This document shows, piece by piece, positions 1 through 64,000 of a DNA stretch of 64,000 nt (position 1 is its first letter; every line of letters starts with the position of its first letter). The DNA lies in contig NZ_JHZF01000013.1 in NCBI RefSeq assembly GCF_000688295.1, positions 558,001 to 622,000 of the forward strand, in the 5' to 3' direction. Under the pieces are notes generated by a model. The model saw only the letters and a list, made by a program, of their open reading frames with translations, was not told where the DNA came from and ran no database searches. This DNA comes from Pseudooceanicola nanhaiensis DSM 18065 (GTDB lineage: Bacteria > Pseudomonadota > Alphaproteobacteria > Rhodobacterales > Rhodobacteraceae). The position numbers and the translations under genes are program-made.

Positions 1-1
1 G

Positions 2-196
2 ATGCTCGAGGAAAAGCAGATCAAGGTGCACGAGCGCCATATCGAACCCGGCGAGATGGAGAGCTTCGAGCAGTGCTGGCTGACCGGCACGGCGGCCGAG
101 GTCACCCCGGTCGGCCAGATCGGCGATTACAACTTCGAGGTCGGCGCGCTCGCGAAGGACATGGTCCAGAGCTACGAGAAGCTCGTTCGGGCGTAA
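2..196 (+). CDS. ilvE: Branched-chain amino acid aminotransferase, C-terminal end (partial)
   Basis: This is the last 64 codons of a gene that begins upstream of the window. The tail GTAAEVTPVGQIGDY is the conserved C-terminal signature of class IV PLP-dependent branched-chain aminotransferases, which interconvert Leu, Ile and Val with their 2-oxo acids. The catalytic lysine lies outside the window and cannot be checked. The reading frame ends at TAA and is followed within 50 bases by two strong hairpins, so this is the end of a transcription unit. The identification rests on the short tail only, but that motif is distinctive. Confidence 0.88.
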   Translation: MLEEKQIKVHERHIEPGEMESFEQCWLTGTAAEVTPVGQIGDYNFEVGALAKDMVQSYEKLVRA

Positions 197-203
197 GATC
201 GGG

Positions 204-273
204 GGGTGGGGCGAACCCCACCCTGCGGCACGGACAGGAAACGGCGCGGGACAAGACCGCGCCGTTTTCGTTT
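204..273 (+). terminator. Double-hairpin terminator after ilvE
   Basis: Two perfect hairpins follow the ilvE stop. The first has an 8-bp stem (204-211 with 216-223) closed by a CGAA loop. The second has an 11-bp stem (239-249 with 257-267) with a 7-nt loop, followed by TCGTTT. The second has the form of an intrinsic terminator. It also separates ilvE from the convergent ohr gene. Confidence 0.75.
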
Positions 274-388
274 GAGTGCGCACCTGCCTCTGGTCGGGTC
301 TGTCGGGCAAGCCGGGGCAAGGTCGGTTGTCTGCCCTCTCCACCCCGCACAAGCCGGACAGGCGCCGGCCCGTGGGAGCGTCCTCCGA

Positions 389-817
389 TCACACCACCTC
401 GGTCGTGACCTCGACGTTCCCCTTCACCGCGTTGGAATAGGGGCAGATCTTGTGCCCGGCCTCGGCGATCCGCTCGACCTCGGCCTTGTCCAGCCCGGGC
501 ATCGAGACCTTGAGGTGCACCTTCAGGCCGAAGCCGCCATCCTCGCGCGGCCCGATGCCGACCTCGGCCTCGACCCTGGTGTCCGCGGGCAGTTTCCCGA
601 GGCTCTTGTCCTGGCTCGTGGCGAATTTCATCGCGCCGATGTAGCAGGCGGAATAGCCGGCCGCGAAAAGCTGTTCCGGGTTCGCGCCGTCGCCCTTGCC
701 GCCCATCTCCTTCGGCGGATCGAGCTTGATGGTCAGGTCGCGGTCCGGGATCGAGGCGGCGCCGTCGCGGCCCCCGGTGGCGAAGGCATGGGCGGTGTAG
801 ACGGGGGAAACGGACAT
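389..817 (-). CDS. ohr: Organic hydroperoxide resistance protein (Ohr/OsmC family)
   Basis: This 142-residue protein is a thiol peroxidase that reduces organic and fatty-acid hydroperoxides in the cytoplasm. It has the usual Ohr length. The catalytic set is visible: Arg17, Glu48, the peroxidatic Cys58 in SACYIGA and the resolving Cys125 in the CPYSNA motif. The ATG at 817 gives the standard N terminus (MSVSPVYTAHA); the open frame further upstream runs into the divergent regulator and is not coding. It is divergent from ohrR, and the 111-bp gap holds two matching operator-like sequences, so peroxide-responsive repression by OhrR is expected. Confidence 0.95.
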   Translation of the reverse strand: MSVSPVYTAHAFATGGRDGAASIPDRDLTIKLDPPKEMGGKGDGANPEQLFAAGYSACYIGAMKFATSQDKSLGKLPADTRVEAEVGIGPREDGGFGLKVHLKVSMPGLDKAEVERIAEAGHKICPYSNAVKGNVEVTTEVV

Positions 818-839
818 GGTGGGCTCCTGTATATCGTTG

Positions 840-859
840 GCGATCATATCGTGTGCGAT
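840..859. promoter_or_regulatory. OhrR operator candidate 1
   Basis: The sequence gcgatcatatcgtgtgcgat lies on the ohr side of the ohr/ohrR gap. It matches a second copy at 896-915 at 18 of 20 positions, with a start-to-start distance of 56 bp. Two copies of one AT-centred element between a MarR-type regulator and its divergent target are typical of OhrR sites. Binding is inferred, not shown. Confidence 0.6.
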
Positions 860-895
860 AGAGATAGGGGCGCTCCCCCGCGCTGACAAGAGCTT

Positions 896-915
896 GCGAT
901 CATATCGCGCGCGAT
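896..915. promoter_or_regulatory. OhrR operator candidate 2
   Basis: The sequence gcgatcatatcgcgcgcgat contains a perfect 12-bp palindrome, atcgcgcgcgat at 904-915. It ends 13 bases before the ohrR start codon, so bound protein would block ohrR expression (autoregulation). It is the better palindrome of the two copies. Confidence 0.62.
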
Positions 916-928
916 TTATATCGAGGCG

Positions 929-1375
929 ATGACACAAACGCCCTCTCGACTGCCCGGCACGGGCGACATGCTCTGCTTCGCGCTCTATTCCGCGAACCAC
1001 GCGATGACGCGACTCTACCGGCCGCTTCTCCAGCCGCTCGGGCTGACCTACCCGCAATACCTCGTGCTCGTCGCCCTCTGGTCGGAGGACGAGCGTCGCG
1101 TCGGCGCGCTCGGGGAGGAACTGGGTCTCGACACCAATACGCTGACGCCGCTGCTGAAGCGCATGGCCGAGGCCGGGCTCGTCACCCGCGGCCGGAGCGC
1201 GGCGGACGAGCGCGTGGTGACGGTCAGGCTCACCGACAAGGGCCGCGCGCTGGAGGCCGAGGCGGAGCGGATCACCACCTGCGTGTTCGAGGCGACGGGC
1301 CTCTCGGTCGAGGAGCTTGCGGACCTGCGCGACCGGATCGCACGGCTGAACACCGAGATCGCCGAACATCTCTGA
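929..1375 (+). CDS. ohrR: MarR-family organic peroxide sensor OhrR
   Basis: This 148-residue winged-helix repressor is of the OhrR type. The reactive N-terminal cysteine is present at Cys16 in GDMLCFALY, with partner tyrosines in LTYPQYLVL, and a second cysteine at 118 (ITTCVFE) suggests the two-Cys mechanism, in which oxidation forms an intersubunit disulfide and releases DNA. The recognition helix lies around residues 60-80 (LGLDTNTLTPLLKRMAEAG) and the wing around 88-102. It is transcribed away from ohr across a region with two operator copies. The start lies only a few bases after GAGG at 923-926, so translation initiation and the second operator are close together. Confidence 0.94.
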   Translation: MTQTPSRLPGTGDMLCFALYSANHAMTRLYRPLLQPLGLTYPQYLVLVALWSEDERRVGALGEELGLDTNTLTPLLKRMAEAGLVTRGRSAADERVVTVRLTDKGRALEAEAERITTCVFEATGLSVEELADLRDRIARLNTEIAEHL

Positions 1376-1412
1376 GCGTTGACGACGGCGGTGGGGCAGG
1401 GCAGGAGGGGTC

Positions 1413-2189
1413 ATGCTTTCCTACCAGCACGCCTATCACGCCGGGAACCTCGCCGATGTCCACAAGCACGCGCTTCTGGCGCTGGCGCTGGACTACCTGA
1501 CCGCCAAACCCAAGCCCCTGAGCTACATCGAGACCCATGCGGGGCGTGCGCTCTATGACCTCGGCGGCGCCGAGGCGCTGAAGACGGGCGAGGCGGCGCA
1601 GGGGATCGGGCGGGTCCGCGACTGGTTCGGGGCCGACCATCCCTATGCCCGGGCGCTGGCCGGGGCGCAGGCGCGGGGCGGGCCGCGCGCCTATCCGGGA
1701 TCGCCGCTGATCGCGCAGGGACTGCTCAGACCGGACGACCGGATGCACCTGGCCGAGATGCACCCGCAGGAGGCCGAGGCCCTGCGCGCGGCGCTTCCCG
1801 GGGCGGACATCCGCAAGGCGGACGGGCCGCAGATGGCCCTCTCGCTCTGCCCGCCCGACCCGCGACGGGGGCTGCTGCTGATCGATCCGGCCTATGAGCT
1901 CAAGGGGGAATACGAGGCGATGCCGAAGCTTCTCGCGCAGGTCCATCGGAAGTGGAACGTGGGCGTGCTGATGCTCTGGTACCCGGTGCTGGTGAACCGC
2001 GCGCAGGAGGGGATGGCGCAGGCGCTCGACGCGCTCGGGATCGAGGGTGCGGTCCGGCACGAGGTGCGCTTCCCGCCGGCGCGCGAGGGGCACGGGATGG
2101 TGGGCTCCGGGCTCTACGTGGTGAACGCGCCCTGGGGCTGGGCGGCCGAGGCCGAGGCCCTGGGCGAGAGGTTCGCCGCTCTGCGGTGA
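1413..2189 (+). CDS. rlmJ: 23S rRNA (adenine2030-N6)-methyltransferase RlmJ
   Basis: This 258-residue enzyme methylates A2030 of 23S rRNA using S-adenosylmethionine. The family-typical N terminus MLSYQHAYHAGNLADVHKH contains Tyr4, His6 and Lys18, which correspond to functional residues in E. coli RlmJ. The catalytic N6-adenine methyltransferase motif appears as DPAY at about residues 158-161 (usually DPPY). AGGAGG-like sequence at 1403-1408 precedes the ATG. It lies 37 bases after ohrR in the same direction and may be cotranscribed, although the functions are unrelated. Confidence 0.93.
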   Translation: MLSYQHAYHAGNLADVHKHALLALALDYLTAKPKPLSYIETHAGRALYDLGGAEALKTGEAAQGIGRVRDWFGADHPYARALAGAQARGGPRAYPGSPLIAQGLLRPDDRMHLAEMHPQEAEALRAALPGADIRKADGPQMALSLCPPDPRRGLLLIDPAYELKGEYEAMPKLLAQVHRKWNVGVLMLWYPVLVNRAQEGMAQALDALGIEGAVRHEVRFPPAREGHGMVGSGLYVVNAPWGWAAEAEALGERFAALR

Positions 2190-2276
2190 GCCGCCCCCAG
2201 ACCCCGCCTGCATCTTCGCAGCGGGGCCTTTCGGGCCTGTTCCGCGCAAGGAAAAGTCTCCGACAGACCAGAAAGA

Positions 2277-2300
2277 AAGGGCGGGGAAGCCCCCGCCCTT
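2277..2300 (-). terminator. Terminator hairpin shared by rlmJ and the ABC importer operon
   Basis: A perfect 10-bp stem (2277-2286 with 2291-2300) has a 4-nt loop. Read on the minus strand it is followed by TCTTTC, so it suits the end of the minus-strand permease operon that stops at 2325. It can also stop transcription from rlmJ on the plus strand. Confidence 0.7.
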
Positions 2301-2324
2301 GTCTGCCGTCCCGTGGCCGTCACC

Positions 2325-3176
2325 TCACCCCGGCGACATGCCCCGGAGCCGCTCGGACCGCCGCCGCAACAGCTCCACCACCGTGAGAAGGCAGATCGAG
2401 ATCCCGACCAGCATCGTCGCCACGGCGAGGATCGTCGGCGAGATCTGCTCGCGCAGGCCGATGAACATCTGCCAGGGCAGGGTCTTCTGCCCGGCCGAGC
2501 CGACGAAGAGCACCACGACCACCTCGTCGAAGGAGGTGATGAAGGCGAAGAGCGCGCCCGAGATGACGCCCGGAAGGATCAGCGGCATCTGCACCCGGAA
2601 GAAGGTCGTCACCGGGTTCGCGCCCATGTTCGCCGCCGCCCGCGTCAGCGAGCGGTCGAACCCCACGAGCGTCGCCGTCACCGTGATGATGACGAAGGGG
2701 ATCCCCAGGGCGGCATGAGCCAGCACCACGCCGAGATAGGTCCCCTGCAACCCGATCCGGGAATAGAAGAAGTACATCCCGGCGGCCGAGATGATCAGCG
2801 GCACGATCATCGGCGAGATCAGGACCGCCATGATCGCGCGCCGGAACGGCACGTGCTCGGACGACAGCCCGATCGCGGCCAGCGTCCCGAAGCTCACCGC
2901 CAGAAGGGTCGCCATCGGCGCGATCTTCAGCGAGTTCCACATCGCCTGCTGCCAGTCCGAGGTGTTGAAGAAGTCCTCGTAATGCTTGGTCGAATAGCCC
3001 TCGGGCGAGAGCGACAGCATCTCCGGCGTGAAGGTGAAGAAGTTCTCGGCGTTGAAGCTGAGCGGGATGATCACCAGGATCGGCGCGATCAGGAAGAAGA
3101 AGATCAGCGCGCAGATGCCGCGGAAGGTATAGTACCAGATCACCTGCGGCGTGCTTGCATAGGTTGGAAGTGCCAT
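2325..3176 (-). CDS. ABC transporter permease, spermidine/putrescine type (PotC-like)
   Basis: This 283-residue inner-membrane permease has about six transmembrane segments. The binding-protein-dependent transport signature (EAA loop) is LTRAAANMGANPVTTFF at about residues 177-193, followed by PLILPGVISGALFAFITSFDE, a run typical of PotC/PotI and YdcV permeases. It is the last gene of a five-gene minus-strand operon that starts at 7585, and begins only 5 bases after the partner permease stops. It pairs with the larger permease at 3182-4867. The polyamine-type family is clear; the actual solute is not determined. Confidence 0.9.
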   Translation of the reverse strand: MALPTYASTPQVIWYYTFRGICALIFFFLIAPILVIIPLSFNAENFFTFTPEMLSLSPEGYSTKHYEDFFNTSDWQQAMWNSLKIAPMATLLAVSFGTLAAIGLSSEHVPFRRAIMAVLISPMIVPLIISAAGMYFFYSRIGLQGTYLGVVLAHAALGIPFVIITVTATLVGFDRSLTRAAANMGANPVTTFFRVQMPLILPGVISGALFAFITSFDEVVVVLFVGSAGQKTLPWQMFIGLREQISPTILAVATMLVGISICLLTVVELLRRRSERLRGMSPG

Positions 3177-3181
3177 GTGCG

Positions 3182-4867
3182 TTACCCCAGCTTCACGTTG
3201 TCGATGCCCACGATCCGGTCATAGGCCCAGTAGAGGATCAGGACCGCCGCCAGCAGGATCGAGCCGAGCGCGGCCGCCAGCCCCCAGTTGAGCGAGGACG
3301 AGATGTGATAGGCGATCCGGTTCGAGATGAACGTCCCGGTGGTGCCGCCGACGATCTCGGGCGTGATGTAATAGCCGATGGCGAGGATGAAGACGAGGAT
3401 CGACCCCGCGCCGATCCCCGGCACCGATTGCGGGAAGTAGACCCGCCAGAAGGCCGTCCAGTCGTTCGCGCCCAGCGACTTGGCCGCGCGGAGGTAGGTG
3501 GGCGGGATCGTCGCCATGACCGAGTAGAGCGGCAGGATCATGAAGGGCAGCAGGATGTGGGTCATCGCGACGATGGTGCCGAACTGGTTGTTGATCATGA
3601 TCAATCGGTTGGCATCGTCGACCAGCCCTATCCAGACCAGGATGTCGTTGATCACCCCCTGCTGCTGCAGCATCACCTTCCAGGCCGAGGTCCGCACCAG
3701 AAGCGAGGTCCAGAACGGAAGCAGGACGAGGATCATCAGCAGGTTCGCCGTCCGCATCGGCAGGTTGGCGAGTATCCAGGCCACCGGATAGCCCAGCAGG
3801 ATGCAGGAGATGGTGATCGTCATCGACATGAAGATCGTGCGCTTGAAGAGGATCCCGTAGATCTGTTCGTTCTCGGGCCGCGCCTCGATCCCGTCCGGGG
3901 TGAGCTGGGCGTCGACCGAGTTCAGGAAATAGCCCGGCGTGTATTCGGGCGCGTAGGTCTGGATCGTGCTCCAGACCGCGGTGCTGCCCCAGTCCTTGTC
4001 CGACTCGACGAAGTTCTCCTGCATCGAGACGGTCTCGAAGCCCGGCGCCGCCTCGGCCGCGGCGGTGACCAGCGCGGATTCGGGTCCGGAATAGGCGAAG
4101 CCGTCGCGCATGAGGTCCCAGTAGAGCGCGGTGTAGACCAGCGTCCAGGGCGTCTCCTCCAGCGGGTTGTCCTCGTCCTCGGTCTGGGTGAATTCGGCGA
4201 AGGCGGAGTAGACCTCGGCGGTGGTGGGCAGCGCGGTCTCGACCCCGTCGCGCAGGACGAAATCGGGGCCCGGCGCCTCGGCGCCCTCGGCTTCGGCGAT
4301 CCAGTCGGGATCGCCCAGGATGCGGGCCCAGGTCATCGGGTCTTCCCAGGCTGCGTCCAGGTCGTTGAACTGGTCCTCGTAGAGCTCGCCGAAATCGTCC
4401 ACGTCCCGCCCGGTGCGGCGGAAGAGCGACGAGACCCCGGTCTGCTCATAGTTCAGACGGGTGCCGAGTCGCGTGTGCTCCTTCTTTTCCGCGGCGATGA
4501 ACATGTCCACGTAAAGCGCCCGGAACGTGCCCTCGGACGGCAGGTCGCCGGTGGTGTGGTCCCAGTCCTCGAGGGAGTCGACCGTCCGCGGCAGCGTTTC
4601 CGAGACGATCTGGTTCTCGACCGAGCGGAACAGCATGTCGGCGATCGGGGCGATGAAGGCGACGAGGATGAAGATCAGCAGCGGGGCGATCAGCATCAGC
4701 GCCCGCATCTTCTGCCGCCGCAGCGCCCGGTTGAGGCTTTTCTTCAGCGGCGTGCCGTCGGCGGCGAGCATCGGGCCGGAGGCGGCCTCGGCCCGGTCGG
4801 CATCGCGCAGCGCATTGTCGGGGGTGGCGCCGGTGAACTGGTCGGGTCCGGTGGTACGGTCGGTCAT
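3182..4867 (-). CDS. ABC transporter permease with large periplasmic insertion (PotB-like)
   Basis: This 561-residue permease is about twice the usual length. A cytoplasmic N terminus (1-53) and the first membrane helix (about 57-80) are followed by roughly 260 hydrophilic, acidic residues (about 81-340) before the remaining helices. The permease core (341-561) is of PotB/PotH type, with LPFWTSLLVRTSAW near 383 and the EAA loop AAKSLGANDWTAFWRVYFP near 461-479. With TM1 crossing outward, the insertion should face the periplasm, where the binding protein docks. The start ATG directly abuts the TGA of the DUF1330 gene, which indicates translational coupling. What the insertion does is unknown. 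Confidence 0.88.
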   Translation of the reverse strand: MTDRTTGPDQFTGATPDNALRDADRAEAASGPMLAADGTPLKKSLNRALRRQKMRALMLIAPLLIFILVAFIAPIADMLFRSVENQIVSETLPRTVDSLEDWDHTTGDLPSEGTFRALYVDMFIAAEKKEHTRLGTRLNYEQTGVSSLFRRTGRDVDDFGELYEDQFNDLDAAWEDPMTWARILGDPDWIAEAEGAEAPGPDFVLRDGVETALPTTAEVYSAFAEFTQTEDEDNPLEETPWTLVYTALYWDLMRDGFAYSGPESALVTAAAEAAPGFETVSMQENFVESDKDWGSTAVWSTIQTYAPEYTPGYFLNSVDAQLTPDGIEARPENEQIYGILFKRTIFMSMTITISCILLGYPVAWILANLPMRTANLLMILVLLPFWTSLLVRTSAWKVMLQQQGVINDILVWIGLVDDANRLIMINNQFGTIVAMTHILLPFMILPLYSVMATIPPTYLRAAKSLGANDWTAFWRVYFPQSVPGIGAGSILVFILAIGYYITPEIVGGTTGTFISNRIAYHISSSLNWGLAAALGSILLAAVLILYWAYDRIVGIDNVKLG

Positions 4868-5155
4868 TCAGGCGCCCTCCACGACGATGATGGTGCTGGT
4901 GGCGGAACGGCGACGGATCTCGGCGACTTCCTGGTAGCCGGGATCGTGATAGGCGTTCAACGCCGATTGGTAATCGGGGAATTCGATGACGACGTGGCGG
5001 TTCTCGGCCGTGCCCTCGGTGGTCTCGGACTGTCCGCCGCGGACGATGAACCGTCCGCCCAGCTTCTCGAGGATCGGCGTGTCGAGCCGGATGTACTCCT
5101 TGTACGCCTCCGGATCGTTCACCGTGATGTGGCCGATGATATAGCCCTTGGGCAT
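4868..5155 (-). CDS. DUF1330 domain protein
   Basis: This 95-residue protein is a single DUF1330 (ferredoxin-like, dimeric alpha/beta barrel) domain: YIIGHITVNDPEAYKEYI at the start, FPDYQSALNAYHDPGYQEVAEIR in the middle and STIIVVEG at the end. Its biochemical role is not established; small proteins of this fold often bind or modify small ligands. It has no signal peptide and is probably cytoplasmic. It is placed between the binding protein and the first permease of an ABC importer, with its stop codon abutting the permease start, so it is probably made together with the transporter. Confidence 0.88.
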   Translation of the reverse strand: MPKGYIIGHITVNDPEAYKEYIRLDTPILEKLGGRFIVRGGQSETTEGTAENRHVVIEFPDYQSALNAYHDPGYQEVAEIRRRSATSTIIVVEGA

Positions 5156-5210
5156 GGTGTGTCCCTGTCGGTTATACGTGGCGGTCGTGCGCCGCCTTCC
5201 GGTCCGATGC

Positions 5211-5264
5211 CCCGGAGCGCCGTGACGCTCCGGGAAACCGATGGGCGGGCCCGCGGGGCCCGCC
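5211..5264 (-). terminator. Tandem hairpins downstream of the binding-protein gene
   Basis: Two perfect 9-bp hairpins lie between the binding protein and DUF1330 genes: 5211-5219 with 5226-5234 (6-nt loop) and 5244-5252 with 5256-5264 (3-nt loop). Neither is followed by a T tract on the minus strand. The position is typical of hairpins that protect the upstream message and partly reduce read-through, keeping binding-protein levels above permease levels. Confidence 0.55.
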
Positions 5265-5277
5265 GTCCCTTCCGGGA

Positions 5278-6372
5278 TTACTGCGCGAGCCAGGACTGGA
5301 ACTTCGCGTCGATGTCGTCGCGATAGTCGGCCCAGAACTCGTAGTTGTAGAGGAAGGTGTTGCCAGCGTTCGCCGGGTCGGTCGGCATGTGCTGCTTCAT
5401 CTCTTCCGGAACCGCCGGTGCCGAGGAGGCACGTGCCGGGCCGTAGGAGATGTACTTCGCCTGGTCGGCCAGACGCTGGGTGTCGGTGGCGAAGCGGACG
5501 AAGTCCTTCACGCGCGCCAGACGGTCTTCCGGCAGACCTTCGGGGATGATCCAGCCGTCGAGGTCGAAGACCTGCGCGTCCCACATCATCGCGACCGGCT
5601 GGTCCTGCTCCTCGATCACCGAGTAGAGGCGGCCGTTGTAGGTGGAGCCCATGAAGACCTCGCCGTCAGCCAGCAGCTGCGGGGTGTCCGCACCGGCCGA
5701 CCACCAGATCACGTCGTCCTTGATCGTGTCGAGCTTGGCGAGCGCCTGCTCCTGGCCTTCCGGCGTGGCGAGCACGTCATAGACCTCGTCCTTCGCGACG
5801 CCGTCGCAGAGCAGGGCCCATTCCATGTTGTTGATCGGACGCTTCTCGAGCGCGCGCTTGCCCGGGTAGGTCTCGGTGTCGAACACGTCGCAGATTTCCG
5901 ACGGCGCATCGACGCCCTCGGGCACCATGTCGGTGCGGTAGCCGAAGGTGGTCGAATAGACGATCTGCGGGATGTAGCAATCGCTCACCAGCATTTCGCC
6001 GAAATCGTCCTCGGCCTTGGAACCGTCGTCACCGTCGGCCAGCATCTCGTTGAAGTCGATCTCCATCGCGAGACCTTCGTCGCAGAGACGGATGGCGTCG
6101 GCGGCCACGACGTCCACGAGATCCCAGGTGATGTTGCCGGCCTCGTTCATCGCGCGCAGCTTGGCCACGGCTTCGTTCGAGCTTTCGTCCCAGGTGACCG
6201 TCACGTCCGGATTGGCCTCGAGGTAGGGCTCGACATAGGCTTTCTGCTGGCTGTTCTGGTAGGCGCCGCCCCAGGACACGAGCGTCATCTCGTTCGCCAT
6301 GTCCTGTGCGGTCACCGCACCGGCACCGGCGACGATCGCTGCGCTGGCCAGAAGGGTTGTGGTCAGTTTCAT
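5278..6372 (-). CDS. Periplasmic solute-binding protein, spermidine/putrescine type
   Basis: This 364-residue protein begins with a clear signal peptide (about residues 1-22, ending AVTAQ) and is the extracytoplasmic receptor of the importer. The mature start, MTLVSWGGAYQNSQQKAYVEPY, and WDLVDVVAADAIRLCDEGL are typical of PotD/PotF-related family 1 proteins. Four cysteines in the mature part may form disulfides. GGGAGA sits 5-6 bases before the ATG. The gene follows the ATPase by 112 bases. It differs clearly from the PotF-like protein at 20132, so the two importers probably have different ligands. Confidence 0.9.
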   Translation of the reverse strand: MKLTTTLLASAAIVAGAGAVTAQDMANEMTLVSWGGAYQNSQQKAYVEPYLEANPDVTVTWDESSNEAVAKLRAMNEAGNITWDLVDVVAADAIRLCDEGLAMEIDFNEMLADGDDGSKAEDDFGEMLVSDCYIPQIVYSTTFGYRTDMVPEGVDAPSEICDVFDTETYPGKRALEKRPINNMEWALLCDGVAKDEVYDVLATPEGQEQALAKLDTIKDDVIWWSAGADTPQLLADGEVFMGSTYNGRLYSVIEEQDQPVAMMWDAQVFDLDGWIIPEGLPEDRLARVKDFVRFATDTQRLADQAKYISYGPARASSAPAVPEEMKQHMPTDPANAGNTFLYNYEFWADYRDDIDAKFQSWLAQ

Positions 6373-6452
6373 ACTGTTCTCCCTAGGTTTTCACCCGTTT
6401 TTGGGTTCTTTCGGCCCCGCGCCACGGGTTGGACGTGCAGGGCGTCGGGCTC

Positions 6453-6472
6453 TCGCGCCGGGAACGGCGCGA
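6453..6472 (-). promoter_or_regulatory. Hairpin in the ATPase to binding-protein gap
   Basis: A perfect 8-bp stem (6453-6460 with 6465-6472) closed by a 4-nt loop lies in the leader of the binding-protein gene, just after the ATPase stop. It may be an attenuator or processing site that gives the binding protein a stable separate message. No T tract follows it. Confidence 0.4.
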
Positions 6473-6484
6473 AGATCGGGCCCG

Positions 6485-7580
<1,096 letters not shown>

Positions 7581-7585
<5 letters not shown>

Positions 7586-7592
7586 TATTGGC
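7581..7592. promoter_or_regulatory. Perfect palindrome over the ATPase start codon
   Basis: The 12-bp perfect palindrome gccaatattggc covers the TTG start codon of the importer ATPase and lies next to its ribosome-binding site. It could be an operator or an RNA hairpin that limits initiation. A single 12-bp palindrome is weak evidence on its own. Confidence 0.35.
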
Positions 7593-7638
7593 TCCCCGTT
7601 GTCCGTTCGTGCGGATTTTTCCGCTTTTATTTCCTGAC

Positions 7639-7667
7639 ATTAAAACGGCTCGACCCGAGGGTTTCAA
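7639..7667 (-). promoter_or_regulatory. Promoter of the polyamine-type importer operon
   Basis: On the minus strand TTGAAA (7667-7662) and TTTAAT (7644-7639) are separated by 17 bases, a near-consensus sigma-70 arrangement. The predicted transcript starts near 7632, giving a leader of about 45 bases. That leader contains a small hairpin, GCGGA/TCCGC at 7611-7624, just before the ribosome-binding site. Confidence 0.6.
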
Positions 7668-7760
7668 CCGTTTCACGGCGATTCGGCCCCCGAAAGCGAC
7701 CCGGCCGCACTATGTTTGGCCGTCAGCTAGCCCGGTTTGCGGGCATGTCCTCCCTTTTCT

Positions 7761-7790
7761 CGCCGCCGCCCGGTCGCCCCGGCGGCGGCG
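7761..7790 (-). terminator. Hairpin after the aminotransferase gene
   Basis: A perfect 10-bp stem (7761-7770 with 7781-7790) lies 20 bases past the stop of the class III aminotransferase. No T tract follows on the minus strand, so it may be a Rho-assisted or weak terminator separating the ectoine island from the importer operon. Confidence 0.4.
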
Positions 7791-7810
7791 AATCGTGTGT
7801 GTTTCCCAGC

Positions 7811-9181
7811 TTACCCCAGGACTGCCGCCACGGCCTTGGCCGTTTTTCCGGCGATCTCGTCGGCCTCGGCCTCGGTCAGGCAGAAGGGCGGCGCGAAGCC
7901 CAGGATGTCGCCCTGCGGCATCGCCCGCGCGATGACCCCGTCCCTGAGAAGCTCGGCCGACACCCTGGCGCCGATGGTCTTCGAGGGATCGAAGAAGGTG
8001 CCCTTGCCGGGGTCCTCCATGAACTCGACCGCCGCGATCATCCCCTCGCCGCGCACCTCGCCGACATGGGCATGGCCGCCGACCGCGTCCTTCAGCGCCG
8101 CGTTCAGATAGGCGCCGGTGGTCCCGGCCGCCTGCACGAGGTTCAGCGCGTCGATCAGCTTCAGGTTCGCGATCCCCGCGGCCGCCCCGATCGGATGTGC
8201 GGAATAGGTCCAGCCGTGGCCGATCGGCCCGTTCTCGTCGGTGCCCTGCTCCAGCACCTTCCACATCTTCTCGCCCACGATGGAGCCCGAGAGCGGCGCA
8301 TAGGCCGAGGTCAGCCCCTTCGCGATGGTGATCAGGTCCGGCCGCATCCCGTAATGGTCGCTACCGAACATCGAACCGAGCCGCCCGAAGCCCGTCACCA
8401 CCTCGTCCGCGATCAGCAGGATGTCGTGCCGGTCCAGCACCTCCTGGATCGCCGGCCAGTAGCCCGCGGGCGGCGGGACGATCCCGCCGGTTCCCATCAG
8501 CGGCTCGCCGATGAAGGCCGCGATCGTGTCGGCGCCTTCGGCCTCGATCATCGCCTCCAGCTCGCTCACGCAATAGGCGACGAAGGCCGCCTCGCTCATC
8601 GACTGGTCGGGGCGCCGCAGGTAATAGGGCGCCGCCGTGTGCAGGATCGGCGAAAGCGGCAGGTCGAACTTGTTGTGGAAGGTCGCGAGCCCGGTCAGCG
8701 AGCCGGTCATCAGCCCCGAGCCGTGATACCCCCGCCAGCGCGAGATGATCTTCTTCTTCTCCGGGCGCCCGAGGATGTTGTTGTAATACCAGACGAGCTT
8801 GATGTTGGTTTCGTTCGCATCCGAACCGCCGAGCCCGAAATACACCTTGCTCATCCCCGCGGGCGCCCGGTCCAGCACCATCTTCGCCAGCGTGATCGAG
8901 GCCTCGGTCCCATGCCCGACATAGGCGTGGTAATAGGCCAGCTCCTTCGCCTGCTCGGCGATCGCCTCGGCGATCTCGGGCCGCCCGTAGCCCACGTTCA
9001 CGCAATAGAGCCCCGCGAAGGCATCGAGCAGCCGGGTGCCGTCCCGGTCGGTGATGTGGCAGCCCTTCGCCGTCTTGATCACCGGCTGCGGCGCCTCGCC
9101 CCGTGCGAATTGGCCCAGATGTGTCGAGGGATGGAAGAAATTCTCCCGGTCCCATTGTTCGAGCTGATCGTTCCTCAACAT
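7811..9181 (-). CDS. Class III aminotransferase of the ectoine island
   Basis: This 456-residue PLP-dependent omega-aminotransferase moves an amino group from a diamine or omega-amino acid to a 2-oxo acid. The cofactor-binding Asp259 ([13 protein letters not shown]) and Schiff-base Lys288 ([11 protein letters not shown]) are present, as is the phosphate-binding GGSDANE near 118-124. It is the last gene of the minus-strand run eutB-eutC-Lrp-dehydrogenase-aminotransferase. This corresponds to the atf gene that ends the ectoine cluster of Ruegeria pomeroyi, and functionally to DoeD, the diaminobutyrate transaminase. A paralogue sits at 18597-19991. Substrate assignment is from context; the family is certain. 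Confidence 0.88.
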
Positions 9182-9297
9182 GCCGTTTCCTTTCCACGTC
9201 GGGGCCGATGCCGGACCCCCATCTTCATCTTTCCGAAAATACTCCCGCCGGAGGCTCCCTCACGCAGCACGGGCGCAGGGGCCGGGCGGGAGGCGCC

Positions 9298-10782
9298 TCA
9301 TGCCCAGTCCCGGCAGACGTATTTCACCTCGGTGAACGCCTCCATCCCGAGCCGCGCGCCCTCGCGTCCCAGGCCCGACTGCTTGTAGCCCCCGAAGGGG
9401 ATCGGCGCGCCGGTCACCTTGGTCCGGTTCACCGCGACCATCCCGTATTCCAGCGCCCGGGTGACCCGGTAGATCCGCCGCGGGTGCATCGCGTGCAGAT
9501 AGGCGACCAGCCCGTATTCGGTGTCGTTGGCGCGCCGGACGACCTCCTCCTCGGTGTCGAAGGGCACGATGGCCGCGACCGGGCCGAACGTCTCCTCCCG
9601 CAGGATCAGCGCGTCCTCCGGCACATCCGCCAGCACCGTCGGCTGCCAGAACAGCGGCCCCAGCTCATGCGCGGCCCCGCCGCAGAGCACCTTCGCCCCC
9701 TTCGCCACGGCGTCCTCGACATGGGCCTTCTGCTTCGCCACCGCCGCCGCGTTCATCAGCGGACCGATATCCGGATCGTCCATCCCGTGGCCGACCGTCA
9801 GCCGACCCGTCGCCTCGGCGAACCGCGCGCAGAAGTCGTCATAGACCGACCGCTCCACGTAGATCCGGTTCGCGCCGAGGCAGTCCTGCCCCGAGGTCGC
9901 CCATTTCGCCTTCATCGTCTCCTCGACGGCGTTGTCCATCTCGGCATCCGCGAAGACGATCACCGGGGCGTGGCCGCCCAGCTCCATCACCAGCGTCTTC
10001 ACCGTCTCGGCGCTCTGCCGGTAGAGCAGACGCCCGACCTCGGTGGAGCCGGTGAAGGACAGCACCCGCACGCGGGCATCCTTCGTCCAGGGCTCCACGA
10101 TCTCGGCCGGCTGGCCCGTCACCACGTTGAAGACGCCCGCCGGGATCCCCGCGCGTTCCGCCAGTTCCGCCAGCGCCAGCGCCGAGAACGGCGTCTCCTT
10201 CGACGGATGGCAGACCACCGTGCAGCCGGCCGCCAGCGCCGCCCCTGCCTTCCGCGTGAGCATCGCCGCCGGGAAGTTCCACGGGGTGATCAGCGCCGCG
10301 ACCCCCACGGGTTCGCGCCAGAGCTCCACCTCGGCGTCCTCCAGATGCGAGGTCACGCCCTCGATGTTCGGCCGCTTGGCCTCCTCCGCGTAATATTCGA
10401 GGAAGTCCCCGGCATAATCGATCTCGCCCCGCGCCTCCGAGAGGGGCTTGCCCTGCTCCAGCACCATGATCCGGGCGAGGTCCTCGCGGTTCTCCTGCAT
10501 CAGCCGGAACCACTTCCTGAGCATCGCGGAGCGCTCCTGCGGCAGGGTCATCGACCAGGACCGGAACGCCGCCTGCGCCGCATCGACCGCTTTCGCGCTG
10601 TCCGCCCCCGTCAGCTCCGCCACGTCGCCCAGCCAGGCGCCGTCGGCGGGGTTCGTCACCGAGAAGGTCGCGTTGGACGCCGCGCCGGTCCACTTGCCGC
10701 CGATGTAGGAGAAGGAGCGCACCAGCCGGGGATCCGAGACCTCGGCGAGGGGCGATTTGGGAAGAGCGTGGTGCAGGGACAT
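9298..10782 (-). CDS. NAD(P)-dependent succinate/aspartate-semialdehyde dehydrogenase-like enzyme
   Basis: This 494-residue aldehyde dehydrogenase oxidises a short semialdehyde to the acid. Key residues are Asn169 (TPWNF), the general base Glu267 (LVMELGG) and the nucleophile Cys301 (SGQDCLGANRIYV). I chose the ATG at 10782 because GGAGG lies 8 bases before it; earlier in-frame ATG (10797) and GTG (10800) starts would overlap that ribosome site. Its place between the transaminase and the Lrp regulator matches ssd of Roseobacter ectoine clusters, or DoeC, which oxidises the product of diaminobutyrate transamination. The true substrate is inferred. Confidence 0.88.
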   Translation of the reverse strand: MSLHHALPKSPLAEVSDPRLVRSFSYIGGKWTGAASNATFSVTNPADGAWLGDVAELTGADSAKAVDAAQAAFRSWSMTLPQERSAMLRKWFRLMQENREDLARIMVLEQGKPLSEARGEIDYAGDFLEYYAEEAKRPNIEGVTSHLEDAEVELWREPVGVAALITPWNFPAAMLTRKAGAALAAGCTVVCHPSKETPFSALALAELAERAGIPAGVFNVVTGQPAEIVEPWTKDARVRVLSFTGSTEVGRLLYRQSAETVKTLVMELGGHAPVIVFADAEMDNAVEETMKAKWATSGQDCLGANRIYVERSVYDDFCARFAEATGRLTVGHGMDDPDIGPLMNAAAVAKQKAHVEDAVAKGAKVLCGGAAHELGPLFWQPTVLADVPEDALILREETFGPVAAIVPFDTEEEVVRRANDTEYGLVAYLHAMHPRRIYRVTRALEYGMVAVNRTKVTGAPIPFGGYKQSGLGREGARLGMEAFTEVKYVCRDWA

Positions 10783-10912
10783 GGACAGGGCCTCCATCAC
10801 AGGGTTTGCCAGGAGTGGTTTCCCCGTGGTGATGCCATATTCCTCGCAGAGAAGGTGACCATAGTGCGGCGACTTGGCAGAGGATCCCTCTGCCGATCCC
10901 CGGCCGCGCCAG

Positions 10913-11407
10913 TCAATCCCTCTGCGGCAGTCCCAGAGCGGCCAGGGGCAGGGGGGCGGGGCCCTTCACCGGCTTCGTCACGATATAGGTGTAATAGCGC
11001 GCGAGCCCGATCTCCGAGGCGAGCATGCGGTCGATCAGCCTCTGGTAGGCGTCGATGTCCCTTGCCACGACCTGCAACAGGTAGTCGAACCCGCCGCCGA
11101 GCGCCCAGCAGGCGGTGACCTCCTCGATGTCCTGCACGGCGGTCTCGAAGGTCCTGAAGACATCGGTCGTGTGGTTCACCAGCTCCGCCGCCACGAAGAC
11201 CGTCACGTGGGGCGCGAGCGCGCGCAGCGCGATCCGGGCGCCGTAGCCCTCGATGATCCCGGCCTCTTCCAGCCGTTTCAGCCGGTCCCAGCAGGGGCTG
11301 GGCGAGAGGTTGATCCGCTCCGCCAGCTCGGTCTTCGTGATCCGCCCCTCGCGTTCGAGGACCCGCAGGATCTCCACGTCCCGCGCATCCAGACGATAGC
11401 TGCTCAT
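10913..11407 (-). CDS. doeX: Lrp/AsnC-family regulator of the ectoine island (DoeX-like)
   Basis: This 164-residue regulator has an N-terminal helix-turn-helix (about 5-60, containing ITKTELAERINLSPSPCWDRLKRLEEAGII) and a C-terminal ligand-sensing RAM domain (about 65-145). Lrp/AsnC proteins of this kind bind amino acids or their derivatives; DoeX of ectoine clusters responds to pathway intermediates. Its ATG overlaps the eutC TGA as ATGA, so the two are translationally coupled. The doeX name relies on synteny; the family is clear. Confidence 0.85.
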   Translation of the reverse strand: MSSYRLDARDVEILRVLEREGRITKTELAERINLSPSPCWDRLKRLEEAGIIEGYGARIALRALAPHVTVFVAAELVNHTTDVFRTFETAVQDIEEVTACWALGGGFDYLLQVVARDIDAYQRLIDRMLASEIGLARYYTYIVTKPVKGPAPLPLAALGLPQRD

Positions 11408-12393
11408 GCCCGGATCACCGTGCCCGTCGCCCCGCCCTGCAACAGCGCCGCGACGTGGGAGGCGATGGCCGTGTCCTGCGCCCCCGTCCCGGTCAGGTCG
11501 CAGATCGTCACCTGATCGCCGGAGGTCCGGCCCGCCGCCGCCCCGGTGACCACCTCGCCCAGCTCCGGCAGGAGACCCGTCATCAGCCCCTTCGCCCGGG
11601 CCGAGGCCAGCTCTCCGGCGGTCTCGCATTGCGCCACCCGGTCCGCGACATAGAGATCGGCGGCCACCAGCGCCTCGGCCGCGACCTCGTTCTTGCCCGC
11701 CTGGTCCGAGCCCATGGCGGTCACGTGCAGCCCCGGGTGCAGCATCTCGGCGGTGACGAGCGGCTCCCGCGCGGGCGTCGTCGTCACGACAAGCTGGCTC
11801 CGCGCCACCGCCTCTGCGGGGTCGCCGACGACCTCCGCCTCCACCCCGAGAGCTTCCTGCAGATCCGATGCGCAGGTCCCGGCCTTGTCGGCATCCCGTC
11901 CCCAGACCAGCACCCGCCCGAAGGGCCGTTCGAGATGCGCCGCCTGCATCTGCAGCCGCGCCTGCACCCCGGTGCCGAGGACCGCCGCCGTCTCGACCTC
12001 CTTCGGCGCGAGGTGCCGCGCGGCCACCGCCCCGGCGGCGGCGGTGCGGATGTCGGTCAGGTAGCCGTTGTCGAGAAACAGCGCCTCCACCAGCCCGGTC
12101 CTGGCCGAGAACAGGATCATCAGCCCGTTCAGCGAGGCGAGCCCCAGCTTCGGATTGTCGAAGAACCCCGGCGACACCTTGATCGCGAAACCGTCGAATC
12201 CCGGCAGGTAGGCCGTCTTCACGTCCACCTCGCCATTCGCCTCTTCCAGGGCCATCGACAGGATCGGCGGCATCACCACGCCCTCGCCGGCGAGCGCCGC
12301 GAAGGCCTTCTCGATCACGTCCACCAGCCCGCGGTCGAGGCCGATGACACGCCGCAATTCGGCTTCCGTCACGATCCGCACGTCATGCGCCAT
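11404..12393 (-). CDS. eutC: Ornithine cyclodeaminase-like protein EutC
   Basis: This 329-residue protein belongs to the ornithine cyclodeaminase/mu-crystallin family, which uses NAD(P) to handle amino or imino acids. The Rossmann motif AAVLGTGVQARLQMQAA is near 137-152, Lys72 is in AIKVSPGF, and LTDIRTAAAGA is near 112-122. In ectoine clusters this gene (EutC, not the ethanolamine lyase subunit of the same name) is paired with EutB and has been proposed to help convert hydroxyectoine; its reaction is not proven. The start overlaps the end of eutB by 11 bases and its stop overlaps the Lrp gene start. Confidence 0.87.
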   Translation of the reverse strand: MAHDVRIVTEAELRRVIGLDRGLVDVIEKAFAALAGEGVVMPPILSMALEEANGEVDVKTAYLPGFDGFAIKVSPGFFDNPKLGLASLNGLMILFSARTGLVEALFLDNGYLTDIRTAAAGAVAARHLAPKEVETAAVLGTGVQARLQMQAAHLERPFGRVLVWGRDADKAGTCASDLQEALGVEAEVVGDPAEAVARSQLVVTTTPAREPLVTAEMLHPGLHVTAMGSDQAGKNEVAAEALVAADLYVADRVAQCETAGELASARAKGLMTGLLPELGEVVTGAAAGRTSGDQVTICDLTGTGAQDTAIASHVAALLQGGATGTVIRA

Positions 12394-13363
12394 GGGGCAC
12401 CCCCTTCACCGTCATCTCTCCGAGCGTCACGTCCTGCCCGGTCACCACCCGGGTGAACTGCGTCATGTCCACGTTGCGCCCGGTGAGGATCGTCGCCACC
12501 GGGCCGTCACAACGGACCTTGCCCGCCATCAAGGCGGCGAGGCCGACGACCGATCCGCCCTCGGCCACCAGCCGGTCGGTGTAATAGGTCTCCTGCATCG
12601 CGCGGTAGATCTCCTCTTCGGTGACCAGCACCGTATCATCCAGCAGATCCCGGCACATGGCAAAGCTCATCCGGTTCTCCATCCCGATCCCGCCGCCAAG
12701 GGAATCGGCCAGCGAGGCGACCTCCTCGACCTGCACCGGCGCCCCGGCCAGAAGGCTCTCGTGCATCGCCGCGCCGCGGTCCATGGAAACCCCGACGACC
12801 CGCACCGAGGGCTTCGCGCGCTTCGCCGCGAACGCCACCCCGGCGGCCAGCCCGCCGCCCGAGAGCGGCACCAGCAGCGTCTCGATCCCCGGCCTCTCGG
12901 CCATGATCTCCGCCCCGATGGTCGCCTGCCCGGCGATCACCAGGGAATCGTCGAAGGGCGAGATCCCCGTCAGCCCTTCCTCGCGCGTCAGCCGGTCGGC
13001 CTCCGCCTGCGCCTCGTCCTGGCTGCGCCCCTTGATGCGCACCTCCGCGCCCAGGGCCCGGATCCCCGCGACCTTCGCCTCGGGCACCAGTTCGGACATG
13101 CAGATCACCGCCCGCTTGCCCGCCTCGCGCGCCGCCCAGGCCACCCCGCGCCCGTGGTTGCCGGTCGAGCAGCAGACCACGTCGCCCGCTGCCGCCGCCA
13201 CCGCGTTCAGCGCGCCGCGCAGCTTGAACGCCCCGATGGGCTGGCAGATCTCGAGCTTCAGCCAGAGGTCGGCCCCGGCGTAGAGCGAGGGCACCAGCGG
13301 CGTCCGGTCCGCCCGTCCGCGCAGCACCTCCGCCGCCCTCTCGACATCCGCCTCAACCAGCAT
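12383..13363 (-). CDS. eutB: Threonine dehydratase-like protein EutB (ectoine utilisation)
   Basis: This 326-residue fold-type II PLP enzyme resembles serine/threonine dehydratases. The Schiff-base Lys47 is in QPIGAFKLRGA and the glycine-rich phosphate loop is LSGGGLAAGVAF. Its place in front of eutC identifies it as EutB of ectoine/hydroxyectoine utilisation. I chose ATG 13363 because GGAG lies 5 bases upstream; an in-frame ATG at 13381 lacks such a site, and the open frame beyond it is not coding. It is divergent from doeA over a region with two identical palindromic operators. EutA, often found with EutB and EutC, is absent from the window. Confidence 0.87.
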   Translation of the reverse strand: MLVEADVERAAEVLRGRADRTPLVPSLYAGADLWLKLEICQPIGAFKLRGALNAVAAAAGDVVCCSTGNHGRGVAWAAREAGKRAVICMSELVPEAKVAGIRALGAEVRIKGRSQDEAQAEADRLTREEGLTGISPFDDSLVIAGQATIGAEIMAERPGIETLLVPLSGGGLAAGVAFAAKRAKPSVRVVGVSMDRGAAMHESLLAGAPVQVEEVASLADSLGGGIGMENRMSFAMCRDLLDDTVLVTEEEIYRAMQETYYTDRLVAEGGSVVGLAALMAGKVRCDGPVATILTGRNVDMTQFTRVVTGQDVTLGEMTVKGVPHGA

Positions 13364-13385
13364 GAAATCTCCATGTTGCATAGTA

Positions 13386-13397
13386 GTTGTGCACAAC
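13386..13397. promoter_or_regulatory. Palindromic operator, eutB side
   Basis: The sequence gttgtgcacaac is a perfect 12-bp palindrome with a TTGTGCACAA core. An identical copy lies at 13492-13503. It sits 23 bases upstream of the eutB start. The form fits binding sites of FCD-type GntR regulators, and such a gene ends the adjacent doeA operon. Confidence 0.72.
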
Positions 13398-13491
13398 AAG
13401 GCCGCGAAGCCGCCCCCGTCAACACTGCAACGCGCCCTGACCCTTGTATTTCCTGAAAACGACTCGTCGTGTTCGTTTCCAGAGCGGCAGA

Positions 13492-13503
13492 GTTGTGCAC
13501 AAC
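13492..13503. promoter_or_regulatory. Palindromic operator, doeA side
   Basis: This is the second perfect copy of gttgtgcacaac, 106 bp from the first. It ends 42 bases before the doeA start. Two identical sites flanking a divergent promoter region could be bridged by one regulator, giving coordinated repression of both catabolic arms. Confidence 0.72.
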
Positions 13504-13545
13504 CTGCCAAGGCGGAGGAAAGACCACCACCAGCGGGAGACCCCA

Positions 13546-14730
13546 ATGATCCGCAAATCGATCCCCTTTTCCGAGGCCGAATATCAACGGCGCCTGCACA
13601 AGACCCGCACCGCCATGGAGGCCCGCGGGATCGAGGTTCTCTGCGTCACCGACCCCTCGAACATGGCCTGGCTGACGGGCTATGACGGCTGGAGCTTCTA
13701 CGTCCACCAGGGCGTCGTCGTCTTCCTCGACCGCGACCCGTGGTGGTGGGGCCGGATGCAGGACCGGAACGGCGCTTTGCGGACGGTGTGGATGGAGGAC
13801 AGCCGGATCCACGGCTACGTCGACAATTACGTGCAGTCGACCGAACGCCACCCGATGCAGGACCTCGCCGCCAACCTCGGCGCCATGGGGGTCGCGACGG
13901 CGCATATCGGGGTGGAGATGGAGAATTACTACTACTCCGCCAAGGCCCACGCCGTCCTCACCCACGAACTGCCCGACGCGACGTTCCACGACGCCACCGC
14001 CCTGGTGAACTGGTGCCGCACGGTGAAATCGGGCGAGGAGCTGGCGTTCATGCGCCGCGCCGCCCGGATCTCGGAAAAGATCGTCGACGGGCTGCTCGAA
14101 CGCGTCGAACCCGGCATCCCGAAGAACGAGATCGTGGCCGAGATCTACCGCGACGCCATCACCGGGGTCGAGGACGGCTGGGGCGATTACGCCGCGATCC
14201 CGCCGCTCCTGCCGTCGGGCTCGGACGCCGCCGCGCCGCACCTCACGTGGAACGGCGAGCCCTTCCGGAAGGGCGAGGCGACCTTCTTCGAGATCTCCGG
14301 CTGCTACCGCCGCTACCACGCGCCATTCTGCCGGACGCTCTTCCTGGGCGAACCGTCCGACATCCTGAAGGCCGCCGAGGCCGCCCTGGTCGAGGGGCTG
14401 GAGGCCGGCATCGACGCCGCCCGCGCCGGCAACCGCGCCTGCGACGTGGCCAACGCCCTCGCCGCGCCCCTGGAACGCGCCAACATCACCCGGGGCGAGC
14501 GCTGCGGCTACCCGATCGGCCTGAGCTACCCGCCCGACTGGGGCGAGCGCACCATCTCCTTCCGGGCCGAGGACGAGACCGTGCTCGAACCCGGAATGAC
14601 CTTCCACTTCATGCCCGGCCTCTGGATGGCCGACTGGGGGCTCGAGATCACGGAATCCATCCTCATCAAGGACGAGGGCCCGGCGGAATGCCTCTGCGAC
14701 CGCCCCCGGCAGATGTTCGTGAAACCATGA
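13546..14730 (+). CDS. doeA: Ectoine hydrolase DoeA (EutD)
   Basis: This 394-residue M24-family protein opens the ring of ectoine to give N-acetyl-diaminobutyrate. It has a creatinase-type N-terminal domain (about 1-165) and a pita-bread C-terminal domain (about 170-394). The His of APHLTWNG is kept, but the first metal-binding Asp pair of aminopeptidases is changed (ATFFEISGCYRRYHAPFCRTLF), as in the metal-independent creatinase branch to which ectoine hydrolases belong. The WDYxSYFYVHQ-like TGYDGWSFYVHQ near 45-55 is typical of EutD. GGGAGA precedes the chosen ATG. Its stop overlaps the next gene as ATGA. Confidence 0.9.
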   Translation: MIRKSIPFSEAEYQRRLHKTRTAMEARGIEVLCVTDPSNMAWLTGYDGWSFYVHQGVVVFLDRDPWWWGRMQDRNGALRTVWMEDSRIHGYVDNYVQSTERHPMQDLAANLGAMGVATAHIGVEMENYYYSAKAHAVLTHELPDATFHDATALVNWCRTVKSGEELAFMRRAARISEKIVDGLLERVEPGIPKNEIVAEIYRDAITGVEDGWGDYAAIPPLLPSGSDAAAPHLTWNGEPFRKGEATFFEISGCYRRYHAPFCRTLFLGEPSDILKAAEAALVEGLEAGIDAARAGNRACDVANALAAPLERANITRGERCGYPIGLSYPPDWGERTISFRAEDETVLEPGMTFHFMPGLWMADWGLEITESILIKDEGPAECLCDRPRQMFVKP

Positions 14731-15893
14731 GCGATCTGGAGACCACCCGCGAGATCCTGGGCAGCCTGATCTCTCATCCCACGGTGTCCTCCGAGAGCAA
14801 CCTCGACCTGATGTGGGTGATGGCCGACCGGCTGGACCGGGCGGGCGCACGGGTCGAGGTCATGAAGGACGCGAGCGGCGCCAAGGCGAACCTCTTCGCC
14901 ACCATCGGCCCGGACGAACCGGGGGGGCTGATGCTCTCGGGCCATTCCGACGTCGTGCCGGTGGAGGACCAGCCCTGGTCCGCCGATCCCTTCGCCATGT
15001 GGGAGGACGACGCCCGCCTCTTCGGCCGCGGCACCTGCGACATGAAGGGCTTCATCGCCGCCTGCATCGCCATGGCGCCGACCTTCGCGTCGCGCCAGCT
15101 GACAAGGCCGATCCACTTCGCCTTCACCCATGACGAGGAAATCGGCTGCCTCGGCGCGCAGACCCTGGCCCACATCCTGCGCGACCGCGAGGTCCGCCCC
15201 GGCCTCGCCATCGTCGGAGAGCCGACCTCGATGCGGATCATCGAGGGGCACAAGGGCTGCTGCGAATACCGCGTGACCTTCACCGGGCGCGAGGGGCACG
15301 GCTCGCGCCCGGACCTCGGCGTGAACGCCTCGGAATACGCCACCCGCTACGTGACGCGGCTGCTGGAGCTGCGCGAGGCGCTCAAGCACCGCGCGCCGCC
15401 GGGATCGCGGTTCGAACCGCCCTGGACCACGATCAACATCGGCCGGATGGCAGGCGGTCACGCGCCCAACATCATCTGCGGCCATGCCGAGGTGGAATGG
15501 GAGATGCGCCCCGTCCAGCAGACCGACGCCGATTTCGTGAAGCGCGCGATCCGGGATTACGTGGGCGACATCCTCCTGCCCGAGATGCAGGCGGGATTTC
15601 CCGAGGCGCTGATCTCGACCGAGGTGCTGGGCGAGGTCGCGGGGCTGGAGCCGATGGACCAGAACGCCGCGCGCTACCTCGTGTCCGAGCTGACAGGCGC
15701 GAACGGTGCCGACCTCGTTGCCTTCGGGACCGAGGCGGGGCTCTTCCAGGAGATCGGGATGGACGTCGTCGTCTGCGGCCCCGGCTCCATCGAGCAGGCG
15801 CACAAGCCCGACGAGTTCATCGAGATCGGCCAGCTCGCCTCCTGCCTCGACATGCTGCACGGGCTGGCCGACCGGTTCACCGCCCATGGCTGA
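14727..15893 (+). CDS. M20 (ArgE-type) deacetylase in the ectoine operon
   Basis: This 388-residue M20 metallopeptidase is closest in form to acetylornithine deacetylase. Zinc-site residues are visible: His73 and Asp75 (SGHSDVVPV), Asp105 (RGTCDMKG), Glu137/Glu138 (THDEEIG), the Glu of IVGEPT near 162, and a late His in EQAHKPDE. Coupling to doeA by an ATGA overlap makes N-acetyl-diaminobutyrate the likely substrate, so it would do the job of DoeB. The usual DoeB/EutE is of the aspartoacylase family, so this looks like a different enzyme class filling that step. Acetylornithine deacetylation remains an alternative. Confidence 0.87.
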   Translation: MSDLETTREILGSLISHPTVSSESNLDLMWVMADRLDRAGARVEVMKDASGAKANLFATIGPDEPGGLMLSGHSDVVPVEDQPWSADPFAMWEDDARLFGRGTCDMKGFIAACIAMAPTFASRQLTRPIHFAFTHDEEIGCLGAQTLAHILRDREVRPGLAIVGEPTSMRIIEGHKGCCEYRVTFTGREGHGSRPDLGVNASEYATRYVTRLLELREALKHRAPPGSRFEPPWTTINIGRMAGGHAPNIICGHAEVEWEMRPVQQTDADFVKRAIRDYVGDILLPEMQAGFPEALISTEVLGEVAGLEPMDQNAARYLVSELTGANGADLVAFGTEAGLFQEIGMDVVVCGPGSIEQAHKPDEFIEIGQLASCLDMLHGLADRFTAHG

Positions 15894-16557
15894 GGACGCC
15901 CGCGACCGGCTGGCGCGGCTCCACGGCGAGATGCGCGAGCGGATCTGCCTGATGGACTGGGCGCCGGGCACCCGGCTCTCGGAAGAGGGAATCGCGGCGG
16001 AGTACGGCGTCTCGCGGACCCCGATCCGCCGCGTGCTCGCCCGGCTCGAGGACGAGGGGCTGGTGCAGTCGCTGCACGGGATCGGGACCATGGTCACCGA
16101 CCCGGGCGCGGAGGAGCTGGCGCAAACCTATGCCCTGCGCGAGGAGCTGGCGGAGCTGGTCGGACGGCTGTCGCCGGTGGAGGTCGGCGCGGCACAGCGG
16201 GCCGAGATGGCCGGTTTCCGCGCGCAGGGCGAGGCGCTGGCGCAGGCGCCCGAGGCGCGCAGCTTCGCCCGGCTCAACATGGCCTATTTCGCCTTCGGCC
16301 TGTCGCTGACCGGGAACGCGGTGCTGCGCGAGGTGGCCGAGCGGCTCTATTACCGGACGGCGCGGGTCTGGCTGCGGCAGATCGCGGCGCTGGACCTGGC
16401 CGAGGAATGTGCGGTGTTCCTCGCCGAGCTGCGGGAGACCGAAAGGGCCTTGTCCGCGGGGGACGCGATGGCCGCGGCGCTGGTGCGGCGGGCGCATATC
16501 TCGATGTCGGTGCGGCGGTTGATGGCGGCCGGTGCGGCGGGGCGGGCGGTCGATTAA
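15886..16557 (+). CDS. GntR-family (FCD-type) transcriptional regulator
   Basis: This 223-residue regulator has an N-terminal winged helix-turn-helix (about 8-70, with RLSEEGIAAEYGVSRTPIRR and the GIGTMV wing) followed by an all-helical ligand-binding domain of the FadR C-terminal type (about 85-210). It overlaps the deacetylase gene by 8 bases and ends the doeA operon. It is the best candidate for binding the two TTGTGCACAA palindromes in the eutB/doeA gap. Most described ectoine clusters use the MocR-type regulator EnuR, which has an aminotransferase-like domain that is absent here. Confidence 0.88.
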   Translation: MAEDARDRLARLHGEMRERICLMDWAPGTRLSEEGIAAEYGVSRTPIRRVLARLEDEGLVQSLHGIGTMVTDPGAEELAQTYALREELAELVGRLSPVEVGAAQRAEMAGFRAQGEALAQAPEARSFARLNMAYFAFGLSLTGNAVLREVAERLYYRTARVWLRQIAALDLAEECAVFLAELRETERALSAGDAMAAALVRRAHISMSVRRLMAAGAAGRAVD

Positions 16558-16601
16558 CCTATTATGAACAATTGGTTGGGCGCGGTATAATCTTCGTGAA
16601 A

Positions 16602-16619
16602 CCTTCCCCGTGGGGAAGG
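16602..16619 (+). terminator. Hairpin after the GntR gene
   Basis: A perfect 7-bp stem (16602-16608 with 16613-16619) with loop CGTG lies 44 bases past the GntR stop. It has no T tract. It probably marks the end of the doeA operon in the convergent gap with the split permease genes. Confidence 0.4.
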
Positions 16620-16691
16620 CCGCCCTGCGTGCGGGAGACGCGCCCTGCGGCCTCGGGAGAGACCATCGCGTCACGACACCGGGGGCGCCCG

Positions 16692-16718
16692 CCCGAGGGA
16701 GGGCGCGGCCCTTCGCGC
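16692..16718. repeat. Dispersed hairpin repeat, copy 1
   Basis: An 18-base run gggcgcggcccttcgcgc (16701-16718) recurs exactly at 23578-23595 in the pot operon, and the match extends upstream with few changes. It contains a small hairpin (AGGGC-GCG-GCCCT). Here it lies just past the stop of the second half-permease gene, in a terminator position. Confidence 0.6.
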
Positions 16719-16719
16719 T

Positions 16720-17241
16720 TCAGAGAAGCTGCAGATCCCCGAGCCCGAAGGCCAGCAGGATCGCCTCGGCGATCAGCCCGGCCAGCACGGGGAGCACGGC
16801 GCAGCTCGCCAGCCGCAGCCCGACGAAGCGCCAGCCCATGATCGGCGCCTCGTAGGCCAGCATCCGGTGCAGCGCGAAGACCGACCATCCGGCGATCAGC
16901 GCCACCATCTGCGGGATGCCCGCCCCGCCCTGCAGGAAGACGATCGCGATCGGGAACGAGGTCATCGGACCGCCCGGCAGCAGTCCTCCGATCAGCCCCG
17001 CCAGCACGATCCCCAACAGGCCGGAGGCGGGTCCGATCACGTGGCTCAGCGCGGCGACCGGCACGACCTGCACGAGGAAGCTCGCCGCCAGCAGGGCGAA
17101 GGGCAGGCGGAAGGCCAGCATCCGCCCGGTGCCGAGCGCGTCGCGCCCGGCGCCGGTCAGCCCGGCGGTGCCCGCGCGGCGCCAGACGAAGACGGCCAGC
17201 ACCGCGACGACGGCCCAGATGAAGATCGCCGCCGCCGTCAT
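16720..17241 (-). CDS. Half-size permease, second half (DUF318/ArsP-like)
   Basis: This 173-residue membrane protein has about four to five hydrophobic segments. It carries the motif GGLLPGGPMTSFPIAIVFLQGG, which matches GALTPGGPFTSFPMVYALW in the gene just upstream. Full-length permeases of the DUF318/ArsP/YraQ kind have two such pseudo-symmetric halves in one chain, so this gene and 17238-17768 look like the separated halves. Its ATG overlaps the partner TGA as ATGA, so the two are probably made in equal amounts and assemble together. The substrate is unknown. Confidence 0.75.
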   Translation of the reverse strand: MTAAAIFIWAVVAVLAVFVWRRAGTAGLTGAGRDALGTGRMLAFRLPFALLAASFLVQVVPVAALSHVIGPASGLLGIVLAGLIGGLLPGGPMTSFPIAIVFLQGGAGIPQMVALIAGWSVFALHRMLAYEAPIMGWRFVGLRLASCAVLPVLAGLIAEAILLAFGLGDLQLL

Positions 17242-17768
17242 TCGGCGGGCCGGTCCAGCCGGAGCACCGCGAAGCGGGTCATCCAGCGGGCGATCAGCCC
17301 GGCGACGATCGGCAGGGGCAGGCAGGCGAGGAAGCGGATGGCGGTGAACTCGACGCCCAGCAGGGGCAGCTCCCAGACGATCAGCCGGTTGAAGCCCAGA
17401 AGCGACCACGAGGCGATGAAGGTGATCAGCGCGCCCGCATCGGCCCCGGCGATCCAGAGCGCGTAGACCATCGGAAACGAGGTGAAGGGCCCGCCCGGCG
17501 TCAGCGCGCCCGCCAGTGTCGCCACCAGCAGCCTCCGGATCCCCGAGCTGCCGCCCAGCATCGCCGCCACCTTCTCGCGGCTGACCAGCCGGGTGACGAG
17601 TCCGCCGATCAGCAATCCGGCGGCCAGCTGCGGCAGGATCTGCAGGAACAGGATGCCCGCCTCCGCCGCCGAGGACAGCACCGCCTCGCCCCCGCGGCGC
17701 AGGTAGCAGAGCGTCCCCGTGCCGATGGCGAGACCCATGAAGACAAGGTCGGTTCTGGCAAGCTTCAT
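17238..17768 (-). CDS. Half-size permease, first half (DUF318/ArsP-like)
   Basis: This 176-residue membrane protein has an N-terminal hydrophobic segment, a middle region ILPQLAAGLLIGGLVTRLVSREKVAAMLGG that is typical of DUF318 permeases, and the motif LTPGGPFTSFP near 90-101. It forms a two-gene operon with the half-permease at 16720-17241, overlapping by 4 bases. The PGGPxTSFP motif in both halves suggests an internal duplication split over two genes. Members of this family include arsenite or organoarsenical exporters, but no arsenic genes are nearby, so function is left open. Confidence 0.75.
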   Translation of the reverse strand: MKLARTDLVFMGLAIGTGTLCYLRRGGEAVLSSAAEAGILFLQILPQLAAGLLIGGLVTRLVSREKVAAMLGGSSGIRRLLVATLAGALTPGGPFTSFPMVYALWIAGADAGALITFIASWSLLGFNRLIVWELPLLGVEFTAIRFLACLPLPIVAGLIARWMTRFAVLRLDRPAE

Positions 17769-17951
17769 CGGTGCGGGGATCCCTCGGCAGGTCGTCCGCC
17801 GCGCGGCGGCGCGGCGGCATCGGCCCGCAAGGTGGCCGAGCGCGGGGGGAAAATCAATGTCGGTGGCATGTATTCCTGCGGGTCGCGCCAGAGGCGTCCC
17901 GCACGGGGCGCAAGGGCCCGGCGCCGCGCGCCGGACCCGTGGCCGGCCAGG

Positions 17952-18356
17952 TCAGGCCAGCAGCTTCGCCTTCTGCGCGGCGAATTCCTCTTCGGTGAGG
18001 ACGCCCTTGTCCTTCAGCGTGGCCAGCTTCTCGAGCTGTTCCGCCGTCGAGGCGCCTGCGCCGCCGCCGGTGCCCGCCACCGACATGATGTACTCCCGCT
18101 GGGCCTTTTCCATGCTGGCGACGGCTTCGCGGTTGTGTTCCTCCATCTTGCCGCCGCGGGCGATCAGGTAGACCAGCACGCCGAGCCAGGGGATGAGGAT
18201 CACGAACATCACCCAGATCGCCTTGGCGAAGCCGCCGAGGTCCCTGGAGCGGAAGATATCGGCCACCACCGATATCAGCACCCAGAACCATGCGATCAGG
18301 AGAAAGAACCAGAACATAGACCAGATGAGGTCGAAGAAACCGAAACCGTCTTCCAT
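17952..18356 (-). CDS. SHOCT-domain inner-membrane protein
   Basis: This 134-residue protein has two membrane helices (about 7-35, rich in Trp and Phe, and 45-70) in the layout of the PLDc_N (phospholipase D-nuclease N-terminal) membrane domain, then a linker and a C-terminal SHOCT motif, STAEQLEKLATLKDKGVLTE, which ends EEFAAQKAKLLA. SHOCT segments are short helical oligomerisation modules. I chose ATG 18356 because AAAGG lies 7 bases upstream; an earlier in-frame ATG at 18371 lacks a ribosome site. Function is unknown. Confidence 0.78.
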   Translation of the reverse strand: MEDGFGFFDLIWSMFWFFLLIAWFWVLISVVADIFRSRDLGGFAKAIWVMFVILIPWLGVLVYLIARGGKMEEHNREAVASMEKAQREYIMSVAGTGGGAGASTAEQLEKLATLKDKGVLTEEEFAAQKAKLLA

Positions 18357-18525
18357 GGGTCTGCCTTTCATTGCCGGCGCGTTCTGCGCCTGAGGGGTTC
18401 AAACAACCCTGACCCTACCCGATCCCGTCACTTCCGCCAGCAATACCTGACCCTGCGTCGCCCAGGCGCCCGATGGAATTGCAACCGTGAATTGTCTGCA
18501 ACACCCGCCCGGCGTCGCGGACATG

Positions 18526-18556
18526 AAAAGGCCGGGCCCCCGCAGGGAGCCCGGCC
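18526..18556 (-). terminator. Terminator after the putrescine-island aminotransferase
   Basis: Read on the minus strand, a perfect 8-bp GGCCGGGC/GCCCGGCC stem (18549-18556 with 18530-18537) with an 11-nt loop is followed at once by TTTT. It begins 40 bases after the aminotransferase stop and has the form of an intrinsic terminator. Confidence 0.72.
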
Positions 18557-18596
18557 GTGGTCCTGACCCGCAGGGGCCGCCTGCCGGAGGGCCGTG

Positions 18597-19991
18597 TCAG
18601 CCCGCGACCCAGAGCCCCGCATCCTTCACCGCGGCCATGCCCTCGTCCAGCGAGAGGCGGGCGCGGTCGATCAGCAGGTCGATCTCTTCCTTCGAGATCA
18701 CCAGCGGCGGAGAGATGATCATCCGGTCGCCGACATGGCGCATGATGAGGTTGTTGGCGAAGCAGCGCTCGCGGACCATGTAGCCCACCGTGCCCGCCTC
18801 GGAGGCGAAGGTGGCCCGGCTGTCCTTGTGCGGGGTCAGGGCGAGCGAGCCCATCATGCCGACGATCTTCACCTCGCCCACCATCGGATGGTCCGCGAGG
18901 CTTTCGAACTTCTCCTTGAGGTAGGGGCCGGTCTCCTCGCGGACGCGGTCGATGATGCCTTCCTCCTCGAGGATGCGCAGGTTCTCGAGCGCGACGGCGC
19001 AGGCGACCGGGTGGCCGGAATAGGTGTAGCCGTGGTTGAACTCGCAGGCCGCCAGCACCCCGGCCACCTCGTCGCAGACGATCGAGCCGCCGATCGGCTG
19101 GTAGCCCGAGCTGAGGCCCTTCGCGATCGTCATGATGTGCGGCCGGATGCCCAGGGTCTGGGAGCCGAACCAGTTGCCGGTGCGCCCGAAGCCGCAGATC
19201 ACCTCGTCCGCGATCAGGAGGATGCCGTACTTGTCCACGATGCGCTGGATCTCGGGCCAGTAGCTGTCGGGCGCCACGATCACGCCGCCCGCCCCCTGCA
19301 CCGGCTCGGCGATGAAGGCGCCGACGCGCTCGGGGCCGATCTCGAGGATCTTCTCCTCCAGCTCCCGGGCGCGCATCAGGCCGAACTCCTCCTCGGACAT
19401 GGAGCCGCCCTCGGCCCACCAGTTCGGCTGGCCGATGTGGTGGATGTCGGGAATCGGCAGGCCGCCCTGCGAATGGATGCCCACCATCCCGCCGAGAGAG
19501 CCCGATCCCATGGAGCTGCCGTGGTAGCCGTTCCACCGCGCCAGCAGCACGTTGCGCTCGGGCTGGCCCTTTTCTGCCCAATAAGTGCGCACCATCCGGA
19601 TATTCGTGTCGTTCGCCTCGGACCCGGATCCGGCGTAGAAGACGTGGTTCAGATCGCCCGGCGCCAGCTCGGCCAGCTTGGCCGCCAGCGCGATGGCCGG
19701 AATGTGCGTCGTCATGAAGAAGGTGTTGTAATACGGCAGTTCCTTCATCTGCCGCGCCGCCGCCTCGGCCAGCTCCTCGCGGCCGTAGCCGATGTTCACG
19801 CACCACAGGCCCGCCATGGCATCGAGGATCTCCGCGCCCTCGCTGTCACGCAGGAAACAGCCGTTCGCCTGGGTGATGACCCGCGCGCCGCGCGCGGCCA
19901 GATCGTTCTGGGTCGAGAAGGGATGCATGTGGTGCGCGGCATCGAGCGCTTGCAGCTCGGCCGTCGGCATGTGGTTCGTGATGACGTTCAT
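18597..19991 (-). CDS. Class III aminotransferase, putrescine/diamine type (SpuC-like)
   Basis: This 464-residue PLP enzyme is a paralogue of the one at 7811-9181. It contains the cofactor Asp in LLIADEVICGFGR, the Schiff-base Lys in MTIAKGLSSGYQPIGGS and GSGSEANDTNIRM. It probably transaminates putrescine or a related amine with pyruvate or 2-oxoglutarate to give an amino-aldehyde. It is divergent from potF, the putrescine-binding protein gene, with a 140-bp shared gap, which supports a polyamine role. I chose ATG 19991, with GAGGTGA upstream, over a longer frame beginning in the gap. Confidence 0.88.
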   Translation of the reverse strand: MNVITNHMPTAELQALDAAHHMHPFSTQNDLAARGARVITQANGCFLRDSEGAEILDAMAGLWCVNIGYGREELAEAAARQMKELPYYNTFFMTTHIPAIALAAKLAELAPGDLNHVFYAGSGSEANDTNIRMVRTYWAEKGQPERNVLLARWNGYHGSSMGSGSLGGMVGIHSQGGLPIPDIHHIGQPNWWAEGGSMSEEEFGLMRARELEEKILEIGPERVGAFIAEPVQGAGGVIVAPDSYWPEIQRIVDKYGILLIADEVICGFGRTGNWFGSQTLGIRPHIMTIAKGLSSGYQPIGGSIVCDEVAGVLAACEFNHGYTYSGHPVACAVALENLRILEEEGIIDRVREETGPYLKEKFESLADHPMVGEVKIVGMMGSLALTPHKDSRATFASEAGTVGYMVRERCFANNLIMRHVGDRMIISPPLVISKEEIDLLIDRARLSLDEGMAAVKDAGLWVAG

Positions 19992-20072
19992 GATCTCACC
20001 TCGGAATTGCCAGTTTCGCAGGACGCTACGCCGGGTCAGCCGGAAACGCCATATTGCGTCGCCACGTAAGGT

Positions 20073-20102
20073 TTGATTGGATCGCATTCACTGGGCGCTA
20101 TC
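20073..20102 (+). promoter_or_regulatory. Candidate promoter for the pot operon
   Basis: TTGATT (20073-20078) and GCTATC (20097-20102) are separated by 18 bases in the gap between the divergent aminotransferase and potF. The -10 box is only moderately like consensus. It is the best spaced pair I can see upstream of potF. Confidence 0.35.
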
Positions 20103-20131
20103 TGCAACAGAGTCCAACGGGAGAGACACTT

Positions 20132-21217
20132 ATGAAGAAGACCCTCATCACGACGACGGCCCTCATCGCCCTCGGCACCGCCGCCGCGGCAGAGGAAGTG
20201 CACGTCTACAACTGGTCCGACTACATCGACGAAGAGCTGCTGACGAAGTTCGAGGAAGAGACCGGCATCGACCTGGTCTACGACGTCTTCGACAGCAACG
20301 AACTGCTCGAGACCAAGATGCTGGCCGGCGGCTCGGGCTATGACGTGGTCGTGCCGACCGGCACCTTCCTGCAGCGCCAGATCGCGGCCGGCGCGTTCCA
20401 GAAGCTCGACAAGTCGCAGCTGCCCAACATCGAGAACATGTGGGACGTGATCTCGGAACGGACCGAGGTCTACGATCCCGGCTCGGAATATTCGGTCAAC
20501 TACATGTGGGGCACCACCGGCCTCGGCGTGAACACCGCCAAGGTGGCCGAGGTGCTGGGCGAGGATGCGCCCGTCGACAGCCTGTCGCTGATCTTCGATC
20601 CGGCCAACATCGAGAAGCTCAGCGAATGCGGCGTGCAGGTGCTGGACGCCCCGACCGAGATGATCCCCGCCGCGCTGACCTATGCCGGCTGGGAGGACCC
20701 CGACGACCATTCGCAGGAAGCGCTCGACAAGGCCGAAGAGGTGCTGTCGGCGATCCGTCCGCATGTGCAGAAGTTCCATTCCTCGGAATACATCAACGCG
20801 CTGGCCAACGGTGACATCTGCGTGGCCTTCGGCTGGTCCGGCGACATCCTGCAGGCCCGCGACCGCGCGGCCGAGGCCGACAACGGCGTCGAGGTGGAAT
20901 ACCACATTCCCAAGGAAGGCGCGCTGATGTGGTTCGACCAGATGGCGATCCCGACCGACGCGCCGAACCCGGAAGCCGCGCACAAGTTCCTGAACTTCAT
21001 CATGGATGCGCAGAACATGGCGGCGGCGTCGAACTACGTCTACTACGCCAACGGCAACAAGGCCTCGCAGGAATTCCTGGCCGAGGACGTGATCGGCGAC
21101 CCGGCGATCTACCCGGACGAGGAGACGCTGGACAACCTCTACACCGTGACGCCCTTCGGTCCGAAGGAACAGCGGCTGCTGACCCGGATGTGGACCCGCG
21201 TGAAGTCGGGCACCTGA
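20132..21217 (+). CDS. potF: Putrescine-type periplasmic binding protein (PotF-like)
   Basis: This 361-residue protein has a signal peptide (about 1-20, ending AAAAEE) and is the periplasmic receptor of the PotFGHI-type importer. EEVHVYNWSDYIDEELL at the mature N terminus and SGYDVVVPTGTFLQRQI are hallmarks of PotF/SpuD/SpuE proteins, in which acidic and aromatic residues hold the diamine. GGGAGA precedes the ATG by 8 bases. It leads the operon potF-potG-potH-potI, which continues into a PuuB-like oxidase. Putrescine is the most likely ligand, but a PotF-like protein could also bind spermidine. Confidence 0.92.
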   Translation: MKKTLITTTALIALGTAAAAEEVHVYNWSDYIDEELLTKFEEETGIDLVYDVFDSNELLETKMLAGGSGYDVVVPTGTFLQRQIAAGAFQKLDKSQLPNIENMWDVISERTEVYDPGSEYSVNYMWGTTGLGVNTAKVAEVLGEDAPVDSLSLIFDPANIEKLSECGVQVLDAPTEMIPAALTYAGWEDPDDHSQEALDKAEEVLSAIRPHVQKFHSSEYINALANGDICVAFGWSGDILQARDRAAEADNGVEVEYHIPKEGALMWFDQMAIPTDAPNPEAAHKFLNFIMDAQNMAAASNYVYYANGNKASQEFLAEDVIGDPAIYPDEETLDNLYTVTPFGPKEQRLLTRMWTRVKSGT

Positions 21218-21236
21218 CCCACGCCACATGAGACTG

Positions 21237-21260
21237 GCCCGCGCGGCTGATCGCGCGGGC
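21237..21260 (+). terminator. Hairpin between potF and potG
   Basis: A perfect 9-bp stem (21237-21245 with 21252-21260) with a 6-nt loop is followed by CTGCCCTTTT. It fits a partial terminator or message-stabilising hairpin that keeps potF expression above the rest of the operon. Confidence 0.55.
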
Positions 21261-21281
21261 CTGCCCTTTTCCGGAGCCTCC

Positions 21282-22403
21282 ATGCCGCAGACCGTCTTCG
21301 CCCCCTGGGACGACCCGAACGAGAAACCCCTGATCTCCTTCCAGCGCGTCACCAAGCGGTTCGGTGATTTCACCGCCATCGACGACATCAGCCTCGACAT
21401 CTTCTCGCGCGAGTTCTTCGCCCTGCTCGGCCCGTCCGGCTGCGGCAAGACCACGCTGATGCGGATGCTCGCCGGCTTCGAGACGCCGACCGAGGGCAAG
21501 ATCTTCCTCGCCGGGCAGGACATCGCGCCGGTGCCGCCGAACAAGCGGGCGGTGAACATGATGTTCCAGAGCTACGCACTGTTCCCGCACCTGACGGTCT
21601 GGGACAACATCGCCTTCGGCCTGAAGCGCGAGGGCAAGGACAAGGACGCGATCGAGGCCCGCGTGAACGAGATGCTCAAGCTGACCCGGCTGGAGAAGTT
21701 CAAGTCGCGCAAGCCGCACCAGATCTCGGGCGGCCAGCGGCAGCGCGTCGCGCTCGCCCGCTCGCTGGCCAAGGCGCCGAAGCTGCTGCTGCTGGACGAA
21801 CCGCTCGGCGCGCTCGACGCGAAGCTCCGGCAGGACACCCAGTTCGAGCTGGTGGACATCCAGGAAAAGACCGGCACCACCTTCGTGATCGTCACCCACG
21901 ACCAGGAAGAGGCGATGACCGTCGCCTCCCGCGTGGCGGTGATGGACGAGGGCAAGCTGATGCAGGTCTCGACCCCCGACCGGATCTACGAGAGCCCGGA
22001 TTCGGTCTACGTGGCCGATTTCATCGGCGACGTGAACATCATCGAGGGCAGGGCGCACCAGACCGGCGACAACGTGCAGGTGATCTGGGCCGAGGGCCAG
22101 CCGCCGCTGATGGCCAAGACGCAGAAGGATTTCTCGCTCGACCAGCAGTGCTGGCTGGCGATCCGCCCCGAGAAGGTGGCGATCTCGGCCGAGCGGCCGC
22201 AGGCGCCGAACACGCTGCGGGGCCGGATCCTCGACATCGCCTACCTCGGCAACATCTCGACCTACCATGTCGAGCTGCCGACCGGGCATGTCATCAAGGC
22301 GCAGGAGGCCAACACCCGCCGCATCGCCCGCCGCAGCTTCACGTGGGAGGACGAGGTCTGGCTGAGCTGGACCGATACCGCGGGGGTTCTGCTGGACCGA
22401 TGA
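21282..22403 (+). CDS. potG: Putrescine ABC transporter ATPase (PotG-like)
   Basis: This 373-residue ATPase has Walker A GPSGCGKT (50-57), Q-loop Gln96, signature ISGGQ (148-152), Walker B LLLLDEP (168-174) and a C-terminal TOBE region (LAIRPEKVAIS and after). It energises putrescine uptake. I chose ATG 21282, preceded by GGAG at 6 bases; the longer frame from 21228 begins inside the upstream hairpin. The stop codon overlaps the start of a 22-codon ORF (ATGA), which in turn overlaps potH. Confidence 0.92.
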   Translation: MPQTVFAPWDDPNEKPLISFQRVTKRFGDFTAIDDISLDIFSREFFALLGPSGCGKTTLMRMLAGFETPTEGKIFLAGQDIAPVPPNKRAVNMMFQSYALFPHLTVWDNIAFGLKREGKDKDAIEARVNEMLKLTRLEKFKSRKPHQISGGQRQRVALARSLAKAPKLLLLDEPLGALDAKLRQDTQFELVDIQEKTGTTFVIVTHDQEEAMTVASRVAVMDEGKLMQVSTPDRIYESPDSVYVADFIGDVNIIEGRAHQTGDNVQVIWAEGQPPLMAKTQKDFSLDQQCWLAIRPEKVAISAERPQAPNTLRGRILDIAYLGNISTYHVELPTGHVIKAQEANTRRIARRSFTWEDEVWLSWTDTAGVLLDR

Positions 22404-22468
22404 GCGCGCCCGACCTGCATCCTTCCGGACAGACCGTGCCGGTCCCGCACCGGGACGGGGGGCTCTGA
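22400..22468 (+). CDS. 22-codon coupled mini-ORF between potG and potH
   Basis: An ATG at 22400 overlaps the potG stop (ATGA), and the frame runs 22 codons to a TGA that overlaps the potH ATG (TGATG). The peptide begins MSAPDLHPSGQTVPVPH and has no recognisable domain. It fills the whole potG-potH gap with overlaps on both sides. It could be a coupling peptide. Alternatively it could be the detached N terminus of an older, longer PotH: E. coli PotH has about 25 extra N-terminal residues, and the two frames here differ. Translation is not proven. Confidence 0.4.
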   Translation: MSAPDLHPSGQTVPVPHRDGGL

Positions 22469-23361
22469 TGCGCCGTCTCGTCCTGATCCTCGTGCCCTAT
22501 CTGTGGCTGCTCTGCCTCTTCCTGATCCCCTTCGTGATCGTGATGAAGATCTCGCTGAGCGACGTCGCCCTCTCGATCCCGCCCTATACGCCGCAGCTCG
22601 ATCTTTCGGCCGGGTGGCAGGGCATCCGGGATTTCTTCGCCGAGCTCGATTTCGAGAACTTCGCCTTCCTGACCACGGACGACCTCTACTGGAAGGCCTA
22701 TCTCTCCTCGCTCCAGATCGCCGCGATCTCGACCGTGCTGACGCTGCTGGTGGGCTTCCCGATCGCCTATGCGATGGCGCAGTCACCGGACGAATGGCGG
22801 CCGACGCTGATGATGCTGGTAATCCTGCCGTTCTGGACCTCGTTCCTGATCCGGGTCTATTCGTGGATGGGGATCCTCGCGAACGAGGGGGTGCTGAACC
22901 AGGTGCTGCTCTGGCTCGGGATCATCGACAGCCCGCTGCAGATCCTGAACACCAAGACGGCGGTCTACATCGGCATCGTCTACACCTACCTGCCGTTCAT
23001 GATCCTGCCGATCTACGCCGCGCTCGAACGGCTGGATGGCTCGCTTCTGGAAGCGGCCGAGGACCTCGGCTGTTCGCGCATCTCGGCCTTCTGGCTGGTG
23101 ACGGTGCCGCTGTCCAAGAACGGCGTGATCGCGGGCTGCTTCCTGGTCTTCATCCCGGCGGTCGGCGAATTCGTGATCCCCTCGCTTTTGGGCGGGTCCA
23201 AGACCCTGATGATCGGCAAGGTGCTGTGGGAGGAGTTCTTCTCCAACCGCGACTGGCCGGTGGCCTCGGCCGTGGCGGTGATCCTGCTGCTGATCCTCGT
23301 GATCCCGATCGTGCTGTTCCAGCGGCAGGAGCAGAAGCAGCGCGAAGCGGAGGGGACGTGA
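22468..23361 (+). CDS. potH: Putrescine ABC transporter permease (PotH-like)
   Basis: This 297-residue permease has six predicted membrane helices and closely resembles PotH: IPPYTPQLDL after TM1, LPFWTSFLIRVYSWMGIL, and the EAA loop LLEAAEDLGCSRISAFWLVTVP, followed by FIPAVGEFVIPSLLGG. It forms the channel together with PotI. Translation probably depends on upstream ribosomes, since its ATG overlaps the mini-ORF stop; a G-rich run (22456-22462) may serve as the ribosome site. Its own TGA overlaps the ATG of a 106-codon ORF that leads to potI. Confidence 0.92.
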   Translation: MRRLVLILVPYLWLLCLFLIPFVIVMKISLSDVALSIPPYTPQLDLSAGWQGIRDFFAELDFENFAFLTTDDLYWKAYLSSLQIAAISTVLTLLVGFPIAYAMAQSPDEWRPTLMMLVILPFWTSFLIRVYSWMGILANEGVLNQVLLWLGIIDSPLQILNTKTAVYIGIVYTYLPFMILPIYAALERLDGSLLEAAEDLGCSRISAFWLVTVPLSKNGVIAGCFLVFIPAVGEFVIPSLLGGSKTLMIGKVLWEEFFSNRDWPVASAVAVILLLILVIPIVLFQRQEQKQREAEGT

Positions 23362-23681
23362 TGGCGGAGATGGGTCCTTTGCGCGGGGTGGCGTTTGTCG
23401 GTGCCCGGCATGAGCCGGTCGTTGGCGCTCCGTTCGCGCCCGTCGGCCCGGCGGCACGCCGGGCCGCGCCCTCCCTCCCGGCCGGGAGGGCGCAGTGTCG
23501 CCGTCCCGCGCCGCGCCATTGGCTTGCGCGTGACGGGGGTGCAGCGACCGGGACTGTCGGAGCGCCCCCCAGAGGAAGGGCGCGGCCCTTCGCGCCCGTG
23601 ACCGGCCCGCGGTGCCCGGCTGCCGTGGCGCCCGAACGGGGCCGCGGGGCGGATGCGGTCGCGACGGAGGCCCGCGCATGA
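23361..23681 (+). CDS. Hairpin-rich 106-codon ORF bridging potH and potI
   Basis: The frame starts at an ATG overlapping the potH TGA (TGATG) and stays open for 106 codons to a TGA overlapping the potI ATG (ATGA). PotH and PotI genes normally abut, so about 316 bases are extra here. The predicted product is rich in Ala, Arg, Gly and Pro and matches no family I know. The DNA holds at least three perfect hairpins and an 18-base run shared with 16701-16718. The simplest reading is an inserted repeat element that keeps the frame open and so preserves coupling; a real small protein is possible. Confidence 0.35.
   Translation: MAEMGPLRGVAFVGARHEPVVGAPFAPVGPAARRAAPSLPAGRAQCRRPAPRHWLARDGGAATGTVGAPPRGRARPFAPVTGPRCPAAVAPERGRGADAVATEARA
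23445..23490. repeat. Two strong palindromes inside the potH-potI insertion
   Basis: A perfect 9-bp hairpin (23445-23453 with 23457-23465, 3-nt loop) is followed by an 18-bp perfect palindrome, ccctcccggccgggaggg (23473-23490). Such GC palindromes are more typical of intergenic repeats than of coding sequence. Confidence 0.6.
23571..23595. repeat. Dispersed hairpin repeat, copy 2
   Basis: The run gggcgcggcccttcgcgc (23578-23595) is identical to 16701-16718, and the flanking GAGG(A/G)A also matches. It contains a 7-bp hairpin, GAAGGGC-GCG-GCCCTTC (23575-23591). It lies inside the potH-potI insertion. Confidence 0.6.
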
Positions 23682-24493
23682 GACGTCTTTCCTGGTTCAA
23701 CGTCACCTCGCTGACGATCGGCTTCGCGTTCCTCTACCTGCCGATGGTCCTGCTGATCATCTACAGCTTCAACGCCTCGAAGCTGGTCACCGTCTGGGCC
23801 GGGTTCTCGACCCGGTGGTACGGCGAGCTGTTCCGGAACGAGGCCTTCCTCGACGCGGCATGGGTCACGCTGAAGGTGGCCTTCTTCTCGTCCTCGATCG
23901 CGACGATCCTCGGCACCATGGCGGCCTACGTGCTTGTGCGGGCCGGGCGGTTCCACGGCAGAACCCTGTTCTCCGGCATGATCTACGCGCCGCTCGTCAT
24001 GCCCGAGGTCATCACCGGCCTGTCGCTCCTGCTGCTCTTCATCGGCATCGGGCTCGACCGGGGGATCTTCACCATCGTGCTCGCCCATACGACCTTCGCG
24101 ATGTGCTACGTGTCGGTGGTGGTCTCCTCGCGGCTCGTGACCTTCGACCGCTCGCTGGAAGAGGCGGCGCTCGATCTCGGCTGCACGCCCTTCACGGCCT
24201 TCCGGCTGGTGACGTTGCCGATCATCCTGCCCGCCGTCATCTCGGGCTGGCTGCTGGCCTTCACCCTGTCGCTGGACGACCTCGTCATCGCGAGCTTCAC
24301 CGCCGGGCCCTCGGCGACGACGCTGCCGATGAAGATCTGGTCCTCGGTGCGGCTTGGCGTGGATCCGCAGATCAACGCGCTCTCCACGATCATGATCGCC
24401 ATCGTGACCGTGGGCGTGCTGATCGCCTCGTTCGCCTCGAAACGGGCCGCGACGCGCCGCGAAGAAGACGAGCGGGCCGCGGGCCGGACATGA
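23678..24493 (+). CDS. potI: Putrescine ABC transporter permease (PotI-like)
   Basis: This 271-residue permease matches PotI over its whole length: FLYLPMVLLIIYSFNASKLVTVWAGFSTRWYGEL at the N terminus, APLVMPEVITGLSLLLLF, the EAA loop LEEAALDLGCTPFTAFRLVTLP and ISGWLLAFTLSLDDLVIASF. It is the second channel subunit with PotH. Its ATG overlaps the stop of the bridging ORF, and its own TGA overlaps the oxidase ATG (ATGA), so the whole potG-to-oxidase stretch is translationally chained. Confidence 0.93.
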   Translation: MRRLSWFNVTSLTIGFAFLYLPMVLLIIYSFNASKLVTVWAGFSTRWYGELFRNEAFLDAAWVTLKVAFFSSSIATILGTMAAYVLVRAGRFHGRTLFSGMIYAPLVMPEVITGLSLLLLFIGIGLDRGIFTIVLAHTTFAMCYVSVVVSSRLVTFDRSLEEAALDLGCTPFTAFRLVTLPIILPAVISGWLLAFTLSLDDLVIASFTAGPSATTLPMKIWSSVRLGVDPQINALSTIMIAIVTVGVLIASFASKRAATRREEDERAAGRT

Positions 24494-25818
24494 AAAGACC
24501 CTTCGGCGACTACGCCTATTCCCAAGGACCGATCGAGGGCTGCTTCTGGGCGGATGCCGTGCCGCGCGCGGCGCTCCACCGCTCCGCCGCGCAGGGCGAG
24601 ATCGACACCGATTACGCGGTGATCGGCGGCGGCTACACCGGGCTCAACGCCGCCCTGGCGCTGGCCGAGGCGGGCGAGCAGGTGGCGGTCTTCGACGCCG
24701 AATTCCCGGGCTTCGGCGCCTCGGGCCGGAACGGCGGGTTCTGCTGCCTCGGAGGCACGCGGGCCGCGGACGAGACGCTGGAGCGCCGCTTCGGCGCCGG
24801 CGCGGCCGCGGAGGTCCGGCAGGCCGAGCTCGCATCGGTCGAACATGTCGCCGGGCTGATCGACCGCCTCGGGCTCGACGTGGACCGCCATTCCGAGGGC
24901 GAGACGATCCTCGCCCATTCCGAGGCGAAGATGGCCGCGCTCCGCCGCGAAAGGGCGGAATACGACGCCGCCTACGGCGTGAGCTCCACGCTGGTCGAGA
25001 AGGCCGACCTGCGCGCCCATGGGCTGAACGGCACTTTCCACGGCGCGCTCACCGTGCCCGTGGGCTTCGCGCTGCATCCGCGGAAATACCTCGCCGGGCT
25101 GGCCGCCGCGGCGCAGGCCGCCGGTGCGCGGATCCATGGCGGCAGCCCGGTGACGGGCATCGAGCGCAAGAGCTACGGCTACCGGCTTGCCACCCCCGCC
25201 GCGCGGATCCGGGCCAAGCGGGTGATCGTGGCGACCAACGGCTATGGGTCGGAGGAGGTGCCGGGCTGGATGCGCGCGCGCTTCCTGCCGGCGCAAAGTT
25301 CCGTCATCGCGACCCGGCCGATGACCGATGCGGAGCTCGAGGCGCAGGGCTGGACCGCGCTTCAGATGGCCTACGAGGACCGGCGGCTGCTGCACTACTT
25401 CCACCTGACGCCGGACAAGCGGATGGTCTTCGGCCAGCGCGGCGGGCTGATCTGCACGCCGGCGAACGAGAAGCGCATAAGGGCCCGGGTCCGGCGGGAT
25501 TTCGACCGTCTCTTCCCCGAATGGACGCATGTCGAGACGCCGCATTACTGGTCCGGCATGGTCTGCCTGACGGCGAGCCTCACCCCCTTCTGCGGCGAGG
25601 TGCCCGAGCTGCCGGGCGTCTTCGCCGCCTTCGGCTATCACGGCAACGGCGTGGCCATGGGCTCCTATTGCGGACGCATGGTCGGCGACCTGGCCCGCGG
25701 GGCCGAGGCGCCCGTGCCGCGGGCCTTCGCGAAGCCGCCGATGCGCTTCCCGCTGGGGCCGGCGCGGCGCTTCTGGCTGGGGGCGGAATACACCTGGGCG
25801 CGGGTCACGAATGCCTGA
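24490..25818 (+). CDS. FAD-dependent amine oxidase, PuuB-like
   Basis: This 442-residue flavoprotein belongs to the DAO (D-amino acid oxidase-like) family. The dinucleotide-binding VIGGGYTGLNAALALAEAG is at 44-62 and the FAD-contact GFGASGRNGGF near 71-81; the C-terminal GYHGNGVAMGSYCGRM closes the FAD site. The N terminus (YAYSQGPIEGCFWADAV) resembles gamma-glutamylputrescine oxidase PuuB. It is coupled to potI by ATGA, so imported putrescine or its gamma-glutamyl derivative is a likely substrate. PuuA, PuuC and PuuD are not in the window, so direct amine oxidation is also possible. Confidence 0.86.
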   Translation: MKRPFGDYAYSQGPIEGCFWADAVPRAALHRSAAQGEIDTDYAVIGGGYTGLNAALALAEAGEQVAVFDAEFPGFGASGRNGGFCCLGGTRAADETLERRFGAGAAAEVRQAELASVEHVAGLIDRLGLDVDRHSEGETILAHSEAKMAALRRERAEYDAAYGVSSTLVEKADLRAHGLNGTFHGALTVPVGFALHPRKYLAGLAAAAQAAGARIHGGSPVTGIERKSYGYRLATPAARIRAKRVIVATNGYGSEEVPGWMRARFLPAQSSVIATRPMTDAELEAQGWTALQMAYEDRRLLHYFHLTPDKRMVFGQRGGLICTPANEKRIRARVRRDFDRLFPEWTHVETPHYWSGMVCLTASLTPFCGEVPELPGVFAAFGYHGNGVAMGSYCGRMVGDLARGAEAPVPRAFAKPPMRFPLGPARRFWLGAEYTWARVTNA

Positions 25819-25860
25819 CGCCGCTGGACGGCGCCCCGGCCGCGGCATAGCTTCGCCCGC

Positions 25861-26787
25861 ATGACCACCGCGCTTCTCACCCACCCCGACTGCCTCAATC
25901 ACCTCACGCCCGAGGGCCATCCCGAGCGGGTCGCCCGGCTCGAGGCGCTGCTGCCCCGGCTCGAGGGCAAGGACCTGCTGCGCGTCCGCGCGCCGCTCGC
26001 CGCGGATGACGACCTGCTGCTGGCGCATCCGCAGGATCACCTCGACGCGATCAAGGCGGCGGAGCCCGAGCGGGGGATCCGCCAGCTCGACCCTGACACG
26101 TGGATGTCGCCGGGATCGCTGCAGGCCGCCCTGCGCGCCGCGGGTGGCGCGGTGCGGGCCGTGGACATGGTGCTCTCGGGCGAGGCGGACAACGCCTTCG
26201 TCGCCTGCCGCCCGCCGGGCCACCACGCCGAGACCCGCGCGCCGATGGGCTTCTGCCTGTTCGGGACCGTCGCCATCGCGGCGAAACACGCGCTGGAGCG
26301 GCACGGGCTGGAGCGGGTGGCGATCGTGGATTTCGACGTGCATCACGGCAACGGGACGCAGGACCTCGTGCAGTCCGACGGGCGCATCCTCTTCGTCTCG
26401 ACCCACCAGATGCCGCTCTATCCCGGAACGGGCGCGCCGTCCGAGACCGGGCCCGCGGGGACCGTGCTCAACATTGCGCTGGACGAGGGGACCACCGGAG
26501 AGGTCTACCGGCGCATCCTGACCGACACGATCCTGCCGCGGCTGAGGGCGTTCCGGCCAGAGCTGCTGATCCTGTCGGCCGGGTTCGACGCGCATGCGAA
26601 CGACCCGCTGGCGGGACTCTCGCTGGAGACCGCGGATTTCGCCTTCGTGACGGAGGAGCTCTGCCGGATGGCGGCGGAGGTCTGCGAGGGCCGCGTCGTC
26701 TCCTGCCTGGAGGGCGGCTACGACCTCGACGCGCTGGCGGAGAGCGGGGAGGCGCATGTCGATGCGCTGATCGCGGCGGCGCGGTAG
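25861..26787 (+). CDS. Histone deacetylase-like amidohydrolase (acetylpolyamine deacetylase type)
   Basis: This 308-residue zinc enzyme has the class II HDAC-like layout: RPPGHHAE (117-124, the active-site His pair), IVDFDVHHGNGTQD (155-168, with zinc ligands Asp159 and His161), LSAGFDAHANDPL with the third zinc ligand near 244, and the GGYDLDAL motif with the catalytic Tyr. Bacterial members remove acetyl groups from polyamines or small amides. It lies 42 bases after the oxidase in a putrescine import operon, so acetylpolyamine deacetylation before catabolism is the best guess. Two hairpins follow and probably end the operon. Confidence 0.88.
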   Translation: MTTALLTHPDCLNHLTPEGHPERVARLEALLPRLEGKDLLRVRAPLAADDDLLLAHPQDHLDAIKAAEPERGIRQLDPDTWMSPGSLQAALRAAGGAVRAVDMVLSGEADNAFVACRPPGHHAETRAPMGFCLFGTVAIAAKHALERHGLERVAIVDFDVHHGNGTQDLVQSDGRILFVSTHQMPLYPGTGAPSETGPAGTVLNIALDEGTTGEVYRRILTDTILPRLRAFRPELLILSAGFDAHANDPLAGLSLETADFAFVTEELCRMAAEVCEGRVVSCLEGGYDLDALAESGEAHVDALIAAAR

Positions 26788-26820
26788 GGACGTCCGAGCC
26801 TCCCTCACCGCCCATGCGCC

Positions 26821-26879
26821 GATCTGCCCCTGGCAGATCGGATCGCGCCTGGACCCGCCCCCCAGGCCGGGCGCGATCC
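26821..26879 (+). terminator. Paired hairpins ending the putrescine operon
   Basis: An 8-bp perfect hairpin (26821-26828 with 26832-26839) is followed directly by a long one with a 10-bp outer stem (26840-26849 with 26870-26879) and a nested CCTGG/CCAGG pair. No T tract follows. The position 33 bases after the deacetylase stop suggests termination. Confidence 0.5.
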
Positions 26880-27036
26880 GGTCGCGCCGCCGACACCGTC
26901 ATCCTCGGGCTCGACCCGGGGATCTCCACCGCGATCGTCCTCCGGTCAGGCCGGATGCCCGCCGGTCCCCGCTTCCCCTTTGCACCTGCCCGTGGCCGCG
27001 GATAAGGTGCCGCCACCTGAAAGAGCGGAGGCGTGA

Positions 27037-27282
27037 ATGTCCGACCAGCAGCCCGTGGACCAGATGAGTTTCGAGGACGCGATGAAGGAGCTCGAGGGCG
27101 TCGTCTCGCAGCTCGAACGCGGCGATGTGCCGCTCGACCAGTCCATCGCGCTCTATGAACGCGGCGCCAGGCTGAAGGCCCGGTGCGAGCAGAAGCTCAA
27201 GGAGGCCGAGGAGAAGGTCGCCGCGATCACGCTCGACGCGCAGGGTCAGCCCACGGGCACGACTCCTGTCGACCCGCAGTGA
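27037..27282 (+). CDS. xseB: Exodeoxyribonuclease VII small subunit
   Basis: This 81-residue protein is the small subunit of exonuclease VII, which degrades single-stranded DNA together with XseA. The core MSFEDAMKELEGVVSQLERG, then PLDQSIALYERGARLKARCEQKLKEAEEKV, is the full family signature, forming a helical hairpin. GGAGG precedes the ATG. It leads a run xseB-ispA-dxs, a common order in bacteria. XseA is not in the window. Confidence 0.96.
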   Translation: MSDQQPVDQMSFEDAMKELEGVVSQLERGDVPLDQSIALYERGARLKARCEQKLKEAEEKVAAITLDAQGQPTGTTPVDPQ

Positions 27283-27292
27283 CTTGCGCCCC

Positions 27293-28156
27293 GTGAGTTT
27301 CGACGCCGCCCTCGCGGCCGCGGCCGAGGCGGTCGGCCGCGGGCTGGACAGCCTTCTCGCGGACATGCCCGGAGAGGTCGGCGCCGCGATGCGCCATGCC
27401 GCGGGCGGCGGCAAGCGCCTGCGCGCCTTCCTGGTGCTGGAAAGCGCCCGGCTGCACGGCGTCGATCCGGCGCAGGCGCTCTGGCCCGCCATGGCGATCG
27501 AGGCGATGCACGCCTATTCGCTGGTCCATGACGACCTGCCCGCGATGGACGACGACGACCTGCGCCGGGGCCTGCCCACGGTGCATGTGAAATGGGACGA
27601 GGCGACGGCGATCCTTGCGGGCGACGCGCTCCAGTCGCTGGCCTTCGAATGCGCGGCGCATCCGGAGCTCGCCCCGGCGACGCGGGCCGACCTTGCCCTG
27701 ACGCTGGCCCAGGCCGCGGGCGCCCGGGGCATGGTGCTGGGCCAGGCGATGGACATCGCGGCCGAAACCGCCGAGACCCCGCTCACGATCGACCAGATCA
27801 CCGCCCTGCAGGCGGGCAAGACCGGCGCGCTCTTCGAATGGTCCGCGATGGCCGGTCCCCGGATGGCGGGCGCGGATCCGGACCCGCTCCGGCGTTACGC
27901 GCAGGCCTTCGGCCTTGCCTTCCAGATCGCGGACGACATCTTGGACGTGGAGGGCGACGAGGCCCGCGCGGGCAAGCGGCTCAAGAAGGACGGCGCCGCC
28001 GGCAAGGCGACCTTCGTGTCGCTGCTCGGGCTGGAACCGGCCCGGGCGCGGGCGGCGGAGCTGGCCGAGGCGGCTTGTGACGCGCTCTCTCCCTACGGCG
28101 CGGGGGCCGGGAACTTGCAGGACGCGGCCCGCTTCGCTATCTCGCGCCGAAGCTGA
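27293..28156 (+). CDS. ispA: Farnesyl/geranyl diphosphate synthase
   Basis: This enzyme of about 287 residues condenses isopentenyl diphosphate with allylic diphosphates to make C10-C15 prenyl chains. The first Asp-rich motif, [14 protein letters not shown] (about 80-93), has the short-chain bacterial spacing and the second is DDILD near 218-222. [10 protein letters not shown] binds the isopentenyl substrate. The start is uncertain: GTG at 27293 gives [10 protein letters not shown]; a TTG at 27284, 1 base after the xseB stop, would add three residues. The gene is closely coupled to xseB and followed by dxs. Confidence 0.92.
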
Positions 28157-28178
28157 ACGCCAGCCCGGAGGGGCAGCC

Positions 28179-30107
28179 ATGACGATGAAACCCGAGACCC
28201 CGCTGCTGGACCGCATCCGGTCGCCGCAGGACATGAAGCGGCTGAGCGACGCGGAGCTGCGCCGCCTTGCCGACGAATTGCGGGCCGAGACGATCGCGGC
28301 CGTGTCCGAGACGGGCGGCCACCTGGGCGCCGGCCTGGGCGTGGTCGAGCTGACGGTCGCGCTGCATGCGATCTTCGACACGCCGCGGGACAAGCTGATC
28401 TGGGACGTCTCGCACCAGGCCTATCCGCACAAGATCCTCACCGGCCGGCGCGACCGGATGAAGACCCTCCGCCAGGAGGGCGGGCTCTCGGGCTTCACCA
28501 AGCGCAGCGAAAGCCCCTATGACCCGTTCGGCGCGGCGCACAGCTCGACCTCGATCTCGGCGGCGCTCGGCTTTGCCGTGGCACGGGACCTCGGCGGCAC
28601 CACGCCCGAAGGGGTGGGCGACGCCATCGCGGTGATCGGCGACGGCGCGATGAGCGCGGGCATGGCCTTCGAGGCGATGAACAACGCGGGCGCATTGGGC
28701 AAGCGGCTGATCGTGATCCTCAACGACAACGAGATGTCCATCGCGCCGCCCGTGGGGGCGTTCTCGTCCTACCTCTCGCGGCTCTACGCGGGCGCGCCGT
28801 TCCAGGAGTTCAAGGCGGCGGCCAAGGGGGCGGTCTCGCTCCTGCCCGGCCCGTTCCAGGAGGGCGCCAAGCGCGCCAAGGAGCTGCTGAAATCGGTGGC
28901 CGTCGGCGGCACGCTGTTCGAGGAGCTGGGGTTCTCCTACGTCGGGCCGCTGGACGGGCACGACATGGAGCAGCTTCTGCCGGTGCTGCGCACGGTGAAG
29001 GCGCGGGCGACCGGGCCGATGCTGATCCACGTGATCACCAAGAAGGGCAAGGGCTTCGCCCCCGCCGAGCGCGCCCGGGACGGCGGCCATGCGACCGGCA
29101 AGTTCGACCCCGCGACCGGCGAGCAGAAGAAGGCGGCATCGAATGCGCCGTCCTACACCAACGTCTTCGGCGAGACCCTCGTGAAGCTCGCCGAATCCGA
29201 CAGCCGGATCTGCGCGGTGACCGCGGCGATGCCGGACGGGACGGGGCTGAAGCTCTTCGACGGGCGCTTCCCCTCGCGCTGCTTCGATGTCGGCATCGCC
29301 GAGCAGCACGCGGTGACCTTCGCCGCGGGGCTGGCCGCCGGCGGGATGCGGCCCTTCTGCGCGATCTATTCGACCTTCCTGCAGCGCGGCTATGACCAGG
29401 TGGTGCACGACGTCGCGATCCAGCGTCTGCCGGTGCGCTTCGCCATCGACCGGGCGGGACTCGTCGGCGCCGACGGGGCGACCCATGCCGGCAGTTTCGA
29501 CACCGCCTTCCTGGCCAACCTGCCCGGCTTCGTCGTCATGGCGGCGGCGGACGAGGCGGAGCTGAAGCACATGGTCGCCACCGCGGCGGCGCATGACGAC
29601 GGGCCGATCGCCTTCCGCTACCCGCGGGGCGAGGGCGTCGGCGTGCCGCTGCCCGAGGACGGCACGCCGCTCGAGATCGGCAAGGGCCGGATGATCCAGG
29701 AGGGCAAGGGCGTCGCGATCCTGTCCTTCGGCACCCGCTTGGCGGAGGTCGAGAAGGCCTGCGAGGCGCTCGGCGCCCGGGGCATCACGCCGAGCGTGGC
29801 GGATGCGCGCTTTGCCAAGCCGCTGGACCGGGACCTGATCCTGAAGCTCGCGGCAGGGCACGACGCCCTGATCACCATCGAGGAGGGGGCCGTCGGCGGC
29901 TTCGGGTCCCATGTCGCCCAGTTGCTGGCCGACGAGGGGGTCTTCGATCACGGGCTGAAGTTCCGCTCCATGGTGCTGCCGGACGTGTTCATCGACCAGG
30001 CCTCGCCGGAGGCGATGTACCGGGTGGCAAAGCTCGGCGCGGAGGATATCGAGGCGAAGGTGCTGGACGTTCTCGGCGTGACCCGTCTGGCCGAGCGGAA
30101 AGCCTGA
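28179..30107 (+). CDS. dxs: 1-Deoxy-D-xylulose-5-phosphate synthase
   Basis: This 642-residue thiamine diphosphate enzyme joins pyruvate and glyceraldehyde 3-phosphate in the first step of the MEP isoprenoid pathway. Visible parts are the N-terminal [20 protein letters not shown], the ThDP/Mg motif [18 protein letters not shown], the catalytic Glu region [17 protein letters not shown] and [18 protein letters not shown] in the pyrimidine domain. GGAGGGG precedes the ATG by 5 bases. Length and motif order are standard. It completes the xseB-ispA-dxs operon, linking IPP production to prenyl chain synthesis. Confidence 0.97.
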
Positions 30108-30170
30108 CGGCCAGGGGCGCGGGGCAGGCCGCGCTCCGGCTTCGTGCGCCGCAGGCGGCCCGGCACACGC

Positions 30171-30818
30171 TCAGGTCGCCGCGGTCACCAGCCACCACAG
30201 CATCGCCGCGGCCAGCCCCGTCCAGCCATAGCCGATCAGCGTGAACATCCCGTCCCGCGCCATCAGGCCGATGGCGAAGAAGGTGATGCCGGTGGCGAAC
30301 ACCGATGTCACCATCGGCAGGATCTCGAGGAACGGCAGCAAGGCGCAGATCGCCGCGATCACGACAAGGGTCAGGATATTGGCCCCCCGGCTCACCAGAA
30401 GGGCCATCCGCCGCTGCGTGCGCCCGTCGATCCACGCCGCCGGCCGCCGCAGCCACGCGGTCGCGCGGGCGAGCCGTTCGGAGCGGATGCAGCGCGCCTT
30501 GAGCCAGCGGGGCAGCCAGACATGGGGACGGCCCATGAGCTTCTGCGTCACCACAAGCAGCATGAAGAGCGCGCCGATCGTCGGCACCCCGGGGATCCCC
30601 GACAGCGGCGAGACGAGGATCATCGCCGGGATCAGGATCAGCGGCGAGAAGGACCTCACCCCGATCTCCCGCAGCACGTCCCCGACCGACACGTCGCCGC
30701 CGCGTGCCGCATCGTCGAGCGCGTCGAGGATGTCGACGAGGCCGCGGAGCGGGCGGCCGCCGATCGTCTGCGGCAGGCGCTCGGCGAGGGGCGGCGGGGG
30801 GATCAGGGCGTGGCTCAT
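30171..30818 (-). CDS. ExoD-family membrane protein
   Basis: This 215-residue protein matches the exopolysaccharide-synthesis ExoD family: LREIGVRSFSPLILIPAMILVSPLSGIPGVPTIGAL near 50-85, then LPRWLKARCI and a C-terminal block of three to four membrane helices. ExoD was first seen in Sinorhizobium as needed for exopolysaccharide and alkaline tolerance; its molecular role is unknown. It is convergent with dxs and stands alone, followed on the minus strand by no close partner. Confidence 0.85.
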   Translation of the reverse strand: MSHALIPPPPLAERLPQTIGGRPLRGLVDILDALDDAARGGDVSVGDVLREIGVRSFSPLILIPAMILVSPLSGIPGVPTIGALFMLLVVTQKLMGRPHVWLPRWLKARCIRSERLARATAWLRRPAAWIDGRTQRRMALLVSRGANILTLVVIAAICALLPFLEILPMVTSVFATGITFFAIGLMARDGMFTLIGYGWTGLAAAMLWWLVTAAT

Positions 30819-30861
30819 TCGCCTTAACGCCGATGGGTCGGAAAGGTTGCCGGGGCGCGGA

Positions 30862-31728
30862 TCAATCCGGCGCGTCCTCTTCCGCCGCGTCCAGCAGCGC
30901 GGCGAGCCCCTCGCGATAGGTGGGATGGAACAGCCTCACCCCCAGCTCGTCCTTGATCCGGTCGTTCCGCACGCGCTTGCTCTCGGCATAGAAGCTGCGG
31001 GCCATGGGCGTCATCTCGGCCTCGGCGAAATCCTCCTCGGGCGGGAGGGGGAGGCTCAGGAGCTGCGCGGCATGGGCGATGACGTCCTGCGGCGGGGCCG
31101 GGTCGTCGTCGCAGAGATTGTAGACCGCGCCCGGGTTCGGGCGGCGGATCGAGGCCTCGAGCACCTGCGCGATGTCCTCGACGTGGATGCGAGAGAACAC
31201 CTGTCCGGGTTTCACGATCCGGCGGGCCTTGCCGGAGCGGACCTTCGAGAACGGCCCGCGGCCGGGGCCGTAGATCCCGGCGAGGCGGAAGATGTGCAGC
31301 GGCAGGCCGGGGATCGCCTGCCATTCGGCCTCGGCCGCGACGCGCCACCTGCCGCGGCGGGTGGAGGGGGTGAGCGGGGTCGCCTCGTCGACCCAGCCGC
31401 CGGCGTGATCGCCGTAGACGCCGGTGGTCGAGAGATAGCCCGCCCAGTCGAGCGCCCCGGCCCGGGCGGAGATGGCGTCGCCCAGTTCGCGCAGCATCGG
31501 ATCGCCCGCCTCGTCCGGCCCGGCCGAGACCAGAAGATGCGTCGCCTCGCCGAGCGCGGCGGACAGGTCCTCGCCCGGAAAGACATGCGGGATCACGCCT
31601 TCGGCCTTCAGGGCCTCGGCCTTTTCGGCCGAGCGGGTCGTTGCGTGGATCCGCCAGCCCTGCGGAACCAGGCGGCGGGCGAGGGCGCGGGCGGAATAGC
31701 CGTGGCCGAGGGAAAGCAGTGTCGTCAT
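30862..31728 (-). CDS. NAD(P)-dependent epimerase/reductase-like protein
   Basis: This 288-residue protein is an atypical short-chain dehydrogenase/epimerase of YeeZ type. The nucleotide-binding loop is shifted to the very N terminus (TLLSLGHGYSARALARRL), and LSTTGVYGDHAGGWVDEATPL and RLAGIYGPGRGPFSKVRSGK are family landmarks, as is FSRIHVEDIAQVLEASI. The exact substrate of this family is not known. I chose ATG 31728; the open frame above it belongs to the opposite-strand amn gene. It is divergent from amn. Confidence 0.85.
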   Translation of the reverse strand: MTTLLSLGHGYSARALARRLVPQGWRIHATTRSAEKAEALKAEGVIPHVFPGEDLSAALGEATHLLVSAGPDEAGDPMLRELGDAISARAGALDWAGYLSTTGVYGDHAGGWVDEATPLTPSTRRGRWRVAAEAEWQAIPGLPLHIFRLAGIYGPGRGPFSKVRSGKARRIVKPGQVFSRIHVEDIAQVLEASIRRPNPGAVYNLCDDDPAPPQDVIAHAAQLLSLPLPPEEDFAEAEMTPMARSFYAESKRVRNDRIKDELGVRLFHPTYREGLAALLDAAEEDAPD

Positions 31729-31824
31729 CCCCCTGCAATGCGACGCGCAGAGGATTCCCGCAAGGGGTCGGGCCTTGCCGCGGCGCCGGATCCCGTGGAT
31801 ACAGGGAAAAAGAAGGAGAAGAAA

Positions 31825-33294
31825 ATGGAGCAGGACGTCCGCACCCCGCCGATCGCCCCGCCGCAGGAATTCACCGATCCCGCCGCCGCCGTGGACAGGC
31901 TGATCGCGCTCTACGAGGAAGCCACCGCCTTCCTGCAGGACGAATTCCGCAAGACCCTCTCTAAAGGCCCCGACGGCCGTCGCGTCCGCGCCTATTATCC
32001 CGAGATCCGGATCACCACGACCTCCTACGGGCACATCGACAGCCGGCTGTCCTTCGGCCATGTGCCCGACCCCGGGACCTATGCCGCGACGATCACCCGG
32101 CCGCGGCTGTTTGCCAATTACCTGCGCCAGCAGCTGGGCCTTCTGCTCGGCAACCACGGGGTGCCGGTCACGGTCGGCGTCTCGAACACGCCGATGCCGC
32201 TGCATTTCGCCGTCGCATCGGATGCCGAGGTCTCGATCCCGCAGGAGGGCGCGGCGAATTTCCCGCTGCGCGATGTCTTCGACGTGCCGGATCTGACGAC
32301 GACCAACGACGACATCGTCAACGGCACCCATGTCACCCCGCCGGGCGAGCCGATGCCGCTGGCGCCCTTCACCGCGCAGCGGGTCGACTACTCGCTCGCG
32401 CGGCTCGCGCATTACACCGCGACGGATCCCGAGCACTTCCAGAACCACGTCCTGTTCACCAACTACCAGTTCTACGTCTCCGAGTTCGAGAGCTTCGCGC
32501 GCCGGATGCTCGCCGACCCGGACAGCGGCTACACCAGCTTCGTGACCACCGGGAACGCCGAGATCACCGGCCCGCTCGGCGATCTCCCGACGCCTTCGAA
32601 GATGCCGCAGATGCCGACCTATCACCTCAAGCGCGACAATTCGGCCGGGGTCACGCTGGTCAACATCGGCGTGGGGCCATCGAACGCGAAGACGGCGACG
32701 GACCACATCGCGGTGCTCCGCCCGCACGCATGGATCATGGTCGGCCATTGCGCGGGGCTGCGGAACACGCAGAGCCTTGGCGATTTCGTGCTGGCCCACG
32801 CCTACCTGCGCGAGGACAAGGTGCTGGACGACGACCTGCCGGTCTGGGTCCCGATCCCGGCGCTGGCCGAGATCCAGGTGGCGCTGGAACAGGCGGTCGC
32901 CGACGTGACCGAGCTGGAGGGCTACGACCTCAAGCGGATCATGCGGACGGGCACCGTCGCCACGCTCGACAATCGCAACTGGGAGTTGCGCGATCAGCAG
33001 GGCCCGGTCCAGCGGCTCAGCCAGTCCCGGGCCGTGGCGCTCGACATGGAGAGCGCGACGATCGCCGCCAACGGCTTCCGCTTCCGGGTGCCCTACGGCA
33101 CGCTGCTCTGCATCAGCGACAAACCGCTGCACGGAGAGCTGAAGCTGCCCGGCATGGCCAGCGACTTCTACAAGACGCAGGTTTCCAGGCACCTGATGAT
33201 CGGGATCCGGGCGATGGAAACCTTGCGCGACATGCCGCTGGAACGTATCCACAGCCGGAAATTGCGGGCGTTCGACGAAACCGCCTTCCTCTGA
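31825..33294 (+). CDS. amn: AMP nucleosidase
   Basis: This 489-residue enzyme splits AMP into adenine and ribose 5-phosphate. The N-terminal AMP-nucleosidase domain (about 20-180) includes RAYYPEIRITTTSYGHIDSRLSFGHV; the C-terminal nucleoside-phosphorylase-fold domain (about 220-480) includes NIGVGPSNAKTATDHIAVL and VALDMESATIAANGFRF with the catalytic acid region. AAGGAG lies 6 bases before the ATG. It provides purine salvage and control of the AMP pool. It is monocistronic, divergent from the epimerase-like gene and followed by the HU gene. Confidence 0.95.
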   Translation: MEQDVRTPPIAPPQEFTDPAAAVDRLIALYEEATAFLQDEFRKTLSKGPDGRRVRAYYPEIRITTTSYGHIDSRLSFGHVPDPGTYAATITRPRLFANYLRQQLGLLLGNHGVPVTVGVSNTPMPLHFAVASDAEVSIPQEGAANFPLRDVFDVPDLTTTNDDIVNGTHVTPPGEPMPLAPFTAQRVDYSLARLAHYTATDPEHFQNHVLFTNYQFYVSEFESFARRMLADPDSGYTSFVTTGNAEITGPLGDLPTPSKMPQMPTYHLKRDNSAGVTLVNIGVGPSNAKTATDHIAVLRPHAWIMVGHCAGLRNTQSLGDFVLAHAYLREDKVLDDDLPVWVPIPALAEIQVALEQAVADVTELEGYDLKRIMRTGTVATLDNRNWELRDQQGPVQRLSQSRAVALDMESATIAANGFRFRVPYGTLLCISDKPLHGELKLPGMASDFYKTQVSRHLMIGIRAMETLRDMPLERIHSRKLRAFDETAFL

Positions 33295-33359
33295 CCAAGG
33301 GTCACCCGTGACACCTGTGCCAGACTCGGCGGATTTCCCTTGTTTTGTTGCACTAATTG

Positions 33360-33388
33360 TTGTGTTGATCCCCAATATCCGGTTAACT
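33360..33388 (+). promoter_or_regulatory. Candidate promoter for the HU gene
   Basis: TTGTGT (33360-33365) and TTAACT (33383-33388) are separated by 17 bases in an unusually AT-rich stretch 46 bases before the HU start. HU genes are strongly expressed, and this is the most promoter-like pair in the gap. Confidence 0.4.
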
Positions 33389-33433
33389 CCGGAAATCGTG
33401 GCCCAAGACATCGGGCAGTAAAGGAGACCAGAA

Positions 33434-33721
33434 ATGGCAAAACCGTTGACCAAGACCCAATTGGTGGCCGCACTGGCCGAAGAAATGGGCCAGGACAAGA
33501 AAGCCGCATCGGCGGCCCTGGACGCGATCACCAACGTGATCACCAAGGAAGTGTCCGCGGGCGGCGCGGTGACCCTGCCGGGCGTCGGCAAGATCTACTG
33601 CCGTGAGCGCCCCGAGCGGATGGTCCGCAACCCCGCCACCGGCGACCAGTTCAAGAAAGAAGCCGACAAGGTGGTCAAGATGACCATCGCGAAGGCTCTG
33701 AAGGACAGCGTGAACGGCTGA
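33434..33721 (+). CDS. hup: HU-family DNA-binding protein
   Basis: This 95-residue nucleoid protein has the full HU fold: helical dimer part PLTKTQLVAALAEEMGQDKKAASAALDAITNVI (4-36), the beta arm VTLPGVGKIYCRERPERMVRNPATGDQF (46-73) and the C-terminal helix. HU bends and compacts DNA as a dimer. The arm contains RMVRNPATG instead of the common RxGRNPxTG. GGAG precedes the ATG, and a strong terminator follows within 25 bases, so it is a single-gene transcript. Confidence 0.95.
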   Translation: MAKPLTKTQLVAALAEEMGQDKKAASAALDAITNVITKEVSAGGAVTLPGVGKIYCRERPERMVRNPATGDQFKKEADKVVKMTIAKALKDSVNG

Positions 33722-33745
33722 TCCCGGCTGATGCCGATCGAGGGG

Positions 33746-33774
33746 GCCGCCCGGTTGGGCGGCTCTTTTCTTTT
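33746..33774 (+). terminator. Intrinsic terminator after the HU gene
   Basis: A 7-bp GC stem (33746-33752 with 33757-33763) with a GGTT loop is followed by TCTTTTCTTTT. This is the most classical Rho-independent terminator in the window. Confidence 0.9.
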
Positions 33775-33796
33775 GCGATGACAGAGGCTTGGCGGT

Positions 33797-35242
33797 TCAG
33801 AGGACCGGGCCCATCATGGCGATGCTGTTGTACCAGAGCCGCCGCCAGACGCTCCAGTTCCGGACGTCCTCCAGCGTGATCTCGTGGCTGTCGGCGATGT
33901 ATTCCTCCTGCCGGGCCAGAAGCGCCGCGCTCAGGGCCTTGTCGTAGAACAGGATGTTGTTCTCGTAGTTCAACTCGAAGCTGCGCCGGTCGAGGTTGGC
34001 CGAGCCGATCATCGACACGTCGCCGTCCAGCGTGAGCGACTTCGTGTGCAGCAGCCCCTTGGGATATTCGAAGATCCGCACGCCCGCCTTGAGCAGGTCG
34101 TAGTAATAGCTCTTGGCGGCCGCGTCGACGACGCGGGAATCATTGCGCTTCGGCAGGACGAAACGCACCTCCACGCCGCGGTAGGCGGCGGCGCAGATCG
34201 CCGATTGCATCGCCTCGGTCGGCACGAAATAGGGTGTCGTGATCGTGAGCCGCCGCCGCGCGCCGTGCAGCAGCGCCTCGAACATCTCGGGCATGGCCGA
34301 GGCGCGCACGGTCGGGCCGGTGCCGTTCACCTGCGCCACCACGGGGCCGCGGTCGGGTTCGGCGGGGGCGCGGGTCGGCAGGTCGGAAAGGTCCTCGTCC
34401 ACGTGGGTCATCCAGTCCTGCACGAAGAGCCACTGGTTCTGCCGCGCGACCGGGCCCTCGAAGCGGATCAGAAGGTCGACCCAGGGTGCGAACTTCGGCT
34501 TCACGAGGAACTCGGCATCGGCGCAGTTCTGGCTGCCGCAATAGGTGATCGCGTTGTCGATGACGACGATCTTGCGGTGGTTCCTCAGATCGACGCGGCC
34601 GCGGATCGGATGGAGGAGCGGATTGCCGATCGGCAGGGCGCGGCCGAGGTTCACACCCGCCGCCGCCATCGCGCGCCAGTGCTCGGACTTGATGAGCCGG
34701 CGGGAGCCGAGATCGTCGGCCATGGCGCGCACCGTCACCCCGCGCCCGGCCGCCCGCTTCAGCGCCTCGACCACGCGCAGGCCGGTGACGTCCTCGAGCC
34801 AGATGTAGAACATGATGTGGACGTGGTCCTGCGCGGCGTCGATGTCCGCGACCATCCGGTCGATGGCCGAAACGGAATCCCGCATCAGCTCGGCCGCGTT
34901 GCCGCCGACCGGAAGGAAGCCGCTGATCGACTGGCCGGTGCGGAAGATCTGTCCGTGCGGCGAGGGAATGTTGGAATAGGGGTCGGGGCTGGGATGGGTG
35001 TCGGTGTAGCGCCCGATCGTGCCCGAGGTCTCCTTGTACTTCGCCGCGCGCTTCCGCCCGATGTTCGTCTCGCCGAAGAAGATGTAGGCGACGATGCCCC
35101 CGATCGGGACCATCAGCATGACCAGCACCCAGGCCATCCGGGACGACGGCTCGCGGTGCGGGCGCAGCAGCGCGCGGGCAATGAAGGCGAGGTGGATCGC
35201 GATGTAGCCGACCACGAAGCAGAAGGCGAGAAAACCCGTCAT
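33797..35242 (-). CDS. cls: Cardiolipin synthase
   Basis: This 481-residue membrane enzyme makes cardiolipin by transferring a phosphatidyl group between two phosphatidylglycerols. Two N-terminal membrane helices (about 1-25 and 37-57) precede two phospholipase D HKD motifs: His222-Lys224-Asp229 in NHRKIVVIDN and His399-Lys401-Asp406 in LHTKSLTLDG. Both have the following GSxN (GSQNC, GSANLD). Length is that of ClsA. It is convergent with the HU gene and divergent from the EamA exporter. Confidence 0.94.
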   Translation of the reverse strand: MTGFLAFCFVVGYIAIHLAFIARALLRPHREPSSRMAWVLVMLMVPIGGIVAYIFFGETNIGRKRAAKYKETSGTIGRYTDTHPSPDPYSNIPSPHGQIFRTGQSISGFLPVGGNAAELMRDSVSAIDRMVADIDAAQDHVHIMFYIWLEDVTGLRVVEALKRAAGRGVTVRAMADDLGSRRLIKSEHWRAMAAAGVNLGRALPIGNPLLHPIRGRVDLRNHRKIVVIDNAITYCGSQNCADAEFLVKPKFAPWVDLLIRFEGPVARQNQWLFVQDWMTHVDEDLSDLPTRAPAEPDRGPVVAQVNGTGPTVRASAMPEMFEALLHGARRRLTITTPYFVPTEAMQSAICAAAYRGVEVRFVLPKRNDSRVVDAAAKSYYYDLLKAGVRIFEYPKGLLHTKSLTLDGDVSMIGSANLDRRSFELNYENNILFYDKALSAALLARQEEYIADSHEITLEDVRNWSVWRRLWYNSIAMMGPVL

Positions 35243-35402
35243 GCGTCAATACCTTGCCCTGAGCGGGCGGGGGAAGCCCGGTGGCCAGTATTCGTGCAAG
35301 CCGCGCTTGCGTCAATCGCCCTGCGGCGCTGTGGACGGCGGGGTTTCCCCTGCCGCGCCGATGTGCTTCTGTCCGCCCCGTAGAGGCAGGGAGCGCAGGC
35401 GC

Positions 35403-36284
35403 ATGAACTTGAGGGCGGTGGTACTTGGGCTCTTCTTCGCCCTTTTCTGGTCGTCGGCCTTCACCTCGGCCCGGGTGATCGTGGCGCATGCGCCGCCGAT
35501 GGCCTCGCTCTCGCTGCGGTTCCTCGTCTCGGGCCTGATCGGCGTGGCGCTGGCGCGCGCGCTCGGGGAAAGCTGGAACCTGACGCGCGGCCAGTGGCGG
35601 GCGACGGTGATCTTCGGGGTCTGCCAGAACGCGCTCTACCTCGGGCTCTTCTTCGTGGCGATGCAGACGGTGGAGGCGGGGCTGGCGTCGATCATGGCCT
35701 CGGCGATGCCGCTGATCGTGGCGCTGGCGAACCGGGTGATCTTCCGCGAGCGCCTGGCGCCGATGGCGGTGGTGGGCCTCGGGCTGGGGTTCGGCGGGGT
35801 GCTCATCATCATGTCCTCGCGGATCTCGGGCGGGGCCGATCCCTTCGGGCTGATGCTCTGCATCGTGGGCACGCTGGCGCTGGCGGTCGCGACCCTGTCG
35901 GCGCGCGGGGCCTCATCCGGCGGGAACGTCCTGATGGTCGTGGGCCTCCAGATGCTGATCGGGGCGGTCTGCCTTGCCGTCGCCTCGCTTGCGCTCGAGG
36001 AGCTGTGGGTCGACATCACCACCGGGCTCGTCGTCGCCTTCGTCTACACGACACTGGTGCCGGGGCTGCTGGCGACCTGGATCTGGTTCACGCTGGTGAA
36101 CGAGATCGGGGCGATCCGCGCCTCGGTCTTCCACTTCCTGAACCCGTTCTTCGGGGTGCTGGTGGCGGCCGTGGTGCTGGGAGAGGCGATCGGCCCCAAC
36201 GACATGATCGGCGTCGCCATCGTCGCGGCGGGGATCCTGATGGTGCAATTGTCGAAGGCGCGGAAGGTGGCGGCGCCGGTGTGA
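35403..36284 (+). CDS. EamA-family (DMT) transporter
   Basis: This 293-residue protein has about ten membrane helices arranged as two EamA repeats, the drug/metabolite transporter layout. The N-terminal repeat contains LFWSSAFTSARVIVAHAPPMASLSLRFLVSG and the second ends VFHFLNPFFGVLVAAVVLGEAI, both typical of RhaT/YdcZ-like exporters of amino acids or metabolites. The substrate cannot be read from sequence. The ATG at 35403 fits the conserved N terminus. It is convergent with the thioesterase gene and divergent from cls. Confidence 0.9.
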   Translation: MNLRAVVLGLFFALFWSSAFTSARVIVAHAPPMASLSLRFLVSGLIGVALARALGESWNLTRGQWRATVIFGVCQNALYLGLFFVAMQTVEAGLASIMASAMPLIVALANRVIFRERLAPMAVVGLGLGFGGVLIIMSSRISGGADPFGLMLCIVGTLALAVATLSARGASSGGNVLMVVGLQMLIGAVCLAVASLALEELWVDITTGLVVAFVYTTLVPGLLATWIWFTLVNEIGAIRASVFHFLNPFFGVLVAAVVLGEAIGPNDMIGVAIVAAGILMVQLSKARKVAAPV

Positions 36285-36339
36285 GACGGGGTCGTTCCGC
36301 GGCCTGAGCGCGGCGGACAGGCCCACGACCATGGGCGGA

Positions 36340-36882
36340 TCACCTCTCCGGGGGCCAGGGCCTTGCGTTCTCGGCCGCCGCCCAATGCCGGATCCAGTCC
36401 GGGAGCTCGGGGCGCGCGTCGGCGGTGGCGGGGGTGTCCAGCAGCGGAAGGACCTCATCCTCGATCCCGACCATCCTGCCGCGCCGCACCACCGCCGAGC
36501 GGAAGACCCCCTGGCCGGCGCAGGTGTCGGGATCGAGCCAGAGGCTCTGGTCGAAATAGAGGAACCGCGCATCCCAGCCGGCGATCCGGGTGCGCTGTTC
36601 CAGCCGCTGGCCGAGCGTGATCCGCTTGCGGTAGCGCAGCGCGCTGCCCGCGATGGTGAAGCTCAGCCCGTTGGCCCGGAAGCGGTCCCACATGCCGATC
36701 CTGAGCGAGAAGGGGATGCGGCCCATGTCGTAGAAGGTCAGGGTGAGCCCGTTGTTGAGCTCGTTCATCATGTCGAGGTCCCACGGCAGGACCCGGTGAT
36801 GCGAGACATGGGTGTCCCAGGGCGACAGCGGCCTGGACCGGTGGCGCAGGCATTGCGCGAAGATGCGGACGAATGGATACAT
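36340..36882 (-). CDS. Thioesterase-like hot-dog fold protein
   Basis: This 180-residue protein has the hot-dog layout of 4-hydroxybenzoyl-CoA thioesterase relatives (THEM6-like): WDLDMMNELNNGLTLTFYDMGRIPFSLRIGM places an Asp and an Asn at the usual catalytic helix, followed by YRKRITLGQRLEQRTRIAGWDARFLYFDQSL. It probably hydrolyses acyl-CoA or acyl carrier thioesters. The start at 36882 gives MYPFVRIFAQ, typical for this group; the frame above it is unrelated. It is divergent from the yggT gene. Confidence 0.8.
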   Translation of the reverse strand: MYPFVRIFAQCLRHRSRPLSPWDTHVSHHRVLPWDLDMMNELNNGLTLTFYDMGRIPFSLRIGMWDRFRANGLSFTIAGSALRYRKRITLGQRLEQRTRIAGWDARFLYFDQSLWLDPDTCAGQGVFRSAVVRRGRMVGIEDEVLPLLDTPATADARPELPDWIRHWAAAENARPWPPER

Positions 36883-37006
36883 GGGGCGACCTCCACCCCG
36901 GACCCTGCCGCCTGGTCTCGCGCCGTCAACCGCGACCTCGCGTCCGACTTGCGCGACGCCTCCGCGATCCTTAGGTAAAACCCGGACAATCCAAAGGAGT
37001 GCCCCG

Positions 37007-37294
37007 GTGCTGAGCCTGTTCCAGATCCTGATGCTGATCCTCGACGTGGTGTGGTTCATCATCATCGTCCACGTCATCATGTCGTGGCTGATCAACTTCC
37101 AGGTTCTGAACCTGAACCAGCAGCTGGTCGCCCAGATCTGGTACGGGCTGAACCGGCTGGTGGAACCGCTCTATCGGCCGGTGCGGAAGATCCTGCCGCC
37201 GATGTCGGGGCTCGACCTCGCGCCGCTGGTGGTGCTGATCGGGGTCTACGCGCTGCGGATCATCCTGGCCAACAACATCGGCTACTTCGTCTGA
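37007..37294 (+). CDS. YggT-family membrane protein
   Basis: This 95-residue inner-membrane protein matches the YggT family: an N-terminal helix (about 4-27), NRLVEPLYRPVRKILPPMSGLDLAPLVVLI and a second helix (about 67-90). Members are linked to osmotic tolerance and to cell-division or chloroplast nucleoid functions, but the mechanism is not known. The start is a GTG at 37007, fixed by AAAGGAG 7 bases upstream. Two perfect hairpins follow between it and the convergent carbonic anhydrase gene. Confidence 0.9.
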   Translation: MLSLFQILMLILDVVWFIIIVHVIMSWLINFQVLNLNQQLVAQIWYGLNRLVEPLYRPVRKILPPMSGLDLAPLVVLIGVYALRIILANNIGYFV

Positions 37295-37333
37295 CGCCCC
37301 TGCCCCGGGCTTGCCGGGGACCGATCCGGCGGA

Positions 37334-37412
37334 GCGCGGGCCAGGGGCCCGCGCACGTCATGTTTGGGAGGAGGGGGCTGTCTGCCCCCTCTTGCACGCC
37401 GGGGGCGTGCAA
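37334..37412. terminator. Two hairpins in the yggT/carbonic anhydrase convergent gap
   Basis: One perfect 9-bp hairpin (37334-37342 with 37346-37354, loop AGG) lies near the yggT end and another (37392-37400 with 37404-37412, loop GGG) nearer the carbonic anhydrase end. Neither has a strong T tract. Each is well placed to end one of the convergent genes. Confidence 0.5.
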
Positions 37413-37465
37413 TTCACCCCCGAGGATACGGAACCAGAGGAAGCAGGCCGGGCCCGCGTCCGGGA

Positions 37466-38116
37466 TCAGACGGGGTGGAAGGCGTTGGTGTCCGGGTCGT
37501 ATTGCTCGATCCCGCCCGAGCCGATGTCGTTCCAGAGCCCGTGCAGGGTGAGCGTGCCGGCTGCGACCGCCTCCTTCACGAAGGGGAAGGTCATCAGGTT
37601 CTCGAGGCTGACGAGGATCGCTTCCTTCTCGAGCGCGCGGCGCTGGCTGTCGTGGTCCGGAAGGTCCTTGATCCGATCGTAGCCGGGGCGGAGGATGTCC
37701 ATCCAGCGGCCCACGAAGCTCGACTTCTGCTCGAGCTCGGGGGCGTGGCCCGAGCACATGTCGAGGCAGCCCTGCACGCCGCCGCAATTGGAATGGCCGA
37801 CGACCACGACATGGGCGACCTTGAGCGCCGTCACCGCGTATTCGACCGCCGCCGAGGTGCCGTGCTGGTTGCCGTCGGGTTCATAGGGCGGCACGAGGTT
37901 GGCGATGTTGCGGTGGATGAAGAATTCGCCCTGGTCGGCGCCGAAGATCGCGGTGACATGCACGCGCGAGTCGCAGCAGGAGATGATCATGGCGCGGGGA
38001 TGCTGGCCCTGTTCGGCGAGATGGCGGTACCAGGCCTTGTTCTCCGCGAAGCTGGTGGCCTTCCAGCCGTGGTAGCGTTTCACGAGGTAGGCGGGAAGCG
38101 GGCTGGCAAAGTCCAT
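37466..38116 (-). CDS. Beta-class carbonic anhydrase
   Basis: This 216-residue zinc enzyme interconverts CO2 and bicarbonate. The zinc ligands are Cys47 in ISCCDSRV, His108 and Cys111 in VVGHSNCGG, and the Asp49-Arg51 dyad is present. FGADQGEFFIHRNIANLV and GTSAAVEYAVTALKVAHVVVVGHS are typical. Length is standard. It stands alone and is divergent from the Hpt-like gene. Bicarbonate supply for carboxylation reactions is its likely role. Confidence 0.95.
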   Translation of the reverse strand: MDFASPLPAYLVKRYHGWKATSFAENKAWYRHLAEQGQHPRAMIISCCDSRVHVTAIFGADQGEFFIHRNIANLVPPYEPDGNQHGTSAAVEYAVTALKVAHVVVVGHSNCGGVQGCLDMCSGHAPELEQKSSFVGRWMDILRPGYDRIKDLPDHDSQRRALEKEAILVSLENLMTFPFVKEAVAAGTLTLHGLWNDIGSGGIEQYDPDTNAFHPV

Positions 38117-38288
38117 CACGTGTCCTTCGTTCTCTGCTGGGCGGTCTGCCGGTCTGCATAGCGCGGGCCGGGCGTCGATGAAACGTATTCGATCGGATTC
38201 TTCGGAATTTTGTCTCTTGACCTCAACCGGATGGGAAGGATGCGGCGCTAGGGAGGGCGCCGGATGGGAACAGGTGGATGAGGGTGCG

Positions 38289-38672
38289 ATGAGCGACCAT
38301 GTGGCGGTCCTTCCGCGGGAGGAACCGGTGCGGCTCGACCGTGCGCGGCTGGAGGAGCTCTGCGCGCGGATGGGCGAGGCCGAGGCGGAGGAGCTCGTCT
38401 GCCGCGCGATGGAGGAGCTGGCGGTGCGGCTCTCGTTCACGGAGCGGCAGTTCCGGCATGGCAAGTGGTCCGAGATGCGGCAGAGCGCGCGGGCGCTGGC
38501 CACCATCGCGGACCGGATCGGGATGCCGGCGCTGGCGCGGGTGGCGGGGGACGTGATCGGCTGCGCCGACCGCCGGGACGAGATCGCCGCCGCGGCGGTC
38601 GTCGCCCGGCTGGTGCGTGTCGGCGAGCGGTCGCTGTCGGCGATCTGGGACATGCAGGACATCCGCCTGTGA
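38289..38672 (+). CDS. Small helical protein resembling an Hpt domain without the histidine
   Basis: This 127-residue protein is almost all helical, with no signal peptide or membrane helix. The region SARALATIADRIGMPALARVAGDV (about 66-89) follows the spacing of phosphotransfer Hpt domains, but Arg68 stands where the phospho-accepting His would be, so it would be a pseudo-Hpt or simply a four-helix bundle. No kinase or response regulator gene is nearby. The start at 38289 is the first ATG that leaves the promoter gap to carbonic anhydrase. Assignment is tentative. Confidence 0.6.
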   Translation: MSDHVAVLPREEPVRLDRARLEELCARMGEAEAEELVCRAMEELAVRLSFTERQFRHGKWSEMRQSARALATIADRIGMPALARVAGDVIGCADRRDEIAAAAVVARLVRVGERSLSAIWDMQDIRL

Positions 38673-38782
38673 CGCGGGATCCGGGGCCGCCGGCGCGGGC
38701 GCGGCCCGCGTTCCGGCGCGGCAGGCCTTGCAGGCGGCGGCGCGGGGCGTAGGTTGACCTGAGCAACAGACCGAGGTGCCCC

Positions 38783-40165
38783 ATGCCGCTGACCTTCGCC
38801 CCTGACACGCCCGATGCCCTGCCGCTGACGCTGCTCAGCCCCGAGACGCTGGACGGCTGGATCGACAGGCAGGAGGACGCGGTCAAGGCCTGGGTGCTCG
38901 GCAACGGCTTCCGGGCGGGCTCCGGCAAGGTCCTGCTCCTGCCGGGGGCCCATGGTGCGCCGGGCGGCGCGCTCATCGGGCTTGGCGACGGGGCCGACCG
39001 GAGCCGCGAGCGTTTCGCGCTGGCCAGTGCGGCGGGCGCGCTGCCCGAGGGGGACTGGCGGCTCGACGGCACCCTGTCCGGGGCGGAGCTGGAGGAGGCG
39101 GCGCTCGGCTGGCTCTTTGCGGGCTATGCCTTCGGCCGGTATCGCAAAAAATCCGGCGCCAGGGCGCGGCTGGTGGCGCCCGAGGGCGTGGATGCCGCGC
39201 GGCTCGAGGCGATCGCGGCGGGCGAGGCGCTGGTGCGCGACCTCATCAACACCCCGGCCTCGGACATGGGCCCCTCGGCCCTGGCCGCCGCGGCCGAGGC
39301 GGTGGCGCAGGGCTTCGGGGCGACGTTCAGGGTCGTCACGGGCGAGGAGCTCCTGGCGCAGAACTTCCCGATGATCCACGCGGTCGGCCGGGCGGCCGAG
39401 GACGCGCCGCGGCTGATCGAGATGACCTGGGGCGAGGAGGGCCCGGCGCTGACGCTGGTCGGCAAGGGGGTCTGTTTCGACACCGGCGGGCTCGACATCA
39501 AGCCGGCCGCCGGGATGGGTCTGATGAAGAAGGACATGGGCGGCGCGGCGAACGTGCTGGGGCTCGCCCGGACGATCATGGCGCTCGGCGTGAAGGTGCG
39601 GCTCCGGGTGCTGATCCCGGCGGTCGAGAACGCGATCGCGGGCAATGCCTTCCGGCCGGGGGACATCCTGACCTCGCGCAAGGGGCTGACGGTCGAGGTC
39701 AACAACACCGACGCCGAGGGGCGGCTGGTGCTGGCCGACGCGCTGGCCTACGGGGCCGAGGGCGCGCCGGATCTGATGATCTCGATGGCGACGCTGACCG
39801 GGGCTGCGCGGGTCGCCGTGGGGCCGGACCTCGCGCCGTTCTACAGCGATGACGAGGGCTTTGCCGCGGGGCTGGCCGCGGCGGCGCAGGAGGTGGCGGA
39901 CCCGGTGTGGCGCCTGCCGTTCTGGGCGCCCTACGAGGCGATGATCGAACCCGGCATCGCCGATCTGGACAATGCGCCGAAGGGCGGTTTCGCGGGCTCG
40001 ATCACCGCGGCGCTCTTCCTGCGCCGCTTCGCGGGGGGCGTGAACTACGCGCATTTCGACATCTACGGATGGCAGCCCTCGGCGGCGCCGGGGCGGCCGC
40101 AGGGCGGCGTGGGGCAGGGCTGGCGCGCGATCCTCGCGGCGCTGCCCGAGGTGCTGAAGGCATGA
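38783..40165 (+). CDS. M17 leucyl aminopeptidase family protein
   Basis: This 460-residue cytosolic metallopeptidase removes N-terminal residues from peptides. The M17 catalytic domain shows the metal-binding Lys/Asp in GKGVCFDTGGLDIKPAAGM (about 227-245), the signature NNTDAEGRL (about 307-315) and MATLTGAARVAVG. The N-terminal domain is short and divergent, as in the PepB-like branch. Its TGA overlaps the following NlpC/P60 gene as ATGA, so the peptidase and the cell-wall hydrolase are coexpressed, perhaps for peptide recycling. Confidence 0.93.
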   Translation: MPLTFAPDTPDALPLTLLSPETLDGWIDRQEDAVKAWVLGNGFRAGSGKVLLLPGAHGAPGGALIGLGDGADRSRERFALASAAGALPEGDWRLDGTLSGAELEEAALGWLFAGYAFGRYRKKSGARARLVAPEGVDAARLEAIAAGEALVRDLINTPASDMGPSALAAAAEAVAQGFGATFRVVTGEELLAQNFPMIHAVGRAAEDAPRLIEMTWGEEGPALTLVGKGVCFDTGGLDIKPAAGMGLMKKDMGGAANVLGLARTIMALGVKVRLRVLIPAVENAIAGNAFRPGDILTSRKGLTVEVNNTDAEGRLVLADALAYGAEGAPDLMISMATLTGAARVAVGPDLAPFYSDDEGFAAGLAAAAQEVADPVWRLPFWAPYEAMIEPGIADLDNAPKGGFAGSITAALFLRRFAGGVNYAHFDIYGWQPSAAPGRPQGGVGQGWRAILAALPEVLKA

Positions 40166-40989
40166 GCGACCGGCGCCGCTGGCCCTGCAACGGGCACGTC
40201 GCCGCACGGCGGCTGGAGGGGCAGGCCGAGGCCGAGCGCTTCGTCGCGCCCGAGCGGCGGTCCGTGGGCGTCCCGCTGGCCGACCTGCTGACCGGGCCCG
40301 GGGGGCGGCGCGACCGCCAGGTGGTCTTCGGCGAGGCGCTGGACCTGCTGGAGGTCCGCGACGGTTTCGCCTTCGTCGAGGCGCTGAAGGACGGCTACAC
40401 CGGATATGTCGAGGAGAGCGTGCTGGCGGGGGCGGTCGAACCGACCCACGTGGTGCGCGCGCCTTCGACCCATGTCTACCCCGAACGCAGCATCAAGGTG
40501 TTCGAGCGGCACTGGCTGACGCTCGGTGCCCGGGTGCGGGTGACGGCGATGGACGACAGCTTCGCCGAGACACCGCAGGGCTTCATCCCGGCGCCGCATC
40601 TGGCGCCGGTGGATGCGGTCGAGCGCGACCCGGTCGCGGTGGCGGAACGGTTGCTGGGCACGCCCTACCTCTGGGGCGGGAATTCCCGGATGGGGATCGA
40701 TTGCTCGGGCCTGGTGCAGGTCGCCTGCGTCGCCTGCGGGATCCCCTGTCCGGGCGACAGCGACATGCAGGAACGCGAGCTGGGCACGGCGCTGCCGGCC
40801 GATGCGGCGCTGCGGCGCGGGGATCTGGTATTCTGGAAGGGCCATGTGGTCTGGGTCGTCGATGCGGACGTCATCCTGCATGCGAACGGACATGACATGG
40901 CGGTGGCCTACGAGGGGCTCGGGGCTGCGATCGCCCGGATCGAGGCGCAGGGCGAGGGGTTGCCAACGGGGCGGCGCCGGCTGGGCTGA
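40162..40989 (+). CDS. NlpC/P60 family peptidase with SH3 domain
   Basis: This 275-residue protein has a bacterial SH3-like part (about 45-150, LADLLTGPGGRRDRQVVFGEALDLLEV and GYTGYVEESVL) and a C-terminal NlpC/P60 domain. The catalytic Cys is near 180 in GIDCSGLVQ, with His in KGHVVWV near 228 and a further polar residue in LHANG. Enzymes of this build cut peptide bonds in murein stem peptides, often during recycling; no signal peptide is evident, which supports a cytoplasmic recycling role. It is coupled to the M17 peptidase by ATGA. Confidence 0.9.
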   Translation: MSDRRRWPCNGHVAARRLEGQAEAERFVAPERRSVGVPLADLLTGPGGRRDRQVVFGEALDLLEVRDGFAFVEALKDGYTGYVEESVLAGAVEPTHVVRAPSTHVYPERSIKVFERHWLTLGARVRVTAMDDSFAETPQGFIPAPHLAPVDAVERDPVAVAERLLGTPYLWGGNSRMGIDCSGLVQVACVACGIPCPGDSDMQERELGTALPADAALRRGDLVFWKGHVVWVVDADVILHANGHDMAVAYEGLGAAIARIEAQGEGLPTGRRRLG

Positions 40990-41021
40990 GGCGCGCTCCG
41001 GGGTGCGGGCCCCGCGGCGGC

Positions 41022-41369
41022 TCAGTCGAGGTCGACCGACCGGATCAGCTTCTTCTCGAGCACGCGCAGCACCATCTTGAGGTCGTGCCCGCGCCGCAGG
41101 ATCCGGCCGTCCATGCCGACGACGGAATACATTCCCTGCCGGTCGCGCAACTTGGGCCGTTTCTCGATCCGGTAGAGCGGCTGCTCCGAAGCGCGGCGGA
41201 ACACCGAGAAGACGGCGACCTCGCTCAGGAAGGAGATGGCGTAGTCGCGCCATTCCCCGGCCGCGACCATGCGACCGTAGAGGCCCACGATCTCGCGCAG
41301 CTCTGTCTTGTGGAACGTCACCTGGTCCGGCGTCGGCCGACCCTGGGACGGAGGAGCGACGAAGTTCAT
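41022..41369 (-). CDS. DUF2794 protein
   Basis: This 115-residue protein belongs to an alphaproteobacterial family of unknown function (DUF2794). Landmarks are TELREIVGLYGRMVAAGEWRDYAI, AVFSVFRRASEQPLYRIEKRPKLRDRQGMYSVVG and the C-terminal RGHDLKMVLRVLEKK. It is soluble and basic. I chose ATG 41369 (MNFVAPPSQ) over an earlier in-frame ATG at 41411 because it fits the family length. It is convergent with the NlpC/P60 gene. Confidence 0.85.
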   Translation of the reverse strand: MNFVAPPSQGRPTPDQVTFHKTELREIVGLYGRMVAAGEWRDYAISFLSEVAVFSVFRRASEQPLYRIEKRPKLRDRQGMYSVVGMDGRILRRGHDLKMVLRVLEKKLIRSVDLD

Positions 41370-41515
41370 GTGGAAAGAGTTGCGAAGCCGCGGTCCGAAA
41401 TCAAGGGGCAAGCCGCTTCCGTCATATGGAAAGCGTCCCCGCCGCCTTGACCGCTGGCGGGGTTTTGCGCAGGTTGCGCGCGACCTGGCTCACGCCACAT
41501 TGGAGGATTACGACC

Positions 41516-42712
<1,197 letters not shown>

Positions 42713-42725
42713 GGCCGGAGGGCTT

Positions 42726-42783
42726 GCCGGGCTGAAGCCCGGCCGACGCAAGTGGGAGCCGTCCTTCGGGGCGGCTCTTTCCT
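42726..42783 (+). terminator. Hairpin and UUCG-type terminator after the thiolase
   Basis: A 7-bp perfect hairpin (42726-42732 with 42737-42743, loop TGAA) is followed by a 9-bp stem (42756-42764 with 42769-42777, one GT pair) closed by a TTCG tetraloop and then TTTCCTTT. The second is a good intrinsic terminator. Confidence 0.78.
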
Positions 42784-43075
42784 TTGGTGGTGCCGGGTCC
42801 CGGGCCGGGGACCCAGACCGGAGGCCGCCGGGCAGGTGCCGGGCGGTGAGGAGGGTCAGCAAAAGGTCCGGGGGACCTTCTGCCCGACGAACGCGGGCTG
42901 GCGCCTTGGTGACGCAAGCGCCTCGTGTCGGCATGGGCGCTACCACGGTTGGCATAAAGCGCGAGGTTCAAAGGTCGCGAAGCGCCATCCCACGGGCCGG
43001 CGCTTGCCCGGCTTGCGCGGGGTGGCGGGGTTCGGATGAGTGGCTCAGGCCGCGGGCTTCAGCCCGGCCGCCCGC
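42784..43075. other. Convergent non-coding gap bounded by inverted copies of a 16-base hairpin
   Basis: Between the thiolase terminator and the acyl-CoA dehydrogenase stop there is about 290 bases without a convincing gene. A plus-strand open frame (42752-43039) has no family features and biased composition. The run gccgggctgaagcccg at 42726-42741 recurs in inverted orientation at 43053-43068, next to the other gene end. The middle part contains several GC-rich short repeats around GCGCC/GCGCG. Confidence 0.55.
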
Positions 43076-44251
43076 TCACAGCCCGACGATCCGGTCCTGC
43101 AGCGCGTGCCTTGCGATCAGCATCCGGTGCACCTCGCTCGGGCCTTCGTAGATGCGCTGCACCCGGATCTGGTTCGCCATCATCTGCAGCGGCAATTCCT
43201 TGGTCATGCCCATGGCGCCGTAGGCCTGCATCGCCTTGTCGAGCGTGTCCCACGCCAGTTCGGTGCCCTTCAGCTTGACCATGGAGCACTCGGTCCGGGC
43301 CTGCGCGCCGCCGTCGATCTTGGCGGCGGTGTTGTAGACCATCAGCCGGAGCGCGTGCAGCTCCATCTCGGCGTCGGCGATCCACCACTGGATCGCCTGC
43401 CGGTTCGCCAGGAGGTCGCCGAAGGTCTTGCGCTCCTTCACCCAGGCCTTCATCTCGTCCAGCGCGCGGCGGGTGGTGCCGATGCAGCGGGCGGCCATCT
43501 CGACCCGCCGCCGCGAGAGCCGCAGCTGCATCGGGCCGAAGCCGTTGCCAAGCTCGCCCAGCAGGGCGGAGCCGGGGAGTCTCAGGTCGTCGATGGCGAT
43601 CTCGTAGGTCACGCGGCCGCCGATCATCGGGATCTTGCGGGCCACCTCGTAGCCGGGCGTGTCCCGGTCGACGAGGAAGGCCGAGATGCCGCCGCGGGCG
43701 CCCTTGCCGGGATCGGTCACCGCCATGAGGATGGTGAAATCCGCCTCGGGCGCGCGGCTGATCCAGATCTTGCGTCCGTTGATGCGCCAGCCGTTCCCGT
43801 CGGGCTCGGCCCGGGTGATCATCGCGGCCGGATCGCCGCCGCCGTTCGGCTCCGAGATCGCGATGGCGCTGATCTTGTCGCCCCGCGCATAGGGTTCGAG
43901 GTACTTCGCCCTCTGCTCCTCGTTGCAGGTCTGCAGCAGCATGTGCAGGTTCGGGCTGTCGGGCGGGAAGTAATAGTCGATGCAGGTGCGGCCCAGCTCC
44001 TCGAAGACGCCGACCATGGTCACCGTGTCGAGGTTCGAGCCGCCGAATTCCTCGGGCGATTCCAGCGCATAGAGCCCGAGCTCCCTGGCCCGCGCGTCGA
44101 TGCGTTCGCGGTCGGCGGCCGGGATCGCCTTGTCCTCGCCCTCGGCTTCGCGGGCCAGCACGGCGGGCTCCAGCGGGATCAGGTTGTCGCGCACGAAGCG
44201 GGCGACGAGGTCGCGCAGCATCTGCTGTTCTTCGCTCAGGGTGAAATCCAT
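43076..44251 (-). CDS. Acyl-CoA dehydrogenase
   Basis: This 391-residue flavoenzyme oxidises an acyl-CoA at the alpha-beta bond. The three domains are visible: N-terminal helices (MDFTLSEEQQMLRDLVARFVRDNL), the middle beta domain with AIAISEPNGGGDPAAMITRAE and INGRKIWISRAPEADF, and the C-terminal helical domain with MQAYGAMGMTKELPLQ and the catalytic-base region IYEGPSEVHRM (Glu369). The chain length of its substrate is not clear; features such as RxIYEGPSEVHRM recall the ACAD10/11 and carnitine-related groups. I chose ATG 44251; the frame above is not coding. Confidence 0.93.
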   Translation of the reverse strand: MDFTLSEEQQMLRDLVARFVRDNLIPLEPAVLAREAEGEDKAIPAADRERIDARARELGLYALESPEEFGGSNLDTVTMVGVFEELGRTCIDYYFPPDSPNLHMLLQTCNEEQRAKYLEPYARGDKISAIAISEPNGGGDPAAMITRAEPDGNGWRINGRKIWISRAPEADFTILMAVTDPGKGARGGISAFLVDRDTPGYEVARKIPMIGGRVTYEIAIDDLRLPGSALLGELGNGFGPMQLRLSRRRVEMAARCIGTTRRALDEMKAWVKERKTFGDLLANRQAIQWWIADAEMELHALRLMVYNTAAKIDGGAQARTECSMVKLKGTELAWDTLDKAMQAYGAMGMTKELPLQMMANQIRVQRIYEGPSEVHRMLIARHALQDRIVGL

Positions 44252-44324
44252 CGGGGCCTCCTTGTCGCGCGCAGTGAACGCCGCGGGCGGGCGGCTGTCA
44301 CGCCCATTCCCCCGCCGGACACAC

Positions 44325-45983
44325 TCATGCAAACCGGCCTTGGCAGAACCAGCCCGAGGACATCGTCCCCCCGTGGGCGTAGTAGAGCCAGAGCCGTTCG
44401 CCCCCCTCGACCGTCACCCGCCAGTAATCCCGCACGCCCGAGCGCCACTCCGGATCGTCGAGCCACCATTCCGGCGCGATCCGCTCCGGTCCCCTTGCCG
44501 AAAGCGGGCGGAGGGTGCGGCCGCGCCAGCGGAAGGTCTCGGGGCGATGCGGCGTGTCGGGGGCCTGCACCGGCTCGGGCCGCCAGAGCAGGAGCGGACG
44601 CCGGAGCGGCAGGAGCGGCCAGTCTCCCGCGGGTTCGGACCAGGCGGCGGCAAGCGTGATGGCGCCCTTCTCGGGGATGTGGGACGAGGCCGGGTGCAGC
44701 CGCGTCACCGCCTCCATCCCGACACGGCCGCCGATCCGGGCGATCAGGTCGTCGAGCGCGTAATCGCCCTTGAGCCGCTCTGTCACCGCCTCTCCGGCGG
44801 CCAGGTGGCCGCGGGTCTGGACCTTGTGCACCGGCTCCGCCTGCACCGCCTCGAGCCGCAGCATGTCGATGCCGAAACCGGCGTCGATCTCGGGCACCTT
44901 CATGGCGAGCAGGGGGCGCACCCGCTCGGGGTCGTGGCTCGGCCGGGCGAGCCCCGCGGTGATCCACTGCATCGAGCCATCGGTGCGATAGACCTGCAGC
45001 CGGGCGGTGCGGATGCCCATCCCCTTGGCTTCGAGCGTGGTGCAGAGCCGGTCGAGCAGGCGGTCGAGCCCGGCGAGGATGTCGCTTTCCAGCCCGATCG
45101 GCTCGGGCAGGGTCATCCGCACGGCGTCGGGCCGGTCGGCCTTTGCGGGCGAGACGGGTTCCGGCACATGGCCGAGGGCCTGATCGATGCGGAGCGGGAG
45201 CTGCCGACCGAAGCGCCGGGCAAGCGGGGCGCGGGGCTGGTTCAGCAGGTCCTCCACCCGCCGCAACCCGAGGCGGGCGAGCTGTTCGAGGGTCTGGGGA
45301 TCGAGCCGAAGCGCCGCCACCGGCAGCGGCGCGATCGCGCTGCGGGTCTGGCCCGGCGCGGCGATCCGGGCGGTCGGCGCGGGTTCGGAGGCGCGGGCGG
45401 GACCGGGGCCGCCCTTGACCCAGTGGCGCCGCGCGGCGCGCGACCGGGTCGAGGGCGCCTCGGCATCCACCGCGTCGCCGGTGCGGTGGTGCTCCGCCGC
45501 GCGGCCGGCGTAGCGCGCAAGCGCCCATGCGGCGCCGGGCGTGTCGGCGATCCCCGCCAGGTGCGTCAGGCCGAGGCGGGCGCAATCGGTGGCGAGGTGT
45601 TCCAGCAGCGGCGCCTCGCCGCCGAAGAGATGGGCGCAGCCCGAGATGTCGATCAGAAGGGATTCGGGCGCCACCTCGGCGACCCAGGGGGAATATTTCC
45701 CGGCCCAGCGTCGGAGGACCGTCAGGAAGGCGGCCTCGCGCTGCGGATTCCTGAGCCGGGTGATCAGCTCGGGGCACATCGCATGGGCATCCCTGAGCGG
45801 CTGGCCGCGGCTGAGCCCCGCCGCCGAGGCCGCGGCGGAGAGCGAATGCAGGGTCTGGAGGTTGCCGCTCTCTTCCACCACGGCGAGGGGCTGGCCATGG
45901 TCGCCCCCCTGCGCACGCAGCATCCGCTCCGCGCCGAGGCGGGGGAACCAGACGGAGAGGATGCGTCGGGACGGGGCAGGCAT
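44325..45983 (-). CDS. imuB: ImuB, Y-family DNA polymerase-like mutasome protein
   Basis: This 552-residue protein is a catalytically altered Y-family polymerase that acts as an adaptor in damage-induced mutagenesis. RILSVWFPRLGAERML at the start, SLLIDISGCAHLFGGEAPLLEHL and DTPGAAWALARYA are ImuB landmarks; the C-terminal part (HPASSHIPEKGAITLAAAW, FRWRGRTLRPLSARGPERIAPEWW) is unique to this family. A LexA box (GTTC-N7-GTTC) lies 12 bases before the start. ImuA and DnaE2, normal partners, are not adjacent: the neighbours are an acyl-CoA dehydrogenase and a GDSL lipoprotein. Confidence 0.93.
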   Translation of the reverse strand: MPAPSRRILSVWFPRLGAERMLRAQGGDHGQPLAVVEESGNLQTLHSLSAAASAAGLSRGQPLRDAHAMCPELITRLRNPQREAAFLTVLRRWAGKYSPWVAEVAPESLLIDISGCAHLFGGEAPLLEHLATDCARLGLTHLAGIADTPGAAWALARYAGRAAEHHRTGDAVDAEAPSTRSRAARRHWVKGGPGPARASEPAPTARIAAPGQTRSAIAPLPVAALRLDPQTLEQLARLGLRRVEDLLNQPRAPLARRFGRQLPLRIDQALGHVPEPVSPAKADRPDAVRMTLPEPIGLESDILAGLDRLLDRLCTTLEAKGMGIRTARLQVYRTDGSMQWITAGLARPSHDPERVRPLLAMKVPEIDAGFGIDMLRLEAVQAEPVHKVQTRGHLAAGEAVTERLKGDYALDDLIARIGGRVGMEAVTRLHPASSHIPEKGAITLAAAWSEPAGDWPLLPLRRPLLLWRPEPVQAPDTPHRPETFRWRGRTLRPLSARGPERIAPEWWLDDPEWRSGVRDYWRVTVEGGERLWLYYAHGGTMSSGWFCQGRFA

Positions 45984-45994
45984 GGGATTCGGAA

Positions 45995-46009
45995 GTTCGC
46001 TGTTTGTTC
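45995..46009. promoter_or_regulatory. LexA (SOS) box upstream of imuB
   Basis: The sequence gttcgctgtttgttc is an exact GTTC-N7-GTTC direct repeat, the LexA recognition form of alphaproteobacteria. It lies 12-26 bases before the imuB start, so DNA damage should induce imuB. The divergent GDSL lipoprotein gene starts about 100 bases away and may or may not share the control. Confidence 0.8.
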
Positions 46010-46058
46010 CGTTTTACCGGAAGGGTGGGCGGCGAGTCGAGTCCGCGCCGAGGCCCAG

Positions 46059-46088
46059 GGCGATTGATCCCGGGGCGATTGATCCCGG
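46059..46088. repeat. 15-bp perfect tandem repeat
   Basis: The unit ggcgattgatcccgg occurs twice in direct succession (46059-46073 and 46074-46088), 25 bases before the GDSL lipoprotein start. It may be a recent duplication, or paired binding sites in the leader. Confidence 0.75.
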
Positions 46089-46113
46089 GGCAGGGCGCGT
46101 TACGTCGCCCGGG

Positions 46114-46770
46114 ATGAGAGCCCTGATCGTCCTGAGCCTGATCCTGACCACCGGACTGCTGGCGGCCTGCGCCCGCGGCGTGCCCGGCGACGCGCGCGTC
46201 GTCGTGGCGGGGGATTCCGTGATGGCCTGGAACCGGGGGCAGGGCGGCTCGGTCGCGGACGGGCTGCGCGCCCGGCTGGGCGAGCCGGTCGGCGACGTCT
46301 CCTTCCCGGGAGCGCAGGTCGCGGGCGGCGGCGGCCCGTTGAACATTCCCCGCCAGCTTGACGGCGTGGCCACGCAATGGGTGGTGGTCAACGGCGGCGC
46401 GAACGACCTCGGCCGGAACTGCAACTGTTCCGACTGCGGGGCGGTGCTGGACCGGCTGATCTCGGACGACGGGGCGCGCGGGGCCATCCCGGCGCTGGTG
46501 ACGGAGCTGCGCGGGCGCGGCGCGCGGGTGATCTGGGCGGATTACTACACCTCGCCGCGCTTCGCGGGCACGACCTGCGAGCGTCCCTACCGCGTGCTCG
46601 AGACGCGGCTGCGCCGGATGGCGGCGGCGGATCCGGGGGTCACGCTGGTGGACATGGACGATGTCTTCCGGCCGGACGACCTGACGCTCTTCGCGGCGGA
46701 CCGCACCCATCCGTCGGTGAAGGGCTCGCAGCGGATCGCGGACCTCGTGGCGGCGCAGATCGGGCGCTGA
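46114..46770 (+). CDS. SGNH/GDSL-type hydrolase lipoprotein
   Basis: This 218-residue protein has a lipoprotein signal with lipobox LLAAC (Cys19), then an SGNH hydrolase fold: catalytic Ser35 in VVAGDSVMAWN, the block III GGANDLG and the C-terminal DRTHPS with the catalytic Asp and His. It probably cleaves an ester on an envelope lipid or polysaccharide, in the periplasm and anchored to a membrane. Four cysteines (CNCSDC, TTCERP) near the middle may form disulfides. It is divergent from imuB and convergent with the glycosidase-like gene. Confidence 0.87.
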   Translation: MRALIVLSLILTTGLLAACARGVPGDARVVVAGDSVMAWNRGQGGSVADGLRARLGEPVGDVSFPGAQVAGGGGPLNIPRQLDGVATQWVVVNGGANDLGRNCNCSDCGAVLDRLISDDGARGAIPALVTELRGRGARVIWADYYTSPRFAGTTCERPYRVLETRLRRMAAADPGVTLVDMDDVFRPDDLTLFAADRTHPSVKGSQRIADLVAAQIGR

Positions 46771-46782
46771 GGCGCCCGGCCC

Positions 46783-47532
46783 TCACTCCGCCGGCGCGAC
46801 CACCCCGACGACGGGTCCCATCCGGCGGCCGCCGTCGCTGCGCCCGATCGAGGGCGCGTGCAGGCGCGAGATGTTGCCGTCGAAATAGAGCGCCTGCGGC
46901 AGGCCGAGCGCGTCGCGGAAGAACGATCCGAATTCGTGGAAGGTGACCGCGTTGCGCGAGATCACGAAGACCACGCGCTGCCCGTCGGAACTGGTGCCGA
47001 CCCCGTTGCGCAGGTAGCGCCAGGTGCTGTCGGGCAGGAAGCGGGGATGCAGCTCTCCGTCGATGACCAGCATCGGGCCCGACTGGGTGGCGAAGCGGCA
47101 CTGACCTTCCAGCGTCTTCTGGTACTTCAGCGTCTCGACCACGTCGGCCCGGCCGTCGCGGATGCAGAACACGCCGTTGGGCAGCATCCCGAAATTGCCG
47201 GGCCCCGCGTTCGGGACCACCCGCATGACCTCTTCGCCGTTCTCGACGTAATGGCCGACCGGCGCGCGGTCCTCGTGGTACATCCCGGCGTTCATCCCGA
47301 AGGCGAGGCGCTTGCCCTCGCCCAGCGACTGGTCGACCGCATCGAACTGGCCGTAGGGTTCGCCCTTGTCGTCATAGAGGAAGAGCCGGATGTCCTCGGT
47401 CGCGGGCGCGACCTCGCAGACCACGTAGGTGTTGCCCTTGTAGTCCTGCTCGGTGCACTGGGTGGCCCAGGCCGGAGCGGCGACGGCGCCGAACCCGAGG
47501 GCCAGCGCGAGTTTCAGACCCAGGCGGATCAC
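46783..47532 (-). CDS. Phosphodiester glycosidase-like (NAGPA/DUF2233) periplasmic protein
   Basis: This 249-residue protein has a signal peptide (about 1-24, ending APAWA) and the NAGPA fold: AFGMNAGMYHEDRAPVGHYVENGE, GNFGMLPNGVFCI, QSGPMLVIDGELHP and a C-terminal LYFDGNISRLHAPS. Members of this family cleave sugar-phosphodiester or related bonds in the envelope; the substrate here is unknown. Its ATG overlaps the rbfA TGA (ATGA), an unexpected pairing of an envelope enzyme with a ribosome factor. Confidence 0.85.
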   Translation of the reverse strand: MIRLGLKLALALGFGAVAAPAWATQCTEQDYKGNTYVVCEVAPATEDIRLFLYDDKGEPYGQFDAVDQSLGEGKRLAFGMNAGMYHEDRAPVGHYVENGEEVMRVVPNAGPGNFGMLPNGVFCIRDGRADVVETLKYQKTLEGQCRFATQSGPMLVIDGELHPRFLPDSTWRYLRNGVGTSSDGQRVVFVISRNAVTFHEFGSFFRDALGLPQALYFDGNISRLHAPSIGRSDGGRRMGPVVGVVAPAE

Positions 47533-47954
47533 GTGTCGTCACCCTCGTCGTCGGTGGCGGGCGCCTCGACGTCGCGGCGGACCTGCTCCTGGCTGAACAG
47601 GCGCCGGGTCTCGTCCATCCGGTCGAAGGTGTCGTCGATCCGGAACCGCAGGTCGGGGGTGAAGCGCAGCTCGGTCTTGCGGCCGAGCAGGCGGCGCAGT
47701 TCGCCCTTGTTCTTCGCCAGCAGCGCGATCGCCTCGTCCTGATGCTGCCCGCCGAGGGGCAGGACATAGGCGGTGGCGATCTTCATGTCGGGGGTCACGC
47801 GGACCTCGCCCACGGTGATCGACAGGCGGTTCAGGTCGGGATCGTGGATCTCGCCCTGCATCAGGGCTTCGGACAGGGTCCGGCGGATCAGTTCGCCGAC
47901 GCGAAGCTGGCGTTGCGACGGGCCGCGGCCCCCTGTGGCGGATGCATTGCTCAT
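47529..47954 (-). CDS. rbfA: Ribosome-binding factor A
   Basis: This 141-residue KH-like protein helps mature the 30S subunit at low temperature. Landmarks are RVGELIRRTLSEALMQGEIHDP, ITVGEVRVTPDMKIATAYVLPLGG and LRFTPDLRFRIDDTFDRMDE. The C-terminal tail is acidic (ATDDEGDDT). Start at 47954 gives the usual N terminus. It is divergent from dapB and coupled to the downstream glycosidase-like gene. Confidence 0.94.
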   Translation of the reverse strand: MSNASATGGRGPSQRQLRVGELIRRTLSEALMQGEIHDPDLNRLSITVGEVRVTPDMKIATAYVLPLGGQHQDEAIALLAKNKGELRRLLGRKTELRFTPDLRFRIDDTFDRMDETRRLFSQEQVRRDVEAPATDDEGDDT

Positions 47955-48081
47955 GTCTCCGCATCTACGCGCTCGCGCGGGCTTTGCCAAGGAGCGGCGC
48001 AGGCGGTAAGCAGGCCTCCGGGGCGAAACCGGATCAAAAACGCCTGATCCGCCGTGACCCGCCGAACATGAGGGACCTGTG

Positions 48082-48888
48082 ATGAGCGAATTGCCGAACA
48101 TTGTCGTGACCGGCGCCTCCGGCCGGATGGGCCAGATGCTGATCCGCACCGTCGAGGCCTCGGGCAAGGCCCGCGTCTCGGCCGCGGTGGAGCGGTCCGG
48201 CCACGCCTGGGTCGGCCAGGACCTGGGCGAGGTCATGGGCGTTGCGAAGGGCGTGGTGGTGACCGACGACCCGCTGGAGGCCTTCGCCACCGCGCAGGCG
48301 GTGCTGGACTTCACCGCCCCCGCAGCGACGGTGGAATTCGCGGCGCTGGCGGCGCAGGCCCGGCTCGTGCACGTGATCGGGACCACGGGGATGGAGGCCG
48401 AGCATCTGGCGAGGCTGGAGCCCGCGGCGCGGCACGCGGTCATCGTGCGGGCGGGCAACATGAGCCTTGGCGTGAACCTGCTGGTCGAGCTGACGCGCAA
48501 GGTCGCGCAGGCGCTCGACGCCGACTGGGACGTCGAGGTGATCGAGGCGCATCACCGGCACAAGGTCGACGCCCCCTCGGGCACCGCGCTGATGCTGGGC
48601 GAGGCCGCGGCCGAGGGGCGCGGCGTGTCGCTGGCCGAGGTGTCGGATCGCGGACGGGACGGCATCACCGGCGCGCGGGACCGCGGGCACATCGGCTTCT
48701 CGGCGATCCGCGGCGGGGACATCGTGGGCGAGCACGACGTGCTTTTCGCGGGCGAGGGCGAGCGGGTGATCCTGCGCCATGTCGCCACCGACCGCGCGAT
48801 CTTTGCCCGCGGCGCGCTGAAGGCGGCGCTCTGGGGGCAGGGCAAGGCGCCGGGGGAATATTCCATGGCGGATGTGCTGGGCTTCTGA
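48082..48888 (+). CDS. dapB: 4-Hydroxy-tetrahydrodipicolinate reductase
   Basis: This 268-residue enzyme uses NAD(P)H in lysine and diaminopimelate synthesis. The nucleotide-binding loop [12 protein letters not shown] is at 9-20, [17 protein letters not shown] and VIGTTGM are typical, and the catalytic motif [16 protein letters not shown] contains the active His and Lys. A GTG codon at 48079 directly precedes the ATG at 48082; the ATG is preferred. It is divergent from rbfA. Length is standard. Confidence 0.96.
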
Positions 48889-48944
48889 GTGATCCGGTTC
48901 CGCCCGTCCCGCGTAATGCGGAACACCGGAACAGGAGACCAGCC

Positions 48945-49298
48945 ATGCGCCCGATCCTCGCCGCGCTCGCCATGCTCATCGCCACGCCCGTCCTCGCGCA
49001 GGGCGCCAGACCGATCACGGACCGGTCGGAATTCGTGCAGCTCGTCCAGGGCCGGAACCTCACCCGGCTGGGCATCTCGCTGAACGTGACCGGCGACGGC
49101 CGGATCACCGGCTCCGCCATGGGGCGGGATGTCTCGGGGACGTGGGAATGGAACGGCGGCTATTTCTGCCGGGTCCTGAAATGGGGCGGCAAGGTGATCG
49201 ACAGCTACAATTGCCAGGCGGTCCAGCTCGAGGGTGCCGCGCTGCGGTTCACCTCGGACAAGGGGGCGGGCGATACCGCGAAGCTGCGGCTGCAGTGA
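48945..49298 (+). CDS. Small periplasmic protein of unknown function
   Basis: This 117-residue protein has a signal peptide (about 1-19, ending VLAQG) and a mature beta-rich part: RITGSAMGRDVSGTWEWNGGYFCRVLKWGGKVIDSYNCQAVQ, with two cysteines that could form a disulfide. I do not recognise a named family. GGAG lies 8 bases before the ATG. It is 56 bases downstream of dapB and may be cotranscribed. In related genomes such proteins sit next to dapB and may have inherited its name by mistake. Confidence 0.75.
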   Translation: MRPILAALAMLIATPVLAQGARPITDRSEFVQLVQGRNLTRLGISLNVTGDGRITGSAMGRDVSGTWEWNGGYFCRVLKWGGKVIDSYNCQAVQLEGAALRFTSDKGAGDTAKLRLQ

Positions 49299-49382
49299 TC
49301 CGATGCTCCGGCGCGGGGGACCGGCCGGGCGCATTGGCCAGGTGCGGAGAGCCTCGGCATCGGTGGGTCGGAGGCGGCCGCC

Positions 49383-49568
49383 TCAGAAGTCGACCGCGAG
49401 CCCCTTCTTCTCCCAATCGCCGTAGCGCACGGGCTCGGGGCCGTCGCGGCCGCCGAGCTCCTTCGGCAGCCTGAACTCGCCGGCCTTGCGACGACGTTCC
49501 TCGGCCTCGGCCAGCGCCCGCTGGGCGGCGGGGGGCAGATCGGGGCGGTCTTGCGCGGTATCGTTCAT
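49383..49568 (-). CDS. DUF1674 protein (SDHAF4-like)
   Basis: This 61-residue protein ends in the DUF1674 signature KELGGRDGPEPVRYGDWEKK, followed by GLAVDF, which is shared with mitochondrial succinate dehydrogenase assembly factor 4. By that relation it may help mature the flavoprotein of complex II, although succinate dehydrogenase genes are not in the window. It is divergent from rsmB by 66 bases and convergent with the small periplasmic protein gene. Confidence 0.88.
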   Translation of the reverse strand: MNDTAQDRPDLPPAAQRALAEAEERRRKAGEFRLPKELGGRDGPEPVRYGDWEKKGLAVDF

Positions 49569-49634
49569 CTCGGCTTCCTTCCGGGTCACGAGGTTGATAT
49601 ACGCCGCGCCCTGCGCTGTGCAAGGAGTCGCCCT

Positions 49635-51554
49635 ATGGCCAAAGACCCGAAATCCCCGACCTCCGGCCCCCGCGAGGGCGACGGAGAGCGCCGGTCCGGC
49701 GGCCGTGGAGGCCCCGCAGGCAAGGGCCCCCGGCGCGATGGCGACCGGCCCGCGGGCAAGGGCCCGCGGCGCGAAGGGGGTGACAAGCCCTACGGCAAGG
49801 GCCCGCGGCGGGAAGGCGGATCGGATCGGCCGTCCTACGCCAAGGGTCCCCGGCGCGACGGCGACCGGCCCGCGGGCAAGGGCCCGCGGCGCGAGGCGGG
49901 CGACAAGCCCTACGGCAAGGGCCCGCGGCGGGAAGGCGGGTCGGATCGGCCGTCCTACGCCAAGGGTCCCCGGCGCGAGGGCGACCGGCCCGAGGGCAAG
50001 GGCCCGCGGCGCGAGGCGGGCGACAAGCCCTACGGCAAGGGCCCGCGGCGGGAAGGTGGATCGGATCGGCCGCCCTACGCCAAGGGTCCCCGGCGCGATG
50101 GCGACCGGCCCGAGGGCAAGGGCCCGCGGCGCGAGGCGGGCGTCAGGCCCCACGGCAAGGGGCCGCGCGGCGACGGGGCGGGCAGGCCGCAGGGCCGGGG
50201 CGGCAAGCGTCCGGCGGACCGTCAGGATTCCGATCACCGCGACGGACCCCGACGGTCGGACGGGCCGCGCTCGGACCGGCAGCCTCTGCCGCAGACGGCG
50301 CGGGGCGGCGCGGTGGCGCTGCTCGACGGCGTGATCGGGCGCGAGAAGCTCCTGTCCGAACTCACCGGCCCCGGCGGGCCGCTCGACCGGCTCTCGCCCT
50401 CGGACAAGGCGCGGGCGCAGCGGCTCGCGACCGAGACCCTCCGCGGCCTCGAACGGGTCGACCGGCTGCTGCAGCGGCACATGACGAAATACCCGCCGCT
50501 CACCACCCGCAACATCCTGCGGCTCGGCACGTGGGAGCTCTGCACCGGCGGCGCGGCGCATGGCGTGGTGAACGATTGCGTCGACCTCGCCGCGAAGGTG
50601 CCCAACAGCGAGGCGCTGAAGGGCCTCGTCAACGCCGTGCTGCGCAAGATCGCCGATACCGGCCCCGCCGCATGGGAGACGCTGCGCGTGCCGCGCCTGC
50701 CGAAATGGCTGCGCGAGCCGCTGGCCGAGGCCTGGGGCAACCCGGCCGTCACCGCGATGGAAGAGGTGCATTTCCTTGCCCCGCCGCTCGACCTCACCCC
50801 GCGCGAGCCCGCGCAGGCCGAGGTGCTGGCGGGCGAGATGGGGGCCGAGTTGCTGCCGACCGGATCGCTCCGGCTGACCGAGTCGGTGCAGGTCTCGGCC
50901 CTTCCGGGGTTCGAACAGGGCGCCTGGTGGGTGCAGGACGCCGCCGCGGCGCTGCCCGCGAAGCTGCTCGCGCCGCAGAAGGGCGAGAAAGTGCTCGACC
51001 TCTGCGCCGCGCCGGGCGGCAAGACGCTGCAGCTGGCGGCGGCCGGGGCGGATGTGACGGCGCTCGACATCTCGCAGCGGCGGATGGCCCGGGTGAAGGA
51101 GAACCTCGAACGGACGGGCCTGACCGCCACCTGCCTCACCGGCGACGCGCTGGACCATGCGGGCGGGCCCTATGACGCGATCCTGCTGGACGCGCCCTGT
51201 TCGGCCACCGGCACGATCCGCCGGCACCCGGATCTGCCGGTCGCCAAGGACGGCAGCGAATTCGGTGCGCTGATCGAGCTGCAGGCGCAGATGATCGACC
51301 ACGCGCTGACCCTGCTGGCGCCGGGCGGCCGGCTGGTGTTCTGCACCTGCTCGCTGCTGCCCGACGAGGGCGAGGTGCAGGTCGAGGAGGCGCTGGAGCG
51401 TCACCCGGGCCTGCGCATCGACACCGAGGCGCGCGCCCTGCCGGGCATCCCCGAGGCGTGGTTCAGCGAAGAGGGCGGCCTGCGGATCCGCCCCGACCAC
51501 TGGGCCGGGCAGGGCGGGATCGACGGCTTCTACATCGCCGTCCTGCGGCAGTGA
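49635..51554 (+). CDS. rsmB: 16S rRNA m5C methyltransferase RsmB with repetitive N-terminal extension
   Basis: This 639-residue protein has about 200 extra N-terminal residues made of Lys/Arg/Gly/Pro-rich repeats (KGPRR motifs about every 13 residues, 40-residue higher-order unit). Residues from about 220 on form a normal RsmB: NusB-like helices (RTARGGAVALLDGVIGREKLL, TTRNILRLGTWEL) and a Rossmann methyltransferase with DLCAAPGGKTLQLAAAG, LLDAPCSATGTIRRHPD and the nucleophile in VFCTCSLLPDEGE. It methylates C967 of 16S rRNA. The basic, disordered extension probably binds RNA. It lies upstream of the heparinase-like gene and purH. Confidence 0.94.
   Translation: MAKDPKSPTSGPREGDGERRSGGRGGPAGKGPRRDGDRPAGKGPRREGGDKPYGKGPRREGGSDRPSYAKGPRRDGDRPAGKGPRREAGDKPYGKGPRREGGSDRPSYAKGPRREGDRPEGKGPRREAGDKPYGKGPRREGGSDRPPYAKGPRRDGDRPEGKGPRREAGVRPHGKGPRGDGAGRPQGRGGKRPADRQDSDHRDGPRRSDGPRSDRQPLPQTARGGAVALLDGVIGREKLLSELTGPGGPLDRLSPSDKARAQRLATETLRGLERVDRLLQRHMTKYPPLTTRNILRLGTWELCTGGAAHGVVNDCVDLAAKVPNSEALKGLVNAVLRKIADTGPAAWETLRVPRLPKWLREPLAEAWGNPAVTAMEEVHFLAPPLDLTPREPAQAEVLAGEMGAELLPTGSLRLTESVQVSALPGFEQGAWWVQDAAAALPAKLLAPQKGEKVLDLCAAPGGKTLQLAAAGADVTALDISQRRMARVKENLERTGLTATCLTGDALDHAGGPYDAILLDAPCSATGTIRRHPDLPVAKDGSEFGALIELQAQMIDHALTLLAPGGRLVFCTCSLLPDEGEVQVEEALERHPGLRIDTEARALPGIPEAWFSEEGGLRIRPDHWAGQGGIDGFYIAVLRQ
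49722..50168 (+). repeat. 120-bp tandem repeat in the rsmB 5' region
   Basis: The coding sequence for the RsmB extension has an exact 120-bp period: blocks starting at 49722, 49842, 49962 and 50082 (the last about 87 bases) are nearly identical. Each unit encodes 40 residues with three KGPRR motifs. Differences are single bases such as Ala/Glu swaps (RPAG, RPEG). Copy number is likely to change by slippage or recombination. Confidence 0.92.
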
Positions 51555-51561
51555 CGCCGCG

Positions 51562-51587
51562 CCCGGCGCGCCATCGGGGGCGCCGGG
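51562..51587 (+). terminator. Hairpin after rsmB
   Basis: An 8-bp perfect stem (51562-51569 with 51580-51587) with a 10-nt loop lies 8 bases after the rsmB stop. No clear T tract follows. It may reduce read-through into the heparinase-like gene. Confidence 0.4.
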
Positions 51588-51665
51588 CCATTCCCTCATG
51601 ACTTTCGACCCTTCGGGCGATAGACTCGGCGGAAAGACGCCAGCACGGCGCATGAGGCAGGTCGG

Positions 51666-53420
51666 ATGTCACGTCCCGAAAAAGGTTCGGCACGGCGCGG
51701 TCGTTTTCTCGACCGTGTGCACGCACGTCTGAGCGTGCTGTCGCGGCCGGCCACCGGCTTTGTCTCGCAGCCCGAACCGCGCACGATCGGCAGTTTCGCC
51801 AAGGGCCGGCAGCTCATGGTCGGCAATTTCCTCTTCGCCGGCAGCCTCGTCGAGGCGCCGGGCCACGCGATCTGGGACCTGCCGATGCCCGACCCGTGGT
51901 TCGAGGACGAGCTGCACGGCTTCGCCTGGCTCGACGACCTCGCCGCGGTCGGGGACCGGGCGGCGCGGGACCTCGCCCAGCAATGGACCTGGGGCTGGAT
52001 CGACCGCTACGGGCGCGGCGGCGGGCCGGGCTGGGCGCCCGACCTCGCCGGACGGCGGCTGATCCGGTGGATCAACCACGCGCTCTTCCTGCTGCGGTCC
52101 CGGGACACCCCGCAGAGCCGCGCCTTCCACCGTTCGCTCGGGCAGCAGACGGTCTTCCTCTCGCGGCGCTGGAAAAGCGCGGCGACCGGCATTGCCCGGT
52201 TCGAGGCGCTGACCGGGCTGATCTATGCGGGGCTCGCGCTCGAGGGGATGGAGACGCTCGCCGAACCCGCGATCAGGGCCCTGGGGCGCGAATGCGCCGA
52301 CCAGATCGACAGCCAGGGCGGCCTGCCGACCCGGAACCCGGAAGAGCTGCTCGACGTCTTCACCCTGCTCACCTGGGCCGCCGCGGCGCTTGGCGCCGTC
52401 GGGCGGACCCCGGGGCGCGAGCATCTCGATGCGATCGAGCGGATCGCGCCCACGCTGCGCACCCTGCGCCATTCGGACGGCGGGCTGGCCCGGTTCCACG
52501 GCGGCGGCCGGGGGGCGGAGGGGCGGCTCGACCACGCGCTCGCGGCGAGCGCGGTGAAGGGGCGCCATTCCGACGGGCTCGCCATGGGCTTCGCGCGGCT
52601 GAGCGCGGGGCGGACCAGCGTCATCATCGACGCCAGCCGTCCGCCCGAAGGGAAGGCCAGCGGCAATGCCCATGCCTCGACGCTGGCGTTCGAGCTGACC
52701 TCGGGGCGGCGGCCCGTGGTGGTGAATTGCGGCTCGGGCATCAGTTTCGGGCGCGACTGGCGGCGGGCCGGACGGGCCACGCCCAGCCATTCGACGCTGT
52801 GCCTCGACGCCACCTCGACCGGGCGGCTGGCCCCGGGCAAGGGCGGCGATTCGCTCGAATGGCTGGTCGAGGCGCCGCGCCGGGTGCCGATCCAGATCAG
52901 CCACGCCAGCGACGGCATCCGGTTCGAGGGCGGCCATGACGCATATGTGAAGGGCTACGGCCTGACCCATGCGCGGCTGCTGGAGATGACCTTCGACGGG
53001 CGCGGCATGGCGGGCGAGGACATGCTGCTGGCGCTGGAGGAGGGCGACAAGCGCCGGTTCGACAAGGCGATGGACGCGGTCCGGCTGGCCGGCATCCCGT
53101 GGCAGATCCGGTTCCACCTGCATCCGGAGGCGGATGCCGAGATCGACCTGGGCGGCGCCGCGGTCTCGATTGCGCTCAGATCCGGCGAGATCTGGATCTT
53201 CCGGCACGACGGCCGCGCAGAAATGCGGCTTGACGCCTCGGTCTACCTGGAAAAGAACCGGCTCAAGCCGCGTGCGACCAAACAGATCGTGTTGTCCGGG
53301 CGCGCAATGGAGTATGCGACCCGCATCCGCTGGTCCCTGTCCAAGGCGCAGGAGACGCCGATCTCGATCCGGGATCTGGCCCGGGACGACGCGGAGACGA
53401 GCGCCCTAGACGAACAGTAA
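51666..53420 (+). CDS. Heparinase II/III-like protein
   Basis: This 584-residue protein resembles polysaccharide lyases of the heparinase II/III type. The helical toroid part spans about 90-290 ([71 protein letters not shown]), and the beta part includes [34 protein letters not shown] with a His at the usual site. No signal peptide is evident. The gene stands between rsmB and purH, a place common for this family in Rhodobacteraceae. Its substrate and whether it is a lyase are unknown. Confidence 0.85.
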
Positions 53421-53437
53421 CGGAACGACCGAGCCCC

Positions 53438-55039
53438 ATGACTGACCAAGACCCCGGCCTGCAGCCCCTGCGCCGCGCCCTTCTTTCCGTGTCCGACAAG
53501 AGCGGACTGGTCGAGCTGGCGGAAGCCCTCGCCGAACGCGGGATCGAACTGCTCTCGACCGGGGGGACCGCGAAGGCCCTGCGCGATGCCGGGCTGGACG
53601 TCATCGACGTCTCCGAGGTCACCAGGTTCCCCGAGATGATGGACGGCCGGGTCAAGACGCTGCATCCCAAGGTGCATGGCGGGCTTCTGGCGCTGCGCAA
53701 CGACGACGGCCACGTCGCCTCGATGCTGGAGCACGATATCCCGGCGATCGACCTTCTGGTGGTGAACCTCTACCCGTTCGAGGCGACGGTCGCCAAGGGC
53801 GCCGATTACGACACCTGCATCGAGAACATCGACATCGGCGGGCCCGCGATGATCCGCGCGGCGGCGAAGAACCACGCCTTCGTCAACGTGGTCACGGATG
53901 TCGAGGATTACGCGGGCCTGCTGGCCGAGCTGGAAGAGAACGGCGGGCGCACCACCTACGCCTTCCGGCAGCGGCTGGCGTTGACCGCCTATTCCCGCAC
54001 CGCCGCCTATGACGCCGCCGTCTCGGGATGGATGGCCGGCGCGCTCGAGGACGCCGCCCCCCGCCGCCGCGCCTTCGCGGGCGAGCTGGCGCAGACCCTG
54101 CGCTACGGCGAGAACCCGCACCAGTCGGCAGCCTTCTACCGCGACGGCTCCTCCCGCCCCGGTGTCGCCACCGCGCGGCAGCTTCAGGGCAAGGAGCTGA
54201 GCTACAACAACATCAACGACACCGACGCGGCCTTCGAGCTGGTCTCGGAGTTCCGGCCCGAGGACGGCCCGGCGGTGGCGATCATCAAGCACGCCAACCC
54301 CTGCGGCGTGGCCCGGGGTGCGACCCTGGCGGAGGCCTACGGGCGCGCCTTCGACTGCGACCGCACCTCGGCCTTCGGGGGCATCATCGCGCTGAACGGC
54401 GCGCTGGACGTGGCGACGGCCGAGGAGATCTCGAAGATCTTCACCGAGGTCATCATCGCCCCCGGCGCCGATGACGCGGCGGTGGAGCTGCTGGCGAAGA
54501 AGAAGAACCTGCGCCTGCTGCTGACCGACGGGCTGGCCGACCCGGCCGCGCCGGGCGTTGCCTGGCGGCAGGTGTCGGGCGGGCTGCTGGTGCAGGACCG
54601 CGACAGCGGGCGGATCACGGCGGAGGATCTGAAGGTCGTTACCAGGCGGGCGCCGAGCGATCAGGAGCTGAAGGATCTGCTCTTCGCCTGGACCGTCGCC
54701 AAGCACGTGAAGTCGAACGCGATCGTCTACGTCAAGGACGGCGCGACCGTGGGCGTCGGCGCGGGGCAGATGTCGCGCGTGGACAGCTCGACCATCGCCG
54801 CGCTGAAGGCGCGGCGCATGGCCGAGGAGGTGGGCCTCTCCGAGACGCCCGCCAAGGGATCGGTCGTGGCCTCCGACGCCTTCTTCCCCTTCGCCGACGG
54901 GCTTCTGGCCGCGGCCGAGGCGGGCGCCACGGCGGTGATCCAGCCCGGCGGTTCGATGCGCGACGACGAGGTCATCGCGGCGGCGGACGAGGCGGGGCTC
55001 GCCATGGTCCTCACCGGCATGCGCCACTTCCGGCACTGA
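53438..55039 (+). CDS. purH: Bifunctional AICAR transformylase / IMP cyclohydrolase
   Basis: This 533-residue enzyme performs the last two steps of IMP synthesis. The N-terminal cyclohydrolase domain (about 10-200) has [34 protein letters not shown] and [16 protein letters not shown]; the transformylase domain contains [32 protein letters not shown], the catalytic [11 protein letters not shown] and [10 protein letters not shown]. The C-terminal end [32 protein letters not shown] is intact. It is followed closely by lspA. Confidence 0.97.
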
Positions 55040-55049
55040 GGGCATCGGA

Positions 55050-55520
55050 GTGCGCCTGACCCTCATCACGGCCCTGATCACGCTGGTCGTGGACCAGCTG
55101 ACCAAACTGCTCGTGGTGCACGGGCTGAACCTGCGCGCGCGGGGCGAGATCGACGTCTTCCCGCCCTATCTCAACTTCCGCATGGCGTGGAACGAGGGGA
55201 TCAACTTCGGTCTCCTCTCGCGCCAGGACGACCTGATGAAGTGGATCCTCGTCGCCATCGCCCTCGCCATCAGCGCCGCGGTGCTGTGGTGGGTGCACCG
55301 CGAGCGGCCGCGCACGGCGGGGATGATCGCGGCGGGCCTGCTGGTCGGCGGCGCCATCGGCAATGTCATCGACCGTCTGGTCTATGGCGCGGTGGCGGAC
55401 TTCCTGAACATGTCCTGCTGCGGGATCGAGAATCCCTATGCTTTCAACGTCGCGGATATCGCGATATTCCTCGGCGCGGCGGCGCTCGTCCTCATCCCGG
55501 CCGACAAAAAGGCCGGGTGA
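55050..55520 (+). CDS. lspA: Lipoprotein signal peptidase (signal peptidase II)
   Basis: This 156-residue membrane aspartyl protease cuts the signal peptide from prolipoproteins after lipid attachment. Four membrane helices are seen. The catalytic Asp residues are in [20 protein letters not shown] and [12 protein letters not shown], and the N-terminal [10 protein letters not shown] and [10 protein letters not shown] motifs are typical. The start is a GTG at 55050, 10 bases after the purH stop. A lipoprotein gene follows immediately, which fits its role. Confidence 0.95.
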
Positions 55521-55572
55521 CGGGCGTGGCACGATGCGGTAGACACTGGGTCCAATGAGGACGGAGCGAGCG

Positions 55573-56094
55573 ATGAGAAGCTTTCGGGCATTGATCCTTC
55601 TGGCACTTCCCGCACTGGCGGCCTGCGGGTCGGACCGGGACATCACGCTGCGCAGCTTCCAGAGCGGATCGGGCGGGCCCGAGGAATTCGCGGTCCTGCC
55701 GAACAAGCCGCTCGAACAGCCGCAGAGCTACAATGCCCTGCCGGCGCCGACGCCCGGCGGCAGCAACCGCACCGACCTCACGCCCAATGCCGATGCCGTC
55801 GCGGCGCTCGGCGGTCGGCCCTCCGCGCTGCAGCCCTCGGGCATCCCGGCCAGCGAAGGCGGGCTCGTGACCTATGCCGCACGCAACGGGACCGATCCGG
55901 CGATCCGCCAGACGCTGGCGCAGGAGGACGAGGCGTTCCGCCGCCGCCAGTCGTTCCTGACCAAGTTCCGGCTCTTCCAGGTGGACCGCTACTACCAAGC
56001 CTACCGCGGCCAGACGCTCGATTCCCAGGCCACCGCGGCCCGGTGGCGTCGCGCCGGCGCGCCCACCCCGACGGCCCCGCCCGCGTCGCGCTGA
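55573..56094 (+). CDS. DUF3035 lipoprotein
   Basis: This 173-residue protein starts with a lipoprotein signal ending in lipobox LAACG (Cys18). The mature part is Pro/Gly/Gln-rich and then helical and basic, with EFAVLPNKPLEQPQSYNALPAPTPGG, the family signature of DUF3035 from Rhodobacteraceae. An in-frame ATG at 55555 is upstream, but the ATG at 55573 puts the signal at the N terminus. It lies directly after lspA, its likely processing enzyme, and before an M16 peptidase pair. Function is unknown. Confidence 0.85.
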   Translation: MRSFRALILLALPALAACGSDRDITLRSFQSGSGGPEEFAVLPNKPLEQPQSYNALPAPTPGGSNRTDLTPNADAVAALGGRPSALQPSGIPASEGGLVTYAARNGTDPAIRQTLAQEDEAFRRRQSFLTKFRLFQVDRYYQAYRGQTLDSQATAARWRRAGAPTPTAPPASR

Positions 56095-56232
56095 CAGCGG
56101 GCGCCCCTCCGGTCGCCGCACCGCACACGACCGCGTCACATCGGCGTCAGGCCGGTTGCAGCCCGCCCCCTTCGGCGTATCTTGGCGCGCAGGGCGCCCT
56201 GCCCGTACTGGCCTGATCGGAAAGGAGCGCCG

Positions 56233-57573
56233 ATGAAACGGCTCGCCGCTGCCGCGTTTACACTCGCCTCGCTTGCCCTGCCGCTGAAGGCGGCCGAACT
56301 CAAGGACATGGTCACCGACTTCACCCTGTCGAACGGCATGGAGGTCGTGGTGATCGAGGATCACCGCGCGCCGGTCGTCGTGCACATGGTGTGGTATCGC
56401 GCCGGGGCCGCCGACGAGACGCCGGGCGTCTCGGGCGTCGCCCATTTCCTGGAACACCTGCTGTTCAAGGGCACCGACAAGCTGGCGCCGGGCGAGTTCT
56501 CGAAGACCGTGGCGGACAACGGGGGCACCGACAACGCCTTCACCACGCATGATTACACCGGCTATTTCCAGCGCGTCGCCGCCGACCGGCTGGAACTGAT
56601 GATGGAGATGGAGAGCGACCGGATGGTCAATCTCAACCTCACCGAGGACGCCATCGCGACCGAGCGCGAGGTGATCATCGAGGAACGCAACCAGCGGACC
56701 GAGAACAACGCCGGCGCGCTCTACAACGAACAGGCCCGCGCGGCGCAGTACCTCAACCACCGCTACGGCGTGCCGGTGATCGGCTGGAAGCACGAGATGG
56801 AGACGCTGTCGCGGGGCGACGCGGTCGAATTCTACCAGCGCTACTACACGCCGAACAACGCGGTGCTCGTTGTGGCGGGCGACGTCACGCCGGACGAGGT
56901 GAAGACGCTGGCCGAGAAGTATTACGGCGCCATCCCGCCGAACCTGTCGCTGCCCGAACGGTCCCGCCCGCAGGAGCCGCCGCAGACCGCACCGCGCCGC
57001 CTGACCTTCGCCGACCCGCGCGTGGCCCAGCCCTATGTCAGCCGCTCCTACCTCGCGCCGGAGCGCGACAGCGGCGACCAGGAGACCGCCGCGGCGCTGA
57101 CCATGCTGGCCGAGATCCTCGGCGGCGGGCAGACCTCGGTGCTGAGCGAGAAGCTCCAGTTCGGCAACAAGAAGGCGCTCTATGCCTCGGCCTATTACTC
57201 GGGCCAGTCGCTCGATGACACGACCTTCGGGATCTACATCGTGCCCGCCGACGGGGTGAGCCTGGAGGAAGGCGAGGCGGCGCTCGATCAGGCGATCGCC
57301 GAGTTCATGGAAGAGGGCGTCGATCCCGAACAGCTCGAGCGGATCAAGATGCAGCTCAAGGCGGGCCAGATCTACATGCGCGACGACGTGGACGCGATCG
57401 CGCGGCAATACGGTTCGGCCCTCACGCAGGGGCTGACGGTGGAGGACGTGCAGGCCTGGCCCGACATCCTCGCCGCCGTCACCGAAGAGGACATCATGGC
57501 CGCCGCGCGCGAGGTCTTCGACCCCAGGAAATCCGTCACCGGCTGGCTGATGACGCAGGAGATGACCCAATGA
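56233..57573 (+). CDS. M16 zinc peptidase, catalytic subunit
   Basis: This 446-residue protein has a signal peptide (about 1-21) and an intact M16 active site: HFLEH at 71-75 (zinc ligands His71 and His75, catalytic Glu74) and the distal Glu in EREVIIEERNQR. It is a periplasmic pitrilysin-like peptidase of half-size build. AAAGGAG precedes the ATG. It is coupled by a 4-base overlap to a second M16-fold protein lacking the zinc motif, so the pair probably forms an active/inactive heterodimer, as in mitochondrial processing peptidase. Confidence 0.93.
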   Translation: MKRLAAAAFTLASLALPLKAAELKDMVTDFTLSNGMEVVVIEDHRAPVVVHMVWYRAGAADETPGVSGVAHFLEHLLFKGTDKLAPGEFSKTVADNGGTDNAFTTHDYTGYFQRVAADRLELMMEMESDRMVNLNLTEDAIATEREVIIEERNQRTENNAGALYNEQARAAQYLNHRYGVPVIGWKHEMETLSRGDAVEFYQRYYTPNNAVLVVAGDVTPDEVKTLAEKYYGAIPPNLSLPERSRPQEPPQTAPRRLTFADPRVAQPYVSRSYLAPERDSGDQETAAALTMLAEILGGGQTSVLSEKLQFGNKKALYASAYYSGQSLDDTTFGIYIVPADGVSLEEGEAALDQAIAEFMEEGVDPEQLERIKMQLKAGQIYMRDDVDAIARQYGSALTQGLTVEDVQAWPDILAAVTEEDIMAAAREVFDPRKSVTGWLMTQEMTQ

Positions 57574-58886
57574 TCCGTTTCGCCGCCGCCATCGTGCTGA
57601 GCCTTGCCGCCGCGCTGCCCGCGCGGGCCGAGGTGGAGATCCAGGAAGTGACCTCGGACGGCGGCATCACCGCCTGGCTGGTCGAGGAACATTCGATCCC
57701 CTTCACTGCGCTGGAGCTGCGCTTCCGGGGCGGCACCTCGCTGGACGCGCCGGGCAAGCGCGGGGCCACCTACCTGATGGCCGGGCTGCTGGAGGAAGGC
57801 GCCGGAGAGCTCGATTCCCGCGGCTTCGCGAAAGCCGCCGAGGAGCTTGCCGCCTCGTTCGACTACGACGCCTACGACGACACCTTCACCGTCTCGGCCA
57901 AGTTCCTGTCCGAGAACCGGGACGCCGCGGTGGATCTGCTGCGTTCGTCGCTGATCGAGCCGACCTTCCCCGACGAGGCGGTCGAACGGGTGCGCGCGCA
58001 GGTGCTCTCGATCATCCGGTCGAGCCTGTCCGACCCCGACGACATCGCCGGCGAGGCCTTCGCCAAGGCGATCTACGGCGATCACCCCTACGCCACCGCG
58101 GGGGAGGGCACGCTCGAGAGCGTCGCGGCCCTGACCCGCGACGACATCGTCGAGGCGTGGCAGAACGCGCTGGTGAAGGACCGGCTCTATATCGGCGTGG
58201 TGGGTGACATCACGGCGGAGGAGCTGAAGGTTCTGCTCGACGACCTGCTGGGCGACATGCCCCAGAGCGGGCCGGAGCTGCCGGAGCTGGCCGAGCTGAC
58301 CTTTGACGGCGGCACGCATGTGGTCGAGTTCGACACGCCGCAGTCGGTCGCGATCTTCGGCCAGCCGGGGATGGCGCAGGACGATCCGGACTTCTTCGCG
58401 GCCTATCTGCTGAACACGATCATCGGCGGCGGCGGCTTCGAGAGCGTCCTCATGAAGGAGGTCCGCGAGAAGCGGGGCCTGACCTACGGCACCTATTCCT
58501 ATCTGATGGACAAGGACGGGGCGAATGTCTGGATGGGCTCCGTCGCCTCCGCGAACGACCGGGTGGCCGAGGCGATCGAGGTGATCCGCGCCGAATGGGC
58601 CCGCATCGCCGAAGAGGGCGTGACGGAGGAACAGCTCGACGCCGCCAAGAAGTACATGACCGGCGCCTATCCGCTGCGCTTCGACGGCAACGGGCCGATC
58701 GCCAACATCATCGCGGGGATGCAGATCCAGGGGATGCCGATCGACTATGCCGCGACCCGCAACGACAAGGTCGAGGCGGTGACGCTCGAACAGGTGAACC
58801 GGGTGGCGAAGGAGCTGATGCAGCCGGACGAACTGACCTTCGTCGTCGCCGGCAAGCCCGAGGGGCTGGTCGAGACCTCGAACTGA
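57570..58886 (+). CDS. M16-fold partner without zinc site
   Basis: This 438-residue protein has a signal peptide (about 1-20, ending ARAEV) and the M16 fold, but where HxxEH is expected it reads ATYLMAGLLEEGAG, with no zinc-binding His. The C-terminal substrate-site pair is kept (EVREKRGLTYGTYSYL, with Arg and Tyr), which in heterodimeric M16 enzymes is supplied by the inactive subunit. It overlaps the catalytic gene by ATGA. The natural substrate is unknown. Confidence 0.92.
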   Translation: MIRFAAAIVLSLAAALPARAEVEIQEVTSDGGITAWLVEEHSIPFTALELRFRGGTSLDAPGKRGATYLMAGLLEEGAGELDSRGFAKAAEELAASFDYDAYDDTFTVSAKFLSENRDAAVDLLRSSLIEPTFPDEAVERVRAQVLSIIRSSLSDPDDIAGEAFAKAIYGDHPYATAGEGTLESVAALTRDDIVEAWQNALVKDRLYIGVVGDITAEELKVLLDDLLGDMPQSGPELPELAELTFDGGTHVVEFDTPQSVAIFGQPGMAQDDPDFFAAYLLNTIIGGGGFESVLMKEVREKRGLTYGTYSYLMDKDGANVWMGSVASANDRVAEAIEVIRAEWARIAEEGVTEEQLDAAKKYMTGAYPLRFDGNGPIANIIAGMQIQGMPIDYAATRNDKVEAVTLEQVNRVAKELMQPDELTFVVAGKPEGLVETSN

Positions 58887-58897
58887 AGGCGCCCGGG

Positions 58898-59515
58898 CTA
58901 GGGCTGCAGCGTGCAGCAGCCGGAATAGAGGGCGGGTCCATCGGGCCCGCCTTCGAGTATCAGGTCGATGCCGAGCCCGTAGTGCCGGTCGGACATCCCG
59001 TCGGAACACGCGCCGTAGGAGATCACCGCCGTCGCCTCCGCCGTCCGTCCGGTCAGCATCAGCGCATGCCGGTCCCTGCGGCCGAGCGACGATCCCCGCC
59101 AGCTTTCCGTGAAGCCGAGGCGCGGACCGCCAGGTGCCGAGAAGTCGTAGATGCCGGCCGCCTGGTCGAGGCCCCAGAACGGTTCGGTCCCGGCGCAGCG
59201 CGCGATCTCGGGGAAGGCGCCCATGAACTGCCCCGGGTGGCGCCGCATGAAGCGCAGCGAGACCCAGCCCGAGCGGCCGTCGACGTTCACCCGGCCCCAG
59301 TCGGCGCGGGGGGCAAGCTCCACCACCTCGATGTCGCGGGCGTTCCACGGCAGGGCGCCGATGATCTCGGCCCCCGCACGGGGTTCGGCCCGGACGTTCA
59401 GCACATCGTCCGAGGCGACGTCCTGCACGCTGTAGAGCGCCGGGAAGGCGTCCTGCGTGGCCATCGCGGGCGCGGCGGCGAGCGCGGCGCAGAGGGCGAG
59501 GACCGCCGCCCTCAT
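58898..59515 (-). CDS. SH3-domain periplasmic protein
   Basis: This 205-residue protein has a signal peptide (about 1-19, ending AMATQ), an SH3-like domain (about 25-95: DVASDDVLNVRAEPRAGAEIIGALPW and WGRVNVDGRSGWVSLRFM) and a C-terminal domain with CAGTEPFWGL, the start of a COG3650-type (membrane-bound lysozyme-inhibitor-like) segment, and paired cysteines near the end (YSGCCTLQP). It may bind wall material or a small ligand. Its ATG overlaps the TGA of the upstream ABC-2 permease, which is an odd functional pair. Confidence 0.82.
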   Translation of the reverse strand: MRAAVLALCAALAAAPAMATQDAFPALYSVQDVASDDVLNVRAEPRAGAEIIGALPWNARDIEVVELAPRADWGRVNVDGRSGWVSLRFMRRHPGQFMGAFPEIARCAGTEPFWGLDQAAGIYDFSAPGGPRLGFTESWRGSSLGRRDRHALMLTGRTAEATAVISYGACSDGMSDRHYGLGIDLILEGGPDGPALYSGCCTLQP

Positions 59516-60333
59516 CGCCGGGCCCCCCAGCTGACCGAGGCGTGCTTGCGCGTGTAGAATTCGGCCATCATGCCCACCATCAGAAGCGTCATCCCGACAT
59601 ACATCGGATAGGCGAGGTTCGTGTAGCGCGGGAAGTAGTTGATGAAGATGAAGCCCCGCGCCTGGTCGATGCAGTGGAACAGCGGGTTCCAGTCGAACAT
59701 CGCCAGCATGTAGCCCGGCAGCGAGTTGGCCAGGAACATCTTGCCCGACGCGATCATGTTCGCCCGCTGGTAGACCGTGGTGAAGATGCCGACGAAGCGC
59801 GGGAACCACGGCTTGATCGACAGCAGCAGCACCCCGAGCGCCGCGCCGGTGAACCACGCGATCAGCAGGCAGCCGAAGGCCGCGATCGGCTGCTCGATGG
59901 TGATCTGGGTGAAGAGCGTGTGGTAGATGAACAGGATCACCACCATCGACAGCACCTGGATGTAGAGCGTGCCGAGCGCGGCCGAGGCGATGGCGACCAG
60001 CGTGTTCATCGGCGCATGCTTCATCATCGGAGAGGCCGGCCCCTCCGAGGCGACCACCGCGCCCAGCGTCTTGGTATGCGTCATGAAGAGGAAGATCCCC
60101 GACATGATGTAGAGCAGGAAGTCCCCCCGCACGGCCGAGCTGCGCAGGCCGAGGATCGTGAACATCACGTAGAACGAGATCACGAACATCGCCGCCTGGA
60201 GCATGTTCAGCAGGATCGACAGGAAGGCGTTGCCGTGGCTCTTGCGGATGTCGCGGACGATCGAGTGATAGATCAGCTCGAGGTGCTGCACGCCCGACTG
60301 GAAGGTGGTCCTGGGGGTATTCTGCTCGAACAT
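59512..60333 (-). CDS. ABC-2 type permease, capsule/O-antigen exporter (KpsM/Wzm-like)
   Basis: This 273-residue protein has six predicted membrane helices and the layout of polysaccharide ABC-exporter permeases: an N-terminal amphipathic region (HLELIYHSIVRDIRKSHGN), PMMKHAPMNTLVAIASAALG, and the C-terminal DWNPLFHCIDQARGFIFINYFPRYTNLAYP. It would export lipid-linked capsule or O-antigen together with an ATPase (KpsT/Wzt) that is not next to it. It is divergent from cysQ. Nearby kdsB-like and glycosyltransferase genes support a polysaccharide role. Confidence 0.87.
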   Translation of the reverse strand: MFEQNTPRTTFQSGVQHLELIYHSIVRDIRKSHGNAFLSILLNMLQAAMFVISFYVMFTILGLRSSAVRGDFLLYIMSGIFLFMTHTKTLGAVVASEGPASPMMKHAPMNTLVAIASAALGTLYIQVLSMVVILFIYHTLFTQITIEQPIAAFGCLLIAWFTGAALGVLLLSIKPWFPRFVGIFTTVYQRANMIASGKMFLANSLPGYMLAMFDWNPLFHCIDQARGFIFINYFPRYTNLAYPMYVGMTLLMVGMMAEFYTRKHASVSWGARR

Positions 60334-60375
60334 GTCGCCGGCTCCGCACAGATCCGACCGAATGGCAGCGAAATG

Positions 60376-60404
60376 TTGCCGTTTGGTTGAGGCTTGACCA
60401 TAAC
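60376..60404 (+). promoter_or_regulatory. Candidate promoter for cysQ
   Basis: TTGCCG (60376-60381) and CATAAC (60399-60404) are separated by 17 bases in the gap between the divergent ABC-2 permease and cysQ. The predicted leader is about 55 bases and includes the strong AAAAGGAG site used by the TTG start. Confidence 0.4.
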
Positions 60405-60465
60405 TTGGCCCGCGCGGAGTTTCAAACGGGCCGCCGTGCCCGGCTGGCCGGAAAAGGAGTTTCTT

Positions 60466-61263
60466 TTGGACCATGACAAACTTGTCACCGTGATGCGCAG
60501 GCTGGCTCTCGAGGCCGGGGCGAAGATCATGGAGATCTACGAATCCGACAGTTTCGAGGTGAAGGTGAAGTCGGACGCGAGCCCGGTGACCGAGGCGGAC
60601 GAGGCCGCGGACGCGCTGATCTCGGCCGGGCTGCGCGAGGCCTTTCCCGGCACCATCCTGATCACCGAGGAGCAGGCGGCGACGCACGAGAAGCGGGCCG
60701 AGACCTTCCTGATCGTCGATCCGCTGGACGGGACGAAGGAATTCGTCAACCGGCGCGGCGATTTCACCGTCAACATCGCCTATGTCGAGAACGGCGCGCC
60801 GATCCGCGGCGTCGTCTATGCGCCGGCCCGGGGCCGGATGTTCTATACCCTCGCCGACGGCAGCGCGGTCGAGGAGGCGGGGCCTTTCGATCTGGACGCG
60901 CCGGGCCAGACCTCTCCGATCCGGGTCTCCGATCCGGACAACGGGGCGCTGATGGTGGTGGCCTCGAAAAGCCATCGGGACCAGGCGACGGACGATTACA
61001 TCGGCAAATACGCCGTGAAGGACATGAAGAGCGCGGGGTCCTCGCTGAAGTTCTGCCTCGTGGCGACCGGAGAGGCCGATCTCTATCCCCGCGTCGGGCG
61101 GACGATGGAATGGGACACCGCCGCGGGCCACGCCGTGCTGGCAGGCGCGGGCGGCCGGGTCGTGCGGTTCGACGATCACCAGCCGCTGGTCTACGGCAAG
61201 GAGGGCTTCGCCAATCCCTTCTTCATCGCCTATGCGCCCAAGGTCGAGCTGAAGCCCGCCTGA
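60466..61263 (+). CDS. cysQ: 3'(2'),5'-bisphosphate nucleotidase CysQ
   Basis: This 265-residue member of the inositol monophosphatase family removes the 3'-phosphate from PAP in sulfur metabolism. Metal-binding motifs are ITEEQA (first Glu), the core IVDPLDGTKEFVNRRGDFTVNIA and the C-terminal EWDTAAGHAVLAGAGG. The start is a TTG at 60466, fixed by AAAAGGAG six bases upstream; a longer frame with ATG at 60394 runs through the promoter and lacks a ribosome site. TGA overlaps the next ATG (TGATG). Confidence 0.93.
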   Translation: MDHDKLVTVMRRLALEAGAKIMEIYESDSFEVKVKSDASPVTEADEAADALISAGLREAFPGTILITEEQAATHEKRAETFLIVDPLDGTKEFVNRRGDFTVNIAYVENGAPIRGVVYAPARGRMFYTLADGSAVEEAGPFDLDAPGQTSPIRVSDPDNGALMVVASKSHRDQATDDYIGKYAVKDMKSAGSSLKFCLVATGEADLYPRVGRTMEWDTAAGHAVLAGAGGRVVRFDDHQPLVYGKEGFANPFFIAYAPKVELKPA

Positions 61264-62063
61264 TGTCCGTCCTCGTCGTCATCCCCGCGCGCTATGCCTC
61301 GCAGCGCTTCCCCGGCAAGCCGCTCGTCACCCTGACCGGACCGGACGGCATCGCCAAGAGCCTGGTGTGCCGCTCGTGGGAGGCCGCGACGGGCGCACCC
61401 GGGGTGGACCGCGTGGTGGTGGCGACCGACGATGACCGCATCGCCGCGGCGGTGCGGGGGTTCGGCGGCGAGGTGGTGATGACCTCATCCGGCTGCCGCA
61501 ACGGGACCGAGCGGGTGGCCGAGGCGCACGCGGCGCTCGGCGGCGGGTTCGAGGTGGTGGTGAACTTCCAGGGCGACGCGCCCCTGACGCCGCCGTGGTT
61601 CGTGCCCGACCTGGTCGCGGGGCTGAACGCCGATCCCGACGCCGGAATGGCGACCCCGGTGCTGCGCTGCGACGGCGCGGCGCTGAACGGCTTTCTCGAG
61701 GATCGCCGGGCGGGCCGCGTGGGCGGCACCACGGCGGTCTTCGACGATCGCCGCAGGGCGCTCTATTTCTCGAAGGAGGTCATCCCCCACACCGCGGGCC
61801 GCTACGCGCCGTCCGATCCGACCCCGGTCTTTCACCATGTCGGGGTCTATGCCTACCGCCCGCAGGCCCTGGCCGCCTATCCGGGCTGGACGCCCGGGCC
61901 GCTGGAGGGGCTGGAGGGGCTGGAACAGCTCCGCTTCCTCGAACACGGCCACCGGGTGCTCTGCGTCGAGGTCGAGGCGCGGGGCCGCGCCTTCTGGGAG
62001 GTCAACAACCCCGAGGACGTGAGCCGGGTCGAGGCGATGATGGCGGCCGCGGCGCTGACATGA
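61263..62063 (+). CDS. kdsB: 3-deoxy-manno-octulosonate cytidylyltransferase (KdsB-like)
   Basis: This 266-residue enzyme activates KDO (or a related 3-deoxy sugar acid) with CTP for lipopolysaccharide or capsule synthesis. The nucleotide-binding N terminus VVIPARYASQRFPGKPL, then GCRNGTERVAEA, VVNFQGDAPLTPPWFV, and HVGVYAYRPQALAAY near 200 are family marks. The usual QGD is present as QGDAPL rather than QGDEPL, so substrate preference may be shifted. It is coupled to cysQ (TGATG) and to the glycosyltransferase (ATGA). Confidence 0.88.
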   Translation: MSVLVVIPARYASQRFPGKPLVTLTGPDGIAKSLVCRSWEAATGAPGVDRVVVATDDDRIAAAVRGFGGEVVMTSSGCRNGTERVAEAHAALGGGFEVVVNFQGDAPLTPPWFVPDLVAGLNADPDAGMATPVLRCDGAALNGFLEDRRAGRVGGTTAVFDDRRRALYFSKEVIPHTAGRYAPSDPTPVFHHVGVYAYRPQALAAYPGWTPGPLEGLEGLEQLRFLEHGHRVLCVEVEARGRAFWEVNNPEDVSRVEAMMAAAALT

Positions 62064-63307
62064 GCCCGGCCCCGACGGTCAGCGTCGTGGTGGTGAGCCG
62101 GGGGCGTCCCGGGCCGCTCCGGCTCTGCCTCGCGGGGCTGTCGCGGCTGCTCTACCCCGCCTACGAGATCGTCGTCGTCACCGACCCGGAGGGCGCGGGC
62201 GCGGTCCGGGCCTCGGGGCTCGGGGACGAGGTGAAGGTCGTCGATTTCGACGCGGCCAACATCTCGGCCGCGCGCAACGCGGGGATCGCCGAGGCGGCGG
62301 GCGAGATCGTGGCCTTCATCGACGACGACGCGGTGCCCGAGCCGGGCTGGCTCGCGCATCTCGTGCAGGGCTTCACGTGGCCCGAGGCGGCGGCGGCCGG
62401 CGGCTTCGTCCGGGGCCGCAACGGGATCTCGTTCCAGTGGCGGGCGCGCAGCGTCGCGCCCTCCGGCGTGGCGCGGGACCTGCCCCTCGCCAGCGACCGC
62501 CCGGTCCTGCTGACCCCGGCACCGGGCCGCGCGATCAAGACCGAGGGCACCAACATGGCCGTCCGCCGCGACCTGCTGGCCGGCATGGGCGGCTTCGATC
62601 CGGCGTTCCGCTTCTACCTCGACGAGACGGACCTGAACCTGCGGCTGGCGCAGGCCGGTCACGCCACCGCCATCGTGCCGCTGGCCGAGGTGCACCACGC
62701 CTATGCCGAAAGCCCCCGCCGCGCGCGCAACCGGGGCCCGCGCGACCTGTTCGACGTGGGCGCCAGCACCATGGTCTTCCTGCGCAAGCACTGCCCCGAA
62801 CACGAGCACGGGCCGGTGCTGACCGCGCTCCGCGCGGACCAGCGCCGGGCGCTGCTGGCGCATATGGTCGCCGGCCGGATCGAACCGCGCGACGTCCGTC
62901 GCCTGATGCGCCGGCTCGAGGCGGGGCTGGCCGAGGGCGCCGCGCGCCCCGTCCGGCCGATGCCGGCGCTGCCCCACGCCCGGCACTGGTTCCTGCCGTT
63001 CGAGACCCGCGCGACCGGCGCGCAGCGCTTCATCGCCGGGCGCCGCCTCTTCGCCGCCCGCCACCGGGCCGCGGCCCGCGCCGCGGCCGGAGCGGGCGAG
63101 ACGGTCACGCTGCTGCTGATGTCGCCAACGATGCGCGCGCACCGGGTGCGCTTCGATCCGTCCGGCGTGTGGGAACAGACCGGCGGGCTCTGGGGTCGGA
63201 GCCTGCGGGAGGGCCCCCGCCGGCGCTGGAAGCGGTTTTCCGCCCGGGCGCGGGAAGAACGCGAGCGTGCTGCATTGCAGCGATCCCCGCCGGCGGGTAG
63301 GCCTTGA
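62060..63307 (+). CDS. Family 2 glycosyltransferase
   Basis: This 415-residue GT-A fold enzyme has the nucleotide-sugar core SVVVVSRGRPGPLRLCLAGLSRL, the metal-binding IVAFIDDDAVPEPGW (Asp88-90) and the acceptor-side FYLDETDLNLRLAQAGH. A C-terminal part (about 250-415) is basic and Arg/Ala-rich and is not part of the catalytic fold. It probably adds a sugar to a surface polysaccharide. It is coupled to the KdsB-like gene by ATGA and followed by galU after a promoter gap. Confidence 0.88.
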   Translation: MSPAPTVSVVVVSRGRPGPLRLCLAGLSRLLYPAYEIVVVTDPEGAGAVRASGLGDEVKVVDFDAANISAARNAGIAEAAGEIVAFIDDDAVPEPGWLAHLVQGFTWPEAAAAGGFVRGRNGISFQWRARSVAPSGVARDLPLASDRPVLLTPAPGRAIKTEGTNMAVRRDLLAGMGGFDPAFRFYLDETDLNLRLAQAGHATAIVPLAEVHHAYAESPRRARNRGPRDLFDVGASTMVFLRKHCPEHEHGPVLTALRADQRRALLAHMVAGRIEPRDVRRLMRRLEAGLAEGAARPVRPMPALPHARHWFLPFETRATGAQRFIAGRRLFAARHRAAARAAAGAGETVTLLLMSPTMRAHRVRFDPSGVWEQTGGLWGRSLREGPRRRWKRFSARAREERERAALQRSPPAGRP

Positions 63308-63402
63308 GCAAGCGGAATTCCGGATGGATCTGCCGTCGAAATATGCAGGTATGACCATCCGAAAGGCACAAATAGCGGTCCGTGTGCAACCAGAGGGCGG
63401 GA

Positions 63403-63432
63403 TTGACGTTTAGCCTCTGACTGCCCGATGCT
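63403..63432 (+). promoter_or_regulatory. Candidate promoter for galU
   Basis: TTGACG (63403-63408) and GATGCT (63427-63432) are separated by 18 bases, 55 bases before the galU start. The -35 box is near consensus and the -10 is weak. The gap after the glycosyltransferase is 180 bases. Confidence 0.35.
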
Positions 63433-63487
63433 AGGATCGTGACTGACAAGGGCGTCCGAGGCGCCCCCGATTGAAGGACGAAGCGAC

Positions 63488-64000
63488 ATGCGCACGAAGA
63501 TTACCAAGGCGGTCTTCCCGGTGGCAGGGCTGGGGACGCGGTTTCTTCCCGCGACCAAGTCCGTTCCGAAAGAAATCATGACCCTCGTCGACCGGCCGCT
63601 GATCCAGTACGCGATCGACGAGGCACGGGCGGCGGGGATCAAGGAATTCATCTTCGTCACCTCGCGCGGCAAGAGCGCGCTGGAGGATTACTTCGACCAT
63701 TCCCCGCAGCTCGAGGCCGAGCTGAAGGAGAAGGGCAAGACCGAGCTGCTCGAGGCGCTCGAGGCCACCAACATGGACAGCGGCGCGATCGCCTACATCC
63801 GCCAGCACAAGGCGCTCGGCCTGGGCCATGCCGTGTGGTGCGCCCGGCGGCTGATCGGCGACGAGCCCTTCGCGGTGATCCTGCCCGACGACGTGATCGC
63901 GGCCGAGAAGCCCTGCCTGCAGCAGATGGTCGAGGCCTTCGAGGACTCCCCCGGCAACATGGTCGCCGCGATGGAAGTGCCGCTCAGCAAGGCCAAGAGC
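63488..64000 (+). CDS. galU: UTP-glucose-1-phosphate uridylyltransferase (partial)
   Basis: The first 171 codons of this gene lie in the window; the rest is cut off. The enzyme makes UDP-glucose for polysaccharides and osmolytes. The nucleotide-binding AVFPVAGLGTRFLPATKSVPKEIMTLVD is complete, as are YAIDEARAAGIKEFIFVTSRGKSALEDYFD and ALGLGHAVWCARRLIGDEPFAVILPDD. It fits the surface polysaccharide context of the preceding genes. The ATG at 63488 gives the normal N terminus. Confidence 0.95.
   Translation, partial: MRTKITKAVFPVAGLGTRFLPATKSVPKEIMTLVDRPLIQYAIDEARAAGIKEFIFVTSRGKSALEDYFDHSPQLEAELKEKGKTELLEALEATNMDSGAIAYIRQHKALGLGHAVWCARRLIGDEPFAVILPDDVIAAEKPCLQQMVEAFEDSPGNMVAAMEVPLSKAKS

Follow-up and report, generated by a model that had tools for sequence, protein, structure and literature searches.

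The 16S rRNA m5C967 methyltransferase RsmB (Fmu/Sun) combines a NusB domain with a Rossmann methyltransferase domain that carries catalytic cysteines in PC and TC motifs, and the chain solved for the E. coli enzyme (1SQF/1SQG) has 429 residues, without the 220-residue repeat tail of the RsmB described here. Long, disordered, basic tails have been described on other bacterial rRNA methyltransferases. In ErmE, PikR1 and PikR2, which methylate A2058 of 23S rRNA, the tails are Arg/Gly rich and have been proposed to bind a 50S assembly intermediate, while ErmC' manages the ErmE target without a tail (PMC6787224). These enzymes differ from RsmB in fold family, target and subunit, with ErmE being tailed at both ends, and we claim no homology between them. 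The literature searched contained nothing directly on point for an N-terminal disordered extension of RsmB, for RhlE tails or for pseudouridine synthase tails, and we found in it no published description of RsmB as the carrier of such a tail.

We analyzed a window of 64,000 nucleotides from Pseudooceanicola nanhaiensis DSM 18065, whose genome is a 4.66-Mb draft in 20 contigs. The rsmB gene of this window (Table 1) is followed on its 3' side by a heparinase II/III-like gene, and no Rfam family, sigma-70-like promoter or terminator was detected in the rsmB region. Named relatives of the protein are found in Pseudooceanicola sp. and Oceanicola sp. 22II-s10i (72% identity each), P. nitratireducens and P. 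onchidii.

Table 1. Features of the rsmB region (positions in the window)
Feature	Coordinates	Strand	Basis or remark
DUF1674 (SDHAF4-like) small protein gene	49386..49568	-	PF07896, E 6e-15; divergent to rsmB, upstream limit of the rsmB region
Shine-Dalgarno AAGGAG, perfect	49622..49627	+	7 nt upstream of ATG 49635
rsmB, 639 aa: tail, NusB domain and m5C methyltransferase domain	49635..51554	+	ORF, Pfam/NCBIfam, PDB 1sqf/1sqg relative
Disordered basic N-terminal tail, 220 residues, net charge +28	49635..50294	+	Composition; AF2 pLDDT 40-51, no secondary structure
120-bp tandem repeat, 3.7 copies	49721..50167	+	TRF, repeat search, module split
NusB-type RNA-binding domain	50295..50705 (3' limit approximate)	+	PF01029, residues 250-340; first AF2 helix residues 222-236
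SAM-dependent m5C methyltransferase domain	50961..51551	+	PF01189, residues 443-638

The original prediction, made from the letters of this window, was that an in-frame repeat extension of recent origin, with almost identical DNA copies, precedes a normal RsmB. Tandem Repeats Finder (TRF), an ungapped repeat search, the open reading frame and the Pfam matches all bear this out. The array of 447 bp scored 789 in TRF, with 95% matches and no indels, and the ungapped search returned three 216-nt copies at spacings of 120 and 120; given this score and register, chance can be set aside. Three full units occupy positions 49722-50081 and differ pairwise at 5 to 8 of 120 bases (93-96% identity), as expected of recent expansion, and the fourth is partial and degenerate. 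Each unit encodes 40 residues, built from KGPRR modules of 12 (KGPRR[DE]GDRP[AE]G), 13 (KGPRRE[GA]GDKPYG) and 15 (KGPRREGGSDRP[SP]YA) residues, so that KGPRR occurs 11 times and KGPRG once in the whole tail. When the tail protein was searched against the genome that encodes it, nothing further matched at E <= 1, so a detectable paralogous tail is excluded as the source of the repeat.

The first 221 residues include 51 G, 44 R, 34 P, 22 D, 18 K and 12 E. The original prediction called the tail Arg/Gly rich, but it is better described as Gly/Arg/Pro/Lys rich with mixed charge (K+R 28%, D+E 15%). RGG motifs are rare, and the clustered RGG/RG repeats of a classical RGG/GAR domain are absent. The tail does resemble that of ErmE, by analogy and not homology, in that a long R/G-rich end of the chain stays disordered and apart from the folded enzyme. 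AlphaFold2 (AF2) leaves residues 1-220 unstructured and reaches pLDDT values of mostly 90-98 from residue 222, where the folded core begins.

This core contains a NusB domain (Pfam E 8e-14) followed by the RsmB/F methyltransferase domain (Methyltr_RsmB-F, E 1e-44), both above cut-off and in the order that characterizes RsmB. The two catalytic-cysteine motifs expected of RsmB appear in the translation as DAPCSATGTIRRHPDLP and FCTCSLLPDEGE; the PC and TC cysteines are Cys522 (51198-51200) and Cys572 (51348-51350), both invariant in relatives. The best match among solved structures was E. coli RsmB (1sqf/1sqg, deposited as SUN protein; E 3e-49, residues 230-604). The NCBIfam RsmB equivalog models scored best, with nothing nearer, at 264 and 211 bits against cut-offs of 375 and 269, which are annotation thresholds rather than biological defining features. 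Because the scores fall below these cut-offs, we base the name RsmB on the domains, the catalytic residues and the orthology within the Rhodobacteraceae. Judged from its sequence, the core is an ordinary RsmB with its folded part intact, and it is predicted to methylate C967.

Translation almost certainly starts at position 49635, to judge from the start signals. The AAGGAG preceding it is also perfect upstream of about half of the rsmB genes of the genus. Between this position and the NusB domain the rsmB frame contains no ATG, GTG or TTG, the next being a GTG within the first NusB helix, so that a start after the repeat would need a non-standard codon or cost part of the folded domain. Substitutions between relatives point the same way. 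In the close pair G003 and G011, with tails of 260 and 257 residues, dN/dS was 0.14 over 252 tail codons compared with 0.06 in the core (protein-guided alignment), these being simple Nei-Gojobori estimates on low-complexity sequence. Their tail differences were distributed 18/13/71 over the three codon positions (p about 6e-14), with identical counts in a DNA-only alignment, and the tail gaps measured 3, 12 and 24 nt. The G015/G019 tails gave 1/2/9, with few changes, and the G009/G010 tails gave a nonsignificant 5/1/2, with a dN/dS of about 1.2 on 8 changes, showing no constraint. From the third-position excess, the low dN/dS and the indels in multiples of three, we conclude that the tail is translated and, in some cases at least, under constraint. 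Purifying selection could, nevertheless, act on composition, solubility or codon/RNA features instead of RNA binding. An untranslated repeat with RsmB beginning downstream, which the original prediction had itself raised and which agrees with an unextended core sufficing in most relatives, is contradicted by the missing in-frame start codons, the Shine-Dalgarno sequence ahead of 49635 and the codon-position bias of the tails, and we regard it as extremely improbable.

Other reading frames over the tail were considered as coding and rejected, as the third-position excess in the forward direction favors the rsmB frame. The +1 frame lacks stops in this species and contains them in several relatives; the antisense -0 frame is free of stops throughout, a common situation in GC-rich DNA. 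We also observed that the dS of the G003/G011 pair was about 3-fold higher in the tail (0.45) than in the core (0.16), perhaps because repeats convert one another or because codon choice is less constrained there.

We searched 22 genomes of the genus, taken as Pseudooceanicola and near kin, and found an rsmB orthologue in 21; G017, an assembly that is 77% complete, yielded only distant paralogues. All 21 genes encode a basic tail, with lengths of 27, 27, 34, 34, 35, 37, 37, 44, 45, 48, 48, 52, 53, 54, 64, 81, 85, 220 (the RsmB described here), 257, 260 and 300 residues, where the starts of relatives were picked by Shine-Dalgarno match and codon and single lengths may err by some residues. Contrary to what had been implied, the tail is thus not unique to this protein, and the length variation expected between strains is seen between species of the genus. 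The tails share a composition (K+R 20-30%, G+K+R+P 49-75%, hydrophobics at most 14%, net charge +6 to +40), to which the long ones add 12-15% acidic residues. In contrast, their repeats are unrelated, with GGKPGGYAKRDRPE in G014, RGENRGGP-type units in G003/G011 and KGPRR in the present tail. Composition is therefore conserved across the genus and sequence is not, which means that no specific contact is preserved.

A family-wide search gave a match in 278 of 296 genomes. We surveyed tails outside the genus at the 60 loci with the longest open frames among the matches listed (∼160 of the 278), and comparable basic tails were present at only two of these, in G097 (∼103 residues) and G174 (∼53 residues). 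Two further loci of the 60 have short basic tails of 21-23 residues, and the rest start ∼4-15 residues ahead of the domain; at L134, the automatic start choice was overruled in favor of MPNTKI, where close relatives start. RsmB of named Roseobacter relatives mostly starts 5-25 residues before the domain, while some other Alphaproteobacteria, e.g., Rhizobium halophilum and a Geminicoccaceae MAG, have modest basic extensions. In a tree of the RsmB core, the genus forms one clade (support 99/97) with G097 and G174 outside it. Tail presence requires three changes on this tree, consistent with one putative gain in the genus and two elsewhere, in G097 and G174.

Similar tails are found on other RNA enzymes. 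RluB of this genome is tailed at both ends, with 72 residues containing GGKP repeats at the N terminus and 22 residues at the C terminus. We sampled 27 RluB loci from other Rhodobacteraceae genera, of which 23 could be parsed by motif, and 22 of these 23 end in a basic tail of ∼14 to 365 residues. Like the RsmB tail, these tails of an rRNA-modifying enzyme are rich in G, K, R and P and often tandemly repeated, with independent C-terminal repeats in L228, L233 (APREGAERKPY) and L235 (RPRAPREGFGDRKP). Most of them, however, are C-terminal and they occur family-wide, in contrast to the N-terminal RsmB tail, which is mostly restricted to the genus. Two DEAD-box RNA helicases of this genome (L183 and L185), which are ATPase remodelers, also carry K/R/G/P-rich low-complexity tails, located at the C-terminal end. 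Tails of this type are common on RNA enzymes of the Rhodobacteraceae, and in the RsmB tail the type has been expanded by repeats. With these repeat-bearing RluB tails across the family and the ErmE precedent (PMC6787224), the uniqueness implied by the original prediction is not supported.

We propose, with a probability of roughly 0.6, that the tail serves as an electrostatic, non-sequence-specific RNA tether that strengthens the grip of RsmB on 16S rRNA or the pre-30S particle. The tail, which is translated, intrinsically disordered and positive in net charge, would have been acquired in the ancestor of the genus; tandem duplication of the 40-residue unit would then have lengthened it in this species. 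Many weakly RNA-binding K/R-G-P modules would keep more RsmB close to its substrate or hold it there for longer, the interspersed D/E residues would curb indiscriminate sticking, and the folded core would still select and methylate C967. RNA binding, which the original prediction had suggested, agrees in direction with the composition, the AlphaFold2 disorder and the analogy to ErmE; we infer the binding itself, the kinetic benefit and the role of the acidic residues. Electronegative clusters limit nonspecific RNA binding in Nop15 (PMC8348266), and the acidic residues of the tail may act similarly. Since most of the examined Rhodobacteraceae RsmB proteins are tail-less, as is ErmC' acting on the ErmE target (PMC6787224), the tail is dispensable for methylation as such. 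As it recurs in all the relatives examined within the genus, we regard the tail as probably a genuine addition of modest importance that helps the enzyme hold RNA, and not as a novel system.

The main rival to a tether is near-neutral growth in length of a tail constrained only in composition, which we consider unlikely but to be taken seriously. A short basic tail would be kept for weak reasons, with 220 residues adding little; length would come from slippage or recombination in GC-rich DNA, and selection would remove only stops, frameshifts and unfavorable composition. The unrelated repeat units of this genome, G014 and G003/G011 fit such growth, as do the short tails of the closest relatives (44 residues in G016, 37 in G020), the concentration of indels in tails (13 gap columns between G003 and G011, none in the core) and the likewise idiosyncratic expansion of RluB tails in the family. 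On the other hand, the low dN/dS of the G003/G011 tail and a K+R fraction that stays nearly constant at all tail lengths indicate more than stop avoidance. Low-complexity repeats containing R, G, P and Y are often linked to phase separation, and the tail is such a repeat, with similar ones on other RNA enzymes of the genome. A role in forming or entering RNA-rich condensates, or in cold or stress adaptation, is nevertheless improbable, as the tail has only 6 Tyr, few RGG motifs and mixed charge, and none of the present results links the genus to cold habitats.

The copy number might also be wrong, with the array collapsed or inflated during assembly, given that in this multi-contig draft genome it exceeds typical short reads and its three units are so similar. 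We regard this as very unlikely: the copies carry distinguishing substitutions, the array lies inside a 1.42-Mb contig and tails just as long recur in other members of the genus, which were assembled independently. An error would, moreover, alter the repeat number and not the existence of the repeat. Returning to the proposed tether, tail length might even be an evolvable tuning knob. Duplication of KGPRR units would then alter the dwell time of RsmB on the pre-30S particle, methylation stoichiometry or ribosome assembly would vary between strains, and RsmB and RluB would have been recruited repeatedly to this scheme; we consider this extension speculative and rather unlikely.

Taken as a natural series, the 21 orthologues with tails of 27-300 residues and the tail-less outgroups allow one to measure how much a disordered basic tail contributes to rRNA modification. 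They also show one gene in one genus undergoing apparently independent repeat expansions, in which frame and amino acid composition are kept while sequence turns over. Should the tails do nothing, the series would show how readily low-complexity growth is tolerated in bacterial enzymes.

Several minor features were observed as well. The tail of the helicase L185 (G000:C11:58678-59181 and downstream) contains repeated YKPRAE-like units. On the minus strand of the window, a 756-codon antisense open frame (49383-51653) covers the DUF1674 gene and most of rsmB, and looks like the usual mirror frame of GC-rich DNA rather than a gene. A 15-bp repeat of 2.5 copies at 46054-46091 encodes AIDPG-like residues in the ORF at 45541-46770, just upstream of a probable lipoprotein or SGNH-hydrolase start.
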